Program-made: the position numbers and the translations under genes | Assembly: GCF_035987325.1 (NCBI RefSeq) | Contig: NZ_CP108488.1 | Span: 1,860,001 to 1,924,000 of the forward strand | DNA from: Streptomyces sp. NBC_01244 | Lineage (GTDB): Bacteria; Actinomycetota; Actinomycetes; Streptomycetales; Streptomycetaceae | Direction: 5' to 3' | Length of the DNA: 64,000 nucleotides | Part shown: piece after piece, positions 1-64,000 of the stretch | How positions within the stretch are numbered: the first letter of the stretch is position 1 | Layout of the letters: the number at the start of each line of letters is the position of its first letter | Notes under the pieces: generated by a model | What the model was told of the DNA's origin: nothing | What the model saw: the letters and a program-made list of their open reading frames with translations, nothing else | Database searches by the model: none

Positions 1-2
1 CG

Positions 3-155
3 CTGGACCGGGCCCAGCTGGACGCCCTGATGGCCGACAAGCTGTCCTTCACCGGCGCGGCGGGCGACCAGGTCGCCGCGGTGGTCTCGCGCATCGAGGA
101 GATCACCAAGGAGCACCCCGAGGCCGCGGGCTACACCCCCGGGTCGATCCTCTGA
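3..155 (+). CDS. C-terminal end of an unidentified protein (partial)
   Basis: The window opens inside a gene. The last 50 codons run in frame to a TGA at 153-155 and end in ...GYTPGSIL. Codon usage (G or C in nearly every third position) is that of a genuine Streptomyces gene. The visible part looks helical, with no motif I recognise, so no function is assigned. The stop codon overlaps the probable CTG start of mug (CTGA), so the two genes are probably translationally coupled. Confidence 0.6.
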   Translation: MDRAQLDALMADKLSFTGAAGDQVAAVVSRIEEITKEHPEAAGYTPGSIL

Positions 156-712
156 CCCCCGAAGAGCTCGACTCCGCCCGCGACCGCGTCCTCCCGGACG
201 TGGTCGCGGGCGGTCTTCGCGTCCTCTTCTGCGGCATCAACCCGGGCCTCCTCTCCGCCGCGACGGGCCACCACTTCGCCCGCCCCGGCAACCGCTTCTG
301 GCCGGTCCTCCATCTGTCGGGTTTCACCCCGCGGCTCCTGTCCCCCGACGAGCAGGACGAGTTGCCGACGTACCGCCTCGGCATCACGAACGTCGTGGCC
401 CGCGCCACGGCCCGCGCCGACGAGCTGAGCGCCGAGGAGTTCCGTGAGGGCGGCCGCATCCTGACGGCCAAGGTGGAACTCCTGCGCCCCCAGTGGCTGG
501 CCGTGGTCGGAGTCACCGCCTACCGCACCGCCTTCGGCGAGCGAAAGGCCCGGATCGGCCCCCAGGAGCGCACCATCGGCGCCACCCGCATCTGGGCCCT
601 CCCCAACCCCAGCGGCCTCAACGCCCGCTGGACCGCCGCCTCCATGGCCCAGGAGTACGCCCGCCTCCGCGCGGCCGCCGAGTCCACCGATCCCGCCGGC
701 GCCGACCCGTAG
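152..712 (+). CDS. mug: Mismatch-specific DNA glycosylase (Mug/TDG family)
   Basis: Removes uracil or thymine mispaired with G, starting base-excision repair. The active-site motif GINPG (residues 28-32, catalytic Asn30 by analogy with E. coli Mug) and the second motif NPSGLN near residue 153 are both present. Length of 186 residues fits the family. The first ATG/GTG/TTG in frame is GTG at 200, but the 16 codons before it (LTPEELDSARDRVLPD) read like the usual family N-terminus and begin with CTG at 152. That CTG overlaps the upstream TGA as CTGA, so I prefer a CTG start with translational coupling. If GTG 200 is used, the first helix is lost. Confidence 0.88.
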   Translation: MTPEELDSARDRVLPDVVAGGLRVLFCGINPGLLSAATGHHFARPGNRFWPVLHLSGFTPRLLSPDEQDELPTYRLGITNVVARATARADELSAEEFREGGRILTAKVELLRPQWLAVVGVTAYRTAFGERKARIGPQERTIGATRIWALPNPSGLNARWTAASMAQEYARLRAAAESTDPAGADP

Positions 713-754
713 GACGCCCGCGGCCGCCGCATGGCGGGCCTCTATCATCCGGGG

Positions 755-1408
755 ATGATCATCAAGCCGATCGAACTCGTGATATTCGACTGCGACGGGG
801 TTCTCGTCGACAGCGAACGGATAGCCGCCCGCGTCCAGGTCGCTCTGGGGGCGGAGCTCGGCTGGCCCCTCACCGAGGCCGAGGTCATCGACCGGTTCAT
901 CGGACGCTCCTCCGTCTCCATCCGCGAGCAGATCACCGACCGGCTCGGTCCCGAGGCGGCCGCGCACTGGTGGGACCGGTTCGAGGAACTCCACCGGGAG
1001 GCGGTGGACTCGGGGCTGTCACCCGTGGACGGTCTTCCTCAGGCGCTCGACGCGATCGCCCTGCCGACGTGTGTCGCCTCCAGCGGCTCGCACGAGAAGA
1101 TGCGGCACACCCTCGGCCGCACCGGCCTCTACGCACGCTTCGAAGGCCGCATCCACAGCGCCACCGAGGTCTCCCGCGGCAAACCCGCCCCGGACCTCTT
1201 CCTGTACGCCGCGCGGCGGATGGGCGTGGATCCCGCCGCTTGCGCGGTCGTCGAGGACAGCCGTCCCGGCGTCCAGGCCGCCCGCGCCGCCGGAATGCGG
1301 GCCTTCGGCTACGCCGGCGGGCTGACCCCCGCCGAGCGACTCGAAGGCCCCGGCACCGTCGTCTTCGACGACATGCGCCAACTCCCCGGCCTCCTCACCG
1401 ACCACTGA
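755..1408 (+). CDS. HAD-superfamily hydrolase, phosphoglycolate phosphatase/beta-PGM-like
   Basis: Probable soluble sugar-phosphate or phosphoglycolate-type phosphatase of 217 residues. Motif I is FDCDGVLVDSE (residues 11-21), with nucleophile Asp12 and acid Asp14. The Ser/Thr motif lies in VASSGS, and the Lys plus acidic motifs in KPAPD and VVEDSRPG. A helical cap lies between motifs I and II (subclass IA). ATG 755 is preferred over ATG 731 because TATCAT (743-748) ends six bases before it, the arrangement of a leaderless Streptomyces promoter. The substrate cannot be told from sequence. It lies on the same strand just after mug but looks independently transcribed. Confidence 0.85.
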   Translation: MIIKPIELVIFDCDGVLVDSERIAARVQVALGAELGWPLTEAEVIDRFIGRSSVSIREQITDRLGPEAAAHWWDRFEELHREAVDSGLSPVDGLPQALDAIALPTCVASSGSHEKMRHTLGRTGLYARFEGRIHSATEVSRGKPAPDLFLYAARRMGVDPAACAVVEDSRPGVQAARAAGMRAFGYAGGLTPAERLEGPGTVVFDDMRQLPGLLTDH

Positions 1409-1524
1409 CCCCGCCGGACGGCGGAGCCTGCCTGGCTGCCGCAACGGACCGGCTCGGCCCGGCGGGAAGCTCGTCCACCCCGTCGAGCCGGTCGGTCGAG
1501 CCGATCCGCCGAGCCGCTCCGGCG

Positions 1525-2274
1525 TCAGGCGTCCCGCCGCCGGACCGCCAGCCAGCCGCCGCCCACCGCGACCAGCGCCCACAGGACCATGACCCCGAAC
1601 CCGGCCCAGGGGGCGAGGCCCACCGAGGTGTCCAGCCGCATCATCATCTGGCCCGCACGGTCCGGCAGGTACTGGGCGATGCCCCCGGCGTGCGCCCCGA
1701 GTACGAACGACACGATCAACGTGAAGGGTATGAGCAGGCTCAGGACGGCCGAAGCGCTGCGCAGCACCGCCGTCAGTCCGGCCGACAGCAGGGCCATCAT
1801 CGCGAGGTACGCACCGCAGCCGAAGATGGCACGGTAGGTACCCGGGCTGCCCAGTTCCAGGGTGTAGGGGCCCATGAAAGCCTGCCCGCCGAGGAAGGTC
1901 GCCAGTGCGGTGAGCTGTCCCACCAGGAAGGCCAGCCCGCCGATCACGGCCATCTTCGAGAGGTAGAGCCGCGCCCTGTTCGGTACCGCGGCAAGTGACG
2001 TGCGCAGCGCGCCGTTGTGGAACTCGGACGACAGCGCGGTCGCGCCGAAGGCGAAGGCGGCTACCTGACCGAAGTTGAGGCTGTAGAAGGCCGCGAGGAG
2101 CGGGTCGTCCCCCATGCTGCCGGCCTCTACGTCGCCGATGAGCGAGGCGGTCAGTACCTGGATGCCCACCGTGGCGGCGAAGACGGCTATCAGCGCCCCG
2201 AAGGTGCCGCGCAGGGACCGTATCTTGATCCATTCCGAGTGCAGGACGGGGACGGTGGGCAGAGCGGTGCTCAT
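1525..2274 (-). CDS. ABC-2 type transporter permease
   Basis: Membrane subunit (249 residues) of an ABC exporter. It has about six hydrophobic segments, and the N-terminus reads LHSEWIKIRSLRG, typical of Streptomyces ABC-2 permeases. A perfect Shine-Dalgarno AAGGAGG lies seven bases before ATG 2274. It follows the ATPase gene by 26 bases in the same direction, so the two form an operon. Together with the divergent kinase/regulator pair this is the usual layout of a drug- or envelope-stress-responsive exporter. Substrate unknown. Confidence 0.85.
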   Translation of the reverse strand: MSTALPTVPVLHSEWIKIRSLRGTFGALIAVFAATVGIQVLTASLIGDVEAGSMGDDPLLAAFYSLNFGQVAAFAFGATALSSEFHNGALRTSLAAVPNRARLYLSKMAVIGGLAFLVGQLTALATFLGGQAFMGPYTLELGSPGTYRAIFGCGAYLAMMALLSAGLTAVLRSASAVLSLLIPFTLIVSFVLGAHAGGIAQYLPDRAGQMMMRLDTSVGLAPWAGFGVMVLWALVAVGGGWLAVRRRDA

Positions 2275-2300
2275 GGGGAAGCCTCCTTGAAAGGGGTGGG

Positions 2301-3212
2301 TCAGCTGGTGGCGGCGAACTGGGCGCTGTCCGCGGTGAGGTCGAGGTAGGCCTGCTCCAGGGAGGCCCGCTCGTCGATCAGTTCCAGCATCGGGATGCCT
2401 TCGCGGGCGGCGATGACGCCGAGCTGCTCGGCCTGCATGCCGTCCACGGTCCACCGCCCGCCCTCGGCGATGACCAGCTCGAAGTCCTCCCGGGCCAGGG
2501 TGGCCCGGAGCCGGACGGGGTCCGTGGTGCGCAGCCGCACCCTCGGGGTGCTGCGGGCGTCGATGAACTCCTCTATGGAGGTGTCGGCCAGCAGCTTGCC
2601 CTGCCCGAGGACGATGAGGTGGTCGGCGAGGGCGGCGGTCTCGGTCATCAGGTGACTGGAGACCAGGACCGTGCGCCCTTCGGCAGCCAGGCCGCGCATG
2701 AGCTCGCGGATCCAGATGATGCCTTCGGGGTCGAGGCCGTTGGTGGGCTCGTCCAGGAGCAGCACCTCGGGGTCTCCGAGCAGCGCGGCCGCTATGCCGA
2801 GGCGCTGACGCATGCCCAGCGAGAAGGTCTTGATCCGCCGCTTGGCCGCCGAGGCTATCCCGGACTGCTCCAGGACCGCCTCCACGCGGCTCATCGGGAT
2901 GCGGTTGGCGGCGGCGAGGAAGCGCAGGTGGTCCCGGGCCGTGCGTCCGCCGTGCGCCGACTGCGCGTCCAGCAGGGCTCCCACCCGGTGGAGCGGGTCG
3001 GGGAGTTCGGTGAACCGCCGGCCGCCGATGGTGGCCGTCCCGGAGGTGATCCGGTCGAGGCCCAGCAGCAGCCTCATCGTGGTCGACTTCCCGGCCCCGT
3101 TGGGCCCGAGGAACCCGGTGACACGGCCCGGCATGACATCGAAGGTGAGGTGGTCCACGGCCCGGGTCCGGCCGAATTCCTTGGTCAGTTCTCGGATCTC
3201 GATGCTGTTCAT
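2301..3212 (-). CDS. ABC transporter ATP-binding protein (BcrA/lantibiotic-export type)
   Basis: Cytoplasmic ATPase of 303 residues that powers the neighbouring permease. Walker A is GPNGAGKST (residues 36-44), the signature is FSLGMRQR near residue 134, and Walker B is VLLLDEP near 151-157 followed by TNGLDP. The last 90 residues form the regulatory tail usual in bacitracin and lantibiotic resistance ATPases. First gene of a two-gene operon. Its 108-bp divergent upstream region carries a palindrome (see 3269-3286). Confidence 0.93.
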   Translation of the reverse strand: MNSIEIRELTKEFGRTRAVDHLTFDVMPGRVTGFLGPNGAGKSTTMRLLLGLDRITSGTATIGGRRFTELPDPLHRVGALLDAQSAHGGRTARDHLRFLAAANRIPMSRVEAVLEQSGIASAAKRRIKTFSLGMRQRLGIAAALLGDPEVLLLDEPTNGLDPEGIIWIRELMRGLAAEGRTVLVSSHLMTETAALADHLIVLGQGKLLADTSIEEFIDARSTPRVRLRTTDPVRLRATLAREDFELVIAEGGRWTVDGMQAEQLGVIAAREGIPMLELIDERASLEQAYLDLTADSAQFAATS

Positions 3213-3268
3213 GTCTCAAGGTTCGCCGCCGGCCCCACCCCTCTTCCTCCCCCAAGCGAGGGTTCCTT

Positions 3269-3286
3269 CTCCCCCACGTGGGGGAG
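3269..3286. promoter_or_regulatory. 18-bp perfect palindrome between ABC exporter and kinase genes
   Basis: CTCCCCCACGTGGGGGAG is a perfect inverted repeat in the divergent promoter region. A related half-element CTCCCCCAAGCGAGGG lies at 3247-3262, 22 bp upstream. Because it serves both the ABC operon and the two-component genes, it is a candidate operator for the response regulator at 4519. This is inference only. Confidence 0.5.
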
Positions 3287-3320
3287 GAGCCGCCCCGCCC
3301 CGAACTGCGACGATGAGGGG

Positions 3321-4514
3321 ATGCACCGACTGTTCCGCGCCGCACTGCGCCCAGTGACCTACTCGCGCTGGGTGCACCTGTGCGTTCCCATCCTGATGCT
3401 GGCCGTGTGGATGTTCATCGAGCCCGAGGCTCCGTGGGTGCCGCTCGTCCTCGTCATACCGATGGGACTGCTGCCCTGGATGCGGGTGGCCGAAGGGCTC
3501 CAGGCACAGTTCCTCCTCACCCCCTCCGAGCGCGGCGCCCGAGGCGCGCGGGAGACCGAGGAGAACAGCTTCAGCACCGTCGGGTCCCAGACCTGGAGCG
3601 ACCGCTGGCGGACCCTGTTGTGGCTGGAGATACGGCTCGTCGTCTCCCTGGCCACGATGATGGCCACCGTGTGGCTGCCGATGCTGACGGTCCAGCTGGT
3701 CACGGCCGGACTCGGCAGCAGGGTCACCCAGGAGAATGTGATACCTCCCGGATTCCCGGTCTGGGCGGCGTGGCTGCTGGCTCCCCTTCCACCGGTCCTC
3801 CTGATCGTCCTCGTGGTCCTGCTCGGCGACATGATCACGGCCATCGCCCGCCGGCTGCTGGGGCCTTCGGCGGCGGAGCGGCTCACCGCGCTGGAGGTGC
3901 GGACCGAGCAGCTTCTGGAGCGCACGCGCATCGCGCGAGAGCTGCACGACTCCATCGGGCACGCGCTGACCGTGGCCGTGGTCCAGGCGGGGGCCGCGCG
4001 GGCGGCGGGCGATCCGGAGTTCACGGACCGTGCGCTGAGCGCGATCGAGGAGACGGGCCGGGCCGCCCTGGAGGACCTGGACCGGGTGCTGCGCGTCCTG
4101 CGGGAGTCCGGTCAGCGGCCGTCCCAGCGGCCCACCCTGGCGGAGGCCGACCGGCTGTTCGAGTCGGCGCGCGCCTCCGGCGCCACCGTCGACGCGCAAC
4201 TGATCGGCCCGCTCGACCAGTTGCCCGACCCCGTGAGCCAGGAGGGGTACCGGATCCTGCAGGAGGCGCTGACCAATGTGCTGCGGCACTGCGGTCCCGT
4301 GCCGGTGCGGGTGCGGATCGGCATGGTCGCCGACCGGCTGGACCTGGAGGTGACCAATCCACTGCCGGACCGGCCCTCCGTCATGACCGGCGGCGGCACC
4401 GGACTGCGCGGGATGCGGGAGCGGGCCGCGCTGCTCGGCGGGGAGACCGAGACCGGGCTGTACAAGGGGGGTTGGAGGGTGCGTACGCGGCTGCCACTGG
4501 AGCGAATACGCTGA
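3321..4514 (+). CDS. Two-component sensor histidine kinase (HisKA_3/NarL type)
   Basis: Membrane sensor of 397 residues. The N-terminal third has hydrophobic segments (about residues 16-50, 105-135 and 150-172). The dimerisation/phosphoacceptor motif ARELHDSIGHAL puts the phosphorylated His near residue 209. ATPase N-box EALTNVLRH lies near 316 and G-box GGGTGLRGMRER near 357. ATG 3321 is six bases after GACGAT, so the transcript may be leaderless. The partner regulator starts four bases after its stop. Divergence from an ABC exporter suggests it senses an envelope-acting compound. Confidence 0.92.
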   Translation: MHRLFRAALRPVTYSRWVHLCVPILMLAVWMFIEPEAPWVPLVLVIPMGLLPWMRVAEGLQAQFLLTPSERGARGARETEENSFSTVGSQTWSDRWRTLLWLEIRLVVSLATMMATVWLPMLTVQLVTAGLGSRVTQENVIPPGFPVWAAWLLAPLPPVLLIVLVVLLGDMITAIARRLLGPSAAERLTALEVRTEQLLERTRIARELHDSIGHALTVAVVQAGAARAAGDPEFTDRALSAIEETGRAALEDLDRVLRVLRESGQRPSQRPTLAEADRLFESARASGATVDAQLIGPLDQLPDPVSQEGYRILQEALTNVLRHCGPVPVRVRIGMVADRLDLEVTNPLPDRPSVMTGGGTGLRGMRERAALLGGETETGLYKGGWRVRTRLPLERIR

Positions 4515-4518
4515 CCGG

Positions 4519-5169
4519 ATGCCGGTTACCGTACTGCTCGTCGACGACGAACCCCTGGTGCGCGCGGGTCTGCGCGCCGTCCTGGACGCCCAGCCCGACA
4601 TCGAGGTGGTCGGCGAGGCCGCCGACGGCGCCGCGGTGGTCCCGCTGGTGCGGCAACTGCGCCCCGATGTCGTGGCGATGGATGTGCGGATGCCGCTGCT
4701 CGACGGGATCGAGGCGACCAGGGCGGTCCTGCGGAGCGTGGACTCGCCGCCGAAGATCCTCGTGGTCACCACCTTCGAGAACGACGAGTACGTCTACCAG
4801 GCGCTGCGCGCCGGCGCGGACGGGTTCCTGCTCAAGCGGGCCCGCCCGTCGGAGATCGTGCACGCGGTCCGTCTGGTGGCGGAGGGTGAAACGCTGCTCT
4901 TCCCCGCGGCGGTCCGCTCGCTGGCCGCCGAGTACGGGAACCGCTCTGCGCGGACGGTACTGGATCGGGCGGCGCTGACCGAGCGCGAGGAGGCCGTGCT
5001 CCGGCTGATGGCGAAGGGACTGACCAACATCGAGATCGCCCGCGAGCTGATCGTCGGCACGGAGACGGTGAAGTCCCACGTCAGTGCGATCCTGGGGAAG
5101 CTGGGGGCTCGGGACCGGACCCAGGCCGTGATCACCGCGTACGAGTCCGGGTTCGTCGCTCCCGCGTGA
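4519..5169 (+). CDS. Response regulator, LuxR/NarL family
   Basis: DNA-binding regulator of 216 residues. The receiver domain has acidic residues D9/D10, phosphoacceptor Asp55 in AMDVRMP, and the conserved Lys in LLKRA. The C-terminal LuxR helix-turn-helix is LTEREEAVLRLMAKGLTNIE onwards (about residues 152-210). It is the partner of the kinase just upstream and probably controls the divergent ABC operon. TACGCT (4507-4512) ends six bases before the ATG, inside the end of the kinase gene, so a separate leaderless transcript is possible. Confidence 0.93.
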   Translation: MPVTVLLVDDEPLVRAGLRAVLDAQPDIEVVGEAADGAAVVPLVRQLRPDVVAMDVRMPLLDGIEATRAVLRSVDSPPKILVVTTFENDEYVYQALRAGADGFLLKRARPSEIVHAVRLVAEGETLLFPAAVRSLAAEYGNRSARTVLDRAALTEREEAVLRLMAKGLTNIEIARELIVGTETVKSHVSAILGKLGARDRTQAVITAYESGFVAPA

Positions 5170-5281
5170 CCGGCCCACGAGGGGAACGCCGGATTCCGGA
5201 CTATGGGGGGCTGCTTCTCGCCGCCGCGCCCGGTGAGCAGTACGATCCGCCTGACAAGCTCGCTAGCTGGGAGGACACACG

Positions 5282-6436
5282 TTGGGGCAGCTGACCGGCG
5301 GGGACCCCTCTCTGCTGCGGCGGATCAACTCCGCGGTGGTGCTGCGGGCCCTGCGCGCGGCCGAAGCGCCGACGCTCACCGACCTCACCCGGGTCACCGG
5401 ACTCTCGCGGCCCACTGTCGAGGGAGTCGTCGAAGGGCTCATCGGGACGGGCCTCGTCGTCGAGGCGGGCGCGGAGGAGGGTGCGCGGCGCCAGGGACGC
5501 CCGGCCAGACGGTTCCGCTTCCGCGCGGAGGCGGGGCACCTGCTCGGCGTGGAGATCGGCGCGCACCGGATCGCGGTGCTGCTGTCCGGGCTGGACGGCC
5601 GGGTGATCGGCGCCGGCACCAAGGAGGTCGCCGAGACGGCCTCCGCCGACGAACGGCTCGAACGGGTCCGCGGCGCGGTGGCCGACCTGCTGCGCCGCGC
5701 CGGGGTACCGCGGGACTCCCTGCGCGCGGTCGGCGTGGGCAGCCCCGGGATCGTGGAGGCCGACGGCACCGTCCGCCTCGGCACGGCCCTGCCCGGCTGG
5801 ACCGGGCTGCCGCTCGGGGAGCGGCTGCGGCGCTCGTTCCGCTGCCCGGTGCAGGTGGAGAACGACGCCAACGCCGCCGCGGTCGCCGAGCACTGGAAGG
5901 GCGCCGCGACCGACACCGACGACATGGTCTTCGTGATGGCCGGGCTCAGCCCCGGAGCGGGCTCCCTGATCGGAGGTCGGCTGCACCGCGGGTTCGGCGG
6001 GGCCGCCGGGGAGATCGGCGCCCTGCACCTGCTGGGACGCGAGGTCACGCCGGAGAAGCTGCTCTCGACCACCGGCGAACCGCTGCACCCGCTGGACGAG
6101 CGGGCGGTGGCGGAGGTCTTCGCGAAGGCCAAGCGCGGGGACGTGGGGTCGGTGGCAGCGGTGGAGCGGTTCATCCAGCGGCTGGTCCACGACGTGGCCG
6201 CGCTGGTCCTGGCGATGGATCCGGAGCTGGTCGTGGTCGGCGGCTGGGCGGCCGGGCTGGACGGGGTACTGGACCCCCTGCGCCGGGAACTGGAGCGCTA
6301 CTGTCTGCGCCCGCCGCGCGTGGCGCTGTCCCTGCTGGGCGAGGCGGCGGTGGCCACGGGAGCGCTGCGGCTGGCGCTGGACCACGTGGAAGAAGAACTG
6401 TTCGCGGTGGAGAAGACGGTCACCGCCCGCCGCTGA
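5282..6436 (+). CDS. ROK-family transcriptional regulator/sugar kinase-like protein
   Basis: A 384-residue protein with an N-terminal winged helix-turn-helix (about residues 15-65, TLTDLTRVTGLSRPTVEG) fused to a ROK actin-fold domain (GVGSPGIVEADG; ENDANAAAVAEHW). It is probably a sugar-responsive repressor (XylR/NagC type). The Cys cluster that binds zinc in most ROK proteins is absent: the region after GGAAGEIGALH has no Cys. A dead kinase site or a different fold there is therefore possible. The start is TTG 5282, chosen because GGGAGGA lies about five bases before it. Confidence 0.87.
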   Translation: MGQLTGGDPSLLRRINSAVVLRALRAAEAPTLTDLTRVTGLSRPTVEGVVEGLIGTGLVVEAGAEEGARRQGRPARRFRFRAEAGHLLGVEIGAHRIAVLLSGLDGRVIGAGTKEVAETASADERLERVRGAVADLLRRAGVPRDSLRAVGVGSPGIVEADGTVRLGTALPGWTGLPLGERLRRSFRCPVQVENDANAAAVAEHWKGAATDTDDMVFVMAGLSPGAGSLIGGRLHRGFGGAAGEIGALHLLGREVTPEKLLSTTGEPLHPLDERAVAEVFAKAKRGDVGSVAAVERFIQRLVHDVAALVLAMDPELVVVGGWAAGLDGVLDPLRRELERYCLRPPRVALSLLGEAAVATGALRLALDHVEEELFAVEKTVTARR

Positions 6437-6568
6437 TCCCCTCGGGGGCGCGGTACGGATACGGGTGCACGCCGCCGCCGGTGCCGCGGATCGACGCACG
6501 CGCCGCCGGGTCCAGCCCAGGCGCCGGTCCAACTTGCGGGTCGGCGTCGGTGAGTCCCTGCGGGGCAG

Positions 6569-6615
6569 AGTCCCCTACCCGCCCTTCGCCCGTTCCCCGG
6601 GCTCTGCCCGGACCC
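6569..6615 (+). repeat. 47-bp dispersed repeat, copy 1
   Basis: Identical over 47 bp to the reverse complement of 32173-32219. It contains CCTACCCGCCCTTCGCCC. Both copies lie between genes, just after a stop codon or between convergent ends. This looks like a family of short dispersed intergenic repeats found in Streptomyces genomes (from general knowledge). Confidence 0.75.
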
Positions 6616-6694
6616 GGTCCTCAAACGCCGGACGGGCTGACAGGCCCCTGGGGCTCCGCCCCAGACCCCGGTCCTCAAACGCCGGACAGGCTGA
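6613..6694 (+). repeat. Two direct copies of a 28-bp CCTCAAACGCCGGAC unit flanking a hairpin
   Basis: Units at 6613-6640 and 6667-6694 differ at one base (GGGCTGA against AGGCTGA). Between them, 6648-6664 folds into a 6-bp stem (CTGGGG/CCCCAG). Such units recur between genes in many Streptomyces genomes; function unknown. Confidence 0.7.
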
Positions 6695-6768
6695 GAACAG
6701 CGGCCCGTCCGTCCGCCGAGCGGGGCCACCGCTGCGTGGCGGCCCCGGTCAGCAGCTGGTCGGCATGG

Positions 6769-7530
6769 TCAGGACGCGACCCGCGCGTCGTGGGTGATCT
6801 GCACGTCGCCCGAGTCGCCGAAGGTCAGCCGGCAGGTGTCCGCCCGGTAGGTGGCCACCGAGACGGCCGCCGTGCCGGCCGCCGTGAAGTAGCGGGTGGT
6901 GACCAGGAGGACCGGGGCGCCGGGCAGGCGGTCCAGTTCCTTCGCGTCCTCGGCACGGGCGGAGCCGAGCTCCACGGAGCGGTCCTGGCCGTCGAGGACC
7001 AGCTTCTGCAGCTCGCGCATGACCGTGCGGGCGCGGGCCGGACCGGCCGGGGCGTCGATGGCGGAGAGGCCCGGCACCGAGGAGGCCGGCACGTACAGCA
7101 GCTCGGCGGCGAGGACCTGGCCCTGCTCGACGCGGCTGCGGCGCACCGCGAGCACCATCTCGCCGGGGGCGGCCCCGAGGAGCTTCAGGAGGGCGGGGGT
7201 GAGCACGGCCTCCTCCGCCGCGTCCACCGGCTCCCACCCGTCGACGCTCTCGCCGGGCCAGCTGTGCTGCGCGCTGCCGACGTCGACGCCCACGCGCGGC
7301 GGGGCGACGGTGGTGCCGACGCCCCGGCGGCGCTGGAGGCGGCCTTCGAGCTCGAGCTGCTCCAGTGCCTGGCGCAGGGTCGCCCGGGCGACGCCGAAGC
7401 GGGCGGCGAGCTCGCGCTCGTTCGGCAGGATCTCGCCCACGGCGAAGTCCTGGTCGAGCGCCTCACTGAGGACGGTCTTGAGGTGCAAGTACTTCGGCTC
7501 CGGCACCGTTTCGAGCTGCGTGGTCCCCAC
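6769..7530 (-). CDS. GntR-family transcriptional regulator with UTRA domain (HutC/DasR subfamily)
   Basis: A 253-residue repressor. The N-terminal winged helix contains NERELAARFGVARATLRQAL (about residues 37-56). Residues 85-250 form a UTRA ligand-binding domain, which in this subfamily binds sugar phosphates or amino-acid derivatives. The start is GTG 7530, supported by AGGAGG about seven bases upstream. It is divergent from the alpha/beta hydrolase at 7930 across a 399-bp gap. No obvious GntR palindrome of the DasR type was seen there, so the target is unknown. Confidence 0.9.
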   Translation of the reverse strand: MGTTQLETVPEPKYLHLKTVLSEALDQDFAVGEILPNERELAARFGVARATLRQALEQLELEGRLQRRRGVGTTVAPPRVGVDVGSAQHSWPGESVDGWEPVDAAEEAVLTPALLKLLGAAPGEMVLAVRRSRVEQGQVLAAELLYVPASSVPGLSAIDAPAGPARARTVMRELQKLVLDGQDRSVELGSARAEDAKELDRLPGAPVLLVTTRYFTAAGTAAVSVATYRADTCRLTFGDSGDVQITHDARVAS

Positions 7531-7929
7531 CCTGACTCCTCCTGCTATCGCCGCACTCGCCGTGTTCCAGCGGGAGTTCCGCGCCTTTGTTTATTAAAGG
7601 TTCCTGCACTATGCCTGCGACGATAGGACGGCGCACCCCCTTGGTCAAGACCAATGCTCATCCCTTTGTCGGGCAGATCGGGCATATGCATCAAGCTGTT
7701 CACGGGATGTTCGCGAGCACCGCGGAAACCGCGCGGAAGACGTCACGGAAGCCACCCCAAAAGACACCTCGAGGGGTACCGCGACGGCACCCCGAAGGCC
7801 ACCTTGAGGGGCGCCGCGAAAACAGAAGTCCCGCCCCCGGGGGCTACCGGGCGGTAACCGGCCGAGAGACACTACTGACGAGCCGTCTCACACGGCCGCC
7901 GCACCGCCCGACCCCCGACGAGGAGCAGC
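7531..7929. other. 399-bp divergent intergenic region with imperfect direct repeats
   Basis: No convincing gene is seen. An A/T-rich patch lies at 7586-7600 (TTTGTTTATTAAAG), unusual for this GC-rich DNA and probably part of the gntR promoter. Two imperfect direct repeats, CACCTCGAGGGGTACCGCG (7765-7783) and CACCTTGAGGGGCGCCGCG (7801-7819), lie 36 bp apart centre to centre. They are candidate binding sites or leader structure for the hydrolase gene. Confidence 0.5.
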
Positions 7930-8769
7930 ATGACCGCCACGGTCTCCTTCACGATCGATTCGCCACTGGGCCCCCACAGCACCACCGCCGCCTACGAGCG
8001 CAAGGGCGCGGGCGAGCCGCTCCTGCTGCTGCACGGCATCGGCCACCACCTCCAGGCCTGGCACCCGGTGACCGACGTCCTGGCCGCCGAGTACGACGTG
8101 ATCGCCGTCGACCTGCCCGGCTTCGGTGTCTCGGAGCCGCTGCCGCACGGGGTTCCGTACGATCTGGGCACCGTCGCCTCGGCGCTGAGCTCGCTCTGCG
8201 CAGCGCTCGGCATAGAGCGGCCGCACGTCGCGGGCAACTCCCTCGGCGGGCTGCTCGCCCTGGAGATGGGGCGCGTGGGCCTGGCGCGCTCGGTCACCGC
8301 CCTCTCCCCCGCCGGCTTCTGGTCGGAGGGGGAACGCCGCTACGCCTTCACCGCACTCCGCGCGATGCGCGCCGGCGCCGGCGTGCTGCCCCGCTCCGCC
8401 GTGGAACGGCTCGCCCGCAGCGCCGCCGGACGCGCCGCGCTCACCGGCAGCATCTACGCGCGCCCGGGGCGGCGTTCGCCCGGCTCCGTGGTCGCCGAGA
8501 CCCTCGCCCTGCGTGAGGCCTCCGGCTTCGAGCAGACCCTGTCCGCGGGCGGCTCCGTACGGTTCACCGCGGATCTGCCGGACCTGCCCGTCACCATCGC
8601 CTGGGGCAGTCGCGACCGGCTGCTCCTGCGCCGCCAGGGCATCCGCGCGAAGCGCACCATTCCCGGCGCCCGCCTCGTCCGGCTCCCCGGCTGCGGCCAC
8701 GTCCCCATGAACGACGACCCGGCCCTGGTCGCCCGCGTCATCCTGGACACGACCAAGCTCGCCCGATGA
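7930..8769 (+). CDS. Alpha/beta-fold hydrolase
   Basis: Serine hydrolase of 279 residues. It has an oxyanion-hole motif HGIGHH (about residue 36), nucleophile elbow GNSLGG (Ser near 103), catalytic Asp in GSRDRLL (near 228) and His in CGHVPMND (near 256). No signal peptide is visible, so it should be cytoplasmic. GAGGAG lies six bases before ATG 7930. The substrate is unclear. The divergent GntR regulator may control it. Confidence 0.88.
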   Translation: MTATVSFTIDSPLGPHSTTAAYERKGAGEPLLLLHGIGHHLQAWHPVTDVLAAEYDVIAVDLPGFGVSEPLPHGVPYDLGTVASALSSLCAALGIERPHVAGNSLGGLLALEMGRVGLARSVTALSPAGFWSEGERRYAFTALRAMRAGAGVLPRSAVERLARSAAGRAALTGSIYARPGRRSPGSVVAETLALREASGFEQTLSAGGSVRFTADLPDLPVTIAWGSRDRLLLRRQGIRAKRTIPGARLVRLPGCGHVPMNDDPALVARVILDTTKLAR

Positions 8770-8779
8770 GACGTTGACG

Positions 8780-8827
8780 GGCATGGGTGGAGGCATGGGT
8801 GGAGGTGCTGGTGGAAGTACTGGTGGA
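8780..8827 (+). repeat. 12-bp tandem repeat (four copies)
   Basis: Four copies of a 12-bp unit (GGCATGGGTGGA, GGCATGGGTGGA, GGTGCTGGTGGA, AGTACTGGTGGA) directly follow the hydrolase gene. A degenerate fifth copy follows. Minisatellite-like, in non-coding DNA. Confidence 0.7.
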
Positions 8828-8986
8828 GGCATTGCCGGGGCGCTGACCGGCCATTGACGGGGCATCAGCCATCCGCATCAGTGTTCACGCATGGTTCGCG
8901 TGCGCGACGCGGGCGGTCCGGTGTGCGGCCGGTGTACGGCGGCACACTGGTCCGGCCCGTCCCCGCCGGCCTCTGGAGACGCACCG

Positions 8987-10585
8987 ATGGCACCTCTGCC
9001 GCACACCCGACGCTCCCTGCTCGGCGGTTCCCTCGCCGTCCCGGTGGGCCTCGCCCTGTCCAGCGCCCTGACGGGCGCCCTCAGCACTCCCGCCCACGCG
9101 GATGCTCCCGCCTTCGCCCGCTCGGGCCGCCCGAACGCCTTCTGGGGTGTCCAGTCCGGCGAGATCACCGCCCACTCGGCCACCGTCTGGACGCGTTCCG
9201 ACCGCCCCGCACGGATGTACGTCGACACCTCCCCGAGCGAGTCGTTCCGCTACGCCGTCCGCCGCCACCGCGGCCCGCTGCTCGGCCCCGACACCGACTT
9301 CACGGGCACCACCACCCTGCGCGAGCTCCCGCCCGGACAGCAGATCCACTACCGGGTGCTCCTCGCCGACCCCGACGATCCGCGCCGCACCGGCGAGCCG
9401 GTCCACGGCACCTTCCGGACCACCCCGGCCTCCCGCCGCCGCGACGTGCGCTTCCTGTGGTCCGGGGACCTCGCCGGCCAGGGCTGGGGCATCAACCCGG
9501 AGCTCGGCGGCTACCGCGTGTTCGACGAAATGCGCCTGCGCGACCCCGACTTCTTCCTCTTCAGCGGGGACACCATCTACGCCGACGGGCCGATCCAGGC
9601 CTCCGTACCGCTGCGCGACGGAACCCTGTGGCACAACGTGACCACCGAGGAGAAGGCGAAGGTCGCCGAGACCCTCGCCGAGTTCCGGGGCAACTTCCGC
9701 TACAACCTGCTCGACGGCAACCTGCGCGATTTCAACGCCCAGGTGCCGGTCCTCGCCCAGTGGGACGACCACGAGGTGCGCAACAACTGGTACCCCGGCC
9801 AGATCCTCGACGACCCCCGCTACACCGTGAAGGACGTCGACACCCTCGCCGGCCGGGCCCGCCGGGCCTTCGGCGAGTACTTCCCCGTCACCGACCTGCG
9901 CGGCGGCCGCACCGAGGGCCGGATGTACCGGGTGATGCGCTACGGCCCGCTGCTCGACGTGTTCGTCCTCGACATGCGCACCTACCGCGACCCGAACTCC
10001 CCCGGCCGCCAGACCGATGACCCGGTAGGCATCCTCGGCCCCGAGCAGCTGGCCTGGATCAAGCGCGAGCTGTCGCGCTCCCGCGCCACCTGGAAGGTCA
10101 TCGCCGCCGACATGCCGCTCGGCATCGTGGTGGCCGACGGGACCGCCAACTTCGAGGCCGTCGCCCAAGGCGACCCCGGCGCGCCGCTCGGGCGCGAGCT
10201 GCAGATCGCGGAGCTGCTGCGCCACATCAAGCACCAGCGCATCACCGGCACCCTCTGGCTCACCGCCGACGTCCACTACACGGCCGCGAACCACTACGCG
10301 CCCGAGCGGGCCGCCTTCACCGACTTCGCGCCGTTCTGGGAGTTCGTCTCCGGCCCCATCGGCGCGGGCGGCTTCCCCTCCGGCCGGCTGGACGCCACCT
10401 TCGGCCCGGAGATGGCGTACGTCCAGTCCGCGCCCTTCGCGAACATGTCCCCCTCCGAGAACCCCCCGTACTACGGGGAGGTCGAGATCGACGGGGACGG
10501 CGGCGAGCTCACCGTCCGGCTGCGCCGCCAGGGAGGCGGCGTACTCTTCACCCGGACCCTGCAGCCCGGCCGGGTGGGGCAGTAG
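8987..10585 (+). CDS. phoD: Alkaline phosphatase D family phosphodiesterase, Tat-exported
   Basis: Secreted metallophosphatase of 532 residues that releases phosphate from esters outside the cell. The N-terminus carries a twin-arginine signal (TRRSLLGGS, then a hydrophobic stretch ending AHA near residue 37). PhoD metal-site motifs are present: WSGDLAG, FSGDTIYADGP, WDDHEVRNNW and LTADVHYTAANHY. ATG 8987 is chosen because GGAG lies eight bases upstream and it places the Tat motif at the N-terminus. In Streptomyces phoD genes are usually under PhoP control, but I did not identify a PHO box here. Confidence 0.92.
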   Translation: MAPLPHTRRSLLGGSLAVPVGLALSSALTGALSTPAHADAPAFARSGRPNAFWGVQSGEITAHSATVWTRSDRPARMYVDTSPSESFRYAVRRHRGPLLGPDTDFTGTTTLRELPPGQQIHYRVLLADPDDPRRTGEPVHGTFRTTPASRRRDVRFLWSGDLAGQGWGINPELGGYRVFDEMRLRDPDFFLFSGDTIYADGPIQASVPLRDGTLWHNVTTEEKAKVAETLAEFRGNFRYNLLDGNLRDFNAQVPVLAQWDDHEVRNNWYPGQILDDPRYTVKDVDTLAGRARRAFGEYFPVTDLRGGRTEGRMYRVMRYGPLLDVFVLDMRTYRDPNSPGRQTDDPVGILGPEQLAWIKRELSRSRATWKVIAADMPLGIVVADGTANFEAVAQGDPGAPLGRELQIAELLRHIKHQRITGTLWLTADVHYTAANHYAPERAAFTDFAPFWEFVSGPIGAGGFPSGRLDATFGPEMAYVQSAPFANMSPSENPPYYGEVEIDGDGGELTVRLRRQGGGVLFTRTLQPGRVGQ

Positions 10586-10793
10586 TCGGGCAGTAGGCGG
10601 ACGGCAAGCGGGCACGTGAGCGGGCGGTAAGCGGGCCGTGCGCGAGGGAGCGGAAGCCGACGAAGGCGGCCCGCCGAGACGCCGGGATCTGAAATCGGCC
10701 GGAAAACAGGGCGAAATCGGCCAGATGGATCCTTAACCAGTCGGTCACAGATCGTTCGTGATCACGCAACACCCAGGCGTCACAGTGGTCTGC

Positions 10794-12233
10794 ATGACTG
10801 AGCGTATTCCTGCCTCTGCCCAGCGTCCCCACCGCCACCACTGGCGCCGCGACGTCGTCGAGCTCGCCGCTCTCTTCTGCGCCGTCGCGGTCGCCGACGC
10901 CATCGCCAATCTCGTGGTGCACGGTCCCCGCGGCCCGGTGCTGCTCGTGGCCTCGGCCGTCGCACTCCTGGTCACGGCGGCGTTCCACACCTGGTGGGCA
11001 CGCCGCCACAGCCATGCGCCGCCGCCCACGGACACCGCGCCCTCGGACCTCGCCGCGGACCCCGCCGCGGCGGCGGTCGCGGCGACGGTCGGTACGGACA
11101 CCGCGCTGGCCTCCGCCCTGTGGCGGATGCGGACGACCGTGCGCGACGAGCCCGGCAGCCTCGCCGCGCTCTGCACCGCGCTCGCCCGGAGCGGGGTCGA
11201 CATCCTGACCCTGCAGACGCACCCGCTCCCCGAGGGCGGCACGGTGGACGAGTTCCTGCTGCGCGCCCCGCAGCAGCTGCCCTCCGCCGACCTCACCCGG
11301 GCCATCTCCGGCGCCGGCGGCCACAGCACCTGGATCGAGCGCGCCGACGCGCACGACCTGGTCGACACCCCGACCCGCGTCCTGGGGCTGGCCACCCGCA
11401 CCGCGCTGGACGCCGCCGAGCTGCCGCTCGCCCTGCGCCAGCTGCTCGGCCGCTGCACCATCCACTCGATCCCGGCGACCACCCTCTCCGGGCGCCCCAA
11501 CGCCGGCGCCGACGCGCCCGTCGAAGGCGTCCTGGAAGCCACGGTCATGCGGCTGCGCGACCCGTCCGGCGGTGCGATCACCATCGAGCGGCCCTACCTG
11601 CCCTTCACCCCGACCGAGTTCGCCCGCGCCCGCGCGCTCGTCGAGCTGGACGCCCGGCTCGGACCGCGCGTCCCGCGCAGCCGGGACGTGCTGACCCTCC
11701 CCGAGGGCAACGAGATCACCGTCCGCCGCGCCGACGGCTCCGACCTGCCCGCGGCCCGTGCCATGCACGACCGCTGCTCGGAGCGCACCCTCGGCCTGCG
11801 CTACCACGGCCCCGTCGCCGACGCCGACCGCTACCTCGGCCACCTGCTGAGCCCGCGCTTCGGCCGCACCCTCGCCGCGACCACCGCCTCCGGCAAGCTC
11901 GTCGCCCTCGGCCACCTGCTCTGGGACGGCGACGAGACCGAGGTGGCGCTGCTCATCGAGGACGACTGGCAGCGCCGCGGCATCGGCTCCGAACTGCTGG
12001 GCCGACTGATCTCGATGGCCGTCGAGGCCGGATGCGACAGCGTGTACGCCGTCACCCAGGCCCACAACACCGGCATGGTCGCCGCGATGCGCGGCCTCGG
12101 CCTCCCCCTCGACTACCAGATCGAGGAGGGCACCCTGGTGATCACGGCCCGGCTGGACGCGACCCCGGTCAGCTCCCGGCTGCCGTACGAGCTCCCGGCC
12201 GAATCCCGCGGCCTGCCCCGCAGCCAGCCGTGA
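10794..12233 (+). CDS. Membrane-anchored ACT-domain GNAT acetyltransferase
   Basis: A 479-residue multidomain protein. Residues about 18-65 contain two hydrophobic segments separated by HGPRGP, i.e. a membrane hairpin. An ACT-like domain follows (RMRTTVRDEPGSLAALCTAL, about 100-150) and possibly a second one to about 260. The C-terminal part (about 300-465) is a GNAT domain with the acetyl-CoA loop DDWQRRGIGSELL. Amino-acid-regulated ACT-GNAT lysine acetyltransferases are known in actinobacteria. The membrane hairpin suggests this one acts at the membrane. ATG 10794 is preferred to GTG 10758, which would add 12 poorly conserved-looking residues. Confidence 0.82.
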   Translation: MTERIPASAQRPHRHHWRRDVVELAALFCAVAVADAIANLVVHGPRGPVLLVASAVALLVTAAFHTWWARRHSHAPPPTDTAPSDLAADPAAAAVAATVGTDTALASALWRMRTTVRDEPGSLAALCTALARSGVDILTLQTHPLPEGGTVDEFLLRAPQQLPSADLTRAISGAGGHSTWIERADAHDLVDTPTRVLGLATRTALDAAELPLALRQLLGRCTIHSIPATTLSGRPNAGADAPVEGVLEATVMRLRDPSGGAITIERPYLPFTPTEFARARALVELDARLGPRVPRSRDVLTLPEGNEITVRRADGSDLPAARAMHDRCSERTLGLRYHGPVADADRYLGHLLSPRFGRTLAATTASGKLVALGHLLWDGDETEVALLIEDDWQRRGIGSELLGRLISMAVEAGCDSVYAVTQAHNTGMVAAMRGLGLPLDYQIEEGTLVITARLDATPVSSRLPYELPAESRGLPRSQP

Positions 12234-12258
12234 CCTGAGCCGGATCTTTCGGATCCCT

Positions 12259-12350
12259 CCGGGCGGCTCGCCGCCGATCCCGGGGTGGTGCACCCGCAAG
12301 CACCCCCCAAGCACCCGCAAGCACCCGCGGGTCGGCGGCGAGCCGCCCGG
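12259..12350. terminator. Long stem-loop after the GNAT gene
   Basis: A 19-bp perfect inverted repeat (CCGGGCGGCTCGCCGCCGA at 12259-12277 against 12332-12350), with partial continuation inward. The loop carries repeats of GCAAGCACCC. It starts 26 bp after the acetyltransferase stop and probably ends that transcript. There is no U-run, as is common in Streptomyces. Confidence 0.6.
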
Positions 12351-12479
12351 CGAGTCTGCGGAACGACGCCCGGACCACCTGCCGCGATCTCGCCACCGAG
12401 GCCGGCATCTCCCCCTGCGTCAGCAGGCTGACGATCTTTGGTGATGACGCGGACCCGTCCCGCATACGAAGATGTCCAC

Positions 12480-14198
12480 ATGTCAGACATCATCACCAGT
12501 GACAGCGCCGCACGGCTGCCCCGACAGGTCGCCGATACCTACGTCGACGACCTCATCGCCATCGACCCGATCACGGGCACCTATCTCGGTGTCGCCGCGA
12601 GCTCAGGAAAGCTCCCGGACCTCTCTCCCGCGGGCCGCTCGGCGGCCGCCGAACTTTCCCGCGCCACGCTCGCGAAGCTCGACGCCGCCGAGCGCCTGCC
12701 CGGCGCCGACAGCGATGTCGAGCGCCGCTGCGCCAGGCTGCTGCGCGAGCGGCTCACCGCCGAACTCGCCGTCCACGAGGCCGATGAGGACCTGCGCGCG
12801 GTCAGCAACATCCACTCCCCGGCGCACTCGGTCCGCGAGGTCTTCTCCCTGACCCCGGCCGAAACCGACGAGGACTGGGCCGCGATCGCCGAGCGGCTGC
12901 GCGCCGTACCGGCCGCCTACGCGGGCTACCGCGAGTGCCTCGCGCTCGGCCTGGAGCGCGGCCTGTTCGGCAGCCCGCGCCCCACCGCCACCTTCGTCGA
13001 ACAGCTCACCGCCTGGGCGGGCGAGGGCGAGGGAGCCGAGGGCGAGGGCAAGGACGGCTACTTCGCCGAGTTCGCCGCCGCCGGCCCCGAGGCACTGCGC
13101 GCCGAGCTCGACGGGGCCGCCGCCGCCGCGACCGCCGCCGTCGTGGAACTGCGCGACTGGATGCGGGACGTGTACGCCCCCGCGGTCGAGGGCAAGCCCG
13201 ATCCGGTGGGCCGCGAGCGCTACGCCCGCTGGTCGCGCTACTTCAACGGCACCGACCTGGACCTGGACGAGGCGTACGCCTACGGCTGGTCGGAGTACCA
13301 CCGGCTGCTGGCGGAGATGAAGACCGAAGCCGCCAAGATCCTGCCGGACGCCGGTCCCTGGGAGGTGCTCAAGCACCTGGACGAGCACGGCACCCACATC
13401 GAGGGCGTGGACGAGGTCCAGGCCTGGCTGCAGGGCCTGATGGACGAGGCCATCGAGAACCTCGACGGCACCCACTTCGAACTCGCCGAGCGGGTCAAGC
13501 GCGTGGAGTCGCGGATCGCCCCTCCGGGCGGCGCCGCGGCCCCGTACTACACGAACCCCTCGGAGGACTTCTCCCGTCCGGGGCGCACCTGGCTGCCGAC
13601 CATGGGCCAGACCCGCTTCCCCGTCTACGACCTGGTCTCCACCTGGTACCACGAGGGCGTTCCGGGCCACCACCTCCAGCTGGCGCAGTGGACGCACGTG
13701 GCGGACCAGCTGTCCCGCTACCAGGCCAGTGTCGGTCTCGTCAGCGCGAACGCCGAGGGCTGGGCGCTGTACGCGGAGCGGCTCATGGACGAGCTGGGCT
13801 ACCTCAAGGACGCCGAACAGCGGCTCGGTTACCTGGACTGCCAGATGATGCGCGCCGCGCGGGTCATCGTGGACATCGGCATGCACCTGGGTCTGGAGAT
13901 CCCGGCGGACTCGCCGTTCCACCCGGGCGAGCGCTGGACGGTGGACCTGGCGCAGGAGTTCTTCGGCCTGCACAGCGGCCGGCCGGGCGACTTCGTCGAG
14001 AGCGAGCTGACCCGCTACCTGTCGATGCCGGGCCAGGCGATCGGCTACAAGCTGGGCGAGCGCGCCTGGCTGCTGGGCCGTGACAACGCGCGTGCGGCGC
14101 ACGGCGATTCCTTCGACCTGAAGGCCTGGCACATGGCGGCGCTGTCCCAGGGTTCGCTGGGCCTGGACGACCTGGTGGACGAGCTGTCGAAGCTCTGA
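12480..14198 (+). CDS. DUF885-family protein, predicted zinc metallopeptidase
   Basis: Protein of 572 residues belonging to DUF885, a family related to M-class peptidases. The metal-site motif YHEGVPGHH lies near residues 390-398. It is predicted soluble, with no signal peptide. ATG 12480 is used rather than the in-frame GTG 12438, because GAAGAT ends six bases before it and conserved-looking sequence begins there. An acidic Gly/Glu-rich insertion (AGEGEGAEGEGK, near residue 185) is low complexity. Substrate unknown. Confidence 0.85.
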   Translation: MSDIITSDSAARLPRQVADTYVDDLIAIDPITGTYLGVAASSGKLPDLSPAGRSAAAELSRATLAKLDAAERLPGADSDVERRCARLLRERLTAELAVHEADEDLRAVSNIHSPAHSVREVFSLTPAETDEDWAAIAERLRAVPAAYAGYRECLALGLERGLFGSPRPTATFVEQLTAWAGEGEGAEGEGKDGYFAEFAAAGPEALRAELDGAAAAATAAVVELRDWMRDVYAPAVEGKPDPVGRERYARWSRYFNGTDLDLDEAYAYGWSEYHRLLAEMKTEAAKILPDAGPWEVLKHLDEHGTHIEGVDEVQAWLQGLMDEAIENLDGTHFELAERVKRVESRIAPPGGAAAPYYTNPSEDFSRPGRTWLPTMGQTRFPVYDLVSTWYHEGVPGHHLQLAQWTHVADQLSRYQASVGLVSANAEGWALYAERLMDELGYLKDAEQRLGYLDCQMMRAARVIVDIGMHLGLEIPADSPFHPGERWTVDLAQEFFGLHSGRPGDFVESELTRYLSMPGQAIGYKLGERAWLLGRDNARAAHGDSFDLKAWHMAALSQGSLGLDDLVDELSKL

Positions 14199-14219
14199 TC
14201 ACCGGATCGGACCGCCCCA

Positions 14220-14275
14220 CGGACGGACGGACGGGCCGGCTCGCCCCTCACGGAGCCGGCCCGTCCGTCCGTCCG
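14220..14275. terminator. Bidirectional terminator, 23-bp perfect stem
   Basis: Arms 14220-14242 and 14253-14275 are perfectly complementary over 23 bp with a 10-base loop. The stem contains CCGT tandem repeats that run on to about 14287. It sits between the convergent DUF885 and sbcC genes and should stop both transcripts. Confidence 0.8.
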
Positions 14276-14356
14276 TCCGTCCGTCCGCACGCGGGGCGGG
14301 CCGGTCGTCGGCGGCAGCCCGTCTCCAGTGAGCGGGGACTTCAGGGAGCGGGGACT

Positions 14357-17300
14357 TCAGCCCGTTCCGCCCGCCGTGCGGTGCCGCACCACCGAACCTC
14401 CGCGCTGTTTGACGATCTCCAGCTGGGCCTGCACCCGGGTCCGCAGGTCGGCGACGTGGCTCACGATGCCCACGCTGCGGTCGCGTTCGCGCAGCGAGTC
14501 CAGTACGTCGAGCACCTCGTCCAGCGCCTGGTCGTCGAGGCTGCCGAAGCCCTCGTCGATGAACAGGGTGTCGAGCCGCATGCCGCCCGCCTCGTCGGTG
14601 ACCACGTCGGCCAGGCCCAGCGCGAGCGCGAGCGAGGCGAAGAAGGTCTCGCCGCCGGACAGGGTGGCGGTGTCCCGTTCGCTGCCGGTCCAGGCGTCGA
14701 CCACGTGCAGCCCGAGCCCGGAACGCCCCCGTCCGCTCGCCTTGGCGTCGGAGTGCAGCAGGGTGTAGCGGCCGCCCGACATGCGCAGCAGCCGTACCGT
14801 CGCCGCGGCGGCGACCTGCTCCAGCCGGGCCGCGAGCACGTAGGCCTCCAGCCGCATCTTGCGCTCGTTGTCCGCGGAGGTGCCCGCGGTGAGTCCGGCG
14901 AGCCGGGCCACCCGTTCGTAGGCCTCGCGCAAGGGTCCCAGGGAGCGCAGCTCCCGCTCGGCCTGGAGGGAGAGCCCGTCGAGGTCCTTGCACCGGACCC
15001 GGGCCGCGTCCACGGCGGACCCGGCCGTACGGAGCTTCGCCCCGGCCCGGTCCGCACGCGCCTCGGCCTCCTCCGGCGCGGCCGGGGGCAGGGCCGCCGC
15101 CGCGGCGGTGTCGGCCTCGCCGAGGCGGTCGGCCAGCATGGCCTCCTCCGCCTGCCAGGCGTCCGTGCGGCGTTGGAGCGCGCTGCGTTCGTACTCGGGG
15201 AGCACGGCGTCGGCCGCCTCCTCGGTGGTGTCGAAGCCGGCCTTGAAGGCGGCGTCGGCGAGCTGGTCGTCGGCCTCCTTCAGCCGGGCGGCGGTGGTTT
15301 CGGCCCGGCGCAGCGAGGCGGCCGCCGCCGTGACCATGCGGACCCTGTCCTCCAGGACTCCGGCGCGGGCCGCGACGCTGGGCGCGCCGTCCCGTACGAG
15401 GGCCAGCTCCGCCTCCAGCGAGGCCCGCTCCCGGTCGAGGGCCTCGCGGCGCGAGGCTCGCGCCGCCGCCCGGGCCTCGGCTTCGCTCCGCTCGGCGCTG
15501 CGCACGGCGTGCTCCCGCTCCGCGCGGGCCAGCCGCTCGCGGGCGGTGTGCAGTCCGGCGGCCGCGGCGTGCGCCTCGGCGTGACGGGAACTCAGCGCGG
15601 AGGTGAGTTCCAGGAGTTCGGCCGTGGTGGCCTCGCCCGCGGCGGCCGCGGCCTCCACGCGGGCCTCCCGTACGGCGGCCAGCCTGCGCTCGACGCCGGC
15701 CCTGCGCTCCTCGGCCCCCTCGAAGCGGGCGTGCGCCGCCTCCTCCGCGGCCCGGTCGACGTGACCGGGGGCGGGCCGGGCCGGGGAGGGGTGCTCCGCG
15801 GCCCCGCACACGGTGCAGGGCTCCCCCTCCACCAGGGCGGCGGCGAGTTCGGCGGCGATCCCGCGCAGCCGGGTCTCCTTGAGCTCGAGCCAGCGTTCCC
15901 GGGCGGCGGCCGACTCCTCGCGGGCGGTGAGCAGTTCGCCGGAGGCCCGCTCCGCGTCCCCGTCGAGGGTGTCGCGCCGCCGGGCGGCGTGCAGGTGCAG
16001 CCTGGCGGGCTCCAGCTTGCCGGCGAGCTGCTCGGCCAGGGTCGCGGCCTGCTGGGCGGCGTCCGCGCGCCCGGCCAGCTCGGTCCGGGTGTTGTCCCAG
16101 CGGGCGAGCCACTCTGCGGTCTCCTGCTGCTGCTCCTCGGCTGCCCGGGACTCCCGTTCCAGGTCGGCCCGTTCGCGGCCGATCTCGGCGCTGCGCTGCT
16201 CGGCGCGGCGGGCGGCTGCGAGTGCTCCCAGGTCGCCCCGCAGCCGCTGCTCGACCGCGGCCAGCTGCTCGGTCCCCGCCTCGGCGAGCTGAGGCGGAAG
16301 CTCCGCCCGGGCCACCGACTCCGCGTGCGCGGCGGCCATGTGGGCGCCGGCGGCGGCTCCGCGCAGCTCCAGGGCGGGGGCGACCAGGGCTCCGCGCCGG
16401 GCCCGGTCGAGCAGGGCGCTCACCCGCTCCCGTTCCGGACCGGCCTCGGCGAGCAGGGCCGCCCGGCGGGTGGTCTCGGCGTGCCGGCGCTGCAGCCGGT
16501 CGAGCTCCCGCGCGTCCTCGGCGGCCCGCCGGGCGGCGTGGTACCGCCCCTCGACGGCGGCGAGGGCGTACTCGGCGACGGTGAGCCGCTCCCGGGCGGA
16601 GCAGCGCGCGACGGCGGCCCAGGCGCGGATCGCCCCGGCCAGCCCGGGGTCGCCCGGCTGGTGCCGGGGCAGCGGCCAGGCGCGCAGGTCGGCGCAGTCC
16701 CCGGCGGCCTGGGCGAGGCGCTGGGCGGTGTGCAGCACCTGCTCGTCACCGGCGCGGACCTTGGCCTCGGCGGCCCGGCGGCGTTCACCGAGCAGGGTTT
16801 CCACGGCGGCGAAGCGGCGGGTGTCGAAGAGCCGGCCCAGCAGCCGGCCGCGCGCCACCTCGTCGGCGCGCAGGAAGCGCGCGAACTCCCCCTGCGGCAA
16901 CAGCACGACCTGGCAGAACTGCTCGCGGCTCATGCCGAGCAGCTGCTCGACCTCCTCGCCGATCTCCTGATGGGACCGGCTCAGCGCTGCCCACTTCTCC
17001 CCGTCGTACTCGCGCAGCCAGCTCTGCGCCTTGTCCTTGGTCGTCCCGGTGCCGCGCTTCTTGGGCCGGTCCTGTTCGGGGCGCCGGGTGATCTCCAGGC
17101 GCCGGCCGCCCGCGGTGAGTTCGAGGGTGATCTCGGTCGGGGTGTCCGAGGCCGCGTGGTCGCTGCGCAGGCTGGTGCCGGGGGCCTGGCGGGAGCCGGG
17201 GACGGACCCGTAGAGGGCGTAGCAGACGGCGTCCAGGACGGAGGTCTTGCCCGCGCCGGTGGGACCGTGCAGCAGGAAGATCCCGGCGCCGGAGAGGGCG

Positions 17301-17368
17301 TCGAAGTCGATCTCCTGGGGTTCGGCGAAGGGGCCGAAGGCGGTGATGCGGAGCCGGTGCAGCCTCAT
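14357..17368 (-). CDS. sbcC: Exonuclease subunit SbcC (SMC/Rad50-like ATPase)
   Basis: ATPase partner of SbcD in the Mre11-Rad50-type nuclease that cuts DNA hairpins and processes broken ends. The 1003-residue protein has Walker A GPTGAGKTS (about residues 35-43), a long Ala/Glu/Arg-rich coiled coil interrupted at about 516-520 by the zinc-hook motif PCTVCG, the signature LSGGETFFASLALALGLADV (about 900-919) and Walker B LDTLFIDEGFG (about 930). ATG 17368 overlaps the sbcD stop by four bases (ATGA), showing translational coupling. It is convergent with the DUF885 gene. Confidence 0.96.
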   Translation of the reverse strand: MRLHRLRITAFGPFAEPQEIDFDALSGAGIFLLHGPTGAGKTSVLDAVCYALYGSVPGSRQAPGTSLRSDHAASDTPTEITLELTAGGRRLEITRRPEQDRPKKRGTGTTKDKAQSWLREYDGEKWAALSRSHQEIGEEVEQLLGMSREQFCQVVLLPQGEFARFLRADEVARGRLLGRLFDTRRFAAVETLLGERRRAAEAKVRAGDEQVLHTAQRLAQAAGDCADLRAWPLPRHQPGDPGLAGAIRAWAAVARCSARERLTVAEYALAAVEGRYHAARRAAEDARELDRLQRRHAETTRRAALLAEAGPERERVSALLDRARRGALVAPALELRGAAAGAHMAAAHAESVARAELPPQLAEAGTEQLAAVEQRLRGDLGALAAARRAEQRSAEIGRERADLERESRAAEEQQQETAEWLARWDNTRTELAGRADAAQQAATLAEQLAGKLEPARLHLHAARRRDTLDGDAERASGELLTAREESAAARERWLELKETRLRGIAAELAAALVEGEPCTVCGAAEHPSPARPAPGHVDRAAEEAAHARFEGAEERRAGVERRLAAVREARVEAAAAAGEATTAELLELTSALSSRHAEAHAAAAGLHTARERLARAEREHAVRSAERSEAEARAAARASRREALDRERASLEAELALVRDGAPSVAARAGVLEDRVRMVTAAAASLRRAETTAARLKEADDQLADAAFKAGFDTTEEAADAVLPEYERSALQRRTDAWQAEEAMLADRLGEADTAAAAALPPAAPEEAEARADRAGAKLRTAGSAVDAARVRCKDLDGLSLQAERELRSLGPLREAYERVARLAGLTAGTSADNERKMRLEAYVLAARLEQVAAAATVRLLRMSGGRYTLLHSDAKASGRGRSGLGLHVVDAWTGSERDTATLSGGETFFASLALALGLADVVTDEAGGMRLDTLFIDEGFGSLDDQALDEVLDVLDSLRERDRSVGIVSHVADLRTRVQAQLEIVKQRGGSVVRHRTAGGTG

Positions 17369-18537
17369 CGGTGGGTCTCCTGCCGGCTGTCCTCGGCCCG
17401 AACCTCGTCGAAGGCGCCCTGGAGCACGTCCCGTTCGGCATCATCGGAGAAACCGCCGCCGCCGCGCACGTGGGCGACGAAGTCCTCGGCGATCTCCCGG
17501 TCGCTGCGGCCCTTGAGCCGCTGCGCATAGGACCCGCCTGCGTCCTCGCCACGACCCTCGGGATCGAAGGCCAGGCTGAGGGTGTGCGGGAAGCGGGTGG
17601 CGAGCCTGGCCATGGGGTCCTCGGGCCGGACGGGGTCGGTGAGGGTGGCCTCCAGCCAGGAGTCCTCGTACCGGGCGTACGCCCCTTCGGAGAGCAGTTC
17701 CTCCAGCGGCCCGCGGACCCGGGCGAGGCGGCGCGGTACGGGCGTGTCGACGCGCTCGGCGCTCAGAATCTCCCCCTCCCCTCCCAGTTCCACGAGCCAC
17801 ATGCTCTTGCGGTGGTCGGCTTCGGAGAAGGAGTAGGCGAGCGGGGAACCGGAGTAGCGGACCCGTTCGTTGATCGTCTGGCAGCCGTGGAGGTGGCCGA
17901 GGGCGGCGTAGTCGACCCCGTCGAAGACGGAGGCCGGCACGGCCTCGACCCCGCCGACGGTGATGTCGCGCTCGCTGTCGCTGGCCTGCCCGCCGGTGAC
18001 GAAGGCATGCGCGAGCACAACAGACCGCGTCCCGGGCATCCGCCCGGCCAGATCCGCCCGGATCCGGTCCATGGCCGCACCGAGCACAGCCTCGTGGCTC
18101 ACCTTCCCGGCACCGAACTCGTCCTTGACCAGCGCGGGCTCCAGGTACGGCAGCCCGTACAGCGCCACGTCACCGTGTACGTCGGCCAGCACCACGGGGT
18201 CGGCACACCCGGCGGGATCGGTCCTGAGGTGGATCCCGGCCCGCCCGATCAGCCCGGCCCCGACACCGAGGCGGCGGGCGGAGTCGTGGTTCCCGGAGAT
18301 CATCACGGTGGGCACGCCAAGTTCAGCAAGCCGGTGCAAGGCCCGGTCGTACAGCTCCACGGCAGGCAGCGGAGGCACGGCCCGGTCGTACACGTCACCG
18401 GCGACGAGCACGGCGTCGACCTCGTGCTCCCGCACGGTCTCGACCAGGTGGTCGATGAAGGCGGCCTGGGCGCCGAGCAGGTTCACCCGGTGGAAGCTCC
18501 GCCCCAGGTGCCAGTCGGAGGTGTGCAGGAACTTCAC
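17365..18537 (-). CDS. sbcD: Exonuclease subunit SbcD (Mre11-like)
   Basis: Metal-dependent nuclease subunit of the SbcCD complex, 390 residues. The calcineurin-like phosphoesterase motifs appear in order: DWHLGRSFH (residues 8-16), AGDVYDRA, SGNHDSARR and the late GHLHGCQ. First gene of the sbcD-sbcC operon, followed by sbcC with a 4-bp overlap. A 303-bp divergent region separates it from the FAD monooxygenase gene. Confidence 0.96.
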   Translation of the reverse strand: MKFLHTSDWHLGRSFHRVNLLGAQAAFIDHLVETVREHEVDAVLVAGDVYDRAVPPLPAVELYDRALHRLAELGVPTVMISGNHDSARRLGVGAGLIGRAGIHLRTDPAGCADPVVLADVHGDVALYGLPYLEPALVKDEFGAGKVSHEAVLGAAMDRIRADLAGRMPGTRSVVLAHAFVTGGQASDSERDITVGGVEAVPASVFDGVDYAALGHLHGCQTINERVRYSGSPLAYSFSEADHRKSMWLVELGGEGEILSAERVDTPVPRRLARVRGPLEELLSEGAYARYEDSWLEATLTDPVRPEDPMARLATRFPHTLSLAFDPEGRGEDAGGSYAQRLKGRSDREIAEDFVAHVRGGGGFSDDAERDVLQGAFDEVRAEDSRQETHR

Positions 18538-18840
18538 AGAACGGCCCCGACCTGCACGTTTACCCCTACTGCCCCTCTAAGACCCGCACGAACCACCCCA
18601 GGACCCACAGCGGCCCCCTGCCACGCTAACGCATGCCGCCGCCTGACCCACCCCTCACCTCGGAAAGGTGACGCTCCCCGACACGGCCCGCAGTACCGCC
18701 GCTCATGGCCCGTACCGCCACGCATGAGGGGAAGCACCCACGGACGGCGACGGGGCGACGGGTGGTTCTCCCTGGGCGGTGGCCAGTGCCGCCGCCTACC
18801 GTGGGAACAAGAGCCCTACCCCTCCGGGGAGGCGATCCAC
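18538..18840. other. 303-bp divergent region between sbcD and the FAD monooxygenase gene
   Basis: No gene seen. An inverted repeat TCACCT-CGGAA-AGGTGA at 18656-18672 is a weak operator candidate. GGGGAGG at 18825-18831 is the ribosome-binding site of the gene at 18841. No clear promoter hexamers were found. Confidence 0.4.
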
Positions 18841-20049
18841 ATGACCGGAAAGACCTACGACGCCGTGATCGTGGGAGCCCGCTGCGCGGGCGCGAGCACG
18901 GCGATGCTGTTGGCCCGCCAGGGCTACCGGGTGCTGGTGGTGGACCGGGCGGCCTTCCCCAGCGACACGCTCTCCACCCACCTCATCCACCCGCCCGGGC
19001 TCGCGGCCCTGCGGCGCTGGGGCCTGCTGGACCGGGTCGTCGCCACCGGCTGCCCGGAGATCACCACGTACACCTACGACCTGGGCCCCCTCGTCATCTC
19101 CGGGTCGCCGGCCGGACTGGGCTGCGAGGGCTCGTACGCGCCCCGACGGACCGTCCTCGACAAGATCCTCGTCGACGCGGCCGTGGAGGCCGGCGCCGAG
19201 GTGCGGGAGAAGTTCACCGTGGAGGGCCTGGTCACGGAGGGGGACGAGGTGACCGGTATCCGCGGCCACGGCCCGGACGGGGCCGCGACCGCCGAGTACG
19301 GCCGGGTCGTCATCGGCGCCGACGGCGCCCACTCGATGATCGCCCGCGCCGTGGACGCCCCCCGCTACGCGGAGAAGCCGAAGCTCCAGGTCAGCTACTA
19401 CGCGTACTGGGCGAACCTGCCGATGCACGGCGGGTTCGAGGCGTACATGCGGGGCGACCGCGCCTTCGCGGCCTGGCCCACCAACGACGACGTGACACTG
19501 GTGGTCTGCGGACTGCCGATGCGGGACTTCGAGGCCAACCGCGCCGACATCGAGGGCGGCTACCACGAGACCCTCGACCGCGCGCCGGCCTTCGCCGACC
19601 GGATCGCCTCCGCCACCAGTACCGGACGGCTGGTCGGCACCGCCGTCGAGAACCATTTCCGGGTCCCGTACGGACCGGGGTGGGCGCTGGTCGGCGACGC
19701 CGGCTACCTGAAGGACTTCATCACGGCCCAGGGAATCCAGGACGCCTTCCAGGACGCCGAGTTGTGCGCGGGGGCCCTGGGCGACGCCTTCGCGGGCCGC
19801 AGCGCGTTCGGCGACGCCATGCGCGGCTACCAGCGGGCGAGGGACGAACGGGTCATGCAGATGTACGAGTTCACCGCCGGATTCGCGGCCCTCGAACCTC
19901 CGCCGCCCGAGATGCAGCGGGTCCTCGGCAAGGTCACCGAGAGCCAGGACACCATGGACGGCTTCGTCCGGGTGAACGCGGGCATCACCAAGCCCGGCGA
20001 GTTCTTCTCCGACCCGCGGCTCATGGGGGCGGCGCAGCAGGCGAGTTGA
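18841..20049 (+). CDS. FAD-dependent monooxygenase/oxidoreductase
   Basis: Flavoprotein of 402 residues, related to geranylgeranyl-reductase and p-hydroxybenzoate-hydroxylase-type enzymes. The N-terminal FAD site reads VGARCAGAS (residues 11-19, a GxGxxG variant). The FAD/NADPH motif GADGAHS lies near residue 160, and the ribityl-binding GDAGYLKDF near 284. It probably hydroxylates or reduces a small hydrophobic substrate. The gene stands alone, ending in a strong terminator (20067-20115), so context does not indicate a pathway. Confidence 0.85.
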   Translation: MTGKTYDAVIVGARCAGASTAMLLARQGYRVLVVDRAAFPSDTLSTHLIHPPGLAALRRWGLLDRVVATGCPEITTYTYDLGPLVISGSPAGLGCEGSYAPRRTVLDKILVDAAVEAGAEVREKFTVEGLVTEGDEVTGIRGHGPDGAATAEYGRVVIGADGAHSMIARAVDAPRYAEKPKLQVSYYAYWANLPMHGGFEAYMRGDRAFAAWPTNDDVTLVVCGLPMRDFEANRADIEGGYHETLDRAPAFADRIASATSTGRLVGTAVENHFRVPYGPGWALVGDAGYLKDFITAQGIQDAFQDAELCAGALGDAFAGRSAFGDAMRGYQRARDERVMQMYEFTAGFAALEPPPPEMQRVLGKVTESQDTMDGFVRVNAGITKPGEFFSDPRLMGAAQQAS

Positions 20050-20066
20050 TGCCCCTCCCCTCAGGA

Positions 20067-20115
20067 GGGGATCCACTGAGCGGATCCACTCAGTGGATCC
20101 GCTCAGTGGATCCCC
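20067..20115. terminator. Bidirectional terminator, 24-bp near-contiguous palindrome
   Basis: Arms 20067-20090 and 20092-20115 are perfectly complementary and separated by one base, giving a 49-bp palindrome. It contains two BamHI-like GGATCC cores per arm (GGATCCACT repeats). It lies between the convergent FAD monooxygenase and yigZ genes. Confidence 0.8.
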
Positions 20116-20125
20116 TCGCCCGTCC

Positions 20126-20752
20126 TCAGGGTGCGTACGTCTCCCCGCCCGGTGTGAGGGTGGCGCTCCCGGACGTGCTGTCGGCGAGCCAGGCCTCGAA
20201 GGCGGGCAGGTCGGCCTCGGGCAGGGCGACCTCGATCTCCACGGAGGCCCCGTAGCGCACGTCGATCACGGTCCTGCCGGTGGAGCGCAGGTCGTTCTCG
20301 GTCTTGCCGGCCCGCTGGTGGTCCACGGTGACGGTGACCAGCCGGTAGCGGTGGCGGGTGACGGTGCCGAGTACGTCGAGCGCCTCCCCGACGACCCCGC
20401 CGTAGGCCCGGATGAGCCCGCCGGCGCCGAGCTTCACGCCGCCGTAGTAGCGGGTGACGACGGCGACGGCGTAGCGGATGTCCCGGCGCGTGAGCATCTG
20501 CAGCATCGGCACCCCGGCGGTGCCACCGGGCTCGCCGTCGTCGCTGGCCTTCTGTACGGAGGCGTCGGCGCCGATGACGTAGGCGAAGCAGTTGTGCGAG
20601 GCGGTGGGGTGCTCCTTGCGGATCCGCGCGACGAACTCCTGCGCCTCCCGCTCGGTCGCCGCGGGCGCGAGCGCGCACAGGAACCGCGAGCGGTTGATCT
20701 CGGACTCGTGCACACCCTCACGGGCCACCGTCACGTACTGGTCTGCCTTCAC
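20126..20752 (-). CDS. YigZ/IMPACT family protein
   Basis: Protein of 208 residues with the UPF0029 N-terminal domain (ASHNCFAYVIG; SDDGEPGGTAGVPML near residues 70-85; VVTRYYGGVKLGAGGLIRAY near 100-120) and a small C-terminal domain. These motifs define the YigZ/IMPACT family. Family members are linked to translation regulation in eukaryotes; the bacterial role is not established. It is divergent from the CoA-binding gene with 90 bp between. Confidence 0.92.
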   Translation of the reverse strand: MKADQYVTVAREGVHESEINRSRFLCALAPAATEREAQEFVARIRKEHPTASHNCFAYVIGADASVQKASDDGEPGGTAGVPMLQMLTRRDIRYAVAVVTRYYGGVKLGAGGLIRAYGGVVGEALDVLGTVTRHRYRLVTVTVDHQRAGKTENDLRSTGRTVIDVRYGASVEIEVALPEADLPAFEAWLADSTSGSATLTPGGETYAP

Positions 20753-20842
20753 TCGTCCACCTTACGGGGAATCCGACATGCGTCTTTTCTGTTGATCGGT
20801 CTGACGGCAATCAGCAGTCAGACGCAGCAGGAGGCGGCACAC

Positions 20843-21247
20843 GTGTACGGCGATCCGGCAACCATCCGCAAGATCCTCACCGAGCTCGGCGACACCTGGG
20901 CGGTGGTCGGCCTGTCCAACAACCAGGACCGGGCCGCGTACCGCGTGGCAGAGGTCCTCCAGCGGTACGGCAAGCGCGTGATTCCCGTGCACCCCAAGGC
21001 CGAGACGGTCCACGGCGAGCAGGGCTACCCCTCGCTGGAGGCGATCCCCTTCAAGGTGGACGTGGTGGACGTCTTCGTGAACAGCGCGCTGGCGGGCACG
21101 GTCGCCGACGAGGCCGTCGCGAAGGGGGCGGAGGCCGTCTGGTTCCAGCTGAACGTGGTCGACGAGGCCGCCTTCGACCGCACCCGCGCGGCCGGAGTGG
21201 ACATGATCATGGACCGCTGCCCGGCGATCGAGATCCCCGCCCTCTGA
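20843..21247 (+). CDS. CoA-binding domain protein (YccU-like)
   Basis: Small Rossmann-fold protein of 134 residues. The motif WAVVGLSNNQDRAAYRVAEV (about residues 14-33) and later DVVDVFVNS match the CoA-binding family (succinyl-CoA-synthetase-like fold, YccU type). The start is GTG 20843, decided by AGGAGG seven bases upstream; longer in-frame extensions lack a good ribosome-binding site. Its cellular role is unknown. Confidence 0.88.
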   Translation: MYGDPATIRKILTELGDTWAVVGLSNNQDRAAYRVAEVLQRYGKRVIPVHPKAETVHGEQGYPSLEAIPFKVDVVDVFVNSALAGTVADEAVAKGAEAVWFQLNVVDEAAFDRTRAAGVDMIMDRCPAIEIPAL

Positions 21248-21333
21248 GACCCCCAGGGGTCCCAGCGCTCCCAGCGCTCCCAGGGGCCCGGGAAGCCCAG
21301 GAGGCTCCCTCGCCTTCAACCCTTTCAACGCGA

Positions 21334-21372
21334 CTCAAGTATCCAAACCGCCCAAACGGTACGAATACTTGA
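21334..21372. promoter_or_regulatory. Inverted repeat TCAAGTAT...ATACTTGA upstream of the HAD gene
   Basis: Two perfect 8-base arms (21334-21341, 21365-21372), AT-rich for this genome, centred about 84 bp before GTG 21437. A candidate regulator-binding site. Confidence 0.4.
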
Positions 21373-21436
21373 GACCGCGCCTCCCCGTCGGGGTCTGCCG
21401 CGCACCTCGGACCGACCCCGACCAGGGAGTGCCACC

Positions 21437-22288
21437 GTGATCAGCCATGCCGGAAGCCATGCCCGCAGTCATGCCCGAAGCCACGCCCGCAGTCATGCCC
21501 GCATCGCCGTGCTCGACCTCGACGGAACCCTGGCCGAGGGCTCGCTGGCGGCGCCGTTCGTGGAGTCGCTCATCGCCGGCGGCGTCTGCGAACCGGAGGC
21601 CGGGCGGGCGGCGCTCGCCGCGATAGCCGGCTACCACGACGAGGACGCCGGTCCGGGGGACTCGGCCGCCCATGCCCCCACCGCGGCCGCCTTCTACGCC
21701 CACTTCGCGCGGGCCCTGGAGGGCGCGGACCGGAGCGACGTGGAGCGGGCCGCCGAAGCCGCCTGGCCGGCGGCCCGGAAGAAGATCCTCCCCTTCGCCG
21801 ACGAGCTCGTACGGCTCCTGCACGCGGCCGGGCTGCGGACGGTGCTGATCTCGGGGAGCCCGTACGAGATCGTCCGGCGCGCGGCCGCGGAGCTGGGCAT
21901 CGGCGAGGCCCACGGCATGCGGGCCGAGTTCCGGCGCGGCCGCTGCACCGGAGCCCTCACGGCCACGCCGGCGCTGCCCGGCGGCAAGCGCGCGGCGCTG
22001 CGCACCGCGACCAAGGGCAGCCCCGTGGACCGCCGGAGCTCCTTCGCCATCGGGAACTCCCCCTCCGACGCCGAGGTGTTCGAGCAGGTCGGCCTCGCCA
22101 TCGCCTTCGAACCGGACCCGGTCCTGCGGGGCTGGGCGGTGGACCGGGACTGGATCACGGCCGACCGGCGCGACGTACTGGCCGTCTGCCAGGACCTCAT
22201 CGCGACGCACCCGGCGCTGGGCGCGACCCCGGAGACGGCCCGCGGGACCTCCCGCGGAGCCGGCCTCGGGGTCACCGGCCCGCACTGA
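21437..22288 (+). CDS. HAD-family hydrolase (phosphoserine phosphatase-like, subclass IB) with SHAR repeat N-terminus
   Basis: Protein of 283 residues. Motif I is LDLDGTLAEGS (about residues 26-36), the Ser motif is in LISGSPYE, the acidic motif in AIGNSPSDAEVF. The fold is that of the PSP/SerB-like HAD proteins in Streptomyces. Residues 3-22 consist of one SHAG and four SHAR repeats encoded by a 12-bp tandem repeat (21443-21502). This basic tail is not part of the HAD fold and may be variable in length. GTG 21437 is supported by AGGGAG nine bases upstream. Substrate unknown. Confidence 0.82.
   Translation: MISHAGSHARSHARSHARSHARIAVLDLDGTLAEGSLAAPFVESLIAGGVCEPEAGRAALAAIAGYHDEDAGPGDSAAHAPTAAAFYAHFARALEGADRSDVERAAEAAWPAARKKILPFADELVRLLHAAGLRTVLISGSPYEIVRRAAAELGIGEAHGMRAEFRRGRCTGALTATPALPGGKRAALRTATKGSPVDRRSSFAIGNSPSDAEVFEQVGLAIAFEPDPVLRGWAVDRDWITADRRDVLAVCQDLIATHPALGATPETARGTSRGAGLGVTGPH
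21443..21502 (+). repeat. 12-bp tandem repeat encoding SHAG/SHAR units (five copies)
   Basis: Five in-frame 12-bp units (AGCCATGCCGGA, AGCCATGCCCGC, AGTCATGCCCGA, AGCCACGCCCGC, AGTCATGCCCGC) encode Ser-His-Ala-Gly/Arg. Because 12 is a multiple of three, changes in copy number would change protein length without a frameshift. Confidence 0.85.
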
Positions 22289-22333
22289 CCCGCGCACCGG
22301 GCCCGCGCACCACTCCGCCCCGTCCCGGCCGGG

Positions 22334-22936
22334 TCAGGTGTGGGCGGTCACCGGCGGGATGGAGACAGCCATCGTCATCTCCATCGGACCGGGCCCCTCG
22401 TTGCGGTAGGCGTGCGGGGCGTCCGCCTCGAAGGAGACGGCCCCGCCGGCCGGTACGGCGTACGTCTCGTCGGCGACCACCAGTGTCAGCTCCCCCACGG
22501 TGACGTGCAGCATCTCGAAGGTGCCCGGCGGATGCGGGTCCGAGGCGGTCCCCTCGCCGGGTTCCAGCCGGTAGGTCCACATCTCCACCGGCCCGCGCCG
22601 GTCGTCGCCGAGCAGCATGCTGGCGCCGCTGCCACCCTCCGTGGACCACATCCGCACCCCCTGCCCCGGCAGTACCACCTGCACCCGCGGACCGCGGTCG
22701 TGATCGAGCAGGGTGGTGATGCTGACGCCGAGCGCGTCGGCGAGTTTGACCGTCGTGCCGACACTGGGGTTCGTACGGGCCTGCTCGATCTGGATGATCA
22801 TGCCGCGGCTCACCCCCGCACGGGCGGCGAGGGCCTCCAGGGTGAATCCGCGCTCTCCGCGCCAGCGCTTGAGGTTGCGGCCGAGCGCCTGGGTGAGCTG
22901 TTCGAGGTCCGACACCGTTCCGTCCACTCCGTACAA
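22334..22936 (-). CDS. XRE-family regulator with C-terminal cupin domain
   Basis: Regulator of about 195-200 residues. The helix-turn-helix lies near residues 20-70 (TLEALAARAGVSRGMIIQIE). The cupin ligand domain is about 95-195 (EMLHVTVGELTLVV; DAPHAYRNEGPGPMEM). The start is uncertain: TTG 22936, GTG 22927 or GTG 22915. A TATTGT hexamer five bases before GTG 22927 would make that start leaderless. It is divergent from an EamA exporter with an inverted repeat between, so it probably controls that exporter in response to a small metabolite. Confidence 0.88.
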   Translation of the reverse strand: MYGVDGTVSDLEQLTQALGRNLKRWRGERGFTLEALAARAGVSRGMIIQIEQARTNPSVGTTVKLADALGVSITTLLDHDRGPRVQVVLPGQGVRMWSTEGGSGASMLLGDDRRGPVEMWTYRLEPGEGTASDPHPPGTFEMLHVTVGELTLVVADETYAVPAGGAVSFEADAPHAYRNEGPGPMEMTMAVSIPPVTAHT

Positions 22937-22972
22937 TATTTTGAATGACAGGGTCCATTAGACTGAACTATG

Positions 22973-23000
22973 GTGCGTTGTACTCCATCGTTCAACGCAC
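22973..23000. promoter_or_regulatory. Candidate operator between XRE-cupin regulator and EamA exporter
   Basis: GTGCGTTG (22973-22980) and CAACGCAC (22993-23000) form a perfect 8-bp inverted repeat with a 12-base spacer. TTGTACT and CTGTACT copies lie in and next to it. It is in the 80-bp divergent promoter region of the two genes, so it could bind the XRE regulator. Confidence 0.5.
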
Positions 23001-23018
23001 TGTACTGCGAGGCCTGTC

Positions 23019-23888
23019 ATGACCGCCCTGTTCGCCCTGGCCACCACCGTCCTGTGGGGGCTCGCCGACTTCGGCGGCGGGCTGCTGACCCGCCGGATAC
23101 CGGCCCTCACGGTGGTCGTGGCCTCCCAGATCCTCGCCGTCCTCGTGCTGGGCGCGGTGGTCCTGGGCACCGGCGCCTGGCGGGAGGCCGGACCGCAGCT
23201 CTGGTTCGCGGTGGGCGCGGGGCTGGTGGGGCCGGTCGCGATGCTCAGCTTCTACAAGGCGCTCGCCCTGGGCCCGATGGGCGTGGTCTCCCCGCTCGGC
23301 TCGCTCGGCGTGGTGGTGCCGATGGCCGCGGGGCTGCTCCTGGGCGAGCGGCCCGGCGCCGCCCAGCTCGCGGGGATCGCGGTGGCCGTCGTGGGCATCG
23401 TCCTCGCGGGCGGACCCGAGCTGCGCGGCGCTCCCGTCCAGCGACAGGCCGTCGTCCTCACCCTCGTCGCGGCCTTCGGCTTCGGCGCGGTGATGGCCCT
23501 GATCGCCCCCGCCTCCTCCACATTGCCCGGCCTGTTCCTCGCGCTGTTCGTCCAGCGGGTCACCAACGTCGCCGTCGGCGGCACGGCCCTGTGGGTGCGG
23601 ACCCGGCGCGGCGCCCCCGCCCTCCCGGCGGGTACGGGCGGCCTGCGGCTCCTGTGGGCTCTGCTGCCGGCGCTCGCCTTCGTCGGGCTCGCGGACGTCG
23701 CCGCGAACGGCACCTACTCCATCGCCGCCCAGCACGGCCCGGTCACCACCGCCGCCGTCCTCTCCTCCCTCTACCCGGTGATCACCGCCCTGGCCGCCTT
23801 CACCGTCCTCAAGGAACGCCTGCGCACCGTCCAGGCGGCGGGCGCAGGCCTGGCCCTGGCCGGCACGGTCCTCCTCGCGGCGGGCTAG
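23019..23888 (+). CDS. EamA (DMT superfamily) transporter
   Basis: Inner-membrane permease of 289 residues with about ten hydrophobic helices in two EamA repeats (LATTVLWGLADFGGGLL at the start; GAVMALIAPAS around residue 150). DMT proteins usually export amino acids, nucleosides or other metabolites. The divergent XRE-cupin gene at 22334 is the likely regulator. Substrate unknown. Confidence 0.9.
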   Translation: MTALFALATTVLWGLADFGGGLLTRRIPALTVVVASQILAVLVLGAVVLGTGAWREAGPQLWFAVGAGLVGPVAMLSFYKALALGPMGVVSPLGSLGVVVPMAAGLLLGERPGAAQLAGIAVAVVGIVLAGGPELRGAPVQRQAVVLTLVAAFGFGAVMALIAPASSTLPGLFLALFVQRVTNVAVGGTALWVRTRRGAPALPAGTGGLRLLWALLPALAFVGLADVAANGTYSIAAQHGPVTTAAVLSSLYPVITALAAFTVLKERLRTVQAAGAGLALAGTVLLAAG

Positions 23889-23928
23889 GGCCCGGCGACC
23901 GGGCAGGAGGCGTCGTGTTCACTCCGGT

Positions 23929-24687
23929 TCACTCCGGCTCCGTCACGTCCGCCAGGGCGCGCAGCTGCTCCGGGGTGACCCCGTCGGGGATCGGTACCGG
24001 CGGCGGGGTGCGCAGCGGCGGCTGCCAGCCCGTCTCGGGGTCCCAGCGGCGGACGATCCGCGCCGGCGCCCCCGCCACCACGGCGTGGTCCGGCACGTCA
24101 CCCCGTACGACGGCTCCCGCCGCCACCACGACGTTGCGGCCCAGCCGCGCCCCGGGCAGGATCACCGCGCCCGTCCCCAGCCAGCAGCCCGGTCCGATCT
24201 CCACGGGTGCGCTGCGCGGCCACTGCTTGCCGATGGGCTCGTGCGGGTCGTCGTAGCTGTGGTTGGTGGAGGTGATGTACACCCCGGGACCGCAGAAGGT
24301 GTCGTTGCCGATGGTGATCCGGGTGTCGGCGATGACGTGGCTGTCCCGGCCGATGACCACGCCGTTGCCGAGGACCAGGACCGGTTCGGCGCCGAGGTCG
24401 AGGTCCGGCATCATCCCGGCGGTGAGCGTGACCTGTTCCCCGATGATGCAGTGGTCTCCGAGGCGGATCCAGGGCGCGCCGAAGACCGTGCCCTGCGGGA
24501 AGGCGAGCCGGGTGCCGTGCCCGATCGCGCCGAAGCGCAGCCCTCCGGGGGTCTGGGCGGTGACCGCGCCGGCCCGCTGCATCCAGCGCCAACCCGCGTG
24601 GACCGCGCGCCCGGCGAGCCGGCGGCGCAGGCCCGTGAGGGAAGGGAGCGCCGTCAGAGAAGAGAACGTGTTCTGGTTCTTCGCCAC
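23929..24687 (-). CDS. Left-handed beta-helix acyltransferase (maltose/galactoside O-acetyltransferase-like)
   Basis: Cytoplasmic acyltransferase of 252 residues. Imperfect hexapeptide repeats (LVLGNGVVIGRDSHV, ITIGNDTFCGPG, VEIGPGCWLGTGAVI) form the beta-helix from about residue 60 to 210. STNHSYDD holds the conserved His of the active site. The GTG 24687 start follows TACGGT (24694-24699 on this strand) by six bases, so it is probably leaderless. It may acetylate a sugar or cell-surface precursor. It is divergent from another beta-helix gene. Confidence 0.85.
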   Translation of the reverse strand: MAKNQNTFSSLTALPSLTGLRRRLAGRAVHAGWRWMQRAGAVTAQTPGGLRFGAIGHGTRLAFPQGTVFGAPWIRLGDHCIIGEQVTLTAGMMPDLDLGAEPVLVLGNGVVIGRDSHVIADTRITIGNDTFCGPGVYITSTNHSYDDPHEPIGKQWPRSAPVEIGPGCWLGTGAVILPGARLGRNVVVAAGAVVRGDVPDHAVVAGAPARIVRRWDPETGWQPPLRTPPPVPIPDGVTPEQLRALADVTEPE

Positions 24688-24813
24688 CGGGTCACCGTAG
24701 CGCGCCGGGAGCCCGGGCCGCGCCGTGATCTTCACCCCATCTCCGGGGGCGCGGACGGCGTGGCCTACGGTGCCGGTAGCGCGATACGACGTACCGGAAG
24801 AGGAAGAGAACAC

Positions 24814-25359
24814 ATGACGCAGCAGGCGGCCCAGGCACTCGTGGCGGGTGTCGGCGGGAAGAACCCCGTGATCGATCCGACGGCGTTCACCGCTCCCACC
24901 TCGGTCGTGGTCGGGGACGTGACCCTCGGCGCGGGGTCGAGCATCTGGTACTCGGCGGTGCTCCGCGCGGACTGCGGTCCGATCACGCTCGGCGCCGACA
25001 GCAACGTGCAGGACAACTGCACCGTGCACGTGGACCCCGGATTCCCGGTCTCCATCGGCGAGCGCGTGTCCATCGGACACAACGCCGTCGTGCACGGCTG
25101 CACGATCGAGGACGACTGCCTGATCGGGATGGGCGCGACGGTCCTCAACGGCGCGGTGATCGGCGCCGGCTCACTGGTGGCCGCCCAGGCGCTGGTCCCG
25201 CAGGGGATGGTCGTCCCGCCCGGTTCGCTGGTCGCGGGCGTTCCGGCGAAGGTGCGGCGCGCCCTGACCGCGGAGGAGCGCGAGGGCCTCAAGGTCAACG
25301 CCCTCATGTACAACGAACTGGCCGATCAGCACCGCGCCTCGGTGACCCCGGGCGCGTAA
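24814..25359 (+). CDS. Gamma-class carbonic anhydrase-like protein
   Basis: Left-handed beta-helix protein of 181 residues. Three putative metal-binding His residues occur in CTVHVD (about residue 72) and SIGHNAVVHG (about 89-97), matching the pattern of Cam/YrdA gamma carbonic anhydrases. A purine-rich ribosome-binding site GGAAGAGGAAGAG precedes ATG 24814. Many YrdA-like members have no proven carbonic anhydrase activity, so function is probable rather than certain. Confidence 0.88.
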   Translation: MTQQAAQALVAGVGGKNPVIDPTAFTAPTSVVVGDVTLGAGSSIWYSAVLRADCGPITLGADSNVQDNCTVHVDPGFPVSIGERVSIGHNAVVHGCTIEDDCLIGMGATVLNGAVIGAGSLVAAQALVPQGMVVPPGSLVAGVPAKVRRALTAEEREGLKVNALMYNELADQHRASVTPGA

Positions 25360-25378
25360 CGGGCCGGGCATCCACGTC

Positions 25379-25409
25379 CCCCCGCCCTCGGCCTCGGGCT
25401 TGGCGGGGG
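25379..25409. terminator. Stem-loop between convergent carbonic anhydrase and DedA genes
   Basis: CCCCCGCC (25379-25386) pairs with GGCGGGGG (25402-25409), with a 15-base loop, 20 bp after the carbonic anhydrase stop and 16 bp from the dedA-like stop. Confidence 0.5.
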
Positions 25410-25424
25410 CGATCGCCGGGCCCC

Positions 25425-26138
25425 TCAGTCGGTGAGCACGGTCGGAGCGGCCGAAGCCTGCCCCGGCACCGGGGCCGCGTCGGCCGCCTCCGGGGCCGCA
25501 TCGGCGGCCGCACCGGCCTCGGCCCGCGCCGCCGCTGCGGCCTTCTTCATCCGTCCGCGCACCACCAAGGTCATGGCGAGCCCGCAGACGAGGGCCAGGG
25601 CGAGGGCCGCCCACGAGAACCCCTTCAGCCACGGCTCCGCCACGATCCCGATCGAGTAGATGACGGCCGTCGTGCCGCCGGCCCACAGGATCCCACCGAG
25701 GACGTTCGCGACGAGGAACCTCCAGTAGGGCATGTGCAGGACGCCCGCCAGCGGCCCCGCGAAGATCCGCAGCAGGGCCACGAACCGCCCGAAGAAGACG
25801 GCCCACATGCCCCACTTGTCGAAGGAGCGCTCCGCCATGGCCACCTGGTCCGGCCCGAAGTGCTTGGGGAAGCGCCGTCCCAGCCGCTCCAGCATCGGCT
25901 TGCCGCCCCTGCGCCCGATCGCGTAGCCGATCGAGTCGCCCACGATCGCGCCGGTGGTCGCGCAGATGCCCAGGACCACGGGGTCGATGTGTCCCTGCTG
26001 GGAGGCCAGCAGCGCCGAGCTGACCAGGACGATCTCCCCCGGCAGCGGGATGCCGAGGCTTTCCAGTCCGATGACGAGCCCCACCAGGAGGTAGATGCTG
26101 ACCGCCGGAATCGTCTCCAGCCATTCCTGGATGTGCAC
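25425..26138 (-). CDS. DedA family membrane protein
   Basis: Integral membrane protein of 237 residues. It has the DedA/SNARE-associated domain: GLESLGIPLPGEIVLV (about residues 23-38), GDSIGYAIGRRGG (about 68-80) and FFGRFVALLRIFAGPLAG (about 115-132). The family is linked to undecaprenyl-phosphate or lipid flipping and to membrane potential. The C-terminal 40 residues are an Ala/Pro-rich low-complexity tail. A second, distantly related VTT-domain protein is at 36389. Confidence 0.92.
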   Translation of the reverse strand: MHIQEWLETIPAVSIYLLVGLVIGLESLGIPLPGEIVLVSSALLASQQGHIDPVVLGICATTGAIVGDSIGYAIGRRGGKPMLERLGRRFPKHFGPDQVAMAERSFDKWGMWAVFFGRFVALLRIFAGPLAGVLHMPYWRFLVANVLGGILWAGGTTAVIYSIGIVAEPWLKGFSWAALALALVCGLAMTLVVRGRMKKAAAAARAEAGAAADAAPEAADAAPVPGQASAAPTVLTD

Positions 26139-26198
26139 CGGTACGTCCTCCCGAGTTCTCCGCCCGGCCCGCCCCCTGTGGCGGGCCGAACGAGCAGC

Positions 26199-28733
26199 CT
26201 ATCCGGTCGCCACCACAGCCTTTGCCCGCAGCGGCAGTTCGCGGGAGGAACGCCCCGCGAACACTTCGCGCCGGCCCGTTCCCAGGACCCACGCGTCCCG
26301 CTCCGGATCCCAGGACGACAGCGTGCGCGGGTCGATGTCCAGGACGATCCGCCGCGCTTCGCCCGGTTCGAGGGTCAGGCGCCGGTATCCGGCCAGCGCC
26401 CGGACCGGCTGGTCCAGTTTCAGGTCCGGGGACGGCCCTACGTAGACCTGGGCCACCTCGGTGCCGGTGCGGCGGCCGGTGTTGCGGACGGTGAACTCCA
26501 CCCGCAGCCCGCTCCGCTTCCCGTGCGCGCCGCCCGGCCGGACGGCCAGCTTCTCGTACGCCCAGGTCGTGTACGAGAGCCCGTACCCGAAGGCGAACAG
26601 CGGAGCCACCCGCTGCCGGTCGTACCAGCGGTGGCCCACGTGCACGCCCTCGGTGTACTCCTGCCGCCCGCCCACCCCGGGGTAGCGCATCAGGTCGCCG
26701 CCGACCGGGGTCGCCCGCTCGTCGGCCGGGAAGGTCTGGGTGAGGCGGCCGCCCGGGTCCGCGTCACCGAAGAGCACGTCGGCGGTGGCGGCCGCGCCCT
26801 CCTGGCCCGGGTAGTACATCTGGAGGACCGCTCCGGTACGCGGGAGCCACGGCATGGTCGTACCGGAAGAGGTGTTGAGCACCACCGTGGTGCGCGGGTT
26901 GACGGCGGCGACCGCCTCGATCAGCGCCTCCTGGCCGCCGGGGAGCCCCAGGGTGGTGCGGTCGCTGCCCTCGGTGGCGTCCTCGTAGGCGAACAGCACC
27001 ACACTGCGGGCAGCCTTGGCCGCCTTGACGGCCTCGGCGAGGTCGGCGGCCCGGGTCGCCTTCGTGGTGTGCCGCAGCCGCAGCCGCTGCCCCTTCGGCC
27101 CGCCCTCGGCGAAGACGGAGAGCCGGTGTTCGCCCGCCTTGAGCGCGAGGGTGCGGCGGCGCACGGTGCGGCCGTCGGGCGCGGCGCCGAGCAGTCCGCC
27201 GGCGAACTGCTCGGCCACGCCCTGCCGTACGGGGAAGAGTTCCTCCCCGTCGAGCCGGACGGCCGGCCGCTTGCCGGTGTAGTGGACGAGCAGGGTCCAC
27301 TCGTCGTCGGCGGCCAGCCGGAAGGTCCCCTCGAAGCCCCAGGTGCGCCCGGGGGCCACCGAGCGGTCGTCGAGGCCCGCGTCGGGCGTCAGGAGTTTCG
27401 CCGGGAACGGGCGCCCGTAGAGGTCCTCGCCGAGGGCGTAGCCCACCGTGGAGCCGCTCCCGGCCCGCCGCCGGATCTCGTCGAGGGGGGCGGCGGCCGC
27501 GTCCGGCACCACGTGAGCGCTGCCACCGCCGCCGACGAAGGGGGTCCGCCCGGTGGGGCCGATCACGGCGATGGAGCGGGCGGCGGGGCCCGTCAGCGGC
27601 AGGGTGGCCCGCTCGTTGCGCAGCAGGACCGCTCCGGCGGTGGCGATCTGCCGTGCGGTGCGGGCTCCGGCGGCGGCGTCCCGGGCGGGCCGGGCGGCGG
27701 GGTCCCCGGCGAGCAGTCCGAAGCGGTCCAGGGTGGTCAGGATGCGGCGTACGGCGAGGTCCACCGTGCCCTCGTGGACGGAGCCGCCGCGCACCGCCTC
27801 CCGCAGCGGGGCGCCGTAGTGGGTGCCTGCGGGCATCTCCATGTCGAGGCCGGCGCCGATCGAGGCGACGGTGCTGTGGGTGGCGTTCCAGTCGGACATC
27901 ACCCAGCCGTCGAAGCCCCAGCGTCCGCGGAGCAGTTCGCCGAGGAGGGGCTTGCTCTCGCAGGCATAGACCCCGTTGACCTTGTTGTAGGCGCCCATCA
28001 CGGCGCCGGCCCCGGCGGCCACGGCGGCTTCGAAGCCCCGTAGCTCCGTCTCGTGGAGGGTCTGCTCGGCGGCGATCACGTCGACGGTGTCGCGGCCCTT
28101 CTCCTGGTTGTTGAGCGCGAAGTGCTTGACGGTGGCGATGAGGCCCTCGTCCTGGATGCCGCGGACGACCTCGGCGACCAGGTCGGCCGTCAGCTTCGGA
28201 TCCTCCGAGAACGTCTCGAAGTTCCGCCCGGCGTACGGGGTGCGGATGAGGTTGGCCATCGGCGAGAGGAGCACGTCGATGCCGAGCGCGCGGCCCTCGC
28301 TGCCGATGACCCGCCCGTACGCGCGGGCGAGCGCCGGGTCGAAGGCGGAGGCGAGCAGGACCGGCGCGGGCAGCGCGGTGGCGGGCCTGGCGACGCGGAC
28401 TCCGGCCGGGCCGTCGGCGAGGCGGAGCGCCGGGATGCCCAGGCGCGGGATGCCCGGCACGTAGCCGGCCTGGCCGAGCGGGTCCGGGTCCGGGCCGCCG
28501 TGCAGCAGGACGGTCTTCTCCTCCAGCGTGAGCCGCTCCAGCAGGGCGTCGATCCGGGCACTGCGGCCGGCCGCGGGCGCGGCGGCGGGGGACGCCGCGG
28601 AGCCGGAGGCCTTACGGAGCTGCGCGCCGGGCGGCGGCGCCGGTACGCAGCCGGCCGCACCGAGGGCGGCACCGAGGCCGCCCACCGCCCCGAGGAGGCG
28701 CATCGCACGACGTCTGGACACGGCCTCGCTCAT
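26199..28733 (-). CDS. Glycoside hydrolase family 3 beta-glucosidase, exported lipoprotein
   Basis: Extracellular beta-glucosidase or beta-xylosidase of 844 residues. The N-terminus has a twin-arginine motif SRRRAMRLL and a lipobox GAAGC near residue 29, so it is probably Tat-exported and lipid-anchored. The GH3 barrel carries the nucleophile Asp in GWVMSDWNATHS (near residue 280). The GH3 C domain follows with an inserted PA14-like segment (TFRLAADDEWTLLVHYTG, about 470-490), then a fibronectin-III-like end. ATG 28733 is chosen over ATG 28757 because AGGGAG lies six bases before it. Confidence 0.93.
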   Translation of the reverse strand: MSEAVSRRRAMRLLGAVGGLGAALGAAGCVPAPPPGAQLRKASGSAASPAAAPAAGRSARIDALLERLTLEEKTVLLHGGPDPDPLGQAGYVPGIPRLGIPALRLADGPAGVRVARPATALPAPVLLASAFDPALARAYGRVIGSEGRALGIDVLLSPMANLIRTPYAGRNFETFSEDPKLTADLVAEVVRGIQDEGLIATVKHFALNNQEKGRDTVDVIAAEQTLHETELRGFEAAVAAGAGAVMGAYNKVNGVYACESKPLLGELLRGRWGFDGWVMSDWNATHSTVASIGAGLDMEMPAGTHYGAPLREAVRGGSVHEGTVDLAVRRILTTLDRFGLLAGDPAARPARDAAAGARTARQIATAGAVLLRNERATLPLTGPAARSIAVIGPTGRTPFVGGGGSAHVVPDAAAAPLDEIRRRAGSGSTVGYALGEDLYGRPFPAKLLTPDAGLDDRSVAPGRTWGFEGTFRLAADDEWTLLVHYTGKRPAVRLDGEELFPVRQGVAEQFAGGLLGAAPDGRTVRRRTLALKAGEHRLSVFAEGGPKGQRLRLRHTTKATRAADLAEAVKAAKAARSVVLFAYEDATEGSDRTTLGLPGGQEALIEAVAAVNPRTTVVLNTSSGTTMPWLPRTGAVLQMYYPGQEGAAATADVLFGDADPGGRLTQTFPADERATPVGGDLMRYPGVGGRQEYTEGVHVGHRWYDRQRVAPLFAFGYGLSYTTWAYEKLAVRPGGAHGKRSGLRVEFTVRNTGRRTGTEVAQVYVGPSPDLKLDQPVRALAGYRRLTLEPGEARRIVLDIDPRTLSSWDPERDAWVLGTGRREVFAGRSSRELPLRAKAVVATG

Positions 28734-28862
28734 GGGCGCTCCCTGCGGCGTGGGCATCGGCGTCAGGTGGCGGGAGCGGCCCGCGCCGGACCGCTCCCGC
28801 CGCCCACTGTGCGCCGACCGCCCCGCGGGCCCGCTTCAGGCGCGCCACCGCGACGCCGATGT

Positions 28863-29072
28863 TCAGCCCTGCGGCGGCTGCCCGCCGGGGTCGGCGTCGC
28901 GCCGGGGCTCGTCCTGGAGCTGGACCCGCGCCTCGGTGCGGTGGCCGCGCTCGACGTAGTCCCGCACGACGGCCTCCACCGCGTCCTGGGGCGACCCGAT
29001 CCCGGCGAGGACCATCACCTCCACCACGAGCTCGGCGTCGAGGCTGATGCTGATCTTGGCTCGGCCCGGCAC
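28863..29072 (-). CDS. Small ribbon-helix-helix-like protein (VapB-type antitoxin-like, orphan)
   Basis: Protein of 69 residues. KISISLDAELVVEVMVLAG and AVEAVVRDYVER fit a ribbon-helix-helix DNA-binding fold such as VapB antitoxins or the Streptomyces DUF2191-type proteins. The tail is polar and disordered. GTG 29072 is preceded by GGAG about ten bases upstream. No toxin gene is adjacent (GH3 on one side, thioesterase on the other), so an antitoxin role is unproven. Confidence 0.65.
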   Translation of the reverse strand: MPGRAKISISLDAELVVEVMVLAGIGSPQDAVEAVVRDYVERGHRTEARVQLQDEPRRDADPGGQPPQG

Positions 29073-29115
29073 GGGACCCGCTCCATCCGTCGTCGGGTGA
29101 GGGACTCTAGCGGGG

Positions 29116-29568
29116 TCAGGCGTTGGGGCGCAGGGTCCAGACGACGGTCATCTCGCCGGTCACGGCCTCGTCCTCGCGCTGGATGGATATGGCGACGGGG
29201 AACTCGGGGCGGCCGCCCGCGTCGAGTTCGGCGACGACCTCGGCGGCCGGGCGGCCGAGGGTGGCGGTGGCCGTCACGACGCCCTTGGCGAGCTTCTTGT
29301 AGCCGATCTCCGCGCTCACCGCGAGGGGCACGGCGCGGGAGAGCTGGTCGCCGAAGGCGGCCAGGACGATCGCGCCGCTCGCGGACTCGGCGAGGGTGAA
29401 CATGGCGCCGGCGTGCGGGCCGCCGAGGTGGTTGTGGAACTCGGCCTGGTCCGGAAGACGGACGACGGCACGCTCGGGGGTGGTCTCCAGGAACTGGAGG
29501 TTCAGGGTCTTGGCCATCGGCACGGTCGCGGCGAGCAGTTCGCCCACGTTCATCTGTTCAGCGCTCAT
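29116..29568 (-). CDS. Hotdog-fold thioesterase (DUF4442/PaaI-like)
   Basis: Protein of 150 residues with a hotdog fold: FHNHLGGPHAGAMFTLAESA (about residues 43-62) contains the central-helix motif. It probably hydrolyses an acyl-CoA or acts as a housekeeping thioesterase. ATG 29568 is favoured because TAACAT lies eight bases upstream (29577-29582 on this strand), consistent with a leaderless message. ATG 29553 is a possible alternative. Confidence 0.82.
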   Translation of the reverse strand: MSAEQMNVGELLAATVPMAKTLNLQFLETTPERAVVRLPDQAEFHNHLGGPHAGAMFTLAESASGAIVLAAFGDQLSRAVPLAVSAEIGYKKLAKGVVTATATLGRPAAEVVAELDAGGRPEFPVAISIQREDEAVTGEMTVVWTLRPNA

Positions 29569-29663
29569 GGAACGCGATGTTACCCGCGAGTAGTAGGCAT
29601 TGGCCATACCCGTACGGGGGCGGCCGTGGCTCCCTGCCCGCCCTCCCACTATCGTTACCGGCC

Positions 29664-30731
29664 ATGTGGCCAGGACAGCAGCAGCCGCCCGGGGGAGAAC
29701 CCAACCCCCAGGACGCGCATCAGAACCCGTACCAGCAGCAGCAGCCGGGAACACCGAACCCGTACCAGCAGCAACCGCCGACGGTGGCGTACGGGGAGCA
29801 GCAGCCCGGCTACGGGTACCCGCAGCAGCCCCCCGCTCCCCAGGCCTGGGGCCAGCAGCCCCCGACCGTTCCCGTACCCCAGTGGGGCGGCACCCCGCCC
29901 CAGGCCCCGCGCGGCGGGAGCCCCTTCGCGACCAGGACCGTCGCCATCGTCGCGGTCTCGGCCGTCGTCGTGGCGGCCGCCGCCACCGGGGCCTTCGTCC
30001 TGACCCGGGACGACAAGACCGCCGACCAGGCGGACGGCAAGCCGAGCTCCTCCCCCTCCGCCCCGGCCTCCTCCACCCCGTCCGCCCCGGCCGCCCCGCC
30101 GAGCCCGAGCGCCAACCCGCGCGGCAGCGCGGACACCAAGCCGGTGATCCCGGGCTGGAAGGTCGTCCTCAACCCGAAGTACGGCACCGCCTTCGACGTC
30201 CCGCCGGAGTGGGAGGTCAAGTCCTCGGGCCTGTCCATCGGCTTCGAGGACGACGCCAAGAACGACGGCTCGCCCCTGGTCATGATGTCGGCGCCCGCCT
30301 TCCTCAAGGAGGACTGGTGCAAGGTCGACTCCGACAAGGACGGCAAGGAGGAGTCGACCGAGCTGGCGGGCACCGCCACCAAGGGCGGCATGGGCGCGAA
30401 GAGCACCGCCGAGGCCGCGTACAACGAGGCCGGAAACTGGGCCTTCGCCGCGTACGCGCAGAAGGCGCCGAAGGGCACCACCAAGGTCGCCCAGGCGAAG
30501 GAGTACACGACCGCCTCCGGCCTCAAGGGCCACATGGCGACCGCGACCGTCAGCGGCCTGCCCAAGGAGAACAAGTGCTCCACGGACGGCAAGTCCGTCG
30601 CCTTCAGCTTCACGACCTCCAACGGTGACCTCTCCACCTGGGTCCTCTACGGCGTCGCGGGCGTCCCGGGCGAAGTGAGCCAGGAGACCTACGAGAAGAT
30701 CCTGAGCAGCGTCCGCCTCAACGCGGGCTGA
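29664..30731 (+). CDS. Proline/glutamine-rich single-span membrane protein, function unknown
   Basis: Protein of 355 residues. Residues 1-85 are a cytoplasmic Gln/Pro/Tyr-rich tail (PNPYQQQ repeats). One transmembrane segment lies near 93-113 (VAIVAVSAVVVAAAATGAFV), then a Ser/Pro-rich linker, then an extracellular domain (about 160-355) with three Cys (CKVD, KCS). The layout is common among uncharacterised Streptomyces surface proteins. TATCGT lies eight bases before ATG 29664. No function is assigned. Confidence 0.82.
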   Translation: MWPGQQQPPGGEPNPQDAHQNPYQQQQPGTPNPYQQQPPTVAYGEQQPGYGYPQQPPAPQAWGQQPPTVPVPQWGGTPPQAPRGGSPFATRTVAIVAVSAVVVAAAATGAFVLTRDDKTADQADGKPSSSPSAPASSTPSAPAAPPSPSANPRGSADTKPVIPGWKVVLNPKYGTAFDVPPEWEVKSSGLSIGFEDDAKNDGSPLVMMSAPAFLKEDWCKVDSDKDGKEESTELAGTATKGGMGAKSTAEAAYNEAGNWAFAAYAQKAPKGTTKVAQAKEYTTASGLKGHMATATVSGLPKENKCSTDGKSVAFSFTTSNGDLSTWVLYGVAGVPGEVSQETYEKILSSVRLNAG

Positions 30732-30748
30732 CCCCTCCCGTCCTGCGT

Positions 30749-30784
30749 CCCGGGCCGGAAATCCGTTTGGATTCCCGGCCCGGG
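30749..30784. terminator. 16-bp stem-loop terminator
   Basis: Arms 30749-30764 and 30769-30784 pair with one mismatch and a GTTT loop, 17 bp after the membrane protein stop. The stem ends just before the GATAGT (30790-30795) that probably promotes the next gene. Confidence 0.7.
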
Positions 30785-30801
30785 CCGGGGATAGTCCGGA
30801 G

Positions 30802-32166
30802 GTGAGCTCTCCCCCCGCCTCCTCCCCCGGTCCCGCCCGCCCGGCTTCCTCCCGCCGCGGCACCCTCCGCGGCTCCCTCCGCCGCAGGCCGGAATGGGCC
30901 GGCCGCAACTACACCCTGCTGACGGGCGCCGCGGTCATCACGAACCTCGGGAGCCACGGAGCGCTCATCGCGACCGCCTTCGCGGTCGTCCAGGCGGGCG
31001 GCTCCGCCGGCGACGTCGGCCTGGTGGCCGCCGCCCGTACGCTGCCGCTCGTCCTCTTCCTCCTCATCGGCGGAGCGGTCGCCGACCGGATTCCCCGCCA
31101 CCACGTCATGGTCGCGGCGAACACCCTCAACTGCCTCTCGCAGGCCGCCTTCGCCTTCCTCGTCCTGACCGGCGATCCGAAGCTGTGGCAGATGATGCTG
31201 CTCACGGCGCTGTGCGGCACCGGTACGGCCTTCTTCAACCCGGCCGCCGAGGGCATGCTCATGGCCAGCGTCTCCGGCCCGCAGGCCAACCGCGCCTTCG
31301 CCCTCTTCCGGATGGCGATGAACGGCGCCGGCGTCGGCGGCGCGGCCCTCGGTGGAGCCATGGTCGCCCTGCTGGGCCCCGGCTGGGTGCTGGCCGTGGA
31401 CGCGGCAGCCTTCGCCGCCGCCGGAGCCCTGCGGGCCTTCCTCGACGTCGGTCACATCGCCGAACGCGCTCCCGGCGGCGGCCTGCTGTCCGATCTGCGC
31501 GAGGGCTGGGCGGAGTTCAGGAGCCGGCCGTGGCTGTGGAGCATCGTGCTCCAGTTCTCCGTCGTCGTGGCGGTCGTCGGCGCCGCCGAAGCGGTCTACG
31601 GTCCCCTGGTCGCCCTGGAGCAACTGGGCGGGGCGGCTCCGTGGGGCGTGGCCCTGGCCTTCTTCGGCCTCGGCACCATCGGCGGGGCCGTCCTGATGAT
31701 GGTCTGGAAACCGCGCCGCCTGCTGCTGGCCGGCACCCTGTGCGTCTTCCCGCTGGCGCTCCCCTCGGCCGGGCTGGCGGTGCCGCTTCCCGTGTGGGGC
31801 CTGTGCGCGGTGATGTTCGTGAGCGGCGCGGCCATCGAGGTGTTCGGCGTGAGCTGGATGACGACGATGCACCAGGAGATCCCGGAGGAGATGTTCTCCC
31901 GCGTCTCCGCCTACGACTGGTTCGGCTCGCTCTCGATGCTCCCGCTGGCCACGGCGGTGGCCGGCCCGGTCGAATCCGCGATCGGCCGCACCTCGGCCCT
32001 CTGGGGCTGCGCGGCCCTGGTGATCGTGGTGACCGCGGCCGTCCTGCTGGTCCCGGACGTCCGCCGCATGACCCGCAAACCGCCCGCCGCCCTCACCAAG
32101 TCGGTCCCCACCGAACCGGGCCCCGTCCAGCCCAGCTCGGCCGCATCCAGCCCCGCCGGCGTGTGA
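30802..32166 (+). CDS. MFS transporter (EntS/drug-exporter like)
   Basis: Membrane exporter of 454 residues with about twelve hydrophobic helices. The helix 2-3 loop motif GGAVADRIPRHHVM (about residues 91-104) is the MFS motif A equivalent. The sequence style matches the EntS/MefA-like drug or siderophore exporters. GTG 30802 follows GATAGT by six bases, so it may be leaderless. The first 30 residues are Ser/Pro/Arg-rich and probably disordered. Substrate unknown. Confidence 0.88.
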   Translation: MSSPPASSPGPARPASSRRGTLRGSLRRRPEWAGRNYTLLTGAAVITNLGSHGALIATAFAVVQAGGSAGDVGLVAAARTLPLVLFLLIGGAVADRIPRHHVMVAANTLNCLSQAAFAFLVLTGDPKLWQMMLLTALCGTGTAFFNPAAEGMLMASVSGPQANRAFALFRMAMNGAGVGGAALGGAMVALLGPGWVLAVDAAAFAAAGALRAFLDVGHIAERAPGGGLLSDLREGWAEFRSRPWLWSIVLQFSVVVAVVGAAEAVYGPLVALEQLGGAAPWGVALAFFGLGTIGGAVLMMVWKPRRLLLAGTLCVFPLALPSAGLAVPLPVWGLCAVMFVSGAAIEVFGVSWMTTMHQEIPEEMFSRVSAYDWFGSLSMLPLATAVAGPVESAIGRTSALWGCAALVIVVTAAVLLVPDVRRMTRKPPAALTKSVPTEPGPVQPSSAASSPAGV

Positions 32167-32172
32167 GGCGCG

Positions 32173-32219
32173 GGGTCCGGGCAGAGCCCGGGGAACGGGC
32201 GAAGGGCGGGTAGGGGACT
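32173..32219 (-). repeat. 47-bp dispersed repeat, copy 2 (inverted relative to copy 1)
   Basis: Reverse complement identical to 6569-6615. It begins six bases after the MFS stop codon and lies between convergent genes, as copy 1 does. Confidence 0.75.
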
Positions 32220-32243
32220 TCGCCCCGCGCAGCGGCAAGCCCC

Positions 32244-33092
32244 TCAGCCGAGGCTGAAGGCCCCCTCCGGCGGCTCGGGCGAAGCCACCGCATCGGCGTC
32301 GGCCACCGGCAGAGCCCCCCGCATCAGCCGCGCCAGGGCCGCCCCCACCTCCACCCGCGCCGGAAACGCGTCACCCGCGCACACCCGCGAAAGCTCCGCC
32401 ACCGGCAGCTCCCGCGCCGAAGCCAGCAGCACCGCGTTCCCGAAGCGCCGCCCGCGCAGCACCCCCGGCTCCGCGATCAGCGCCAACTCCCCGAAGACCG
32501 CCCCGAAGTTCGCGAGTTGCCCGCGCAGGAACGCGAACGGCGCCCCGTCGGCGAGGTTCGCCACATAGACCCCGCCGGGCCTCAGCACCCGCGCCACCTC
32601 GCGCGCGTACTCCACCGAGGCCAGCGAAGCGGGCACCCGGGATCCACCGAAGACGTCGCCCACCACCACGTCGGCGCTCGCGTCCGGCGCCCCGGCCAGC
32701 CAGGCCCGCGCGTCGGCGACGTGCACCGTGATCCCGCTCCCGGCGGCCACCGGCAGGAACTCCCCGACCAGCGCGACCAGCCCGGCGTCGAACTCGACCA
32801 CGTCCTGGCGCGACCCCGGCCGGCCCGCCGCCGCGTACCGGGGCAGGGTCAGCGCGCCGCCGCCCAGGTGCAACAGGTCCAGCGCGGCCCCCGGCTCGCC
32901 CACGCAGTCCAGGACGTGCGCGAGGCGGCGTACGTACTCGAACTCCAGGTGCTCCGGGTCGTCGAGGTCCACGTACGACTGCGGCGCCCCGTCCACGGTG
33001 AGCAGCCAGGCCCGCTCCCGGTCGATGTCCGGCATCAGTTTGGCGGTGCCCTGGGCCACGTCCCGGATCACCGGGATCTGTTCGTCACTCAC
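32244..33092 (-). CDS. Spermidine synthase-like methyltransferase-fold protein
   Basis: Protein of 282 residues with the spermidine-synthase/SAM-fold core. LDLLHLGGGALTLPRY (about residues 69-84) is the nucleotide-binding loop, VVEFDAGLV follows, and VVVGDVFGGS (about 141-150) takes the place of the usual catalytic DSSDP. That change suggests it is not a true aminopropyltransferase. GTG 33092 follows GACAAT by six bases. It is next to and on the same strand as the patatin gene but separated by 10 bp. Function uncertain. Confidence 0.78.
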   Translation of the reverse strand: MSDEQIPVIRDVAQGTAKLMPDIDRERAWLLTVDGAPQSYVDLDDPEHLEFEYVRRLAHVLDCVGEPGAALDLLHLGGGALTLPRYAAAGRPGSRQDVVEFDAGLVALVGEFLPVAAGSGITVHVADARAWLAGAPDASADVVVGDVFGGSRVPASLASVEYAREVARVLRPGGVYVANLADGAPFAFLRGQLANFGAVFGELALIAEPGVLRGRRFGNAVLLASARELPVAELSRVCAGDAFPARVEVGAALARLMRGALPVADADAVASPEPPEGAFSLG

Positions 33093-33102
33093 CGGACCAT
33101 TG

Positions 33103-33999
33103 TCAGGCCCCCGCAGCCGCCCACACCTCGCGCGCCTGCTCCACGTGGACCGCGGCCTGCTCCAGCCCCGCCCGCGCGGCGGGATCGCGGCGCGCGGGGT
33201 CCAGTACGTTGCGTCCGAAGACCTTGCGGGCCTGCGACGACGGGGTGATCAGCAGCACCTTCGCCCCGGCCTCCCGCAGCCGTGCGGCCTGCGCCGCGGG
33301 CGAGGGGATCAGTCCGGCGCCCGTGGCCATCGGCGCGAGGATCACCACGCGCGCGTAGCCGGAGGCGAGGTCGGCGTTGGTCGCGGAGCGGATCCCGCCG
33401 TCGATGAACCGGCGTCCGGCGACCGTCACGGGCGGCCACACGCCGGGTACGGCGCAGCTCGCCGAGACGGCCTCGACCAGCCCGGCCGCGCTCCCGCGCT
33501 CGAAGGCGGCGAGCTCGCCGGTCAGCGCGTCCACCGCCGTGACGACGAAGCGCCGCTCGGGCCAGTCGCGCGACACCAGCCGGGCTTCCAGCACCTTGCG
33601 GCGCACCGCCTCCGGCTCCGTGTCGGCGGCCAGCGCGAAGGCGCCGATCCGGCGCCGGTAGGACTTCGCGTCGCGGGAGCGCACCATCGCGACGGCGTAC
33701 CGCCCGATCAGGGTGGCCCCCAGCTTCGCGGGGAGCTCCCCGCCGGGGTCGCCGAGCTGGCGCTCGTACAGCTCCTGCGGGGTGAGCAGTCCGGAGGTGA
33801 GCTGCGCGCCGACGACCGAGCCGGCCGAGGTACCGACGACGAGGTCCGCTCCGGTCAGGTCGACGCCCGCGCGGGCGAGCCCGTAGAGCATCCCGGCCTC
33901 CCAGCCGACGCCGGTCAGCCCGCCGCCTCCGAGCACCAGAGCCGTGCCCTTGCCTTCCCCGCTGCCGCCGCCCCTGCCGCCCGTGCTGCCGTCTTCCAC
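33103..33999 (-). CDS. Patatin-like phospholipase
   Basis: Lipid acyl hydrolase of 298 residues. It has the glycine-rich oxyanion loop LGGGGLTGVGWEAG (about residues 23-36), nucleophile Ser in GTSAGS (about 59-64) and catalytic Asp in FIDGGI (about 196). Cytoplasmic or membrane-associated; no signal peptide is visible. The N-terminal 18 residues are Gly/Ser-rich. GGAGGGAG lies seven bases before GTG 33999. It may share a transcript with the spermidine synthase-like gene downstream. Confidence 0.9.
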   Translation of the reverse strand: MEDGSTGGRGGGSGEGKGTALVLGGGGLTGVGWEAGMLYGLARAGVDLTGADLVVGTSAGSVVGAQLTSGLLTPQELYERQLGDPGGELPAKLGATLIGRYAVAMVRSRDAKSYRRRIGAFALAADTEPEAVRRKVLEARLVSRDWPERRFVVTAVDALTGELAAFERGSAAGLVEAVSASCAVPGVWPPVTVAGRRFIDGGIRSATNADLASGYARVVILAPMATGAGLIPSPAAQAARLREAGAKVLLITPSSQARKVFGRNVLDPARRDPAARAGLEQAAVHVEQAREVWAAAGA

Positions 34000-34094
34000 G
34001 AACCGCTCCCTCCCCGCATGCCAGTGGTGACGGCAGTCTGGCGCAAGCCGACCACCGCCACCACAGCGGGTACTGCCCGACGGCTATCCGGCCG

Positions 34095-35273
34095 CTACCC
34101 GACCTCGGTGACCGTCCCGGCCCCGATGGTGCGGCCGCCCTCACGGATCGCGAAGCCGAGGCCGCTCTCCAGCGGGACGTCCCGGCCGAGCTCCACGGTC
34201 ATGGTGACCGTGTCCCCCGGCCGGGCCGGGCCCGCCTCGCCCAGGTCCACGTTCCCCACCACGTCGGCGGTGCGGATGTAGAACTGGGGCCGGTAGCCGG
34301 TCGCCACCGGCGTGCTGCGGCCGCCCTCGCGGGCGGACAGCACGTACACCCGCGCCGTGAAGCGGCGCTTCGGTACGACGCTGCCGGGCGCGGCCACCAC
34401 GTCGCCGCGGCGCACCGCCTCTCGGGGCACCCCGCGCAGCAGCAGCGCGACGTTGTCCCCGGCCTCGGCGGAGTCCATCGGCTTCCCGAAGGTCTCCAGC
34501 CCGGTGACCACGGACTCCACGGCCGCGCCGTCGCCGCCGAGCAGTGCGACGCGGTCGCCCATGGCCACGGTGCCCCGCTCGACGGCGCCGGTGACGACGG
34601 TGCCGCGCCCGGTGATGGTCAGGACGTTCTCGACCGGCATCAGGAACGGCGCGTCGGTGTACCGCACGGGCATGGGCACGTACGTGTCCACGGCGTCGAG
34701 CAGGGCCTCGATCGACGAGGTCCAGCGCGGGTCGCCGTCCAGCGCCCCGAGCCCGGAGACCCGTACGACCGGGGCGCCGTCGCCGCCGTAGCCGTTCGCG
34801 GTGAGCAGCTCGCGGACCTCCAGCTCGACGAGGTCGGTGAGCTCGGGGTCCCCCGCGTCGGCCTTGTTCAGCGCGACGACGATGTGGTCGACGCCGACCT
34901 GCCGCGCGAGGAGCACGTGCTCCGCGGTTTGCGGCATGACCCCGTCGAGGGCGGAGACGACGAGGATCGCCCCGTCGAGCTGGGCCGCGCCCGTGACCAT
35001 GTTCTTGACGTAGTCGGCGTGGCCGGGCATGTCCACGTGGGCGTAGTGGCGGGTGTCGGTCTCGTACTCGACGTGCGTGAGGTTGATGGTGATGCCGCGC
35101 CGGGCCTCCTCGGGGGCCCGGTCGATCCGGTCGAACGGCACGAAGGAGGCGCCGCCGCGCTCGGCGAGGACCTTGGTGATGGCGGCGGTCAGCGTCGTCT
35201 TGCCGTGGTCGACGTGACCCATGGTGCCGATGTTGAGGTGCGGCTTGGTGCGCACGAAGGCCGTCTTGGCCAT
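34095..35273 (-). CDS. tuf3: Elongation factor Tu, divergent third paralogue (EF-Tu3-like)
   Basis: GTPase of 392 residues that brings aminoacyl-tRNA to the ribosome. G1 GHVDHGKT (about residues 19-26), G3 DMPGH (about 81-85), G4 NKAD (about 136-139) and the domain II/III blocks ([44 protein letters not shown]) are all present. Departures from housekeeping EF-Tu include [12 protein letters not shown] around switch I and [14 protein letters not shown] stand-alone tuf away from the str operon matches Streptomyces tuf3, whose product in S. ramocissimus is reported to resist EF-Tu antibiotics. GGGAAGAC precedes ATG 35273, and a structured leader lies upstream. Confidence 0.93.
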
Positions 35274-35333
35274 GATGTCTTCCCGTGTGATTCCGAAGCT
35301 GAGAACTCGAATGACGGGACCCCTGAGCGAACC

Positions 35334-35376
35334 GACCCTCCCCCTGTGGGGTCCGCCGGACGATCCGGGAAGGGTC
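35334..35376 (-). promoter_or_regulatory. Candidate attenuator-like hairpin in the tuf3 leader
   Basis: On the tuf3 strand GACCCTTCCC pairs with GGGGGAGGGTC over about ten base pairs (one G-T), enclosing a second small stem GTCCG/CGGAC. It starts at the stop codon of a 37-codon ORF and ends about 60 bases before the tuf3 start. This looks like a structured 5' leader; a regulatory role is inference. Confidence 0.4.
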
Positions 35377-35488
35377 AGCTTCGTGCGCCGCCGAATGCGG
35401 GTGCGCCTGCGGCGAGCTGTGCGGGGACGGCAGCCTTCGGCGCGTCCGCGACTGCGGACGGCGCTGCGGGGAAGGCGTGCCTGGACAT
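35375..35488 (-). CDS. Possible 37-codon leader ORF upstream of tuf3
   Basis: ATG 35488 to TGA 35375-35377 encodes [20 protein letters not shown] and 17 more Ala/Pro/Gly-rich residues. CAGGAT lies seven bases upstream, as in leaderless Streptomyces genes. Third-position GC is only about 70%, lower than in real genes here, so coding status is doubtful. Its stop falls inside the hairpin at 35334-35376. Confidence 0.25.
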
Positions 35489-35613
35489 GTGCCCGATCCT
35501 GCCGGACCGGGGTCGGCGGGGCCAGCGAATTACGCGGCGGCGGCCCCGACTTGGCGCGGGGGCACTCCGGCCACCCCGCGCGAAGGGCCCGTGGGCGCCG
35601 CACGCCGTCGGGC

Positions 35614-36339
35614 CTACGCCCCGCCGATGTTCTTCAGCGCCTCGCGCGCCGAGAGCGGCGACAGCGACTCCCGCTCTGCGGTGACGAAGGCGCGTACGGC
35701 GCCGGGGTCCGTCTTCGCGTACTCGCGAAGGCACCAGCCGATGGCCTTGCGGACGAAGAAGTCGGGGTGGTCGCTCTGGCGGCGGCAGTACGCGAAGAGC
35801 CGCTCGGTGTCGGTCGCGGACTTGAACCGGAGCTGGTGGAGCAGGGCGGTGCGGGCCACCCACAGGTCCTCGTCCCCGATCCACTCGTCCATGACGGCGG
35901 CGAGCGCCGGGTCCGCCGCCACGAGCGGCCCGACCGTGTGCGCGGCGAGCAGGTCGACGGTGTCCCACCAGGGGACTGTCACGATCAGGTGCCGGACCAC
36001 GGGCAGGAAGCCGGAGGAGCAGCGGGAGACGTGTCGGCGCAGGTAGTCGACGGCGAAGTACCGGTACTCACGCTCCGGAAGCTCCCAGCAGCGCAGCGCG
36101 AGGGCCGCGCAGTCCGCTTCGGACGGTTTCGGGGTGTCCTTGGTCACGGCCCTCGACAGCTCGCGGCGCAGCGGGGTGGGGATCCCGAGGAAGGGCGAGA
36201 CGTCCTTCATGTACGCGGCCATGGGCCCGGCCCGCCGCGCGTCGGCCGCGGCGCCGTAGGACTCCGTGAGCCGCGCCACCAACAGCTCGGCGAGGCCGCT
36301 GTGCGGAACCTGCGGAGGCCGCCGGTCGTTCGACTGCAT
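35614..36339 (-). CDS. DNA alkylation repair protein (AlkD-like HEAT-repeat glycosylase)
   Basis: Protein of 241 residues made of helical HEAT-like repeats. [13 protein letters not shown] (about residues 122-134) holds the conserved Trp and Asp of the AlkD active site. Later [16 protein letters not shown] (about 199-214) supplies further conserved residues. It should excise bulky alkylated bases such as 3- and 7-methyl purines without base flipping. Single gene; the start at 36339 gives the usual family length. Confidence 0.9.
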
Positions 36340-36388
36340 GAGGCCCAGATTACGGCGCTCGGACAGGGGGGTCGGTTAGTCTCCCGGA

Positions 36389-37126
36389 ATGTCCCTCCTC
36401 CTCGCGCCGTGGACACGGCTCTCGCTGCTCGTCGTGCTGCTCCTCGCGGCCGGCGTCTGCGTCGTGCTGTACGAGCCCCAGCGCCTGCTCGCGGAGGGCT
36501 GGCCCCCGGGGCTCCCGGTGGGCACCGCGGTCCTGTTCTTCGCCGCGGCGTACGGGGTGTGCACGGCCGCCCTGGTGCCCCGCCCCCTGCTGAACCTGGC
36601 TTCCGGGGCCCTCTTCGGCTCCCAGTTCGGTCTGGTCGCCGCGGTTGCCGGATCGGTGATCGGCGCGGGGATCGCCTTCGGCCTGGGCCGGATGATGGGG
36701 CGCGACGCCCTGCGTCCGCTGATCCGCGGCCGCTGGCTGCAGGCGGCCGACGACCAGTTGGCCCGGCACGGCTTCCGCTCGATGCTGGCGATCCGCATCT
36801 TCCCCGGTCTGCCCTTCGCGATGGCCAACTACGCCGCCGCGCTGTCCCGCTGCGGCTGGCTCCCCTTCCTCCTCGCCACCGCGATCGGCGTGGTCCCGAA
36901 CACCGCCGCGTACGTGATCGCGGGGGCCAGCGCCTCCTCCCCGACCTCCCCCGCGTTCCTCGCCTCGTTCGGCTTCATCGCCGTCTCCGCGGTGGGTGCG
37001 TCGGTCGTCGCCTGGCGCAAACGGCACCGGCTGGCGCCCGTACGCAAGCCCGAGCGGCCGGGGCCGGCGCGGGAACTGACGGTCGTACACCCCCCTGTGG
37101 TCACGGCGGCACCCCACGGGCCCTAG
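36389..37126 (+). CDS. TVP38/TMEM64 (VTT domain) membrane protein
   Basis: Polytopic membrane protein of 245 residues with the VTT/DedA-related domain. PRPLLNLASGALFGSQFGLV (about residues 66-85) and IRIFPGLPFAMANYAAAL (about 135-152) are family motifs. Probable role in lipid or membrane transport. TAGTCT (36377-36382) lies six bases before ATG 36389, a leaderless arrangement. The last 30 residues are basic and cytoplasmic. Confidence 0.88.
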   Translation: MSLLLAPWTRLSLLVVLLLAAGVCVVLYEPQRLLAEGWPPGLPVGTAVLFFAAAYGVCTAALVPRPLLNLASGALFGSQFGLVAAVAGSVIGAGIAFGLGRMMGRDALRPLIRGRWLQAADDQLARHGFRSMLAIRIFPGLPFAMANYAAALSRCGWLPFLLATAIGVVPNTAAYVIAGASASSPTSPAFLASFGFIAVSAVGASVVAWRKRHRLAPVRKPERPGPARELTVVHPPVVTAAPHGP

Positions 37127-37174
37127 CATCGGACCCGAACTGCCCAACGATCACAAGGACGAGCGCACCCCGAC

Positions 37175-38053
37175 ATGAACTGGATCGAATCCCTCATCCT
37201 CGGTCTCGTCCAAGGACTTACGGAGTTCCTCCCGATCTCCTCCAGCGCCCACCTCCGGCTGACCGCGGCGTTCGCCGGCTGGCACGATCCGGGAGCCGCC
37301 TTCACCGCCATCACGCAGATCGGCACCGAGGCCGCCGTACTGATCTACTTCCGCAAGGACATCGCGAAGATCATCTCCACCTGGTTCCGCTCGCTGTACA
37401 CGAAGGCGCTGCGCTCCGAGCAGGAAGCCAAGATGGGCTGGCTGGTGATCGTCGGCTCGATTCCGATCGGTGTCCTCGGCCTCGCCTTCAAGGACCAGAT
37501 CGAGGGCCCGTTCCGCGATCTGCGACTGATCGCCACCACCCTCATCGTGATGGGCCTCGTGCTCGGCTTCGCCGACCGGCTGGCCGCGCGCGACGAGGAG
37601 GGCGGCCGGCACCGCGCCATCCGCGAGCGCAAGACCCTGAAGGAACTGGGCGTCAAGGACGGCCTCATCTTCGGTCTCTGCCAGGCGATGGCCCTGATCC
37701 CTGGTGTGTCCCGGTCGGGTGCGACGCTCTCCGGCGGTCTGCTGCTCGGCTTCACCCGCGAGGCGGCCGCCCGCTACTCCTTCCTCCTCGCCATCCCGGC
37801 CGTGCTGGCCTCGGGCCTGTTCGAGATCAAGGACGTGATGGAGAACCCGGGGCACATCGAATGGCCTCAGACGATCTTCGCCACGGTCGTCGCCTTCGTC
37901 GTCGGCTACGCGGTCATCGCCTGGTTCATGAAGTTCATCTCCAGCAAGAGCTTCATGCCGTTCGTGATCTACCGGGTCCTGCTCGGCATCCTGCTGTTCG
38001 TCCTGATCGGCATGGGTGTCCTCAGCCCCCACGCCGGCGAGTCGGCCGGCTAG
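37175..38053 (+). CDS. uppP: Undecaprenyl-diphosphate phosphatase
   Basis: Membrane enzyme (BacA/UppP), 292 residues, that converts undecaprenyl diphosphate to the monophosphate so the lipid carrier for peptidoglycan can be reused; high levels give bacitracin resistance. Motif LPISSSAHLRL (about residues 20-30) and PGVSRSGATLSGGLLLG (about 175-191) hold the active-site Glu, Ser and Arg. About eight hydrophobic helices. AAGGACGAG precedes ATG 37175. It stands 48 bp after the VTT gene and may be co-transcribed. Confidence 0.96.
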   Translation: MNWIESLILGLVQGLTEFLPISSSAHLRLTAAFAGWHDPGAAFTAITQIGTEAAVLIYFRKDIAKIISTWFRSLYTKALRSEQEAKMGWLVIVGSIPIGVLGLAFKDQIEGPFRDLRLIATTLIVMGLVLGFADRLAARDEEGGRHRAIRERKTLKELGVKDGLIFGLCQAMALIPGVSRSGATLSGGLLLGFTREAAARYSFLLAIPAVLASGLFEIKDVMENPGHIEWPQTIFATVVAFVVGYAVIAWFMKFISSKSFMPFVIYRVLLGILLFVLIGMGVLSPHAGESAG

Positions 38054-38167
38054 TACGGCTCCCGCTCACCGCTTCGGGCGAATCGGAGGCCGCTCGGGAA
38101 CGTTCCCGGGCGGCCTTCGCGTCGTTGTGCAGGGAGAGACCTGAAGACGAGCAGCAGGGGGTGTCCC

Positions 38168-38344
38168 ATGGGTCGAGTGGTGCTGGAGCGGTTTCCGGCC
38201 GGAAGTCCGAGGGGAAGTTGGCCGGCCGAGGAGTACGCGGCGCAGCGGACGCGCGAGGGCGTGCCCGCGGAGGTGGTGATGGATCTGGCCAGCGACGCGT
38301 ACCTCGTGGTGGTCCGTCCCCGGGAGGCGCGTTCCGGTCACTGA
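38168..38344 (+). CDS. Small conserved-looking protein of 58 residues, function unknown
   Basis: ATG 38168 to TGA 38342-38344, preceded by AGGGGGT seven bases upstream. The product begins MGRVVLERFPAGSPRGSWPA, is acidic in the middle and ends VVVRPREARSGH. Codon usage has strong G/C bias at third positions. It lies between uppP and the SnoaL-like gene on the same strand. I believe similar short proteins occur in other Streptomyces, but no function is known to me. Confidence 0.7.
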   Translation: MGRVVLERFPAGSPRGSWPAEEYAAQRTREGVPAEVVMDLASDAYLVVVRPREARSGH

Positions 38345-38413
38345 CCCGGCGCCGGAAGATCCGGGCCGCGCACGCCCCTTGGCCTCCGCGCCCGGCGCCC
38401 GCACACTGACCCG

Positions 38414-38893
38414 ATGACGCAGCGTGTGGACCTTGCGGGCGTGATGGACCGACTGGCGATCGACGAGCTGGTCACGGGGTACGCCATCGCCGTGGACGAC
38501 GGGGACTGGGACGCCTACCGCGCCCTGTTCGCCCCGGGCGGGCGGGCCGACTACGCCTCGGCCGGCGGGATCGAGGGCCCGGCCGGGGAGGTCGCGGACT
38601 GGCTCGCGGAGACGATGAAGCTGTTCCCGGTGCGCCAGCACCTGATCGTCAACCGGCTCATCCGGATCCCGGACCAGGGCGGCTCCCCCGGCGACACGGC
38701 GGAGGTCCGGGCCGACTTCCTCAATCCCATGCGGCTGGCCGGGGAGGAGCCCGACGAGGGTGGCCCCGCCGTCACCGCGCCCAACTTCGTCGCGGCGGGC
38801 CGCTACACCTTCGCCGTGGTCCGTACCGCCCGGTCCGGCTGGCGGCTCGCGCGGGTCACCGTCCACGAGAAGTGGCGGCACATGTCGTTCTGA
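38414..38893 (+). CDS. SnoaL-like (NTF2 fold) protein
   Basis: Protein of 159 residues with the nuclear-transport-factor-2/SnoaL-like fold: an N-terminal helix pair (DELVTGYAIAVDDGDWDAYR, residues 17-36) followed by beta strands (FAVVRTARSGWRLARVTVHE). Family members are dehydratases, isomerases or binding proteins of aromatic substrates. CACACT six bases before the ATG suggests a leaderless message. Substrate unknown. Confidence 0.82.
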   Translation: MTQRVDLAGVMDRLAIDELVTGYAIAVDDGDWDAYRALFAPGGRADYASAGGIEGPAGEVADWLAETMKLFPVRQHLIVNRLIRIPDQGGSPGDTAEVRADFLNPMRLAGEEPDEGGPAVTAPNFVAAGRYTFAVVRTARSGWRLARVTVHEKWRHMSF

Positions 38894-39005
38894 TGGTCCG
38901 GCGGGCGGGTGGTCGGACGGGCGGGCGGCTCGGCCGACAGGTGGCTCGGCGGGCAGGTGGTTCGACGGGCAGGTCTGTTCCACACTGGAAGCGGAGGCCC
39001 ACGTA
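38894..39005 (+). repeat. Degenerate GGGCGGGTGG/GGCAGGTGG short repeats
   Basis: Between the SnoaL-like gene and lnt the DNA is a G-rich run of imperfect repeats (GGTGGTCGGACGGGCGGGC, GGTGGCTCGGCGGGCA, GGTGGTTCGACGGGCA). No gene. GGAGG at 38994-38998 serves lnt. Confidence 0.5.
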
Positions 39006-40664
39006 ATGCTGACGGTCTCGACGGTCCCCGAGCGGGTCCCGTGGTGGCGTGCGGTGGCGGCCGTCACGGCGGGAGCACTGCCGTGCCTCGCTTTCCCCGC
39101 CCCGGCGCTGTGGTGGTTCGCCTACGTCGCCCTCGTGCCCTGGATCCTGCTGCTGAGGTCGGCCCCCACCGGCCGGCGCGCGGCCCTGGAGGGCTGGCTC
39201 GGCGGCGCGGGCTTCGTCTTCGCCGTCCACCACTGGCTGCTGCCCAGTCTGCACGTGTTCCTGTTCGCCCTGGCGGCTCTGCTGGGCCTGCTCTGGATCC
39301 CCTGGGCGCTGCTGGTGCGGGAGTTGCTCGGCGGCGCCCCCGGCCCGGGCCGGGCGGGAGCCGCGCTGGTCCTCGTACCGGCGGGCTGGCTGCTGTCGGA
39401 GCTGGCCCGGTCCTGGCAGGGGCTGGGCGGGCCGTGGGGGCTGCTCGGTGCCAGTCAGTGGCAGGTGGCGCCCGCGCTGCGGCTGGCTTCGGTGGGCGGG
39501 GTCTGGCTGGTCGGCCTGCTGGTCGTGGCGGTGAACTGCGTGCTGGTCCTGCTGATCACGTCGCCGGGGGCGCGGGCGGCCGCGCTGGCCGGGGTGACGG
39601 GCTGCGCGGTGCTGACGGGGGTGGTGTGGCTGTGGGCGCCGCGCCCCGAGGTCTCGGGCGTGCTGCGCGTGGCCCTCGTACAGCCCGGCCCGGTCGAGGA
39701 CGGCCCGGACAGCGCGGAGCGGCGGTTCGCCGCCGGGGAGCAGCTGACGGGGACCCTGGCCGCGCAGCGGCCCGACCTCGTGGTGTGGGGGGAGAGCAGT
39801 GTCGGCGAGGACCTGACGGCCCGCCCGGACCTGGCCCGGCGGCTGTCCGCCCTGTCGGCGCGGGTGGGGGCTCCGCTGCTGGTCAACGTGGACGCGCGGG
39901 CCGCCGACCGGCCGGGGATCCGCAAATCGGCGGTGCTCGTCGGTCCCGGGGGCCCGACCGGTGACCGGTACGACAAGATGCGCCTGGTCCCCTTCGGGGA
40001 GTACGTGCCGGCCCGCGAGCTGCTGGGCTGGGCCACCTCGGTCGGCAAGGCCGCGCAGGAGAACCGCGTTCCGGGCGGGGCACCGGTCCTGATGGACCTG
40101 CCCGGCCGTGCGGACGTCCGCCTCGGCCCGCTGGTCTGCTTCGAGTCGGCGTTCCCCGACATGAGCCGCCGCCTCGTCCGCGACGGGGCCGCCGTGCTGA
40201 TCGACCAGTCGGCCACGTCCAGCTTCCAGGACGGCTGGGCCCCGGCCCAGCACGCCTCGCTGTCCGCGCTGCGGGCGGCGGAGACCGGCCGGCCCGAGGT
40301 GCACGCCGCCCTGACCGGGATCAGCGCGGTGCACGGCCCGTCCGGCGAGCGGATCGGGTCCGCGCTGCCCACCTCGGCGCGAACGGCGCGGGTGTACGAG
40401 GTCCCGCTCGCCCGGGGCACGACCCTCTACGTCCGCCACGGGGACTGGGCGGTGGGCGCGGCGCTGGCCGCCCTCGCCGCGTACTACACCGTCGCCGGCG
40501 CCCGCTCCGTACGAAGCGGGAGGCCCCTCGGCCGACCCCTCGGGACGCCGGCCGGGGAACCGGCCGGGACGCCCGTCGGCGATGCGCTCAGGACGCCTGC
40601 TCCAGAGCCGAGCGCACCACCCGCTCGCACAGTTCGTGGGTCAGCAGGGCGTCGCGCGCGCTGA
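39006..40664 (+). CDS. lnt: Apolipoprotein N-acyltransferase
   Basis: Membrane enzyme of 552 residues that adds the third acyl chain to lipoproteins. About six N-terminal hydrophobic helices (residues 15-215) precede a nitrilase-fold domain. The catalytic triad is visible: Glu in VWGESSVGED, Lys in YDKMRLVPFGEYVP and Cys in PLVCFESAFP. Streptomyces usually carry two Lnt homologues. The C-terminal 60 residues are Pro/Gly/Arg-rich repeats (RPLGRPLGTPAGEPAGTP). Its 3' end overlaps the oppositely oriented oxidoreductase gene by 77 bp. Confidence 0.93.
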   Translation: MLTVSTVPERVPWWRAVAAVTAGALPCLAFPAPALWWFAYVALVPWILLLRSAPTGRRAALEGWLGGAGFVFAVHHWLLPSLHVFLFALAALLGLLWIPWALLVRELLGGAPGPGRAGAALVLVPAGWLLSELARSWQGLGGPWGLLGASQWQVAPALRLASVGGVWLVGLLVVAVNCVLVLLITSPGARAAALAGVTGCAVLTGVVWLWAPRPEVSGVLRVALVQPGPVEDGPDSAERRFAAGEQLTGTLAAQRPDLVVWGESSVGEDLTARPDLARRLSALSARVGAPLLVNVDARAADRPGIRKSAVLVGPGGPTGDRYDKMRLVPFGEYVPARELLGWATSVGKAAQENRVPGGAPVLMDLPGRADVRLGPLVCFESAFPDMSRRLVRDGAAVLIDQSATSSFQDGWAPAQHASLSALRAAETGRPEVHAALTGISAVHGPSGERIGSALPTSARTARVYEVPLARGTTLYVRHGDWAVGAALAALAAYYTVAGARSVRSGRPLGRPLGTPAGEPAGTPVGDALRTPAPEPSAPPARTVRGSAGRRAR

Positions 40665-41493
40665 GGGTCGTGCCCGTGGCGACGGCCTCCAGGAAGGCGT
40701 CGACGACCTGCTCGATGCCGCGCTGGCGGGCCACCGACACCCAGTCCCCGCGCCGCCGGACCGTGGGCTGGCCCTTGTGGTCGATGACCTCCGCGAGGTT
40801 GACGACCTGGCGCTTGGTGTCCTGCCCGGAGACCTCCAGCACCTCCTCCGTGGAACCGGAGAGCCGGTTCATGATGCCGAGCGCGGTGAAGCCCGTACCG
40901 GACAGCTGGAGGACCACCTGGCTCATCAGTCCGTCCCGCACCACGGCCCGTACGTCGACCTGGTCGGCCTCGCCGGGCAGCAGGAAGCGCAGGGTGTCGA
41001 CGACGTGGATGAAGTCGTCCAGGACGAAGGTCCGTACGTCCTCGGGCAGGCCGACCCGGTTCTTCTGCATGACGATCAGGTCGCGCGCGTGGTCGGCGCA
41101 CTGCGCGTAGCCGGGCGCGTGGCGGCGGTTGAAGCCGACGGCGAGCGAGACCCCGCGCTCCTCGGCCAGTTCGACCAGGCGGCGCGATGCGGCGAGCTCG
41201 TAGGCGATCGGCTTGTCGACGTACGTCGGCACGCCCGCTTCCAGCAGCCGTTCCACGATCTCGGGGTGGACGGCGGTCGGGGCGTGCACGAAGGCGGCGT
41301 CGAGTTTCTGCGCGAGCAGCGAGTCGAGGTCGGTGTGCAGGCGTTCGGCGGGAACGCGGTGCTGGGCGGCGACGCGTTCGAGGGTGGCCGGGGTCCGGGT
41401 CTGCAGGTGCAGTTCGAGCCCCGGGCGGGTGGTCAGGACGGGCAGGTACGCCTTCTGCGCGATATCGCCGAGTCCGATACAGCCGACCTTCAC
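40588..41493 (-). CDS. Gfo/Idh/MocA family oxidoreductase
   Basis: NAD(P)-dependent oxidoreductase of 301 residues. The N-terminal Rossmann motif GCIGLGDIAQKAYLPVL (residues 4-20) and the family motif YVDKPIA (about residue 92) are present. Probable substrate is a sugar, inositol or related polyol. GTG 41493 is chosen because GGAGG lies six bases before it. The 3' end overlaps lnt (opposite strand). It is divergent from the DinB gene. Confidence 0.9.
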   Translation of the reverse strand: MKVGCIGLGDIAQKAYLPVLTTRPGLELHLQTRTPATLERVAAQHRVPAERLHTDLDSLLAQKLDAAFVHAPTAVHPEIVERLLEAGVPTYVDKPIAYELAASRRLVELAEERGVSLAVGFNRRHAPGYAQCADHARDLIVMQKNRVGLPEDVRTFVLDDFIHVVDTLRFLLPGEADQVDVRAVVRDGLMSQVVLQLSGTGFTALGIMNRLSGSTEEVLEVSGQDTKRQVVNLAEVIDHKGQPTVRRRGDWVSVARQRGIEQVVDAFLEAVATGTTLSARDALLTHELCERVVRSALEQAS

Positions 41494-41574
41494 CGGGACC
41501 TCCAGGTTTGTTCCTTGTGGGAGTACGCAGCCTAATCGGTGGTGACCACAGCCGTGTTCGACCAGGATGGACCC

Positions 41575-42099
41575 ATGACCATCAGTGACGGATCCCAGCG
41601 TTCCGAACCCTCCACCACGGCCGACGAGCGCGAGATGCTCGAAGGCTGGCTCGACTACCACCGTTCCACCCTGGCTTGGAAGTGCGAGGGGCTGTCCGAC
41701 GCGCAGTTGCGCACCACCCCGTTGCTGCCGTCCGAGCTGAGCCTGCTGGGGCTGGTGCGGCACATGGCCGAGGTGGAGCGGTACTGGTTCCGGGAGATCA
41801 TGCTGGACGAGGAGCTGCCCGAGCTCTACAGCACCGGCGAGAACCCTGACGGGGACTTCCACTTCGCCGACGAGGACACCTGGGCCGAGGCCGAGCAGGT
41901 GTGGCAGACCGAGATCGAGCTGGCCCGGCAGGCCGCGGCCGGGCACTCCCTGGACCTCGCCTCCAAGCCCGAGAGCCACCGCCGGGGCGAGGTGTTCAGC
42001 CTGCGCTGGGTCTACGGCCACATGATCGAGGAGTACGCGCGCCACAACGGCCACGCGGACCTGCTGCGGGAGCACATCGACGGCGCCACGGGCGAGTAG
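41575..42099 (+). CDS. DinB-family protein (DUF664, mycothiol-transferase-like)
   Basis: Four-helix-bundle protein of 174 residues. The three metal-binding His are plausible in LVRHMAEVE (about residue 63), HMIEEYARHNGH (about 144-155). DinB/DUF664 proteins in actinobacteria include mycothiol-dependent S-transferases involved in detoxification. ATG 41575 lies six bases after CAGGAT, a leaderless arrangement, so I prefer it to GTG 41539. Confidence 0.88.
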   Translation: MTISDGSQRSEPSTTADEREMLEGWLDYHRSTLAWKCEGLSDAQLRTTPLLPSELSLLGLVRHMAEVERYWFREIMLDEELPELYSTGENPDGDFHFADEDTWAEAEQVWQTEIELARQAAAGHSLDLASKPESHRRGEVFSLRWVYGHMIEEYARHNGHADLLREHIDGATGE

Positions 42100-42102
42100 C
42101 CG

Positions 42103-42119
42103 TCACCCGTGCGGGGTGA
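42103..42119 (+). terminator. Short hairpin after the DinB gene
   Basis: TCACCC-GTGCG-GGGTGA, six base pairs, four bases after the stop. Weak candidate terminator. Confidence 0.4.
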
Positions 42120-42171
42120 ATATCGGCTCCGGGTTTTCCGGGCGGGGTCCTCGCACAGCAGAGTTGGGTGA

Positions 42172-42759
42172 GTGCATCCAACCCGAACCACGACAAAGCT
42201 GCTGCTCGGCGTCGCCTGTGCGGTCTCGGCCGTCTCCGGCTGCGTGAACGTGACACCGGCCCCCCTGCAGCCGGCGACCGCCCCCGGCACCCCGGGCACG
42301 CCGCCCCGGCACGAGCCCCGCGGCGGGCCGGGGGCCGCGCCGGTGGCCGTCCGGGCACCCGCCCTGGAGGCGCTGGAGGCCGTGGAGGCAGGGCCGGGAC
42401 GGCCGGCCGGGCCGGCCCCCTCCACTTCCGGCCGGGCCGCGGTCCCGCGCACCGGAGTCCCGGCCGCACGGGCGGCGGGGGACGGCCGGCCCGGAGCCCG
42501 CAGAGCCCCGGCGGCCGCCGCGCCGGTCCCGGACATCCCGGAACCCCGGCAGCCCGGCGGGCACCGCGACCACTCCGACGGGCGTCCGGGCGGGCAGCAC
42601 CCCGGGCGGCCCGGTTCCGGGGGCGGCGAGGTGCCGCGCGAGCTGGTGCGGGAGCTGCCGGTACGGCCGGCCGACGTGTGCGCGCTGGGCCGCCGGCACG
42701 GGCGCTGGCACCCGGACAGTCCGGAGGCCCGTATCTGCGCGGGCGTCGAGGGCGGCTGA
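42172..42759 (+). CDS. Putative lipoprotein, Pro/Gly-rich, function unknown
   Basis: Protein of 195 residues. The signal peptide TTTKLLLGVACAVSAVSGC ends in a lipobox (SAVSGC, Cys near residue 24). The next 125 residues are Pro/Ala/Gly-rich and probably disordered. A short C-terminal segment with two Cys (VRPADVCALGRRHGRW...RICAG) may be a folded, surface-binding part. GTG 42172 is preceded by GGGTGA. No recognised domain. Confidence 0.72.
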   Translation: MHPTRTTTKLLLGVACAVSAVSGCVNVTPAPLQPATAPGTPGTPPRHEPRGGPGAAPVAVRAPALEALEAVEAGPGRPAGPAPSTSGRAAVPRTGVPAARAAGDGRPGARRAPAAAAPVPDIPEPRQPGGHRDHSDGRPGGQHPGRPGSGGGEVPRELVRELPVRPADVCALGRRHGRWHPDSPEARICAGVEGG

Positions 42760-42838
42760 CGGCCCCATCCTGCCCGGCCCCCGGCCCCCGGCCCTCGGTC
42801 CCGCTCTCCCGGGACCCGGCCCCCGGACCAGGCTTCCG

Positions 42839-43339
42839 CTACTGGTTCTGCTCCGGGAACGGCCTGAGCCCCTCCCCCGGTTCCGCCGCGAGCCGGCGCT
42901 CCAGGCGGGCGATGGCGGCCCGTACGCCGTTCCCGTACCCGTCGTCGGCCAGTTCCCCGGTGGCGGCGCGGGCCCGCGCCAGGTGGATCCGGGCCGCCTC
43001 GGGACGCCGCAGCTTCAGGTAGTCGCCGGCCAGGCTCAGGTGCAGCGACGGGTAGAAGACCCGGACGGCCGAGGGCGGACCGGGACCGTCGGAGTCGGCG
43101 TGCGCGGCGGCCAGGGCCCGCAGGTCCCAGGCCAGCTCCTCGGCGGGGTCGTCCTGCGCGTCGGCGAGGTAGTGCGCGAGCGTGCAGCGGTGCAAGGAGT
43201 CGCCCTCCGTGCCGATCTCGGACCAGATCTCGCCGAGCCGGTTGCGGGCCTCCTCGCGGTCGCCGGCGTGCAGCAGGATGGCCGCTTGGCCGATCCTGGT
43301 CATGACGGCGTCCTCAGACGCCTCCTGCTGCTCCGTCAA
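42839..43339 (-). CDS. TPR-like protein, function unknown
   Basis: Helical protein of 166 residues with two TPR-like stretches (QAAILLHAGDREEARNRLGE near residues 18-37; LAGDYLKLRRPEAARIHLAR near 105-124). The start is TTG 43339, supported by GGAGG six bases upstream; ATG 43303 is the alternative. It follows ung on the same strand with 96 bp and a hairpin between. No catalytic motif is visible. Confidence 0.72.
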   Translation of the reverse strand: MTEQQEASEDAVMTRIGQAAILLHAGDREEARNRLGEIWSEIGTEGDSLHRCTLAHYLADAQDDPAEELAWDLRALAAAHADSDGPGPPSAVRVFYPSLHLSLAGDYLKLRRPEAARIHLARARAATGELADDGYGNGVRAAIARLERRLAAEPGEGLRPFPEQNQ

Positions 43340-43361
43340 CGCGGCCTCCGGCTTGATCCCG

Positions 43362-43381
43362 TCAGACCTGCTCCGGTCTGA
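43362..43381. promoter_or_regulatory. Inverted repeat TCAGACC-N6-GGTCTGA
   Basis: A perfect 7-bp inverted repeat (TCAGACC TGCTCC GGTCTGA) lies between ung and the TPR-like gene. It may be an ung terminator or an operator for the TPR-like gene, which starts 22 bp downstream. Confidence 0.4.
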
Positions 43382-43435
43382 TCATCAAGACGCTAGCCGG
43401 AGGCACCGGCAATGCCGCCTAGGCGCGGTCGGGCG

Positions 43436-44113
43436 TCAGCCCAGGTCCGGGATCCGCCAGTCGATCGGCGCATGGCCCTGGGCGGCGACGGCCTCGTTGA
43501 TCTGGGTGAACGGCCGGGAGCCGAAGAACTTCTTGGCCGACAGCGGAGAGGGGTGGGCACCCTTGACGACCGCGTGCCGCTCCTCGTCGATCAGGGGGAG
43601 CTTCTTCTGCGCGTACGCCCCCCAGAGGACGAAGACGGCCGGGTCGGGGCGCGCCGCCACCGCGCGGATCACCGCGTCGGTGAACTTCTCCCAGCCCTTG
43701 CCCTTGTGCGAGTTGGGCTCCGCCTCGCGGACGGTGAGCACCGCGTTGAGCAGCAGGACGCCCTGCTCGGCCCACGGCATCAGATAGCCGTTGTCCGGGA
43801 TGGGGGTGCCCAGTTCGGCCTGCATCTCCTTGTAGATGTTGCGCAGCGAGGGCGGGGTCTTGACGCCGGGCTGCACGGAGAAGCACAGCCCGTGGCCCTG
43901 GCCGGCTCCGTGGTACGGGTCCTGGCCGAGGACCAGTACCTTCACCTGGTCGAACGCAGTGGCCTCCAGGGCCGCGAAGACCTGCTCGCGGGGCGGGTAG
44001 ACCGGCCCGTTCGCCCGCTCCTTCTCGACGAACTCGGTGAGTTCTTTGAAGTAGGGCTGGTCCAGCTCCCCGCCGAGGACGGGGAGCCAGGACTCGGGCA
44101 GCATCTGGGTCAC
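43436..44113 (-). CDS. ung: Uracil-DNA glycosylase (family 1)
   Basis: Removes uracil from DNA. The 225-residue protein has the catalytic motif VLGQDPYHGAGQ (about residues 61-72, Asp in QDPYH), the PPSL DNA-compression loop, and the leucine loop HPSPLSAKK (about 185-193). GTG 44113 is supported by CCGGAGG eight bases upstream. With mug at the other end of the window the strain has at least two uracil-excising enzymes. Confidence 0.96.
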   Translation of the reverse strand: MTQMLPESWLPVLGGELDQPYFKELTEFVEKERANGPVYPPREQVFAALEATAFDQVKVLVLGQDPYHGAGQGHGLCFSVQPGVKTPPSLRNIYKEMQAELGTPIPDNGYLMPWAEQGVLLLNAVLTVREAEPNSHKGKGWEKFTDAVIRAVAARPDPAVFVLWGAYAQKKLPLIDEERHAVVKGAHPSPLSAKKFFGSRPFTQINEAVAAQGHAPIDWRIPDLG

Positions 44114-44234
44114 GACGACAACCTCCGGTACACGTTGTTCGAGACTTCACGTCCGCGCGTTCTCCGCGCTCGCGCAACTGCTTCGCGCGACGGATCAAGA
44201 ACTTACCGGTGGCCACTGACAACGCGGCGCCCGC

Positions 44235-44273
44235 CCGCCCCGCCCGGGTGGGCGGTGCGGACGGGCGGGGCGG
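44235..44273 (-). terminator. 12-bp stem-loop after the peptide-binding lipoprotein gene
   Basis: Arms 44235-44246 and 44262-44273 (CCGCCCCGCCCG/CGGGCGGGGCGG), loop 15 bases, starting 13 bp after the stop of the gene at 44286 on the same strand. Confidence 0.6.
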
Positions 44274-44285
44274 CGTACGGGCCTG

Positions 44286-45869
44286 CTACCAGCTGGTCTT
44301 GCGGTACATCTCCCACAGCTGCATGACGGTCTGCGGGTCGAGCGCCCGCTCCGCGCCGGCGATGTCCTCGCGGGCGGCGACGTACAGCTTGCCCTGCCAC
44401 AGGGGCAGCAGCCGGACGTCGTCGGCGAAGATCTGCTGGGCCTTCTCGAACTCGTGGATGCCGGCCGACCGGTCGCTCTCGCGGCGGGACTTGGGCAGGA
44501 TGACGTTCAGGATCTCGTTGGACTCGTACGGGGTGCCGACCGCGTTGTCCTTGCCGACGAACGGCGCGATGAAGTTGTCCGGGTCCGGGAAGTCGGGGAA
44601 CCAGCCGCGGCCGAAGACCGGGTAGTCGCCCTTCTTGTAGCCCTCCTGGAAGGCCTTCCAGGGCTGCCCGCGCAGGGTGATCTTGAAGAGCCCGCTCTCG
44701 TCGAGCTGGCGCTTGAGCTCGGTGAACTCGTCCGCGGTGGAGGCGCCGTAGCGGTCGGTGGTGTACCAGAAGGTCAGGTCCACCGGCGTGGGGATCCCGG
44801 CGTCCTTGAGGGTCTTCTTGGCCTTGGCCACGTCCGGCTGGCCGTACTTGTCGTAGAACGGCGTCTTGTGGCCGACGACCCCCTTGGGGACCATCGAGTA
44901 GAGCGGCTCGGCGGTGCCCTGGTAGACCTGCGAGACGAGCGCCCCGCGGTCGACGATCTGCGCGATGGCCTGGCGCACCTGGACCTTGGCGACCTGCGGG
45001 TCCCTGGGGTTGAAGATCAGGTAGCGGATCTCCGCGCCGACGTTCTCGACGACCTGGACGCCCGCGTCGTGCGAGGCGGGGGCCTGGAGGTCCTTGACCT
45101 CCTCGGCGGAGAGGCCGCGGTAGGTCGCGTCGATCTCCTTGCCCTTGAGGGCCGCGATCATCTTCTTGGAGTCCGCGAAGTAGCGGATGGTGGCCCCGCC
45201 GTTGCGGCGGTTGGCGAAGCCGTTGTAGGTGTCGTTGCGGTTCAGGACCGCCTCGCTGCCCTCTTTGTACGACTCGAGGGTGTACGGGCCGGAACCGGTG
45301 ACCTTGTCGCCCTCGCGCAGCTTGTCGGCCGCGTACTGCTTCGGCGAGACCAGCGAGGCGGCCGGGGAGCCGAGCACGAAGGGGAAGGTGGCGTCCGGGG
45401 TGTTCAGGTGGAAGACCACCGTCTGCGCGTCCGGCGTCTCGATCTTGTCGAGGCTGCCGAAGAGGGCCTTGGGGCCGGACGGGGCGTTGATGGTCTTGAT
45501 CCGGTCCAGGGAGTGCTTGACGGCCTTCGCGTCGAGCGGCTCGCCGTCGGAGAACTTCAGGCCCTTGCGCACGATGCAGCGGTACGACTCGTTGCCGGAA
45601 TCGGTGAACTCGCAGCTCTGGGCGGCGTCGGGCTGGGGCTTGGTGGCACCCGTGGGGAACGCCAGCAGGGTCTGGTAGACGTTCCGGTAGAGCTCCCAGG
45701 AGCCGTCCCAGGCCGCGGCCGGATCGAGGGTCGTGGGTGCGCTCGTCGTTCCGACGACAATCCGCTGTTCGCCGTTGCCGCCGTCGTCCGAGAACAGGCC
45801 GCATCCGGAGAGCAGGGATATGGACGCAACGGCCGCAGTGATCTGCAGGCATCTGGTCCGGTTGAACAC
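44286..45869 (-). CDS. Peptide/oligopeptide ABC transporter substrate-binding lipoprotein (family 5)
   Basis: Extracellular binding protein of 527 residues (SBP_bac_5 family) for peptides, nickel or similar solutes. The signal peptide ends in the lipobox LLSGC (Cys near residue 23). SAPTTLDPAAAWDGSWELYR is the typical mature N-terminus. No permease or ATPase genes are adjacent, so it is an orphan binding protein. GTG 45869 is preferred over GTG 45875 because GAGGAG sits seven bases before it but only about one base before the other. An inverted repeat GAAACC-N8-GGTTTC lies upstream. Confidence 0.92.
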   Translation of the reverse strand: MFNRTRCLQITAAVASISLLSGCGLFSDDGGNGEQRIVVGTTSAPTTLDPAAAWDGSWELYRNVYQTLLAFPTGATKPQPDAAQSCEFTDSGNESYRCIVRKGLKFSDGEPLDAKAVKHSLDRIKTINAPSGPKALFGSLDKIETPDAQTVVFHLNTPDATFPFVLGSPAASLVSPKQYAADKLREGDKVTGSGPYTLESYKEGSEAVLNRNDTYNGFANRRNGGATIRYFADSKKMIAALKGKEIDATYRGLSAEEVKDLQAPASHDAGVQVVENVGAEIRYLIFNPRDPQVAKVQVRQAIAQIVDRGALVSQVYQGTAEPLYSMVPKGVVGHKTPFYDKYGQPDVAKAKKTLKDAGIPTPVDLTFWYTTDRYGASTADEFTELKRQLDESGLFKITLRGQPWKAFQEGYKKGDYPVFGRGWFPDFPDPDNFIAPFVGKDNAVGTPYESNEILNVILPKSRRESDRSAGIHEFEKAQQIFADDVRLLPLWQGKLYVAAREDIAGAERALDPQTVMQLWEMYRKTSW

Positions 45870-45923
45870 GTGCACGCTCCTCGATCAGCCAGGGGTGCGG
45901 CAGACCCTACCGCAGAGCATCAC

Positions 45924-45943
45924 GAAACCAATGGGTAGGTTTC
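45924..45943. promoter_or_regulatory. Inverted repeat GAAACC-N8-GGTTTC upstream of the binding-protein gene
   Basis: Perfect 6-bp arms, 55-74 bp before GTG 45869 on the minus strand, so in the promoter/operator zone. It is AT-richer than its surroundings. Confidence 0.4.
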
Positions 45944-45977
45944 ATGCGGCACTTGACCGATTACGTGCCTATTCGGT

Positions 45978-46010
45978 ACGCATTTGCCTCCCCCTGGGAG
46001 GCAAATGCGT
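45978..46010 (-). terminator. 15-bp perfect stem-loop after the SDR gene
   Basis: Arms 45978-45992 and 45996-46010 (ACGCATTTGCCTCCC and its complement) with a 3-base loop. It starts 12 bases past the stop of the SDR gene at 46022 on the same strand. Confidence 0.75.
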
Positions 46011-46021
46011 CCGATTATCGG

Positions 46022-46783
46022 TCAATGCACTCCGGCATTGAGGAACATTCCCCCGTCAACGACGAGAGTTTGTCCCGTGATCCATTCCGCTTGTGCAGAT
46101 GTAAGAAAAGCCGCGGCTCCTCCGATGTCCTCCGGGACCCCGAGCCGGCCCAGCGGATAGGCCGCCGCCGCCTCCTGCTCCCGGCCCTCGTAGAGCGCCT
46201 GCGCGAACTTGGTCTTCACCACCGCGGGCGCGATCGCGTTGACCCGGACCCCCGGCGCCATCTCGTGGGCGAGCTGGAGGGTCAGGTTGACCATCGCCGC
46301 CTTGCTCATCCCGTAGGCCCCGATGAAGGGCGAGGCGGAGACGCCGGCGATGGAGGCGATGTTGACGATCGCGCCGCCGTTCTCCTTCTGCCAGGCGTGC
46401 CAGGTCCGCTGGGCGAAGCCGAGCGCCGAGATCACGTTCGTCTCGAAGACCTTGCGGGCGACCCCGAGGTCCAGGTCCGCGATCGGCCCGAAGACCGGAT
46501 TGGTCCCCGCGTTGTTGATCAGGAAGTCGACGCGGCCGAAGGCCTCCATCGTGCGCTCCACGGCGACGGCCTGGTGGGCCTCGTCGTGCGCCTTGCCCGC
46601 GACCGCGATCACCCGGTCCGCACCGAGCCGCTCGACGGCCTCCTTGAGGGCATCCTCGTTCCGGCCGGTGATGCAGAGCCGGTCACCGCGCGCCACCAGG
46701 GCCTCGGCGATGCCGTAGCCGATGCCCCGGCTCGCCCCGGTGATCAGCGCGACCTTGCCGCTGTCCGTTCCGTCGTACGTCAT
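46022..46783 (-). CDS. Short-chain dehydrogenase/reductase (FabG-like)
   Basis: NAD(P)H-dependent oxidoreductase of 253 residues. It has TGASRGIG (about residues 16-23), NNAG (about 91-94), the catalytic Ser in NIASIAGVSA, and YGMSK (Tyr and Lys, about 155-159). ATG 46783 is chosen because AGGGTG lies six bases upstream; GTG 46792 would add three residues. It lies 21 bp after a second SDR gene on the same strand, so they form an operon. Confidence 0.93.
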   Translation of the reverse strand: MTYDGTDSGKVALITGASRGIGYGIAEALVARGDRLCITGRNEDALKEAVERLGADRVIAVAGKAHDEAHQAVAVERTMEAFGRVDFLINNAGTNPVFGPIADLDLGVARKVFETNVISALGFAQRTWHAWQKENGGAIVNIASIAGVSASPFIGAYGMSKAAMVNLTLQLAHEMAPGVRVNAIAPAVVKTKFAQALYEGREQEAAAAYPLGRLGVPEDIGGAAAFLTSAQAEWITGQTLVVDGGMFLNAGVH

Positions 46784-46803
46784 GACGTGCACCCTGCCTT
46801 CTC

Positions 46804-47565
46804 TCAGCTGAGCGGTCCGCCGGCCACGTACATGACCTGGCCGGAGACGAAGCCGGCGGCCTCGCCGGTGAAGAAGGCGATGGCGTTGGCCACGTCGTCC
46901 GGGCGCCCGACGCGCTGCACCGGGATCTGGGTGGCGGCCGCGGCCTGGAAGTCCTCGAAGTCCATCCCGACCCGGGCGGCCGTGTGCGCGGTCATCTCGG
47001 TGACGATGAACCCGGGGGCGACGGCGTTCGCGGTGATGCCGAACTTGCCGAGCTCGATGGCCAGGGTCTTGGTGAAGCCCTGCAGCCCGGCCTTGGCCGC
47101 CGAGTAGTTGGCCTGGCCGCGGTTGCCGAGCGCCGAGCTGCTGGAGAGGCTCACGATCCGGCCGAACTGGGCTGCCACCATGTGCTTCTGACAGGCCTTC
47201 GACATCAGGAACGCACCGCGCAGGTGCACGTTCATGACGGTGTCCCAGTCGGTGTCGCTCATCTTGAAGAGCAGGTTGTCCCGCAGCACACCCGCATTGT
47301 TGACCAGGATGGTCGGGGCGCCGAGCAGGCTCACCACCCGTTCGACGGCCGCCTCCACCTGCGCGCTGTCGGAGACGTCGCAGCCGATCGCGACGGCCGT
47401 TCCGCCGGCCGCCGTGATCGTCTCCACGGTGTCCTTGCAGGCCGCCTCGTCCAGGTCGAGTACGGCGACCGCCCGGCCTTCGGCGGCCAGGCGTACGGCG
47501 GTGGCCGCGCCGATGCCCCGGGCCGCCCCGGTCACGATCGCGACGCGCTGCTCGGTGGTGGACAT
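46804..47565 (-). CDS. fabG: 3-oxoacyl-ACP reductase-like SDR (FabG family)
   Basis: SDR enzyme of 253 residues. Cofactor motif TGAARGIG (about residues 12-19), NNAG (about 90-93), catalytic Ser in SLSSSSALGNRG and YSAAK (about 155-159), with CDVSD for cofactor choice. It is either a beta-ketoacyl-ACP reductase or a beta-hydroxyacyl-CoA dehydrogenase. GAGGAG lies seven bases before ATG 47565. First gene of a two-SDR operon, with a TetR-like operator candidate upstream. Confidence 0.92.
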   Translation of the reverse strand: MSTTEQRVAIVTGAARGIGAATAVRLAAEGRAVAVLDLDEAACKDTVETITAAGGTAVAIGCDVSDSAQVEAAVERVVSLLGAPTILVNNAGVLRDNLLFKMSDTDWDTVMNVHLRGAFLMSKACQKHMVAAQFGRIVSLSSSSALGNRGQANYSAAKAGLQGFTKTLAIELGKFGITANAVAPGFIVTEMTAHTAARVGMDFEDFQAAAATQIPVQRVGRPDDVANAIAFFTGEAAGFVSGQVMYVAGGPLS

Positions 47566-47603
47566 GCTGGATCTCCTCGCCCTAGGAAAGCGGCCCCCAT
47601 AGG

Positions 47604-47617
47604 TGAGCAACCGCTTA
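47604..47617. promoter_or_regulatory. Candidate TetR-type operator upstream of the SDR operon
   Basis: TGAGCAACCGCTTA is an imperfect palindrome of the AGCAA/CTTAG style often seen upstream of actinobacterial fatty-acid and acyl-CoA genes. It lies 39-52 bp before the fabG-like start. Assignment is by resemblance only. Confidence 0.35.
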
Positions 47618-47705
47618 GTAGCTTCAGCTGAGGAGACGCTAGGAGCCCTGGCACTCCGTGTCAACGGGGAGCCGATCCAGGCCCGCCCGGGGGCCCGCCA
47701 CCGGG

Positions 47706-48089
47706 CTACCGGACCAACAGGTCCAGCAGCCGCTCCACCTCCACGGCGGGATCGGCCGTCAGGCCGATGTGCACCGGGCCGGGCTGCACGACGGTGCTCC
47801 GTGGTGCGATCAGCCACCGGAACCGCCGTCCCGCGTCGTCACCGGCCGCCTGCCCCGCGAGCTCGCCGCCCGTACACACTCCCTCGACCCCGCCCAGCGC
47901 GGCCCGCACCCCGACCACGTCGGCCTCCGGATCCAGCGCGAGGAGCTTCGCCTCGTCGAGATGGGTGCGCGCGGCGACGTAGGAGCGCGCCCGGCAGTAG
48001 ACGATCACGCCGGCGTTGAAACACTCGCCGCGCTCCATCCGGGGCACCACACGCACCAGCGCGTACTCGAACACGTCCCGCTTGATCAC
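47706..48089 (-). CDS. DUF3037 domain protein
   Basis: Protein of 127 residues matching the DUF3037 family (FEYALVRVVPRMERGECFNA at residues 6-25; GVIVYCRARSYVAAR). Function unknown. GTG 48089 overlaps the TGA of the HipA-like gene by four bases (GTGA), so the two are translationally coupled. In bacteria DUF3037 genes commonly sit beside a HipA-like kinase gene, which suggests a joint role. Confidence 0.85.
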   Translation of the reverse strand: MIKRDVFEYALVRVVPRMERGECFNAGVIVYCRARSYVAARTHLDEAKLLALDPEADVVGVRAALGGVEGVCTGGELAGQAAGDDAGRRFRWLIAPRSTVVQPGPVHIGLTADPAVEVERLLDLLVR

Positions 48090-48925
48090 TCGCTGTCGCT
48101 CTTCATCTTCCGGGGTCGGGGGTCGAGGCGGTCGGCGAGCCAGCCGGGCGGACCCGACCGGGCCTTCACCTCGGCCTCCATCGTGATCCTCTCGTGGATC
48201 GTGGCCGCGCGCGGCAGCAGGGCCTCCACATAGGCGCGGCGCAGCGCGTCGGTGGAGTCGAAGCCCGGCTCGTCGACCAGCCATTCGTCGGGGACGTCGG
48301 CGGCGACCTCGGTGAGCAGCTCCTCGGTGACCAGCGGCGCGAGTGCGGCCGCCGCCGCGGCGATGTCCGGGCCGACCGGCGCCAGTACGTGGTCGGAGGC
48401 GTTGTACGGCTTGGCCGCGGCGCTCTCGGCGGTGGGCCAGTTGTGGTGCCAGATCATGGTGGCGCCGTGGTCGATGAGCCAGAGGTCCCCGTGCCAAACC
48501 AGCATGTTGGGGTTGCGCCAGGACCGGTCGACGTTGTTGATCAGGGCGTCGAACCAGACCACGCGCCCCGCCTCCACCGGGTCCACCTGGTACGCGAGCG
48601 GGTCGAAGCCGATCGAGCCGGGGAGGTAGTCCATCCCCAGGTTCAGCCCGCCGCTGGCCTTCAGTAGCTCCTGGACCTCCTGGTCGGGCTCTCCGAGGCC
48701 GATGACCGGGTCGAGCTGCATCTGCACCAGCGGGGGGACGCGCAGCCCCAGCCGCTGGGCCAGCCGGCCGCAGATGACCTCGGCGACCAGGGTCTTGCGG
48801 CCCTGGCCGGCTCCGGTGAACTTCATGACGTACGTGCCGAGGTCGTCGGCCTCTACGATTCCCGGGAGCGAGCCGCCCTCACGCAGGGGCGTCACATAGC
48901 GGGTCGCGATCACTTCTGTGAGCAT
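48086..48925 (-). CDS. HipA-family kinase-like protein
   Basis: Protein of 279 residues with the C-terminal kinase lobe of HipA. VWFDALINNVDRSWRNPN (about residues 123-140) holds the catalytic-loop Asp and Asn, and LWLIDHG (about 148-154) holds the metal-binding Asp (DFG equivalent). HipA proteins phosphorylate glutamyl-tRNA synthetase in the hipBA toxin system. Here no HipB antitoxin is next to it; the partner is a DUF3037 protein. It may be a kinase of unknown target rather than a toxin. Confidence 0.83.
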   Translation of the reverse strand: MLTEVIATRYVTPLREGGSLPGIVEADDLGTYVMKFTGAGQGRKTLVAEVICGRLAQRLGLRVPPLVQMQLDPVIGLGEPDQEVQELLKASGGLNLGMDYLPGSIGFDPLAYQVDPVEAGRVVWFDALINNVDRSWRNPNMLVWHGDLWLIDHGATMIWHHNWPTAESAAAKPYNASDHVLAPVGPDIAAAAAALAPLVTEELLTEVAADVPDEWLVDEPGFDSTDALRRAYVEALLPRAATIHERITMEAEVKARSGPPGWLADRLDPRPRKMKSDSE

Positions 48926-48945
48926 TTATCCAGGCTATCCGGCGA

Positions 48946-49329
48946 TCATGGTTCACGATCCATGGTTTTCCGGGGCCCGTCGTACCGCGCGCGCGGGTTC
49001 ACGCGGCGGGCCACGTCCGCCGCGCCGCACCACAGGGCCCCGGCTCCGGCGGCCCCGAAGAGGGCCGCGTACACCAGGAGCATCAGCCCGATCAGGTCGG
49101 ACGGATAGGGCATCGCGCCCGGCCCCCAGCCGGCGAGCACCTCTCCGACGAGCGGGATGTTCGCCCGGTCCCCCCGCCACCACAGGCCGGACGGGCAGCC
49201 GGTCAGGAACGCCCCGGCCCAGAGCCAGGCCCCCGCCCGTACGACCTGTTCCTGCCGCGCCCGCCTGACCGCCGCCGCATGCACGATCGCCGTGGCCGTG
49301 GCCACCGCGTCCGCCGCCTCGTCCTCCAT
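48946..49329 (-). CDS. Small membrane protein, function unknown
   Basis: Protein of 127 residues with two hydrophobic segments (VVRAGAWLWAGAFLTGC about 25-41; DLIGLMLLVYAALFGAAGAG about 75-95) and a basic tail. ATG 49329 has GAGAGG about ten bases upstream. The same frame stays open upstream to 49731, but that part is mostly Arg-rich and looks non-coding except for one hydrophobic stretch. No function is assigned. Confidence 0.6.
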   Translation of the reverse strand: MEDEAADAVATATAIVHAAAVRRARQEQVVRAGAWLWAGAFLTGCPSGLWWRGDRANIPLVGEVLAGWGPGAMPYPSDLIGLMLLVYAALFGAAGAGALWCGAADVARRVNPRARYDGPRKTMDREP

Positions 49330-49731
49330 GAACGTGCCGCTCCTCTCCCGCACGGGGCCTTCGCGTGACCCGCGGTCCCGGTCCGCCCGTCCCGGGGCAG
49401 GACCGTCCGGCCATGATCGGGCGAGGAGGCTTCGACTGCCAGACATCGGCACGCGCCGGATCCCTGACGTTCGCGGCCGCGCGGGCCCGTGGACCGGCAC
49501 GACCACGCCGTACGCCGCGCAGGTGGACAGCGCGTTGAGGATCAGGGCCTTCACGGGCAGGACGACCGAGCGCGGGGTCCGGGCCGGCACCACGAAGGTG
49601 AGCAGGGCGACGAGAACGAGGATGAGCCCGAGGGATCCGTGGACCGCGTCGATGAAGTCGGCGTCCTGGGCGGGCCTGCCGCCCACGAGCGTGCCGGGGG
49701 TCTCCCCCGCCGTGTCCATGACCGCCGTCAC
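49330..49731 (-). pseudogene. Possible degenerate membrane-protein remnant
   Basis: The open frame above 49329 encodes a plausible two-helix piece (LGLILVLVALLTFVVP; LILNALSTCAAYGVVVPVHG at about 49490-49640), then a low-complexity Arg/Pro/Gly part without family character. Its upper end touches three 17-bp tandem repeats (49730-49780). It may be the remains of a gene related to the small membrane protein downstream, or a chance open frame. Confidence 0.3.
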
Positions 49732-49780
49732 CGTGTCCCGGCCGTCACCGTGTCCCGGCCGTCACCGTGTCCCGGCCGTC
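49730..49780 (+). repeat. Three perfect 17-bp tandem repeats
   Basis: ACCGTGTCCCGGCCGTC is repeated three times without a change at 49730-49746, 49747-49763 and 49764-49780. The unit length is not a multiple of three, so slippage here would shift any frame running through it. Confidence 0.9.
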
Positions 49781-49860
49781 GCCGGCCGCCGGGTCCGCCG
49801 TGGTCCACACGTCGACGATCCGCTGGAAGGCCGGCGCGGGCCGTCCGCCCAGAGCGAGGG

Positions 49861-51198
49861 TCACGGTGGCCGGCTGCCCCGGCCCGCGCTGCCGACACCC
49901 TCCGCGGCCCCTCCGTCCGGCGCACCGGACATCGGCTTCGGCTTCGGCGTCCGGCTCGGCGTCGGATTCGGATTCGGATTCGGATTCGGGGCCTGCGCCG
50001 CGGCGCCCTTGGCACCGATCAGTGACAGCAGCGGCCCCGTCATCGCCGTCGTCACCAGAGCCATCACGACCATCAAGGAATACAACGAGCCGTCCAGCAA
50101 GCCGAGTTCCAGCCCCACTCCGAGGATGACCAGCTCGGTCAGGCCCCTCGTGTTCATCAGGGCCGCCAGGGTGGCGGAGTCCCTCTTGCCCAGGGCCTGC
50201 GAGCGCGCGCCCAGGTAGGTGCCGCCGAGCTTCCCGCCGATGGCGACGAGCAGGATGGCTCCGAACTCGGTGAGCCCTTCGATTCCCACGCCCCGCAGAT
50301 CCACCTTGAGGCCCGCCACCACGAAGTACACGGGGAGCAGCAGGAAGGTGATCTGCCCGGCGCGTTCCAGGATCTGCTCGCGGAGCACGTCCACCCCCTC
50401 GCGGGGCATCAGCGCACCGAACAGGAAGGCGCCGAAGATGTAGTGCATCCCCATCGCTTCGGTGGCCGCCGCGCAGAGGAGGGCCCCGACGATCACGAAG
50501 GACAGGATCGTCTGGGTGAGGGGTTTCTCGATGCCGCCCGGCGCGAACACCCTGCGCAGCAGGGGCCGTACGGCCAGCAGCAGTACCGCGAACGGGATCA
50601 GCAGGGCCACCAGCCAGTAGTCCGCGGCGCCGCCGGCCACCGCTTGCACGCCGCCGAGTGCCGACCAGGCCACGACGTCGACGACCCCCGCCGTCGCCAG
50701 GGCGAGGCCTCCGATCGCCGTACGGGACAACCCCCGGCTGACGAGGATCCGGGCGAGGACGGGAAACGCGGTCACCGATACCGACAGGCCCACGAACACC
50801 ACGAACGCGGCGCGCTGTTCGGTGGGGTGGTTGCGCAGCAGGTGGACGGCGAGGAGGGCGCCGAGGCCGAACGGCACGAGGGTCGACCCGAGGGCCGCTC
50901 CGAGGGCGGCGCGCGCCCTGCCCCGCAGGAAGCGGTGCTCCAGTTCCAGACCGACGACGAACATGAACAGCGTGACCCCGACGTTCGCCAGGCCCGCCAG
51001 CAGGGGCCGCACGTCGGCCGGGAACAGGTGGCCCGCGGCCGCGTCGCCCAAGAGGGTGGGACCGAGGAGGATCCCGGCGAGGATCTCACCCACCACGGGC
51101 GGCTGCCCGACGCGGGCGGCCAGCGCACCCAGCCCGCGGGCGAGCACCAGGATCAGCGCGATGTCCAGCAGTAACAACTGCACTTGATGACTGGTCAT
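49861..51198 (-). CDS. Cation/proton antiporter (CPA2, KefB/GerN-like)
   Basis: Membrane antiporter of 445 residues with about twelve hydrophobic helices. QPPVVGEILAGILLGPTLLG (about residues 31-50) is the CPA2 N-terminal motif, and MNTRGLTELVILGVGLELG (about 345-363) is the late conserved segment. It exchanges Na+ or K+ for protons. The C-terminal tail has APNPNPNPNPTPSRTPKPKP, encoded by GGATTC hexamer repeats, and is probably disordered. Its long gap from the start to the next gene upstream (212 bp) suggests its own promoter. Confidence 0.9.
   Translation of the reverse strand: MTSHQVQLLLLDIALILVLARGLGALAARVGQPPVVGEILAGILLGPTLLGDAAAGHLFPADVRPLLAGLANVGVTLFMFVVGLELEHRFLRGRARAALGAALGSTLVPFGLGALLAVHLLRNHPTEQRAAFVVFVGLSVSVTAFPVLARILVSRGLSRTAIGGLALATAGVVDVVAWSALGGVQAVAGGAADYWLVALLIPFAVLLLAVRPLLRRVFAPGGIEKPLTQTILSFVIVGALLCAAATEAMGMHYIFGAFLFGALMPREGVDVLREQILERAGQITFLLLPVYFVVAGLKVDLRGVGIEGLTEFGAILLVAIGGKLGGTYLGARSQALGKRDSATLAALMNTRGLTELVILGVGLELGLLDGSLYSLMVVMALVTTAMTGPLLSLIGAKGAAAQAPNPNPNPNPTPSRTPKPKPMSGAPDGGAAEGVGSAGRGSRPP
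49964..49987 (+). repeat. GGATTC hexamer repeat (four copies) in the antiporter tail
   Basis: Four perfect GGATTC units encode Asn-Pro repeats on the minus strand near the C-terminus of the antiporter. Related CGGCTT units lie further into the tail. Confidence 0.85.
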
Positions 51199-51410
51199 GT
51201 GGGCACAGACCTCGATTGGCCGCCGTCGGGGCAAGCGGCGGACGCCGGACGGGCGCCCCGCCCCCTCCCCGTAGGCCGTCACGCACACGGCGTGCGGATT
51301 CCGCTCCCCACACGCTACGCGTCCCGTACGCCGCGACAAGGCCCTGGCTCTACGTCACCGCGACTACCGGACCTTCCCAACGGCCGCCTGTTTCGCGGGG
51401 TTTACGGAGA

Positions 51411-52025
51411 TCAGCGCCCCGGAGCCCACTGGGCCAGGAGGGCTTCGGCCGTGGTGATGGCCGCGACGAGGGAGAGGGAGTTGCGGATCACCTCGGCGGT
51501 GCAGGCGGCGGGCACCCCGGCGATGGCGTCGGAAGGGACCACGACCTGGTAGCCGAGGTTCACCGCGTCGAAGACGGTGTTCGGGATCGCGATGTTGGAG
51601 GAGACCCCGGTGACGACGAGCGTGCGGATGCCGAGATTGCGCAGCAGGGCGTCCAGGTCGGTGCCCGCCATCGGGGAGAGGCCGTGCAGACGGCGGACCA
51701 CGAGGTCCTGCTCGGCGACGGTGATGGGCGCGGCGACCTCCACGGCCGGGCTGCCGGTCAGCTGACGCACCGGCAGCCGCTCCGCGGCCCGGAACAGCCG
51801 GGCGTTGCCGTTGGCTCCGAGCCCGTCGGGCCGCCGCTCGGCGATCGCGTGCAGCACCTGCACTCCGGCCCCCCGCGCGGCCTCGACCAGCGCGGCGACC
51901 CGGTCCAGCATGCCGGAGTCCCGCGCCTCCTTCGCCAGCTCCGGCAGGGCGCTCTCCTCGCCGACGACCCCGTTCTGGCATTCGACGGTGAGCAGTGCGG
52001 TGGTGGCGGGATCGAGATCGGCCAT
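51411..52025 (-). CDS. Isochorismatase-fold protein with altered catalytic residues
   Basis: Protein of 204 residues of the isochorismatase/cysteine-hydrolase fold (TALLTVECQNGVVG residues 8-21; VVTGVSSNIAIPNTVFDAVN about 140-159). In cysteine hydrolases the first block has a catalytic Asp (IDxQ) and the second a nucleophile Cys. Here they read Glu (VECQ) and Ala (NIA). The protein may therefore use another chemistry, as isochorismatases do, or have a binding role. It is divergent from a flavin split-barrel gene with a palindrome between (52066-52080). Confidence 0.8.
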   Translation of the reverse strand: MADLDPATTALLTVECQNGVVGEESALPELAKEARDSGMLDRVAALVEAARGAGVQVLHAIAERRPDGLGANGNARLFRAAERLPVRQLTGSPAVEVAAPITVAEQDLVVRRLHGLSPMAGTDLDALLRNLGIRTLVVTGVSSNIAIPNTVFDAVNLGYQVVVPSDAIAGVPAACTAEVIRNSLSLVAAITTAEALLAQWAPGR

Positions 52026-52065
52026 GGCTCCCCCTGGCGTGGCGACGGAAGAGCACGCATGATTC

Positions 52066-52080
52066 CTGACACATAGTCAG
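52066..52080. promoter_or_regulatory. Palindrome CTGAC-N5-GTCAG, copy 1
   Basis: CTGACACATAGTCAG lies in the 76-bp divergent region between the isochorismatase-fold gene and the split-barrel gene. The same CTGAC-N5-GTCAG pattern occurs at 58984-58998. A TetR-type operator is the simplest reading. Confidence 0.55.
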
Positions 52081-52101
52081 ATGTGAAGGGGCGCGGACCA
52101 T

Positions 52102-52590
52102 ATGGACAGGACACCCGTGGACGGAACAACCGCGGACCGGGCGCAGCGGCGGGGCCGTCGCATCATGATGACCGACGAGGAAACGGACGCCTTTCTGCGC
52201 GAGCAGCGCACCTGCCGGGTGGCCACGGTCTCCCCCGACGGGCGTCCGCACGTGGGCGCGCTCTGGTTCGTCTGGGACGGCACCTCCCTGTGGCTGTACT
52301 CGATCACCCGCAGCCGCCGCTGGTCCGACCTCCGCAAGGACCCCCGCATCTCGGTGGTCGTGGACTCGGGCGAGGCCTACGACGAACTGCGCGGGGTGGA
52401 ACTGTCCGGCACTGCCGTCTTCGTGGGCGAGGCCCCCCGTACGGGCGAGCCGTGCGAGGAACTGGCGGAGCCGGAGCGCCTGTTCCCCGTCAAGAACTTC
52501 GGCATCACGGAGATGCCGCACGACGGACGGCACGCCTGGATCCGGCTGACGCCGGACTCGATCGTGTCCTGGGACTTCCGCAAGATCTAG
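52102..52590 (+). CDS. Pyridoxamine 5'-phosphate oxidase-family split-barrel protein (FMN or F420)
   Basis: Protein of 162 residues with the PNPOx-like split barrel: TCRVATVSPDGRPHVGALWF (about residues 37-56), RRWSDLRKDPRISVVVD. Such proteins use FMN or F420 for reductions or bind heme. ATG 52102 gives the full frame; ATG 52165 (MTDEETDAFL) is an alternative start nearer to the conserved part. Its TAG stop shares four bases (CTAG, 52587-52590) with the stop of the convergent LysR gene. Confidence 0.85.
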   Translation: MDRTPVDGTTADRAQRRGRRIMMTDEETDAFLREQRTCRVATVSPDGRPHVGALWFVWDGTSLWLYSITRSRRWSDLRKDPRISVVVDSGEAYDELRGVELSGTAVFVGEAPRTGEPCEELAEPERLFPVKNFGITEMPHDGRHAWIRLTPDSIVSWDFRKI

Positions 52591-53498
52591 GACGTAGCGG
52601 CCGAGGCCGAGGCCGCCCTCTTCAAGGCCTCGACGGCCGCCCGGATCGACGGCCTGCGGTCGGCGTCCGCCCGCCAGACGACGTACACGTGACGCCGGAC
52701 GCTGTCACGCACCGGCAGTAGCCGGACCCCCGGCGGCACGGGTCCGCGCCCCAGCCGGGGGGCCACGCACACGCCCAGCCCGGCCTCCACGAAGGCCAGT
52801 TGGGTGTGGTGCTCCTCGGCGATGTGCGTGATCCGGGGCTCGATGCCGGTACCGCGCAGGGTGGAGACGAGCCACTCGTGGCAGAACTGGCCCTCGGTCC
52901 AGGAGATCCAGTCGTCCGCACCGAACTCGGCCAGGCGGACCCCGTCGCGGCCGGCCAGCGGATGCCCCGCCGGCACCGCGATGTCCATGGAGTCGTCCAG
53001 GAGATGGGCCCGGGTGAGCTCGGCCGGTACGGGCATTCGCTTGTTGTGCCAGTCGATGGCCAGGGCCAGGTCTAGATCGCCCCGCACCACGGCGGTCATG
53101 CTCTCCTCCGGCTCCTGTTCCCGTACGCGGGGCCGCAGTTCGGGGTGCTCGGCACGCAACTCCGCCAGGACCTGGGGCAGCAGCCCGCGCATGGCGGTCG
53201 GGAAGGCGCCGATCCGCAGCTCGCCGACCGCACACCCGCGCCGGGCCTCGACATCGGCCTGGGCGAGCTCGACCTGGGAGATGATCCGGGCCGCGTGCTC
53301 GGCGAGGAGCCGGCCGGCATCGGTGAGCCGGACCCCGCGCCCGTTCTTGGCCAGGAGCGGCTGGCCGACCTCCCGTTCCAGTTTCGCCATCTGCTGGGAC
53401 ACGGCGGAGGTGGTGACGTGGAGCCCGTCGGCGGCGCCGCTGACGGAGCCGTGGCGGGCGAGGGCATCGAGGGTGCGCAGTCGCTCCAGGTTCAACAT
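52587..53498 (-). CDS. LysR-family transcriptional regulator
   Basis: Regulator of 303 residues. The N-terminal winged helix-turn-helix (RLRTLDALARHGSVSGAADG, residues 6-25) is followed by a periplasmic-binding-like ligand domain from about 88 to 290. It is divergent from an EamA exporter over 74 bp that contain two 12-bp direct repeats, so it probably activates that exporter when a co-inducer is present. Confidence 0.93.
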   Translation of the reverse strand: MLNLERLRTLDALARHGSVSGAADGLHVTTSAVSQQMAKLEREVGQPLLAKNGRGVRLTDAGRLLAEHAARIISQVELAQADVEARRGCAVGELRIGAFPTAMRGLLPQVLAELRAEHPELRPRVREQEPEESMTAVVRGDLDLALAIDWHNKRMPVPAELTRAHLLDDSMDIAVPAGHPLAGRDGVRLAEFGADDWISWTEGQFCHEWLVSTLRGTGIEPRITHIAEEHHTQLAFVEAGLGVCVAPRLGRGPVPPGVRLLPVRDSVRRHVYVVWRADADRRPSIRAAVEALKRAASASAATS

Positions 53499-53506
53499 GT
53501 AAGCGA

Positions 53507-53551
53507 TCCTACGACGTCACCCTCAACAACTTTCGCTTGTCCTACGAGGTC
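53507..53551. promoter_or_regulatory. Two 12-bp direct repeats 33 bp apart between lysR and eamA
   Basis: TCCTACGACGTC (53507-53518) and TCCTACGAGGTC (53540-53551) are 33 bp apart, about three helical turns, in the divergent promoter. They are a candidate binding site for the LysR protein. Confidence 0.5.
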
Positions 53552-53572
53552 GCGGGGGCCAAGGTTGCTGTC

Positions 53573-54565
53573 ATGAGCGCCCCCAGCACCCCGGTTCCAC
53601 CCAGCACCCCGATCCCGCCCCTGTCACCGGCCTCCACCCACACCCCGGAGCCCGCCCCCACTCCCGTCTCCGCCCCGAAGGCTCCCGCCACCGCCCGGCT
53701 GGACTGGCGCCTGCGCTTCGCGGTGCTCTCGGTGATCTGGGGCTTCAGCTTCCTGCTGATCAAGGTGGGTACGGAGGCGTACGCCCCGTTCCAGGTCGCC
53801 CTCGGCCGGGTCTTCTTCGGCGCGCTCGCCCTGCTCACGGTGCTCCTGATCCGCCGCGAACCGCTCCCCCGGGGCCGGCGCACCTGGGCCCACCTGTCGG
53901 TGGCGGCGCTGCTGCTCAACACGGCCCCGTTCTCCCTCTTCGCGTACGCGGAACTGAGCATCCCCTCCAGCCTGGCGGGCATCTGCAACGCCACCTCGCC
54001 GCTGTGGGGCATGGCCCTGTCCCTGGTCGCGCTCTCCGAGGACCGCCCGACGCGCCGCCGCTTCGCCGGCCTGGGCCTGGGCTTCCTCGGCGTCCTGACC
54101 GTGCTCGGCGCCTGGCAGGGCTTCTCGGGTCTCGACGCCAAGGGCACCGCGCTCGCCCTGCTGGCCGCGCTCTGCTACCCGATCGGCTGGGTCTACGTAC
54201 GCCGCACCCTGGCCTCCACGCCGGGCTCCCCGGTCGCCCTGACCGGCGCCCAGCTCCTGGTCTCGACCCTCCAGCTGGCGGCGGTCAGCGCCGTGTTCAC
54301 CTCGGCGCCCGCCTCGTTCCCGCTCTGGCCGACCCTGTCGGTGATCGCCCTGGGCGCCCTGGGCACGGGCATGGCCCTCCAGATGCAGTACGGACTGGTC
54401 ACGGAGATCGGCCCGACCACCGCGCAGATGGTCACGTACTTCATCCCGGTCATCGCGACGACGGCGGGCGTCCTCCTCCTGGACGAACAGCTCCACTGGA
54501 ACACCCCGGTGGGCGCGGCCGTCGTCCTGGCCGGCGCGGCCCTCACCCAGACCCGGCGCCGCTGA
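53573..54565 (+). CDS. EamA (DMT superfamily) transporter
   Basis: Membrane exporter of 330 residues. After a Pro/Thr-rich cytoplasmic tail of about 45 residues there are ten hydrophobic helices; FAVLSVIWGFSFLLIKVG starts helix 1 and the second EamA repeat begins near residue 185. ATG 53573 is preferred over TTG/ATG further upstream because it leaves the direct repeats free in the promoter. Probably regulated by the divergent LysR. Confidence 0.9.
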   Translation: MSAPSTPVPPSTPIPPLSPASTHTPEPAPTPVSAPKAPATARLDWRLRFAVLSVIWGFSFLLIKVGTEAYAPFQVALGRVFFGALALLTVLLIRREPLPRGRRTWAHLSVAALLLNTAPFSLFAYAELSIPSSLAGICNATSPLWGMALSLVALSEDRPTRRRFAGLGLGFLGVLTVLGAWQGFSGLDAKGTALALLAALCYPIGWVYVRRTLASTPGSPVALTGAQLLVSTLQLAAVSAVFTSAPASFPLWPTLSVIALGALGTGMALQMQYGLVTEIGPTTAQMVTYFIPVIATTAGVLLLDEQLHWNTPVGAAVVLAGAALTQTRRR

Positions 54566-54636
54566 GGCGCGCCCTTCGGATCAGGGCGGGGCCCGCCGCC
54601 GCCGCACCCCGCCGGCGATCCAGCCGTACCCCGCCG

Positions 54637-55968
54637 TCAGTCCAGCCGCCCCCCGGCCGCCGGGCGCACGGCCGAGGCCACCGCCTCCGCCAGCCCCGGT
54701 ACGTCGGCCGGGGAGAGCGTCGACATCGTCATCCGCACGGCCGGACCGGATTCGACCCGGAAGCGGGCCCCCGGAGCGACCGCCCAGCCCGAGCCCAGCA
54801 GCCGTGTCACCACCGCCGTCTCCTCGGCGACGGGCACCCACACGTTCATCCCGCTCCGCCCCTGCGCGTGCACCCCGCGCCGGGCCAGCGCCGCGACGAG
54901 TCCGTCCCGGCGCTCCGCGTAGGACCGCGCGACCGCCGCATGGTCGACCGCTCCGGCCCGCCACAGCTCCACCGCCGTGTACTGCAGCAAGGTGCTCACC
55001 CAACCGGGGCCGAGCCGCTGCCGCCCCCGGACCCGGTCGAGCGTGACGCCGTCCCCGGTCAGCACGGCGAGCCTCAGGTCCGGTGCGTACGCCTTCGCGG
55101 TGGAGCGGATCAGCACCCAGTGGCGGGTCGCCCCTGCCAGCGCGTTCAGCGGCAGGTCCACGATGCCGTGTCCGTGGTCGTCGTCGATGACCAGCACGTC
55201 CGGATACCCGGCGAGCACCGCCCGCAGTTCCGCGGCCCGCTCCTCGCTCACCACCGCCCCGGTCGGATTCTGCGCCCGGGCCGTCACGAGCAGCGCCCGG
55301 ACCCCCTGCGCCAGCGCCCGTTCCACCGAGTCGGGCAGTGGTCCGTCGTCGTCCACGGCCACCGGCAGCACCCGCAGCCCCATCGCCGGGACGAGGTCGA
55401 GCACACTCCCCCACCCCGGATCCTCGACCGCCACCGCGTCTCCGGGCCGCAGGTGCGCGGCCAGTACCCGTTCGATGCCGTCCAGCGCGCCCGAGGTCAC
55501 CGCCATCTCCCCGGCCGGCACCCCGTCCGCGTCGAAGGCGGCCCTGGCGAGCCGGGCCAGCTCCGGAACCACCGGGTCGTGGCCGTAGAGCGTCGGCTCC
55601 GCGGCGTAACGGCGCGCCGCGCCCGCCAGTGCGGCGTCCAGCGCGGGCAGCAGCCGCACGTCCGGGTTGCCGGAGGCGATGTCGCGCACCCCCGCCGGGA
55701 CGTCCATCCGCAGTTGGTCGCGCGGCGCGGTCGCCGGGCGGGCCCGCACCCGGCTGCCGCGCCGCCCGTCGGTCTCGATGACCCCGCGTTCGCGCAGCGT
55801 GCGGTACGCGGCGGCCACGGTGTTGGGGTTCACCCCCAGCACTCCCGCGAGCTCCCGCATCGGCGGCAACAGCGCTCCCGGCGCGAGCGCGCCCGAGGCG
55901 ACGCCCGCTTCCACACTCGCGGCGATTTCCGATGCGCGCCGCCCGATGATCAGATACTCTCCTAGCAC
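54637..55968 (-). CDS. MocR/PdxR-like regulator (GntR fused to aminotransferase fold)
   Basis: Regulator of 443 residues. An N-terminal GntR winged helix (LAGVLGVNPNTVAAAYRTLR, about residues 40-59) is joined to a class I aminotransferase-like domain (about 85-440) with the PLP-binding Lys in RSTAKAYAPDLRL (near residue 297). PLP is used as an effector in this family. It is divergent from a PNPOx-family gene, the arrangement expected for a PLP- or amine-responsive regulator. GTG 55968 follows CATACT by seven bases. Confidence 0.9.
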   Translation of the reverse strand: MLGEYLIIGRRASEIAASVEAGVASGALAPGALLPPMRELAGVLGVNPNTVAAAYRTLRERGVIETDGRRGSRVRARPATAPRDQLRMDVPAGVRDIASGNPDVRLLPALDAALAGAARRYAAEPTLYGHDPVVPELARLARAAFDADGVPAGEMAVTSGALDGIERVLAAHLRPGDAVAVEDPGWGSVLDLVPAMGLRVLPVAVDDDGPLPDSVERALAQGVRALLVTARAQNPTGAVVSEERAAELRAVLAGYPDVLVIDDDHGHGIVDLPLNALAGATRHWVLIRSTAKAYAPDLRLAVLTGDGVTLDRVRGRQRLGPGWVSTLLQYTAVELWRAGAVDHAAVARSYAERRDGLVAALARRGVHAQGRSGMNVWVPVAEETAVVTRLLGSGWAVAPGARFRVESGPAVRMTMSTLSPADVPGLAEAVASAVRPAAGGRLD

Positions 55969-55976
55969 AAACCCAA

Positions 55977-55990
55977 GTATGCACTAATAC
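55977..55990. promoter_or_regulatory. Palindrome GTAT-GCACTA-ATAC in the MocR divergent promoter
   Basis: Lies in the 37-bp region between the MocR-like and PNPOx-family genes. AT-rich for this genome; probably overlaps promoter elements of both genes and could bind the MocR protein. Confidence 0.4.
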
Positions 55991-56005
55991 AACGGAGTCC
56001 GCACG

Positions 56006-56737
56006 ATGAGCGCCACACCTGCCCCCGAGACCACCACGGAGACGTCGACGGCAGCGGACGCGACCGCGCCCTCCCAGGCGCCGGCCGCGGGGTACGCGCC
56101 CACCGAACGTACCGTCCCGACCCGGTCCCGCGACCGCGCGCGCTACGACCGCGAGACCGTGCACTCGATACTCGACCAGGCCTACCTCTGCCACCTCGGC
56201 TTCGTCCGCGACGGCGCCCCGGTGGTCCTGCCGACCCTCTTCGGCCGGGTCGGCGAGGCCCTCTACATCCACGGCTCCACGGGCTCGCGCCCCCTCCTCG
56301 CAGCCGGCAAGGCCGACCCGGGGCTGCCGGTCTGCCTCACCGTGACGCACCTCGACGGCCTGGTCCTGGCCCGCTCCGCCTTCCACCACTCGCTCAACTA
56401 CCGCTCGGTGGTCGTGCACGGCACCGCCTACGAGGTCACCGACCCGCAGGAGCGCGGGATCGCCCTCGACGCCATCGTCGACCAGGTCGTCCCGGGCCGC
56501 TCGGCCGACTCGCGGCCGGCGAACGCCAAGGAGCTCGCGGCCACGGCCGTGATCCGCCTGGACCTGAACGAGGTGTCCGCGAAGCTCCGTACGGGCGGGC
56601 CGAACGACGACCCCGAGGACCTGGGGCTGCCGTTCTGGTCGGGCGTGGTCCCGGTCGCACCGGCGTACGGCATCCCGGTCCCGGCCGCCGACCTCGCCGC
56701 GGGCATCGCCGTCCCGGACTACGTCACCGCACTCTGA
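56006..56737 (+). CDS. Pyridoxamine 5'-phosphate oxidase-family protein
   Basis: Protein of 243 residues with an FMN-binding split barrel ([20 protein letters not shown], about residues 60-79; [26 protein letters not shown]). The first 40 residues are Ala/Thr/Pro-rich. CGGAG lies eight bases before ATG 56006. It is divergent from the MocR-like gene and its 3' end overlaps the convergent EamA gene by 14 bp. The substrate may be a vitamin B6 compound or another oxidisable amine; not certain. Confidence 0.87.
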
Positions 56738-57746
56738 CGGCCGCCTCGCCGGCAAGGGCGGGCCGGACCTCCGGCCCGCCCTTCGGCGCGTCCGCGTCCC
56801 CGGTGTCCGCCGGGCGCCGCGACTCGGCGGCGATCAGCGCCCCCACGGCCGCCAGCAGGAGTACGGTGCCCAGCGCCACCGGCCCGGTCAGCCGCTCCCC
56901 GAGCACCAGGACGGCGATCGCCGCCGCGCCGACGGGCTCGATCAGCATGATCACGGACACCGTCGCGGCCCGCACCGCGGCGGCCCCGCTGAAGTAGAGC
57001 GCGTAGGCCAGCGCGGTCGGCACGGTGGCCATGTAGGCGAGCAGCCAGAGCACTCGGACGGGCTCCGCGGTGTGCGGCATCAGCCCCTCCACCAGGGCGA
57101 ACGGCAACAGGCACACCGTACCCACGCCGACCGACCAGACGGTGGTGACCAGCGGGTCCCCGCCGCTGCCGCGCCGCCCGAGCAGCCTGGCCCGCAGGGT
57201 CATGGCCCCGTAGCCGGCGGCCGACAGCAGCGCCCAGCCGACACCCAGCGGCCGCACCTCGCCGCCGCCGCTGCCGAGGACGAGTACGGCCAGCCCGGCC
57301 AGCGCCCCGCCGACCGCGAGGATCCCGCCCCGGCCGAGCCGCTCCCCCATCCAGTACCGGGCCCCGAGCGCGATGAGCACGGGCCCCGACCCGAGGGTGA
57401 CCACGGTGGCCACGGCCAGGCCCGTCTCGCGCACGGCGGCGAAGTACGCGGACTGGAAGAGGGTGAACATCAGCCCGGTCCCGATCAGCGACCCCACCGA
57501 GGCCCGCTTCCGGACGGCGCCCGCCCTGCCGGCGCCGCCCCGCGGGCGACGGCGTACGGCGAGCACCGCGAGGAGCACCGCCAGCCCGCCCGCGCACCGC
57601 CAGAACGACAGGGCGAGCGGGCCGAGGTCACTGGCGAGGTAGAGGAGCGAGGCCGCCGCCCCCGCCGTACCCCAGGCGGTTCCGGCGATGACGAGGAAGA
57701 GCAGGCTGCGCCCGGTGGCGGGCGTTTGGTCCGAATGGATCGACAC
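56724..57746 (-). CDS. EamA (DMT superfamily) transporter
   Basis: Membrane exporter of 340 residues with ten hydrophobic helices ([20 protein letters not shown] starts helix 1; [20 protein letters not shown] lies in the second repeat). GTG 57746 is chosen because GGAG lies nine bases upstream; an in-frame extension to 57824 has no good ribosome-binding site. It is the second of three EamA genes within 5.3 kb. Substrate unknown. Confidence 0.88.
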
Positions 57747-57911
57747 GAGAGGTCTCCGCGCGTGCGTGAAGGATGAAAGGAGCAGGTCATCGCTTCGCGG
57801 GCAGCGCGAATCGGCCCGGGTCACGGCCCGGGCCGGGTTCTCCTACGTGGTGGCAGCCGCCCGCGCTAGGCGGCGGGAGGCGGAAGCACGGTCGTCGGCA
57901 TGATCGAGAGC

Positions 57912-58871
57912 CTAGACCTTGCTCGGATCGCGGTCCAGGGCGGCCACCGGCTCCGCGACCCCGGGCGGGATCTGCCGGGAGGTCTGCGCGATGAAGGCCC
58001 CGCCCAGCACCAGCGCGCCGCCGATGATCTGCCAGGTCGAGAGGTGCTCGCCGAGGAGGACCCAGGCCAGTACGGTCGCCACGACCGCTTCCAGGCAGGC
58101 CACCACGCCCGCGACCTGCGGCGACAGCTTGCGCACGGAGACCACGCCGGTCAGGTACGCGAAGACGGTCGCGATCAGCACCACCCAGCCGAGCAGCAGC
58201 GACGCGGGCACCATCAGGTCCCCGAGAGCCGCTTCGCCGCCCAGTACCTGCCAGTCGATCTGCCAGGGCCGGGCGATCACGGTCATCACGAGGGTGCCGA
58301 CGATCATGCCGTACGCGATCATGCCCATCGGGTCGGGCACGTCGTCCCCGTCGCTGCCCTGGTCGGCGAAGACGAAGTAGAAGGCCTGGCAGCAGGCGGC
58401 CGCGAGGCCGAGCAGCACGCCGAGCAGGTCGAGGCTGAGCCCGGCCCAGATCTGCACCACGCAGGCGAGACCAACGACCGCCACGGCGGCGCCGGCCGCG
58501 GCGGCCCGGGTCACGGGCTTGCGCTGCACGAAGCGGATCCAGCCGAGCAGCAGCGCCGGGCCGAGGTACTCCAGCAGCAGGGCCACGCCGACCGGGATCC
58601 GGGACAGCGAGGCGAAGTAGAAGGCCTGGACCCCGGCGACGGCGACGAGCCCGAAACCGGCGAGCAGCAGGGGTTTGCGGCGTACGAGATCGCGATGGCG
58701 CCAGGCCAGTGGGGACAGCACGAGCGCAGCCCCGGCCACCCTGAGCCAGACCATGTGGAGCGGGTCCAGACCCGCCTCGATCAGCGGCTTCGCCGCCACA
58801 CCCGAACCACCGAACGCGATCGCCGAAACGAGGGCGAGGCCCAGTCCGGCATGTCTCCCTGACGCTTGCAT
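57912..58871 (-). CDS. EamA (DMT superfamily) transporter
   Basis: Membrane exporter of 319 residues, ten hydrophobic helices (GLALVSAIAFGGSGVAAKPL near residues 11-30; LEYLGPALLLGWIRFVQRKP near 98-117; CLEAVVATVLAWVLLGEHLS near 265-284). It resembles RhtA-type amino-acid exporters. ATG 58871 follows CATGAT by six bases, so it is probably leaderless and preferred over the upstream in-frame codon at 58949. It lies 165 bp upstream of the EamA gene at 56724. Confidence 0.9.
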   Translation of the reverse strand: MQASGRHAGLGLALVSAIAFGGSGVAAKPLIEAGLDPLHMVWLRVAGAALVLSPLAWRHRDLVRRKPLLLAGFGLVAVAGVQAFYFASLSRIPVGVALLLEYLGPALLLGWIRFVQRKPVTRAAAAGAAVAVVGLACVVQIWAGLSLDLLGVLLGLAAACCQAFYFVFADQGSDGDDVPDPMGMIAYGMIVGTLVMTVIARPWQIDWQVLGGEAALGDLMVPASLLLGWVVLIATVFAYLTGVVSVRKLSPQVAGVVACLEAVVATVLAWVLLGEHLSTWQIIGGALVLGGAFIAQTSRQIPPGVAEPVAALDRDPSKV

Positions 58872-58983
58872 TCGGACATCATGGCAGGGTCGGTCAGGAG
58901 CGACCGGACCGTGACACCTGTTGAGACACTCCCGAGACCGACCCGACACCGGCCGGGTCCCCCTCCGTCCCGTTCCCCAATAT

Positions 58984-58998
58984 CTGACAGGTCGTCAG
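58984..58998. promoter_or_regulatory. Palindrome CTGAC-N5-GTCAG, copy 2
   Basis: CTGACAGGTCGTCAG, 66 bp before the SRPBCC start. It has the same arms and spacing as 52066-52080. It probably binds the same regulator, a guess based on the identity of the arms. Confidence 0.55.
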
Positions 58999-59063
58999 TC
59001 TTGAATGTTGCGTCCGCCGGGACTACCTTCCGCCGCACGTACCTGACGAGAAGGGGTGGTCGC

Positions 59064-59492
59064 ATGGCTGAAGTCACCGCGGAATCACGCATCGAGGCGT
59101 CCGCCGCGAAGCTCTGGTCCCAGCTGACCGACTGGGACGCTTACGGCCAGTGGAGCATGACCCACACCAACTTCCCGAAGGGCGGCCCCGAGACCCTCGC
59201 GGTGGGCTCCACCTTCGCCGAGAACATGAAGATGATGGGCTTCCCCGCCGAGGTTCTCTGGACGGTCTCGGAGCTGGAGGACGAGCGCGTCTTCGCGATC
59301 ACCGGCAAGGGCCCGATGGGCGTGGCCGTCCTGACCCGCTACACCCTGATCCCGGACGGCGGGGCCACCACGGTCCGCATCGACGGCGAGTTCACCGGCG
59401 CCGCGGTCTCCCTCATGGCGGGCAAGCTCAAGGACTCGGCCACCGCCGCCCTGAACGAGTCGCTCCGCAAGCTCTCCGGCCTGGTCGCCTGA
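59064..59492 (+). CDS. SRPBCC-fold protein (Rv0910-like)
   Basis: START/Bet v1-like protein of 142 residues. The N-terminus AEVTAESRIEASAAKLWSQL and central WSMTHTNFPKGGP resemble the SRPBCC proteins named after M. tuberculosis Rv0910, described as toxin of a type II pair. No Rv0909-like antitoxin gene is adjacent, so a toxin role is doubtful; lipid or polyketide binding is equally possible. AAGGGG precedes ATG 59064. Confidence 0.82.
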   Translation: MAEVTAESRIEASAAKLWSQLTDWDAYGQWSMTHTNFPKGGPETLAVGSTFAENMKMMGFPAEVLWTVSELEDERVFAITGKGPMGVAVLTRYTLIPDGGATTVRIDGEFTGAAVSLMAGKLKDSATAALNESLRKLSGLVA

Positions 59493-59528
59493 GCACCGCT
59501 CCCGGTCAGGCAGGTCCGTACGCACGCA

Positions 59529-59592
59529 CCCGCATCACATGACGGCGCGCCCCGCGAGAAGCCTCGCGGGGCGCGCCGTCATGTGATGCGGG
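59529..59592. terminator. Bidirectional terminator, 30-bp perfect stem
   Basis: Arms 59529-59558 and 59563-59592 are perfectly complementary over 30 bp with a 4-base loop AAGC. It lies between the convergent SRPBCC and padR genes and is the longest hairpin seen in the window. Confidence 0.85.
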
Positions 59593-59611
59593 AGGTCCCG
59601 CCGAGGCGCAC

Positions 59612-60223
59612 TCAGTGCTCGTCGGCCAGGATCAGGTAGAGCTTCTTGCGGGCGTCGTTGATGACGGCGAGGGCCTTCTCCCGCTGCTCGGGAGTGCCGG
59701 TCTTGAAGACCTGGCCATAGGCCTCCATCAGGCCGAATCCGGCCGTCCGGACCTCGTTCATCGCCTCGAAGTCGAAGCCGCGGCCGGCCTGCTCCCAGGG
59801 AGCGTCCGGGCCGGACTCGGCCTCGGTGCGGCCGGCGTCGGTGAGCGTGAACAGCTTCTTGCCGCCCTCGCTCGCGCTGGTGATGAGGCCCTCGTCCTCC
59901 AGGAGCTGCAGGGTCGGGTAGACCGACCCCGGGCTGGGCCTCCACGCCCCGCCGCTGCGCTCGCCGATCTCCTGGATCATCTCGTAGCCGTGCATCGGCC
60001 GGTCGGCGAGCAGCGCCAGGATGGAGGCGCGCACATCACCCCGCCGGGCCCGACCGCGCGGTCCGCCGCGCCCACCGAAGGGCCCGCCGCCGAAGGGCGG
60101 CCCGAACGGCCCGAAGGCGGCACGCCGCCCCTGGAACTCCTCCCGACGGTCCGGCCCGCAGTGGCCGTGACCCCGTCCGTGCTCATGTCCGTGGTCGTGT
60201 CCGTGCTGTCCGTGTGAACGCAT
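59612..60223 (-). CDS. PadR-family regulator with His-rich N-terminus (YqjI-like)
   Basis: Regulator of 203 residues. Residues 3-22 are rich in His (SHGQHGHDHGHEHGRGHGHC) and could bind metal. Residues 23-62 are Gly/Arg/Phe-rich. The PadR winged helix follows (ILALLADRPMHGYEMIQEIG; PSPGSVYPTLQLLEDEGLI) and then a C-terminal helical dimerisation part. The layout is that of E. coli YqjI, a nickel-responsive PadR protein. ATG 60223 is chosen over ATG 60250 because AAGGAG lies eight bases upstream. Its promoter and a palindrome at 60306 suggest autoregulation. Confidence 0.9.
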   Translation of the reverse strand: MRSHGQHGHDHGHEHGRGHGHCGPDRREEFQGRRAAFGPFGPPFGGGPFGGRGGPRGRARRGDVRASILALLADRPMHGYEMIQEIGERSGGAWRPSPGSVYPTLQLLEDEGLITSASEGGKKLFTLTDAGRTEAESGPDAPWEQAGRGFDFEAMNEVRTAGFGLMEAYGQVFKTGTPEQREKALAVINDARKKLYLILADEH

Positions 60224-60276
60224 GACTGCGCTCCTTTCGTCATTCGGCATCTCGTTGTCGCTGTTGCGATGTTTCC

Positions 60277-60305
60277 ACTATCACTGACCCATCGCGATGC
60301 GTCAA
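60277..60305 (-). promoter_or_regulatory. padR promoter (-35 TTGACG, -10 GATAGT, 17-bp spacer)
   Basis: On the minus strand TTGACG (60305-60300) and GATAGT (60282-60277) are 17 bp apart, a near-consensus vegetative promoter. The start codon at 60223 leaves about 45 bases of leader. Confidence 0.7.
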
Positions 60306-60315
60306 CGATATATCG
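60306..60315. promoter_or_regulatory. CGATATATCG palindrome next to the padR -35 box
   Basis: A perfect 10-bp AT-rich palindrome directly upstream of the -35 hexamer. PadR proteins often bind such ATAT-containing dyads; candidate autoregulatory operator. Confidence 0.5.
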
Positions 60316-60355
60316 GAACCTTTCTCAACGAACACCCGAGATCACCCCGGTCCGC

Positions 60356-60449
60356 TGTCCCGTCTCACCGAAGGTTGGTCAGTCTCACCGAACCTTGACC
60401 ACTCGGCTGTTTGTCTCATCGAACTTTGACCGCCGCAGGTCAAGGGCAG
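60356..60449 (+). repeat. Left terminal inverted repeat (94 bp)
   Basis: Contains GTCTCACCGAAGGTTGGTCA (60362-60381), GTCTCACCGAACCTTGACCA (60382-60401) and GTCTCATCGAACTTTGACCG (60413-60432). The only mismatch with the right arm is at 60394 (C here). Confidence 0.9.
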
Positions 60450-60710
60450 ATGTGGCCCCCGAGCCAGGCCGGCGCTGACAGCGACGGGGCTGGCCAAGGG
60501 TCGCCTGGCGGTTGAGGTCGTCGAGCGGGCGGGCGCGGCCGGCCAGGACCAGGCGGCGATTGCCCAGGGCCACGTCGTCGAGCTGGAATTCACGCACGCA
60601 CTGCCTTCGGCCGGGCTGGCGTGGACGGCGGCCAGGGCCAGGGCGAGTCGTGCGGCCGGCGCCGCGTCGACGGCGGCACGGATCTCGTCGCCGGGCCGCT
60701 GCGGCCTCAC
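60450..60710 (-). pseudogene. Frameshifted tyrosine-recombinase/integrase fragment
   Basis: Two overlapping minus-strand frames join into one plausible protein piece: RPGDEIRAAVDAAPAARLAL and on to HASPAEG (60600-60710), then after a shift REFQLDDVALGNRRLVLAGR and ARPLDDLNRQATL (60480-60597). This reads like the middle of the tyrosine integrases common on Streptomyces elements (LDDVDLGNRRL-type block). It has no start, no catalytic Tyr region, and runs into the left terminal repeat. A remnant, not a working gene. Confidence 0.5.
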
Positions 60711-60819
60711 GGAGGGGATTTCAGGCTGACTCCGACGGGTTTCGTCACCACGCAGGCGATGCCATCTGCCCGCTCGTGGAGTGCAGCCTCCGAGCCACGT
60801 CAGGAGCGGCCCGACCGAG

Positions 60820-61695
60820 TCAGCGGGAATCCGTTGCGTCGTCCTCGGCCGGGCCGGGGGCTGCCGTGCTGTCGGCGGCCTGGCCGGCGGCTCGTTCCGC
60901 GCGGAGTTCTTCGCCGACGTCGTAGGCCCGGCCCGGGTCGTAGACGATGACCGAAGTGCCAGGGCTGTACATCGCGGCTGCCGCGGGCGTGTACTGGTAG
61001 ATTCCGACGCCGCGCTGGGCGGCTATGCCGTCGACCTCGCCGACCGGTACCTGCCACACCTTTGCGGTGTGGGACGGCGTCCACCACGCGTCCGGACGCA
61101 GGAAGTCTCGCTTGACCTCCGTCTGATGCTCCACCGCCACCTGGACCTGGCCGAGTTGCTCGGTCAACCAGTCGGTCAGCGCCTGTGCGTCGACCCGAGA
61201 GAACGCTGCGGACGTCATCGGTTCGCACTCCACCGTCTCGCTGCCGATATGCAACACCACCTTGATCGACTTGCGCTGCCCCAGACTCAGTCGCTCGATG
61301 ACGACGACTCGCTGCAGATCAGCCATCGTCATGGTCGACGAACGCAGAAAGCGGGCGATCACGATCTGGGCCGGAGCTCCCAGGGGGCGGAACTCGACCC
61401 ACCGCACCATCAGGGCGACCGTGACGAACACCATGGCCACGGCGAGCACGATCACTGCGACCACCGTGAGCGCCAGTAGGACCCAGAAAATGCCCCAGGC
61501 GAGCGAGCTCCCCGAGATCACGGCGGCCACCAGAGCACCCAGCAGAAGCGGGGCTGCGACCACAGGCGGGACCATGATGCTCCCGCCGAGCGCGACAGCC
61601 AGCTCCCGGGCCCGGCTGGGCACGAACAGCAGCCGCCATCCGGCTGTCACGGGTAACACAACTTCCGCAAGCGAGCCGGGACGCCGAGTTTCCAT
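60820..61695 (-). CDS. Membrane protein carried by the insertion cassette, function unknown
   Basis: Protein of 291 residues. Two hydrophobic segments (about 38-62, IMVPPVVAAPLLLGALVAAV; and about 66-93, IFWVLLALTVVAVIVLAVAM) precede a soluble domain (about 100-200, strand-rich, LQRVVVIERLSLGQRKSIKV) that could be PH-like, and a disordered acidic tail. TACCTT (61702-61707) six bases before the ATG and TTACGA 17 bp further up make a leaderless promoter inside the element. No transposase, toxin or resistance motif is seen. Confidence 0.72.
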   Translation of the reverse strand: METRRPGSLAEVVLPVTAGWRLLFVPSRARELAVALGGSIMVPPVVAAPLLLGALVAAVISGSSLAWGIFWVLLALTVVAVIVLAVAMVFVTVALMVRWVEFRPLGAPAQIVIARFLRSSTMTMADLQRVVVIERLSLGQRKSIKVVLHIGSETVECEPMTSAAFSRVDAQALTDWLTEQLGQVQVAVEHQTEVKRDFLRPDAWWTPSHTAKVWQVPVGEVDGIAAQRGVGIYQYTPAAAAMYSPGTSVIVYDPGRAYDVGEELRAERAAGQAADSTAAPGPAEDDATDSR

Positions 61696-61825
61696 GACTC
61701 AAAGGTAGGACCCTGCACAGGAGTTCGTAAGGCCACAGCGAGCCGTACCTCCTCGAGGACCGGAACCGCAGGCGACAGCGCGTCAGCCGACCAGGTGGCG
61801 CCGGCCAGTCCCGGGAGCCACCTAC

Positions 61826-61919
61826 CTGCCCTTGACCTGCGGCGGTCAAAGTTCGATGAGACAAACAGCCGAGTGGTCAAAGTTCGGTGAGACTGACCAA
61901 CCTTCGGTGAGACGGGACA
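61826..61919 (-). repeat. Right terminal inverted repeat (94 bp)
   Basis: Reverse complement of 60356-60449 except at 61881. Similarity continues weakly for about 30 bp inside both arms. Confidence 0.9.
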
Positions 61920-62002
61920 TCCACGCCGGCCGGCAGGAGCCAGTCCAGTCGTCCCGGATTGGCCTTTGCGGCCGGCTCCGCCGCGTCCCTACGGTCGGTG
62001 AC

Positions 62003-62821
62003 ATGCGCATCCGAATCGTCGACGCCTTCACCGACCGCCCCTTCGGCGGCAACCCCGCCGGGGTCCTGCTCCTCGAAGGCGGGTTCCCCCCGGACGCCTG
62101 GCTCCAGCAGGTCGCCGCCGAGGTCAACCTCTCCGAGACCGCCTTCGCCCATCCGCTCCCGCCCGACGGCGAGGCGGACTGGGCGCTGCGCTGGTTCACC
62201 CCGGCCGCCGAGGTCGACATGTGCGGCCACGCGACCCTGGCCACGGCCCATGTCCTGGCCACCGGCGGCCTCGCGACGGGGACGGTCCGCTTCTCGGCGC
62301 GCTGCGGAATCCTGAAGGTCACGGCCGCCGAGGACGGGTCCCTGGTCATGGACTTCCCGACCTCCTCGCTGACCGAGGTCGAGCCGGACGCCGCCGTGGA
62401 GCGCGCGCTGGGCGCCACGGCGAAGTCGGTCCACGACACCTCCGAGCACATCGGGGACCTCGTGGTGGAGCTGGCCGACGAGCGGGCCGTACGGGAGCTC
62501 ACGCCGGACCATGCCGCCCTGCGCGGCTACTCCCGGCGCGGGATCATCGTGACCGCGGTGGCCGAAGACCCCTCCCGCGGCTACGACTTCGTCTCGCGCG
62601 GCTTCTTCCCCGCGGTCGGCATCGACGAGGACCCGGTCACCGGCAGCGCCCACACCGCCCTGGCCCCCTTCTGGGCGCGGCGGCTGGGCCGCACGGAGCT
62701 GGTCGGCCTCCAGGGCGGAGCCCGCACCGGCCTCGTCCGGGTGCGGCTGCTGGGCGACCGTACGCTGCTGATCGGGCGCGCGGTCACGGTCGTCGACGGC
62801 GAGCTGCTCAGCGCACCGTAG
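62003..62821 (+). CDS. PhzF-family isomerase-like protein
   Basis: Protein of 272 residues with the diaminopimelate-epimerase-like double fold of PhzF. VNLSETAFAHPL (about residues 43-54) holds the conserved acidic residue. MCGHATLATAHVL (about 74-86) and DEDPVTGSAHTALAPFW (about 210-226) are family motifs. No phenazine genes are near, so the substrate is unknown. TACGGT (61990-61995) lies seven bases before the ATG, consistent with a leaderless mRNA. It starts 84 bp after the insertion cassette. Confidence 0.9.
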   Translation: MRIRIVDAFTDRPFGGNPAGVLLLEGGFPPDAWLQQVAAEVNLSETAFAHPLPPDGEADWALRWFTPAAEVDMCGHATLATAHVLATGGLATGTVRFSARCGILKVTAAEDGSLVMDFPTSSLTEVEPDAAVERALGATAKSVHDTSEHIGDLVVELADERAVRELTPDHAALRGYSRRGIIVTAVAEDPSRGYDFVSRGFFPAVGIDEDPVTGSAHTALAPFWARRLGRTELVGLQGGARTGLVRVRLLGDRTLLIGRAVTVVDGELLSAP

Positions 62822-62838
62822 GCAGCCGCGCGGTGCGC

Positions 62839-63648
62839 CTACGGGGTGGGCAGCCAGCCCACCTTGCCCGCCAGCAGGGCGTACCCGCCGAAGGCCACGA
62901 TGTCGAGCAGCGCGTGCGCGACGACGAGCGGGCCGACCCGGCCCCAGCGGCGGTAGGCGAGGACGAAGACCACGCCCATCACCACGTTGCCGATGAATCC
63001 GCCGATGCCCTGGTAGAGGTGGTAGGAGCCGCGCAGCACGGAGCTGGCGAGCAGCGCGGCCATCGGCGACCAGCCGAGCTGGTCGAGCCGGCGCAGCAGG
63101 TAGGCCAGCACGATGACCTCCTCCACCACGGAGTTCTGCACCGCGGAGAGGATCAGCACGGGGAACTTCCACCACACGTCGGGCAGCGCCTCCGGCACCA
63201 CCGTGAGGTTGAAGCCGGTGGCCCGGGCCCCCAGGTAGAAGGCCAGTCCCGCGCTGCCGATGCCGGCGGCGACGAGCGCGCCCCGGCCCAGGTCCCACCA
63301 GGGCCGGGTGCGGTCGAAGCCCAGCACCTTCAGCCCGGGTGCGCCCTCACGGGTGAGCAGGTGCGCGACGAGCAGGACGGGGACGAGGGCGCTCGCGATG
63401 CCGAACAGCTGCCAGGCCAGGTCCAGCCACGGCCGCCCGGGGGCGTACGAGCCGTTGAGCGTGGCGGCCTGGTCCTTGAGCCCGCCCGGCTTGGTCAGCG
63501 AGCCGATGAAGCTGATCAGCGCCGAGACGCCGCTCGCGCCCAGGGACAGCGCGAGCACGAGCAGCGTCTCGGAGCGCAGCATCCTGCGCTCCGTCGGGCC
63601 CTCGCCGAGTTCGAGCTCCCCGACCACCGGTTCCGGCTCCGTCCGCAC
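62839..63648 (-). CDS. CPBP-family intramembrane glutamic endopeptidase
   Basis: Membrane protease of 269 residues with about seven hydrophobic helices. NSVVEEVIVLAYLLRRL (about residues 170-186) has the EExxxxxYLxRR-type catalytic motif, GSYHLYQGIG (about 203-212) supplies the first His, and HALLDIVAF (about 246-254) the last. These are homologous to Rce1/CaaX proteases and often handle peptide maturation or immunity. GTG 63648 has GGGAG seven bases upstream. Convergent with phzF-like gene, 17 bp between. Confidence 0.88.
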   Translation of the reverse strand: MRTEPEPVVGELELGEGPTERRMLRSETLLVLALSLGASGVSALISFIGSLTKPGGLKDQAATLNGSYAPGRPWLDLAWQLFGIASALVPVLLVAHLLTREGAPGLKVLGFDRTRPWWDLGRGALVAAGIGSAGLAFYLGARATGFNLTVVPEALPDVWWKFPVLILSAVQNSVVEEVIVLAYLLRRLDQLGWSPMAALLASSVLRGSYHLYQGIGGFIGNVVMGVVFVLAYRRWGRVGPLVVAHALLDIVAFGGYALLAGKVGWLPTP

Positions 63649-63820
63649 GCCCGTCTCCCGTCCCGCCACCGCCGCGACATCCCGGCTGCGACATCTCGCG
63701 GGGCGTCCCGCCCCGATCACCCCATACTGCCTCCTCCACGGGGCAAGGGGATCACCGGGCGGGACCGGGCGGGACCGGGGCGGGCGGGCGGGTGGCGGAA
63801 CCTGCCGGAACATGCCGGGA

Positions 63821-64000
63821 TCAGCCGGCGGCCTCCGGACCGGCCGCCGCGGCGCCACTCCCCAGGCCCACCGGCCAGGTGTGCACGGGATCGCCCCGGT
63901 GACTCAGCTCGCTGTAGCGGCGCGTGGTCGCGGCCAGCGCCGCGTCCCGCTCCAGACCGCCCGCGAGGGCCCGGTGGTACGTGTCCACCTGCCAGGTGGC
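63821..64000 (-). CDS. C-terminal end of an unidentified protein (partial)
   Basis: The last 59 codons of a gene that enters from beyond the window (minus strand, stop at 63821-63823). The visible part reads TWQVDTYHRALAGGLERDAA, later DPVHTWPVGLGS, and ends Ala/Gly-rich. Third-position GC supports coding. I do not recognise the family. Confidence 0.55.
   Translation of the reverse strand, partial: ATWQVDTYHRALAGGLERDAALAATTRRYSELSHRGDPVHTWPVGLGSGAAAAGPEAAG

Follow-up and report, generated by a model that had tools for sequence, protein, structure and literature searches.

A single-gene cassette bounded by Tn7-like ends in the padR-phzF interval of Streptomyces sp. NBC_01244, probably moved in trans

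The window analysed here is a stretch of 64,000 nucleotides from Streptomyces sp. NBC_01244, located on the 9.5-Mb contig of a 10.0-Mb genome. Near its right-hand end a padR-family regulator gene and a phzF-like gene flank a compact segment bounded by long inverted arms. The features of this region are as follows.

59612..60250, minus strand: flanking padR-family regulator gene (Pfam PadR, 6.8e-22)
60295..60315, plus strand: conserved box CGATGCGTCAACGATATATCG in the padR-phzF interval, left of the insertion, a marker for the orthologous site
60351..60355, no strand: left flank TCCGC, probable target-site duplication (4/5 identical to the right flank)
60356..61919, no strand: whole cassette, 1,564 bp, non-autonomous, recognised by its arms and flanks and by homology with copies elsewhere that stops within 17 bp of the ends
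60356..60449, plus strand: left 94-bp arm, a terminal inverted repeat (66.7 bits against an end profile that includes this arm)
60362..60381, plus strand: repeat 1 of the left arm, candidate TnsB site
60382..60401, plus strand: repeat 2 of the left arm, candidate TnsB site
60413..60431, plus strand: repeat 3 of the left arm, candidate TnsB site
60820..61695, minus strand: cargo gene, 291 aa (some homologues are named "Integral membrane protein" by the source)
61826..61919, minus strand: right 94-bp arm (67.4 bits against an end profile that includes this arm)
61844..61862, minus strand: repeat 3 of the right arm
61875..61893, minus strand: repeat 2 of the right arm
61895..61913, minus strand: repeat 1 of the right arm
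61920..61924, no strand: right flank TCCAC, probable target-site duplication (4/5 identical to the left flank)
62003..62821, plus strand: flanking phzF-like gene (Pfam PhzC-PhzF, 1.2e-60)

The two arms, 94 nt each and separated by 1,376 nt, are 99% complementary with one mismatch, and a chance match is excluded for an inverted repeat of this kind. Each arm holds three copies of a repeat of about 20 bp (consensus GTCTCAYCGAANNTTGACCA, read by eye), two in tandem and the third 31 bp further in, with the right arm mirroring the left. The cassette begins and ends with TGTCCC...GGGACA and therefore has both the TGT...ACA termini and the arrays of ~20-bp sites that characterise Tn7-like ends. This architecture agrees with a first-pass annotation made from the letters alone, which had described 94-bp arms with one mismatch, three 20-mers per arm, TG...CA ends and a possible 5-bp duplication, TCCGC/TCCAC. 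The flanks are as it read them and agree at four of five positions. The search of the host genome that it proposed places the arm sequence at two positions in the 10.0 Mb, both at the cassette.

One plausible gene lies between the arms, at 60820-61695 on the minus strand. Its product matches nothing in Pfam at E<=1 or in PADLOC, nothing of significance in NCBIfam and nothing useful among solved structures. The names of some homologues support the earlier description of the cargo as a membrane-protein-like gene in a cassette lacking a transposase; neither the gene list nor family searches place a transposase gene between the arms, and no Tns match was found in the window's own loci. The length of 291 aa is kept in the window copy and in L036, L037, L155-L157, L199 and L200, with a stop in the L157 copy. 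Among close copies the differences are spread evenly over the three codon positions (dN/dS 0.62-0.96 for the pairs computed), and a mild third-position excess appears solely against homologues that are 52-59% identical; the gene may therefore be diversifying or weakly constrained, as judged from these substitution patterns. For the DUF2199 cargo of other cassettes dN/dS is 0.11-0.26. The stretch beside the cargo gene, 60497-60687, has matches of about 70-89% in many of 33 Streptomyces plasmid records, mostly without the remainder of the cassette.

The interval between padR and phzF offers a direct comparison of occupied and empty sites. Matches to the phzF side were found in 57 of the 61 genomes searched, the host included, and the comparison itself covers the 29 relatives' loci listed (L126-L154), in which the 21-bp box was taken as recognisable if at least 15 of 21 positions agreed. 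The box stands between padR and phzF in 18 of these 29 loci; an operator role for it would be a guess. Thirteen of the 18 are empty, with the box starting 98-191 bp from the phzF start codon, so that this check, set beforehand, came out in favour of an insertion. In the window the box-to-phzF distance is 1,708 bp, or 139 bp after subtraction of the cassette and one duplication. The closest relative at phzF (G012, 86%) has no recognisable box and is not informative for an empty site. The five occupied loci differ in content: at L154 there is another cassette of the same end family, with DUF2199 cargo; the unit in L127 has a recognisable end (E 1.7e-4) and that in L131 a weak one (E 0.023); L128 and L152 are filled by other genes, which lack cassette-type ends. 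The DUF2199 cassette has relatives, with L007 (G232) and L012 (G024, the locus of L154) alike across both flanks and L018 (G262) resembling them across at least one; given these shared flanks, the three copies probably occupy one common site.

Arms of this type form a family with members dispersed across Streptomyces. Arm-like matches occur in 25 of 295 genomes, in 32 of 392 in a larger, overlapping draw, and in 19 plasmid records; a 25-base end pattern allowed two mismatches is present in 53 of the 295 genomes, and the reversed pattern in none. Using an end profile built from 119 seed ends, some of which adjoin tnsA (L088, for example), we paired facing ends into 34 candidates, or 31 units once three alternative pairings of the same units were removed. 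Their 5-bp flanks are identical in 11 of 31 and agree at four or more positions in 18 of 31, compared with means of 0.5 (maximum 4) and 1.9 (maximum 8) in 5,000 rounds of shuffled right flanks. Position by position, 17-23 of the 31 units match across the five flanking bases, against 5/30 and 3/31 just outside. A 5-bp target duplication, as expected of Tn7-like transposition, is thus found at the level of the family, with the window copy at 4/5; weak when taken alone, this flank match gains credibility because related units match over exactly five positions. Outside the set of 31, flanks match fully in L216 (GTGAC/GTGAC) and L225 (GTCAT/GTCAT), at 4/5 in L219, 3/5 in L223 and 1/5 in L226. At L215 4001-5815 two cassettes lie together; GCTGC is shared by their outer flanks, whereas the inner flanks differ.

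The listed units range from 246 to 3,412 bp and mostly hold one plausible gene each. In many related units one of the two ends is weaker or absent, and several copies retain only a partial arm. The left end at L157 4802 is apparently one tandem repeat short, and repeat number may vary among cassettes. No obvious target motif was seen by eye in the 40-bp flanks of 19 units, mostly picked for good duplications. Ends facing away from each other lie 5 and 10 bp apart at L121 1525-1531 and L107 1525-1536, and at L224 1576-1590 a cassette end is 13 bp from a TnsABC end.

Several cargo genes recur between such ends at more than one place. The window's gene is found between same-type ends on a plasmid of Streptomyces sp. 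NBC_00080 (L036, flanks CCAGG/CCAGG) and in S. bobili (L155, flanks GTGGC/GTGGC), and L156 and L157 carry it with a single detectable end; in all, ends are detectable at five of the 14 examined loci that carry it, the other loci having none. The S. bobili unit holds a second gene, IS110 transposase-like by eye. Other recurring cargoes are the DUF2199 protein, a small protein of no assigned family (L010, L025, L016, L048) and a protein with weak HEAT similarity (L009, L045, L167), and the cassette at L039 4261-5754, which lies upstream of parA, encodes an HNH protein with matches to type IV restriction enzyme models. Homology stops exactly at the ends when L010 941-1573 is aligned with L025 1543-907 and L009 994-1567 with L045 4001-4574, and within 17 bp of them when the window is aligned with L036 and L155. 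The same cargo and ends at different places, these homology boundaries and the 5-bp duplications together imply that the units moved at about their present size. The absence of a transposase, copies at different places, duplications and empty sites are the hallmarks of a mobile insertion cassette.

These observations bear on the possibility that the segment is a degraded autonomous Tn7-like element, a deletion relic that lost tnsABC in place and does not move by itself. The cassette indeed has no transposase genes, and many relatives have a weaker or missing end; however, several species carry the same cargo between same-type ends at differing locations, with homology that breaks off near those ends, and compact units show 5-bp duplications, all of which make a relic of this sort improbable. 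The two views are compatible to the extent that cassettes may have begun as deletions.

What machinery could move the cassettes? The first hint was a tnsA-like gene near one arm at L041. Read by eye, the same end plan stands beside tnsA in seven of eight plasmid tnsA neighbourhoods (L041 and L059-L064), the exception being the second tnsA of L061: TGTCC or TGACC is followed by repeats at about +6, +26 and +57, in letters that vary by subfamily. A profile restricted to 40 ends of 20 cassettes, from loci without Tns genes, matches ten of 30 tnsA loci (L168-L197) with E<0.01, in each case 55-98 bp upstream of the tnsA match and on the same strand as tnsA; the query that gave these loci was the G010 TnsA, selected because its end looks like the arms, and hence they are a non-random sample. 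In the 30 loci drawn first (L065-L094) it gives four matches, on the tnsA strand 199-309 bp upstream (L065, L088, L089 and L093; L088 and L168 are one G010 element), and in three rounds of shuffled loci it gives none. The 119-seed profile, partly circular here since its seeds are in part tnsA-adjacent, matches 11 of 30, compared with ten for the cassette-only profile. Near tnsA, most loci have no match to the cassette profile: 20 of the 30 in this set and 26 of the 30 drawn first. Self-repeats at +6/+26/+57 exceed every shuffle in six of the loci drawn first, which are those of the 30 best NF033179 matches (scores of 43-51 of 60 versus at most 35). In five of these six the self-repeats lie 199-254 bp upstream of the tnsA match, and in the other they lie 1.1 kb upstream.

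An element with such ends is present in G204 (L164 4855-11404, 6,550 bp), where tnsA, tnsB and tnsC follow in order and the profile matches both ends (E 1.7e-9 and 7e-4); its edges carry a 7-bp direct repeat, GCTTCAA, rather than a 5-bp duplication. Among six TnsABC elements with two candidate ends a 5/5 duplication is found solely in L061 (GCCGG/GCCGG), and the hand-read flanks of the elements at L059, L161, L162 and L165 show no target duplication. Pfam places Mu-transpos_C and TniB domains in the Tns proteins, and one operon includes a TniQ protein. The cassettes therefore have ends in common with an autonomous family by plan and by profile, a matter of resemblance rather than near-identity. 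By plain identity the nearest element end is that of G010 (L162), at 52 of 77 bases, in an element whose tnsB is in two separated pieces, and at this distance it does not single out a specific helper for the window cassette. No full element with near-identical arms was found among the matches listed from 295 and then 392 Streptomyces genomes (overlapping draws, with the loci of 30 matches from each), nor among the 13 distinct annotated plasmid places that bear arms (17 of 19 records opened, L048 and L219 having no gene table, L214 repeating L045 and L040 repeating L039). Tns genes occur in three of 51 arm-bearing loci, some of which overlap: at L041 and L224 a tns element adjoins a cassette, and L019 is part of or beside the G204 element.

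The host itself has no detectable helper. Its genome gives no TnsA match, though 184 of 295 genomes match the family, and no TnsB match, though G010 and G058 match in the same search; nor does it contain a full element with the same arms. TnsA matches occur in 20 of the 25 arm-bearing genomes, a mild excess over the 184 of 295 overall. With tnsA, tnsB and tnsC absent from the cassette and undetected in the host, we class the segment as a cassette with Tn7-like ends and not as a Tn7-like transposon. Lacking a detectable TnsA or TnsB, the cassette is probably stranded and, judging by gene content, probably immobile now.

On plasmids, arms lie within 4 kb of a parA gene at six of the 13 distinct annotated places, as a raw count (L036, L039 with L040, L043, L044, L045 with L214, and L217; the remainder are L041, L042, L046, L047, L215, L216 and L218). 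At four of these (L039, L043, L044, L045) the distance between an end and the parA start is 138-188 bp; for the beginning of the TnsABC element of L064 it is 64 bp. A target preference of cassette and TnsABC ends for plasmid parA starts is possible. The same proximity could be turned into another reading, in which the 20-mers are centromere-like partition repeats, ParB-type sites rather than transposon ends, since plasmid arms are often close to parA or parB. We give this almost no credence: the arms are paired in inverted orientation, bear TGTCC at their outer termini and show matching 5-bp flanks, they resemble tnsA-proximal ends, and they also occur on the chromosome, between padR and phzF.

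An alternative source of such ends would be an IS21-type mobile cassette, the arms serving as IstA binding sites on which a full IS21 element acts in trans. IS21 ends carry several internal repeats and TG...CA termini, as do the arms, and the host has istB-like genes (nine PF01695 matches, eight over the cut-off and three covering the whole model). However, the cassette-end profile matches none of the nine istB-type loci of the host at E<=10, in loci that extend 1.5 kb past istB, so that a far end could fall outside, and an earlier search with the 119-seed profile gave no match in the IS21 region of L063. The arms occur in the genome only at the cassette, and their end plan is found beside tnsA instead. 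Neither istA nor istB, the genes of an IS21 element, is encoded in the cassette, and neither appears in the gene tables, themselves incomplete, of the opened arm-bearing plasmid stretches. The end comparison covers the host's istB-type loci and hardly samples IS21 elements of other genomes; within that scope we judge an IS21 origin very unlikely. Of the earlier proposal, a mobile cassette moved in trans by an IS21-like element, the transposase-less mobile cassette stands, as does movement in trans by inference, whereas the attribution of its ends to IS21 gives way to the plan of TnsABC ends.

Altogether, we consider it likely that TnsABC moved the segment in trans, as a non-autonomous insertion cassette with Tn7-like ends. 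From the arms, the common end plan, the 5-bp flank matches of the family, the empty sites and the homology boundaries near the ends, all of them observed, we infer that TnsB binds the arms, that movement occurs in trans and that it follows cut-and-paste chemistry. We envision a scenario in which the three repeats of each arm are candidate sites for binding by the TnsB of actinobacterial TnsABC elements. Such an element would enter the cell, for example on a plasmid, and supply helper functions; TnsB would pair both arms, TnsA and TnsB would excise the cassette, and TnsC would choose the target, in at least one element together with a TniQ-type protein. A 5-bp duplication would result from the insertion, and the cassette would have arrived between padR and phzF in an ancestor of the present strain. 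A broader idea, which we put forward tentatively and hold to be less probable than not, is that Streptomyces hosts a shared pool of single-gene cassettes riding the TnsABC of separate elements, much as integron gene cassettes form a pool but on a transposon basis; each family keeps its own gene and ends, helpers come from plasmids, and a target selector may direct helpers and cassettes alike to plasmid partition loci, immediately upstream of parA, and to a small number of chromosomal sites, padR-phzF among them.

The actinobacterial Tn7-like TnsABC elements (NF033179, TnsA_like_Actin) are among the systems closest to the cassette: they have the same end plan and, in L061, a 5-bp duplication, but they encode TnsA, TnsB and TnsC and the cassette does not. 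A survey of Tn7-like elements, in the part available, began from tnsB and calls an Actinobacteria-dominated clade experimentally uncharacterised (PMC8649781); given that starting point, tnsB-free cassettes would escape collection. Partial result listings from the open-licence literature contained nothing on single-gene Streptomyces cassettes bounded by Tn7-like ends, and the available parts of PMC10293859 and PMC10969869 make no mention of such cassettes. Surveys that start from tnsB overlook cargo that moves without it. If the cassettes are moved in trans, Tn7-like machinery spreads more Streptomyces genes than its own elements reveal, often singly, and these would include the L039 protein with its match to restriction-enzyme models. 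For the experimentally uncharacterised clade the analysis supplies end sequences as well as candidate helpers, together with the testable idea that a target selector favours plasmid partition regions.

Mobile insertion cassettes have no transposase, carry a passenger gene between the inverted ends of a mobile family and are thought to be moved in trans. They are among the closest precedents, as far as the available part of the source describes them (PMC3913671): the window unit likewise lacks a transposase and has a passenger gene, inverted ends and presumed movement in trans. None with Tn7-like ends appears in the literature listing or in that part of PMC3913671. The present units differ in that their ends are multi-repeat TnsB-type arrays and that units with different genes share one end family. 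A second parallel is offered by tni-defective Tn5053-family elements and class 1 integrons, which the available part of PMC7765201 holds to be moved with Tni in trans, to have 5-bp repeats and to lie near res or parA-res regions. The window segment is not itself such an element, as its sole plausible gene has no family match and the window copy has no integrase or tni gene match. The likeness lies in non-autonomous relatives of the Tn7/Tn5053 group with 5-bp repeats and movement in trans; those elements, however, are described there as remnants that carry mer or integron modules, in Pseudomonas and on plasmids (PMC7765201), whereas the units described here are compact, mostly hold one plausible gene and reside in Streptomyces.
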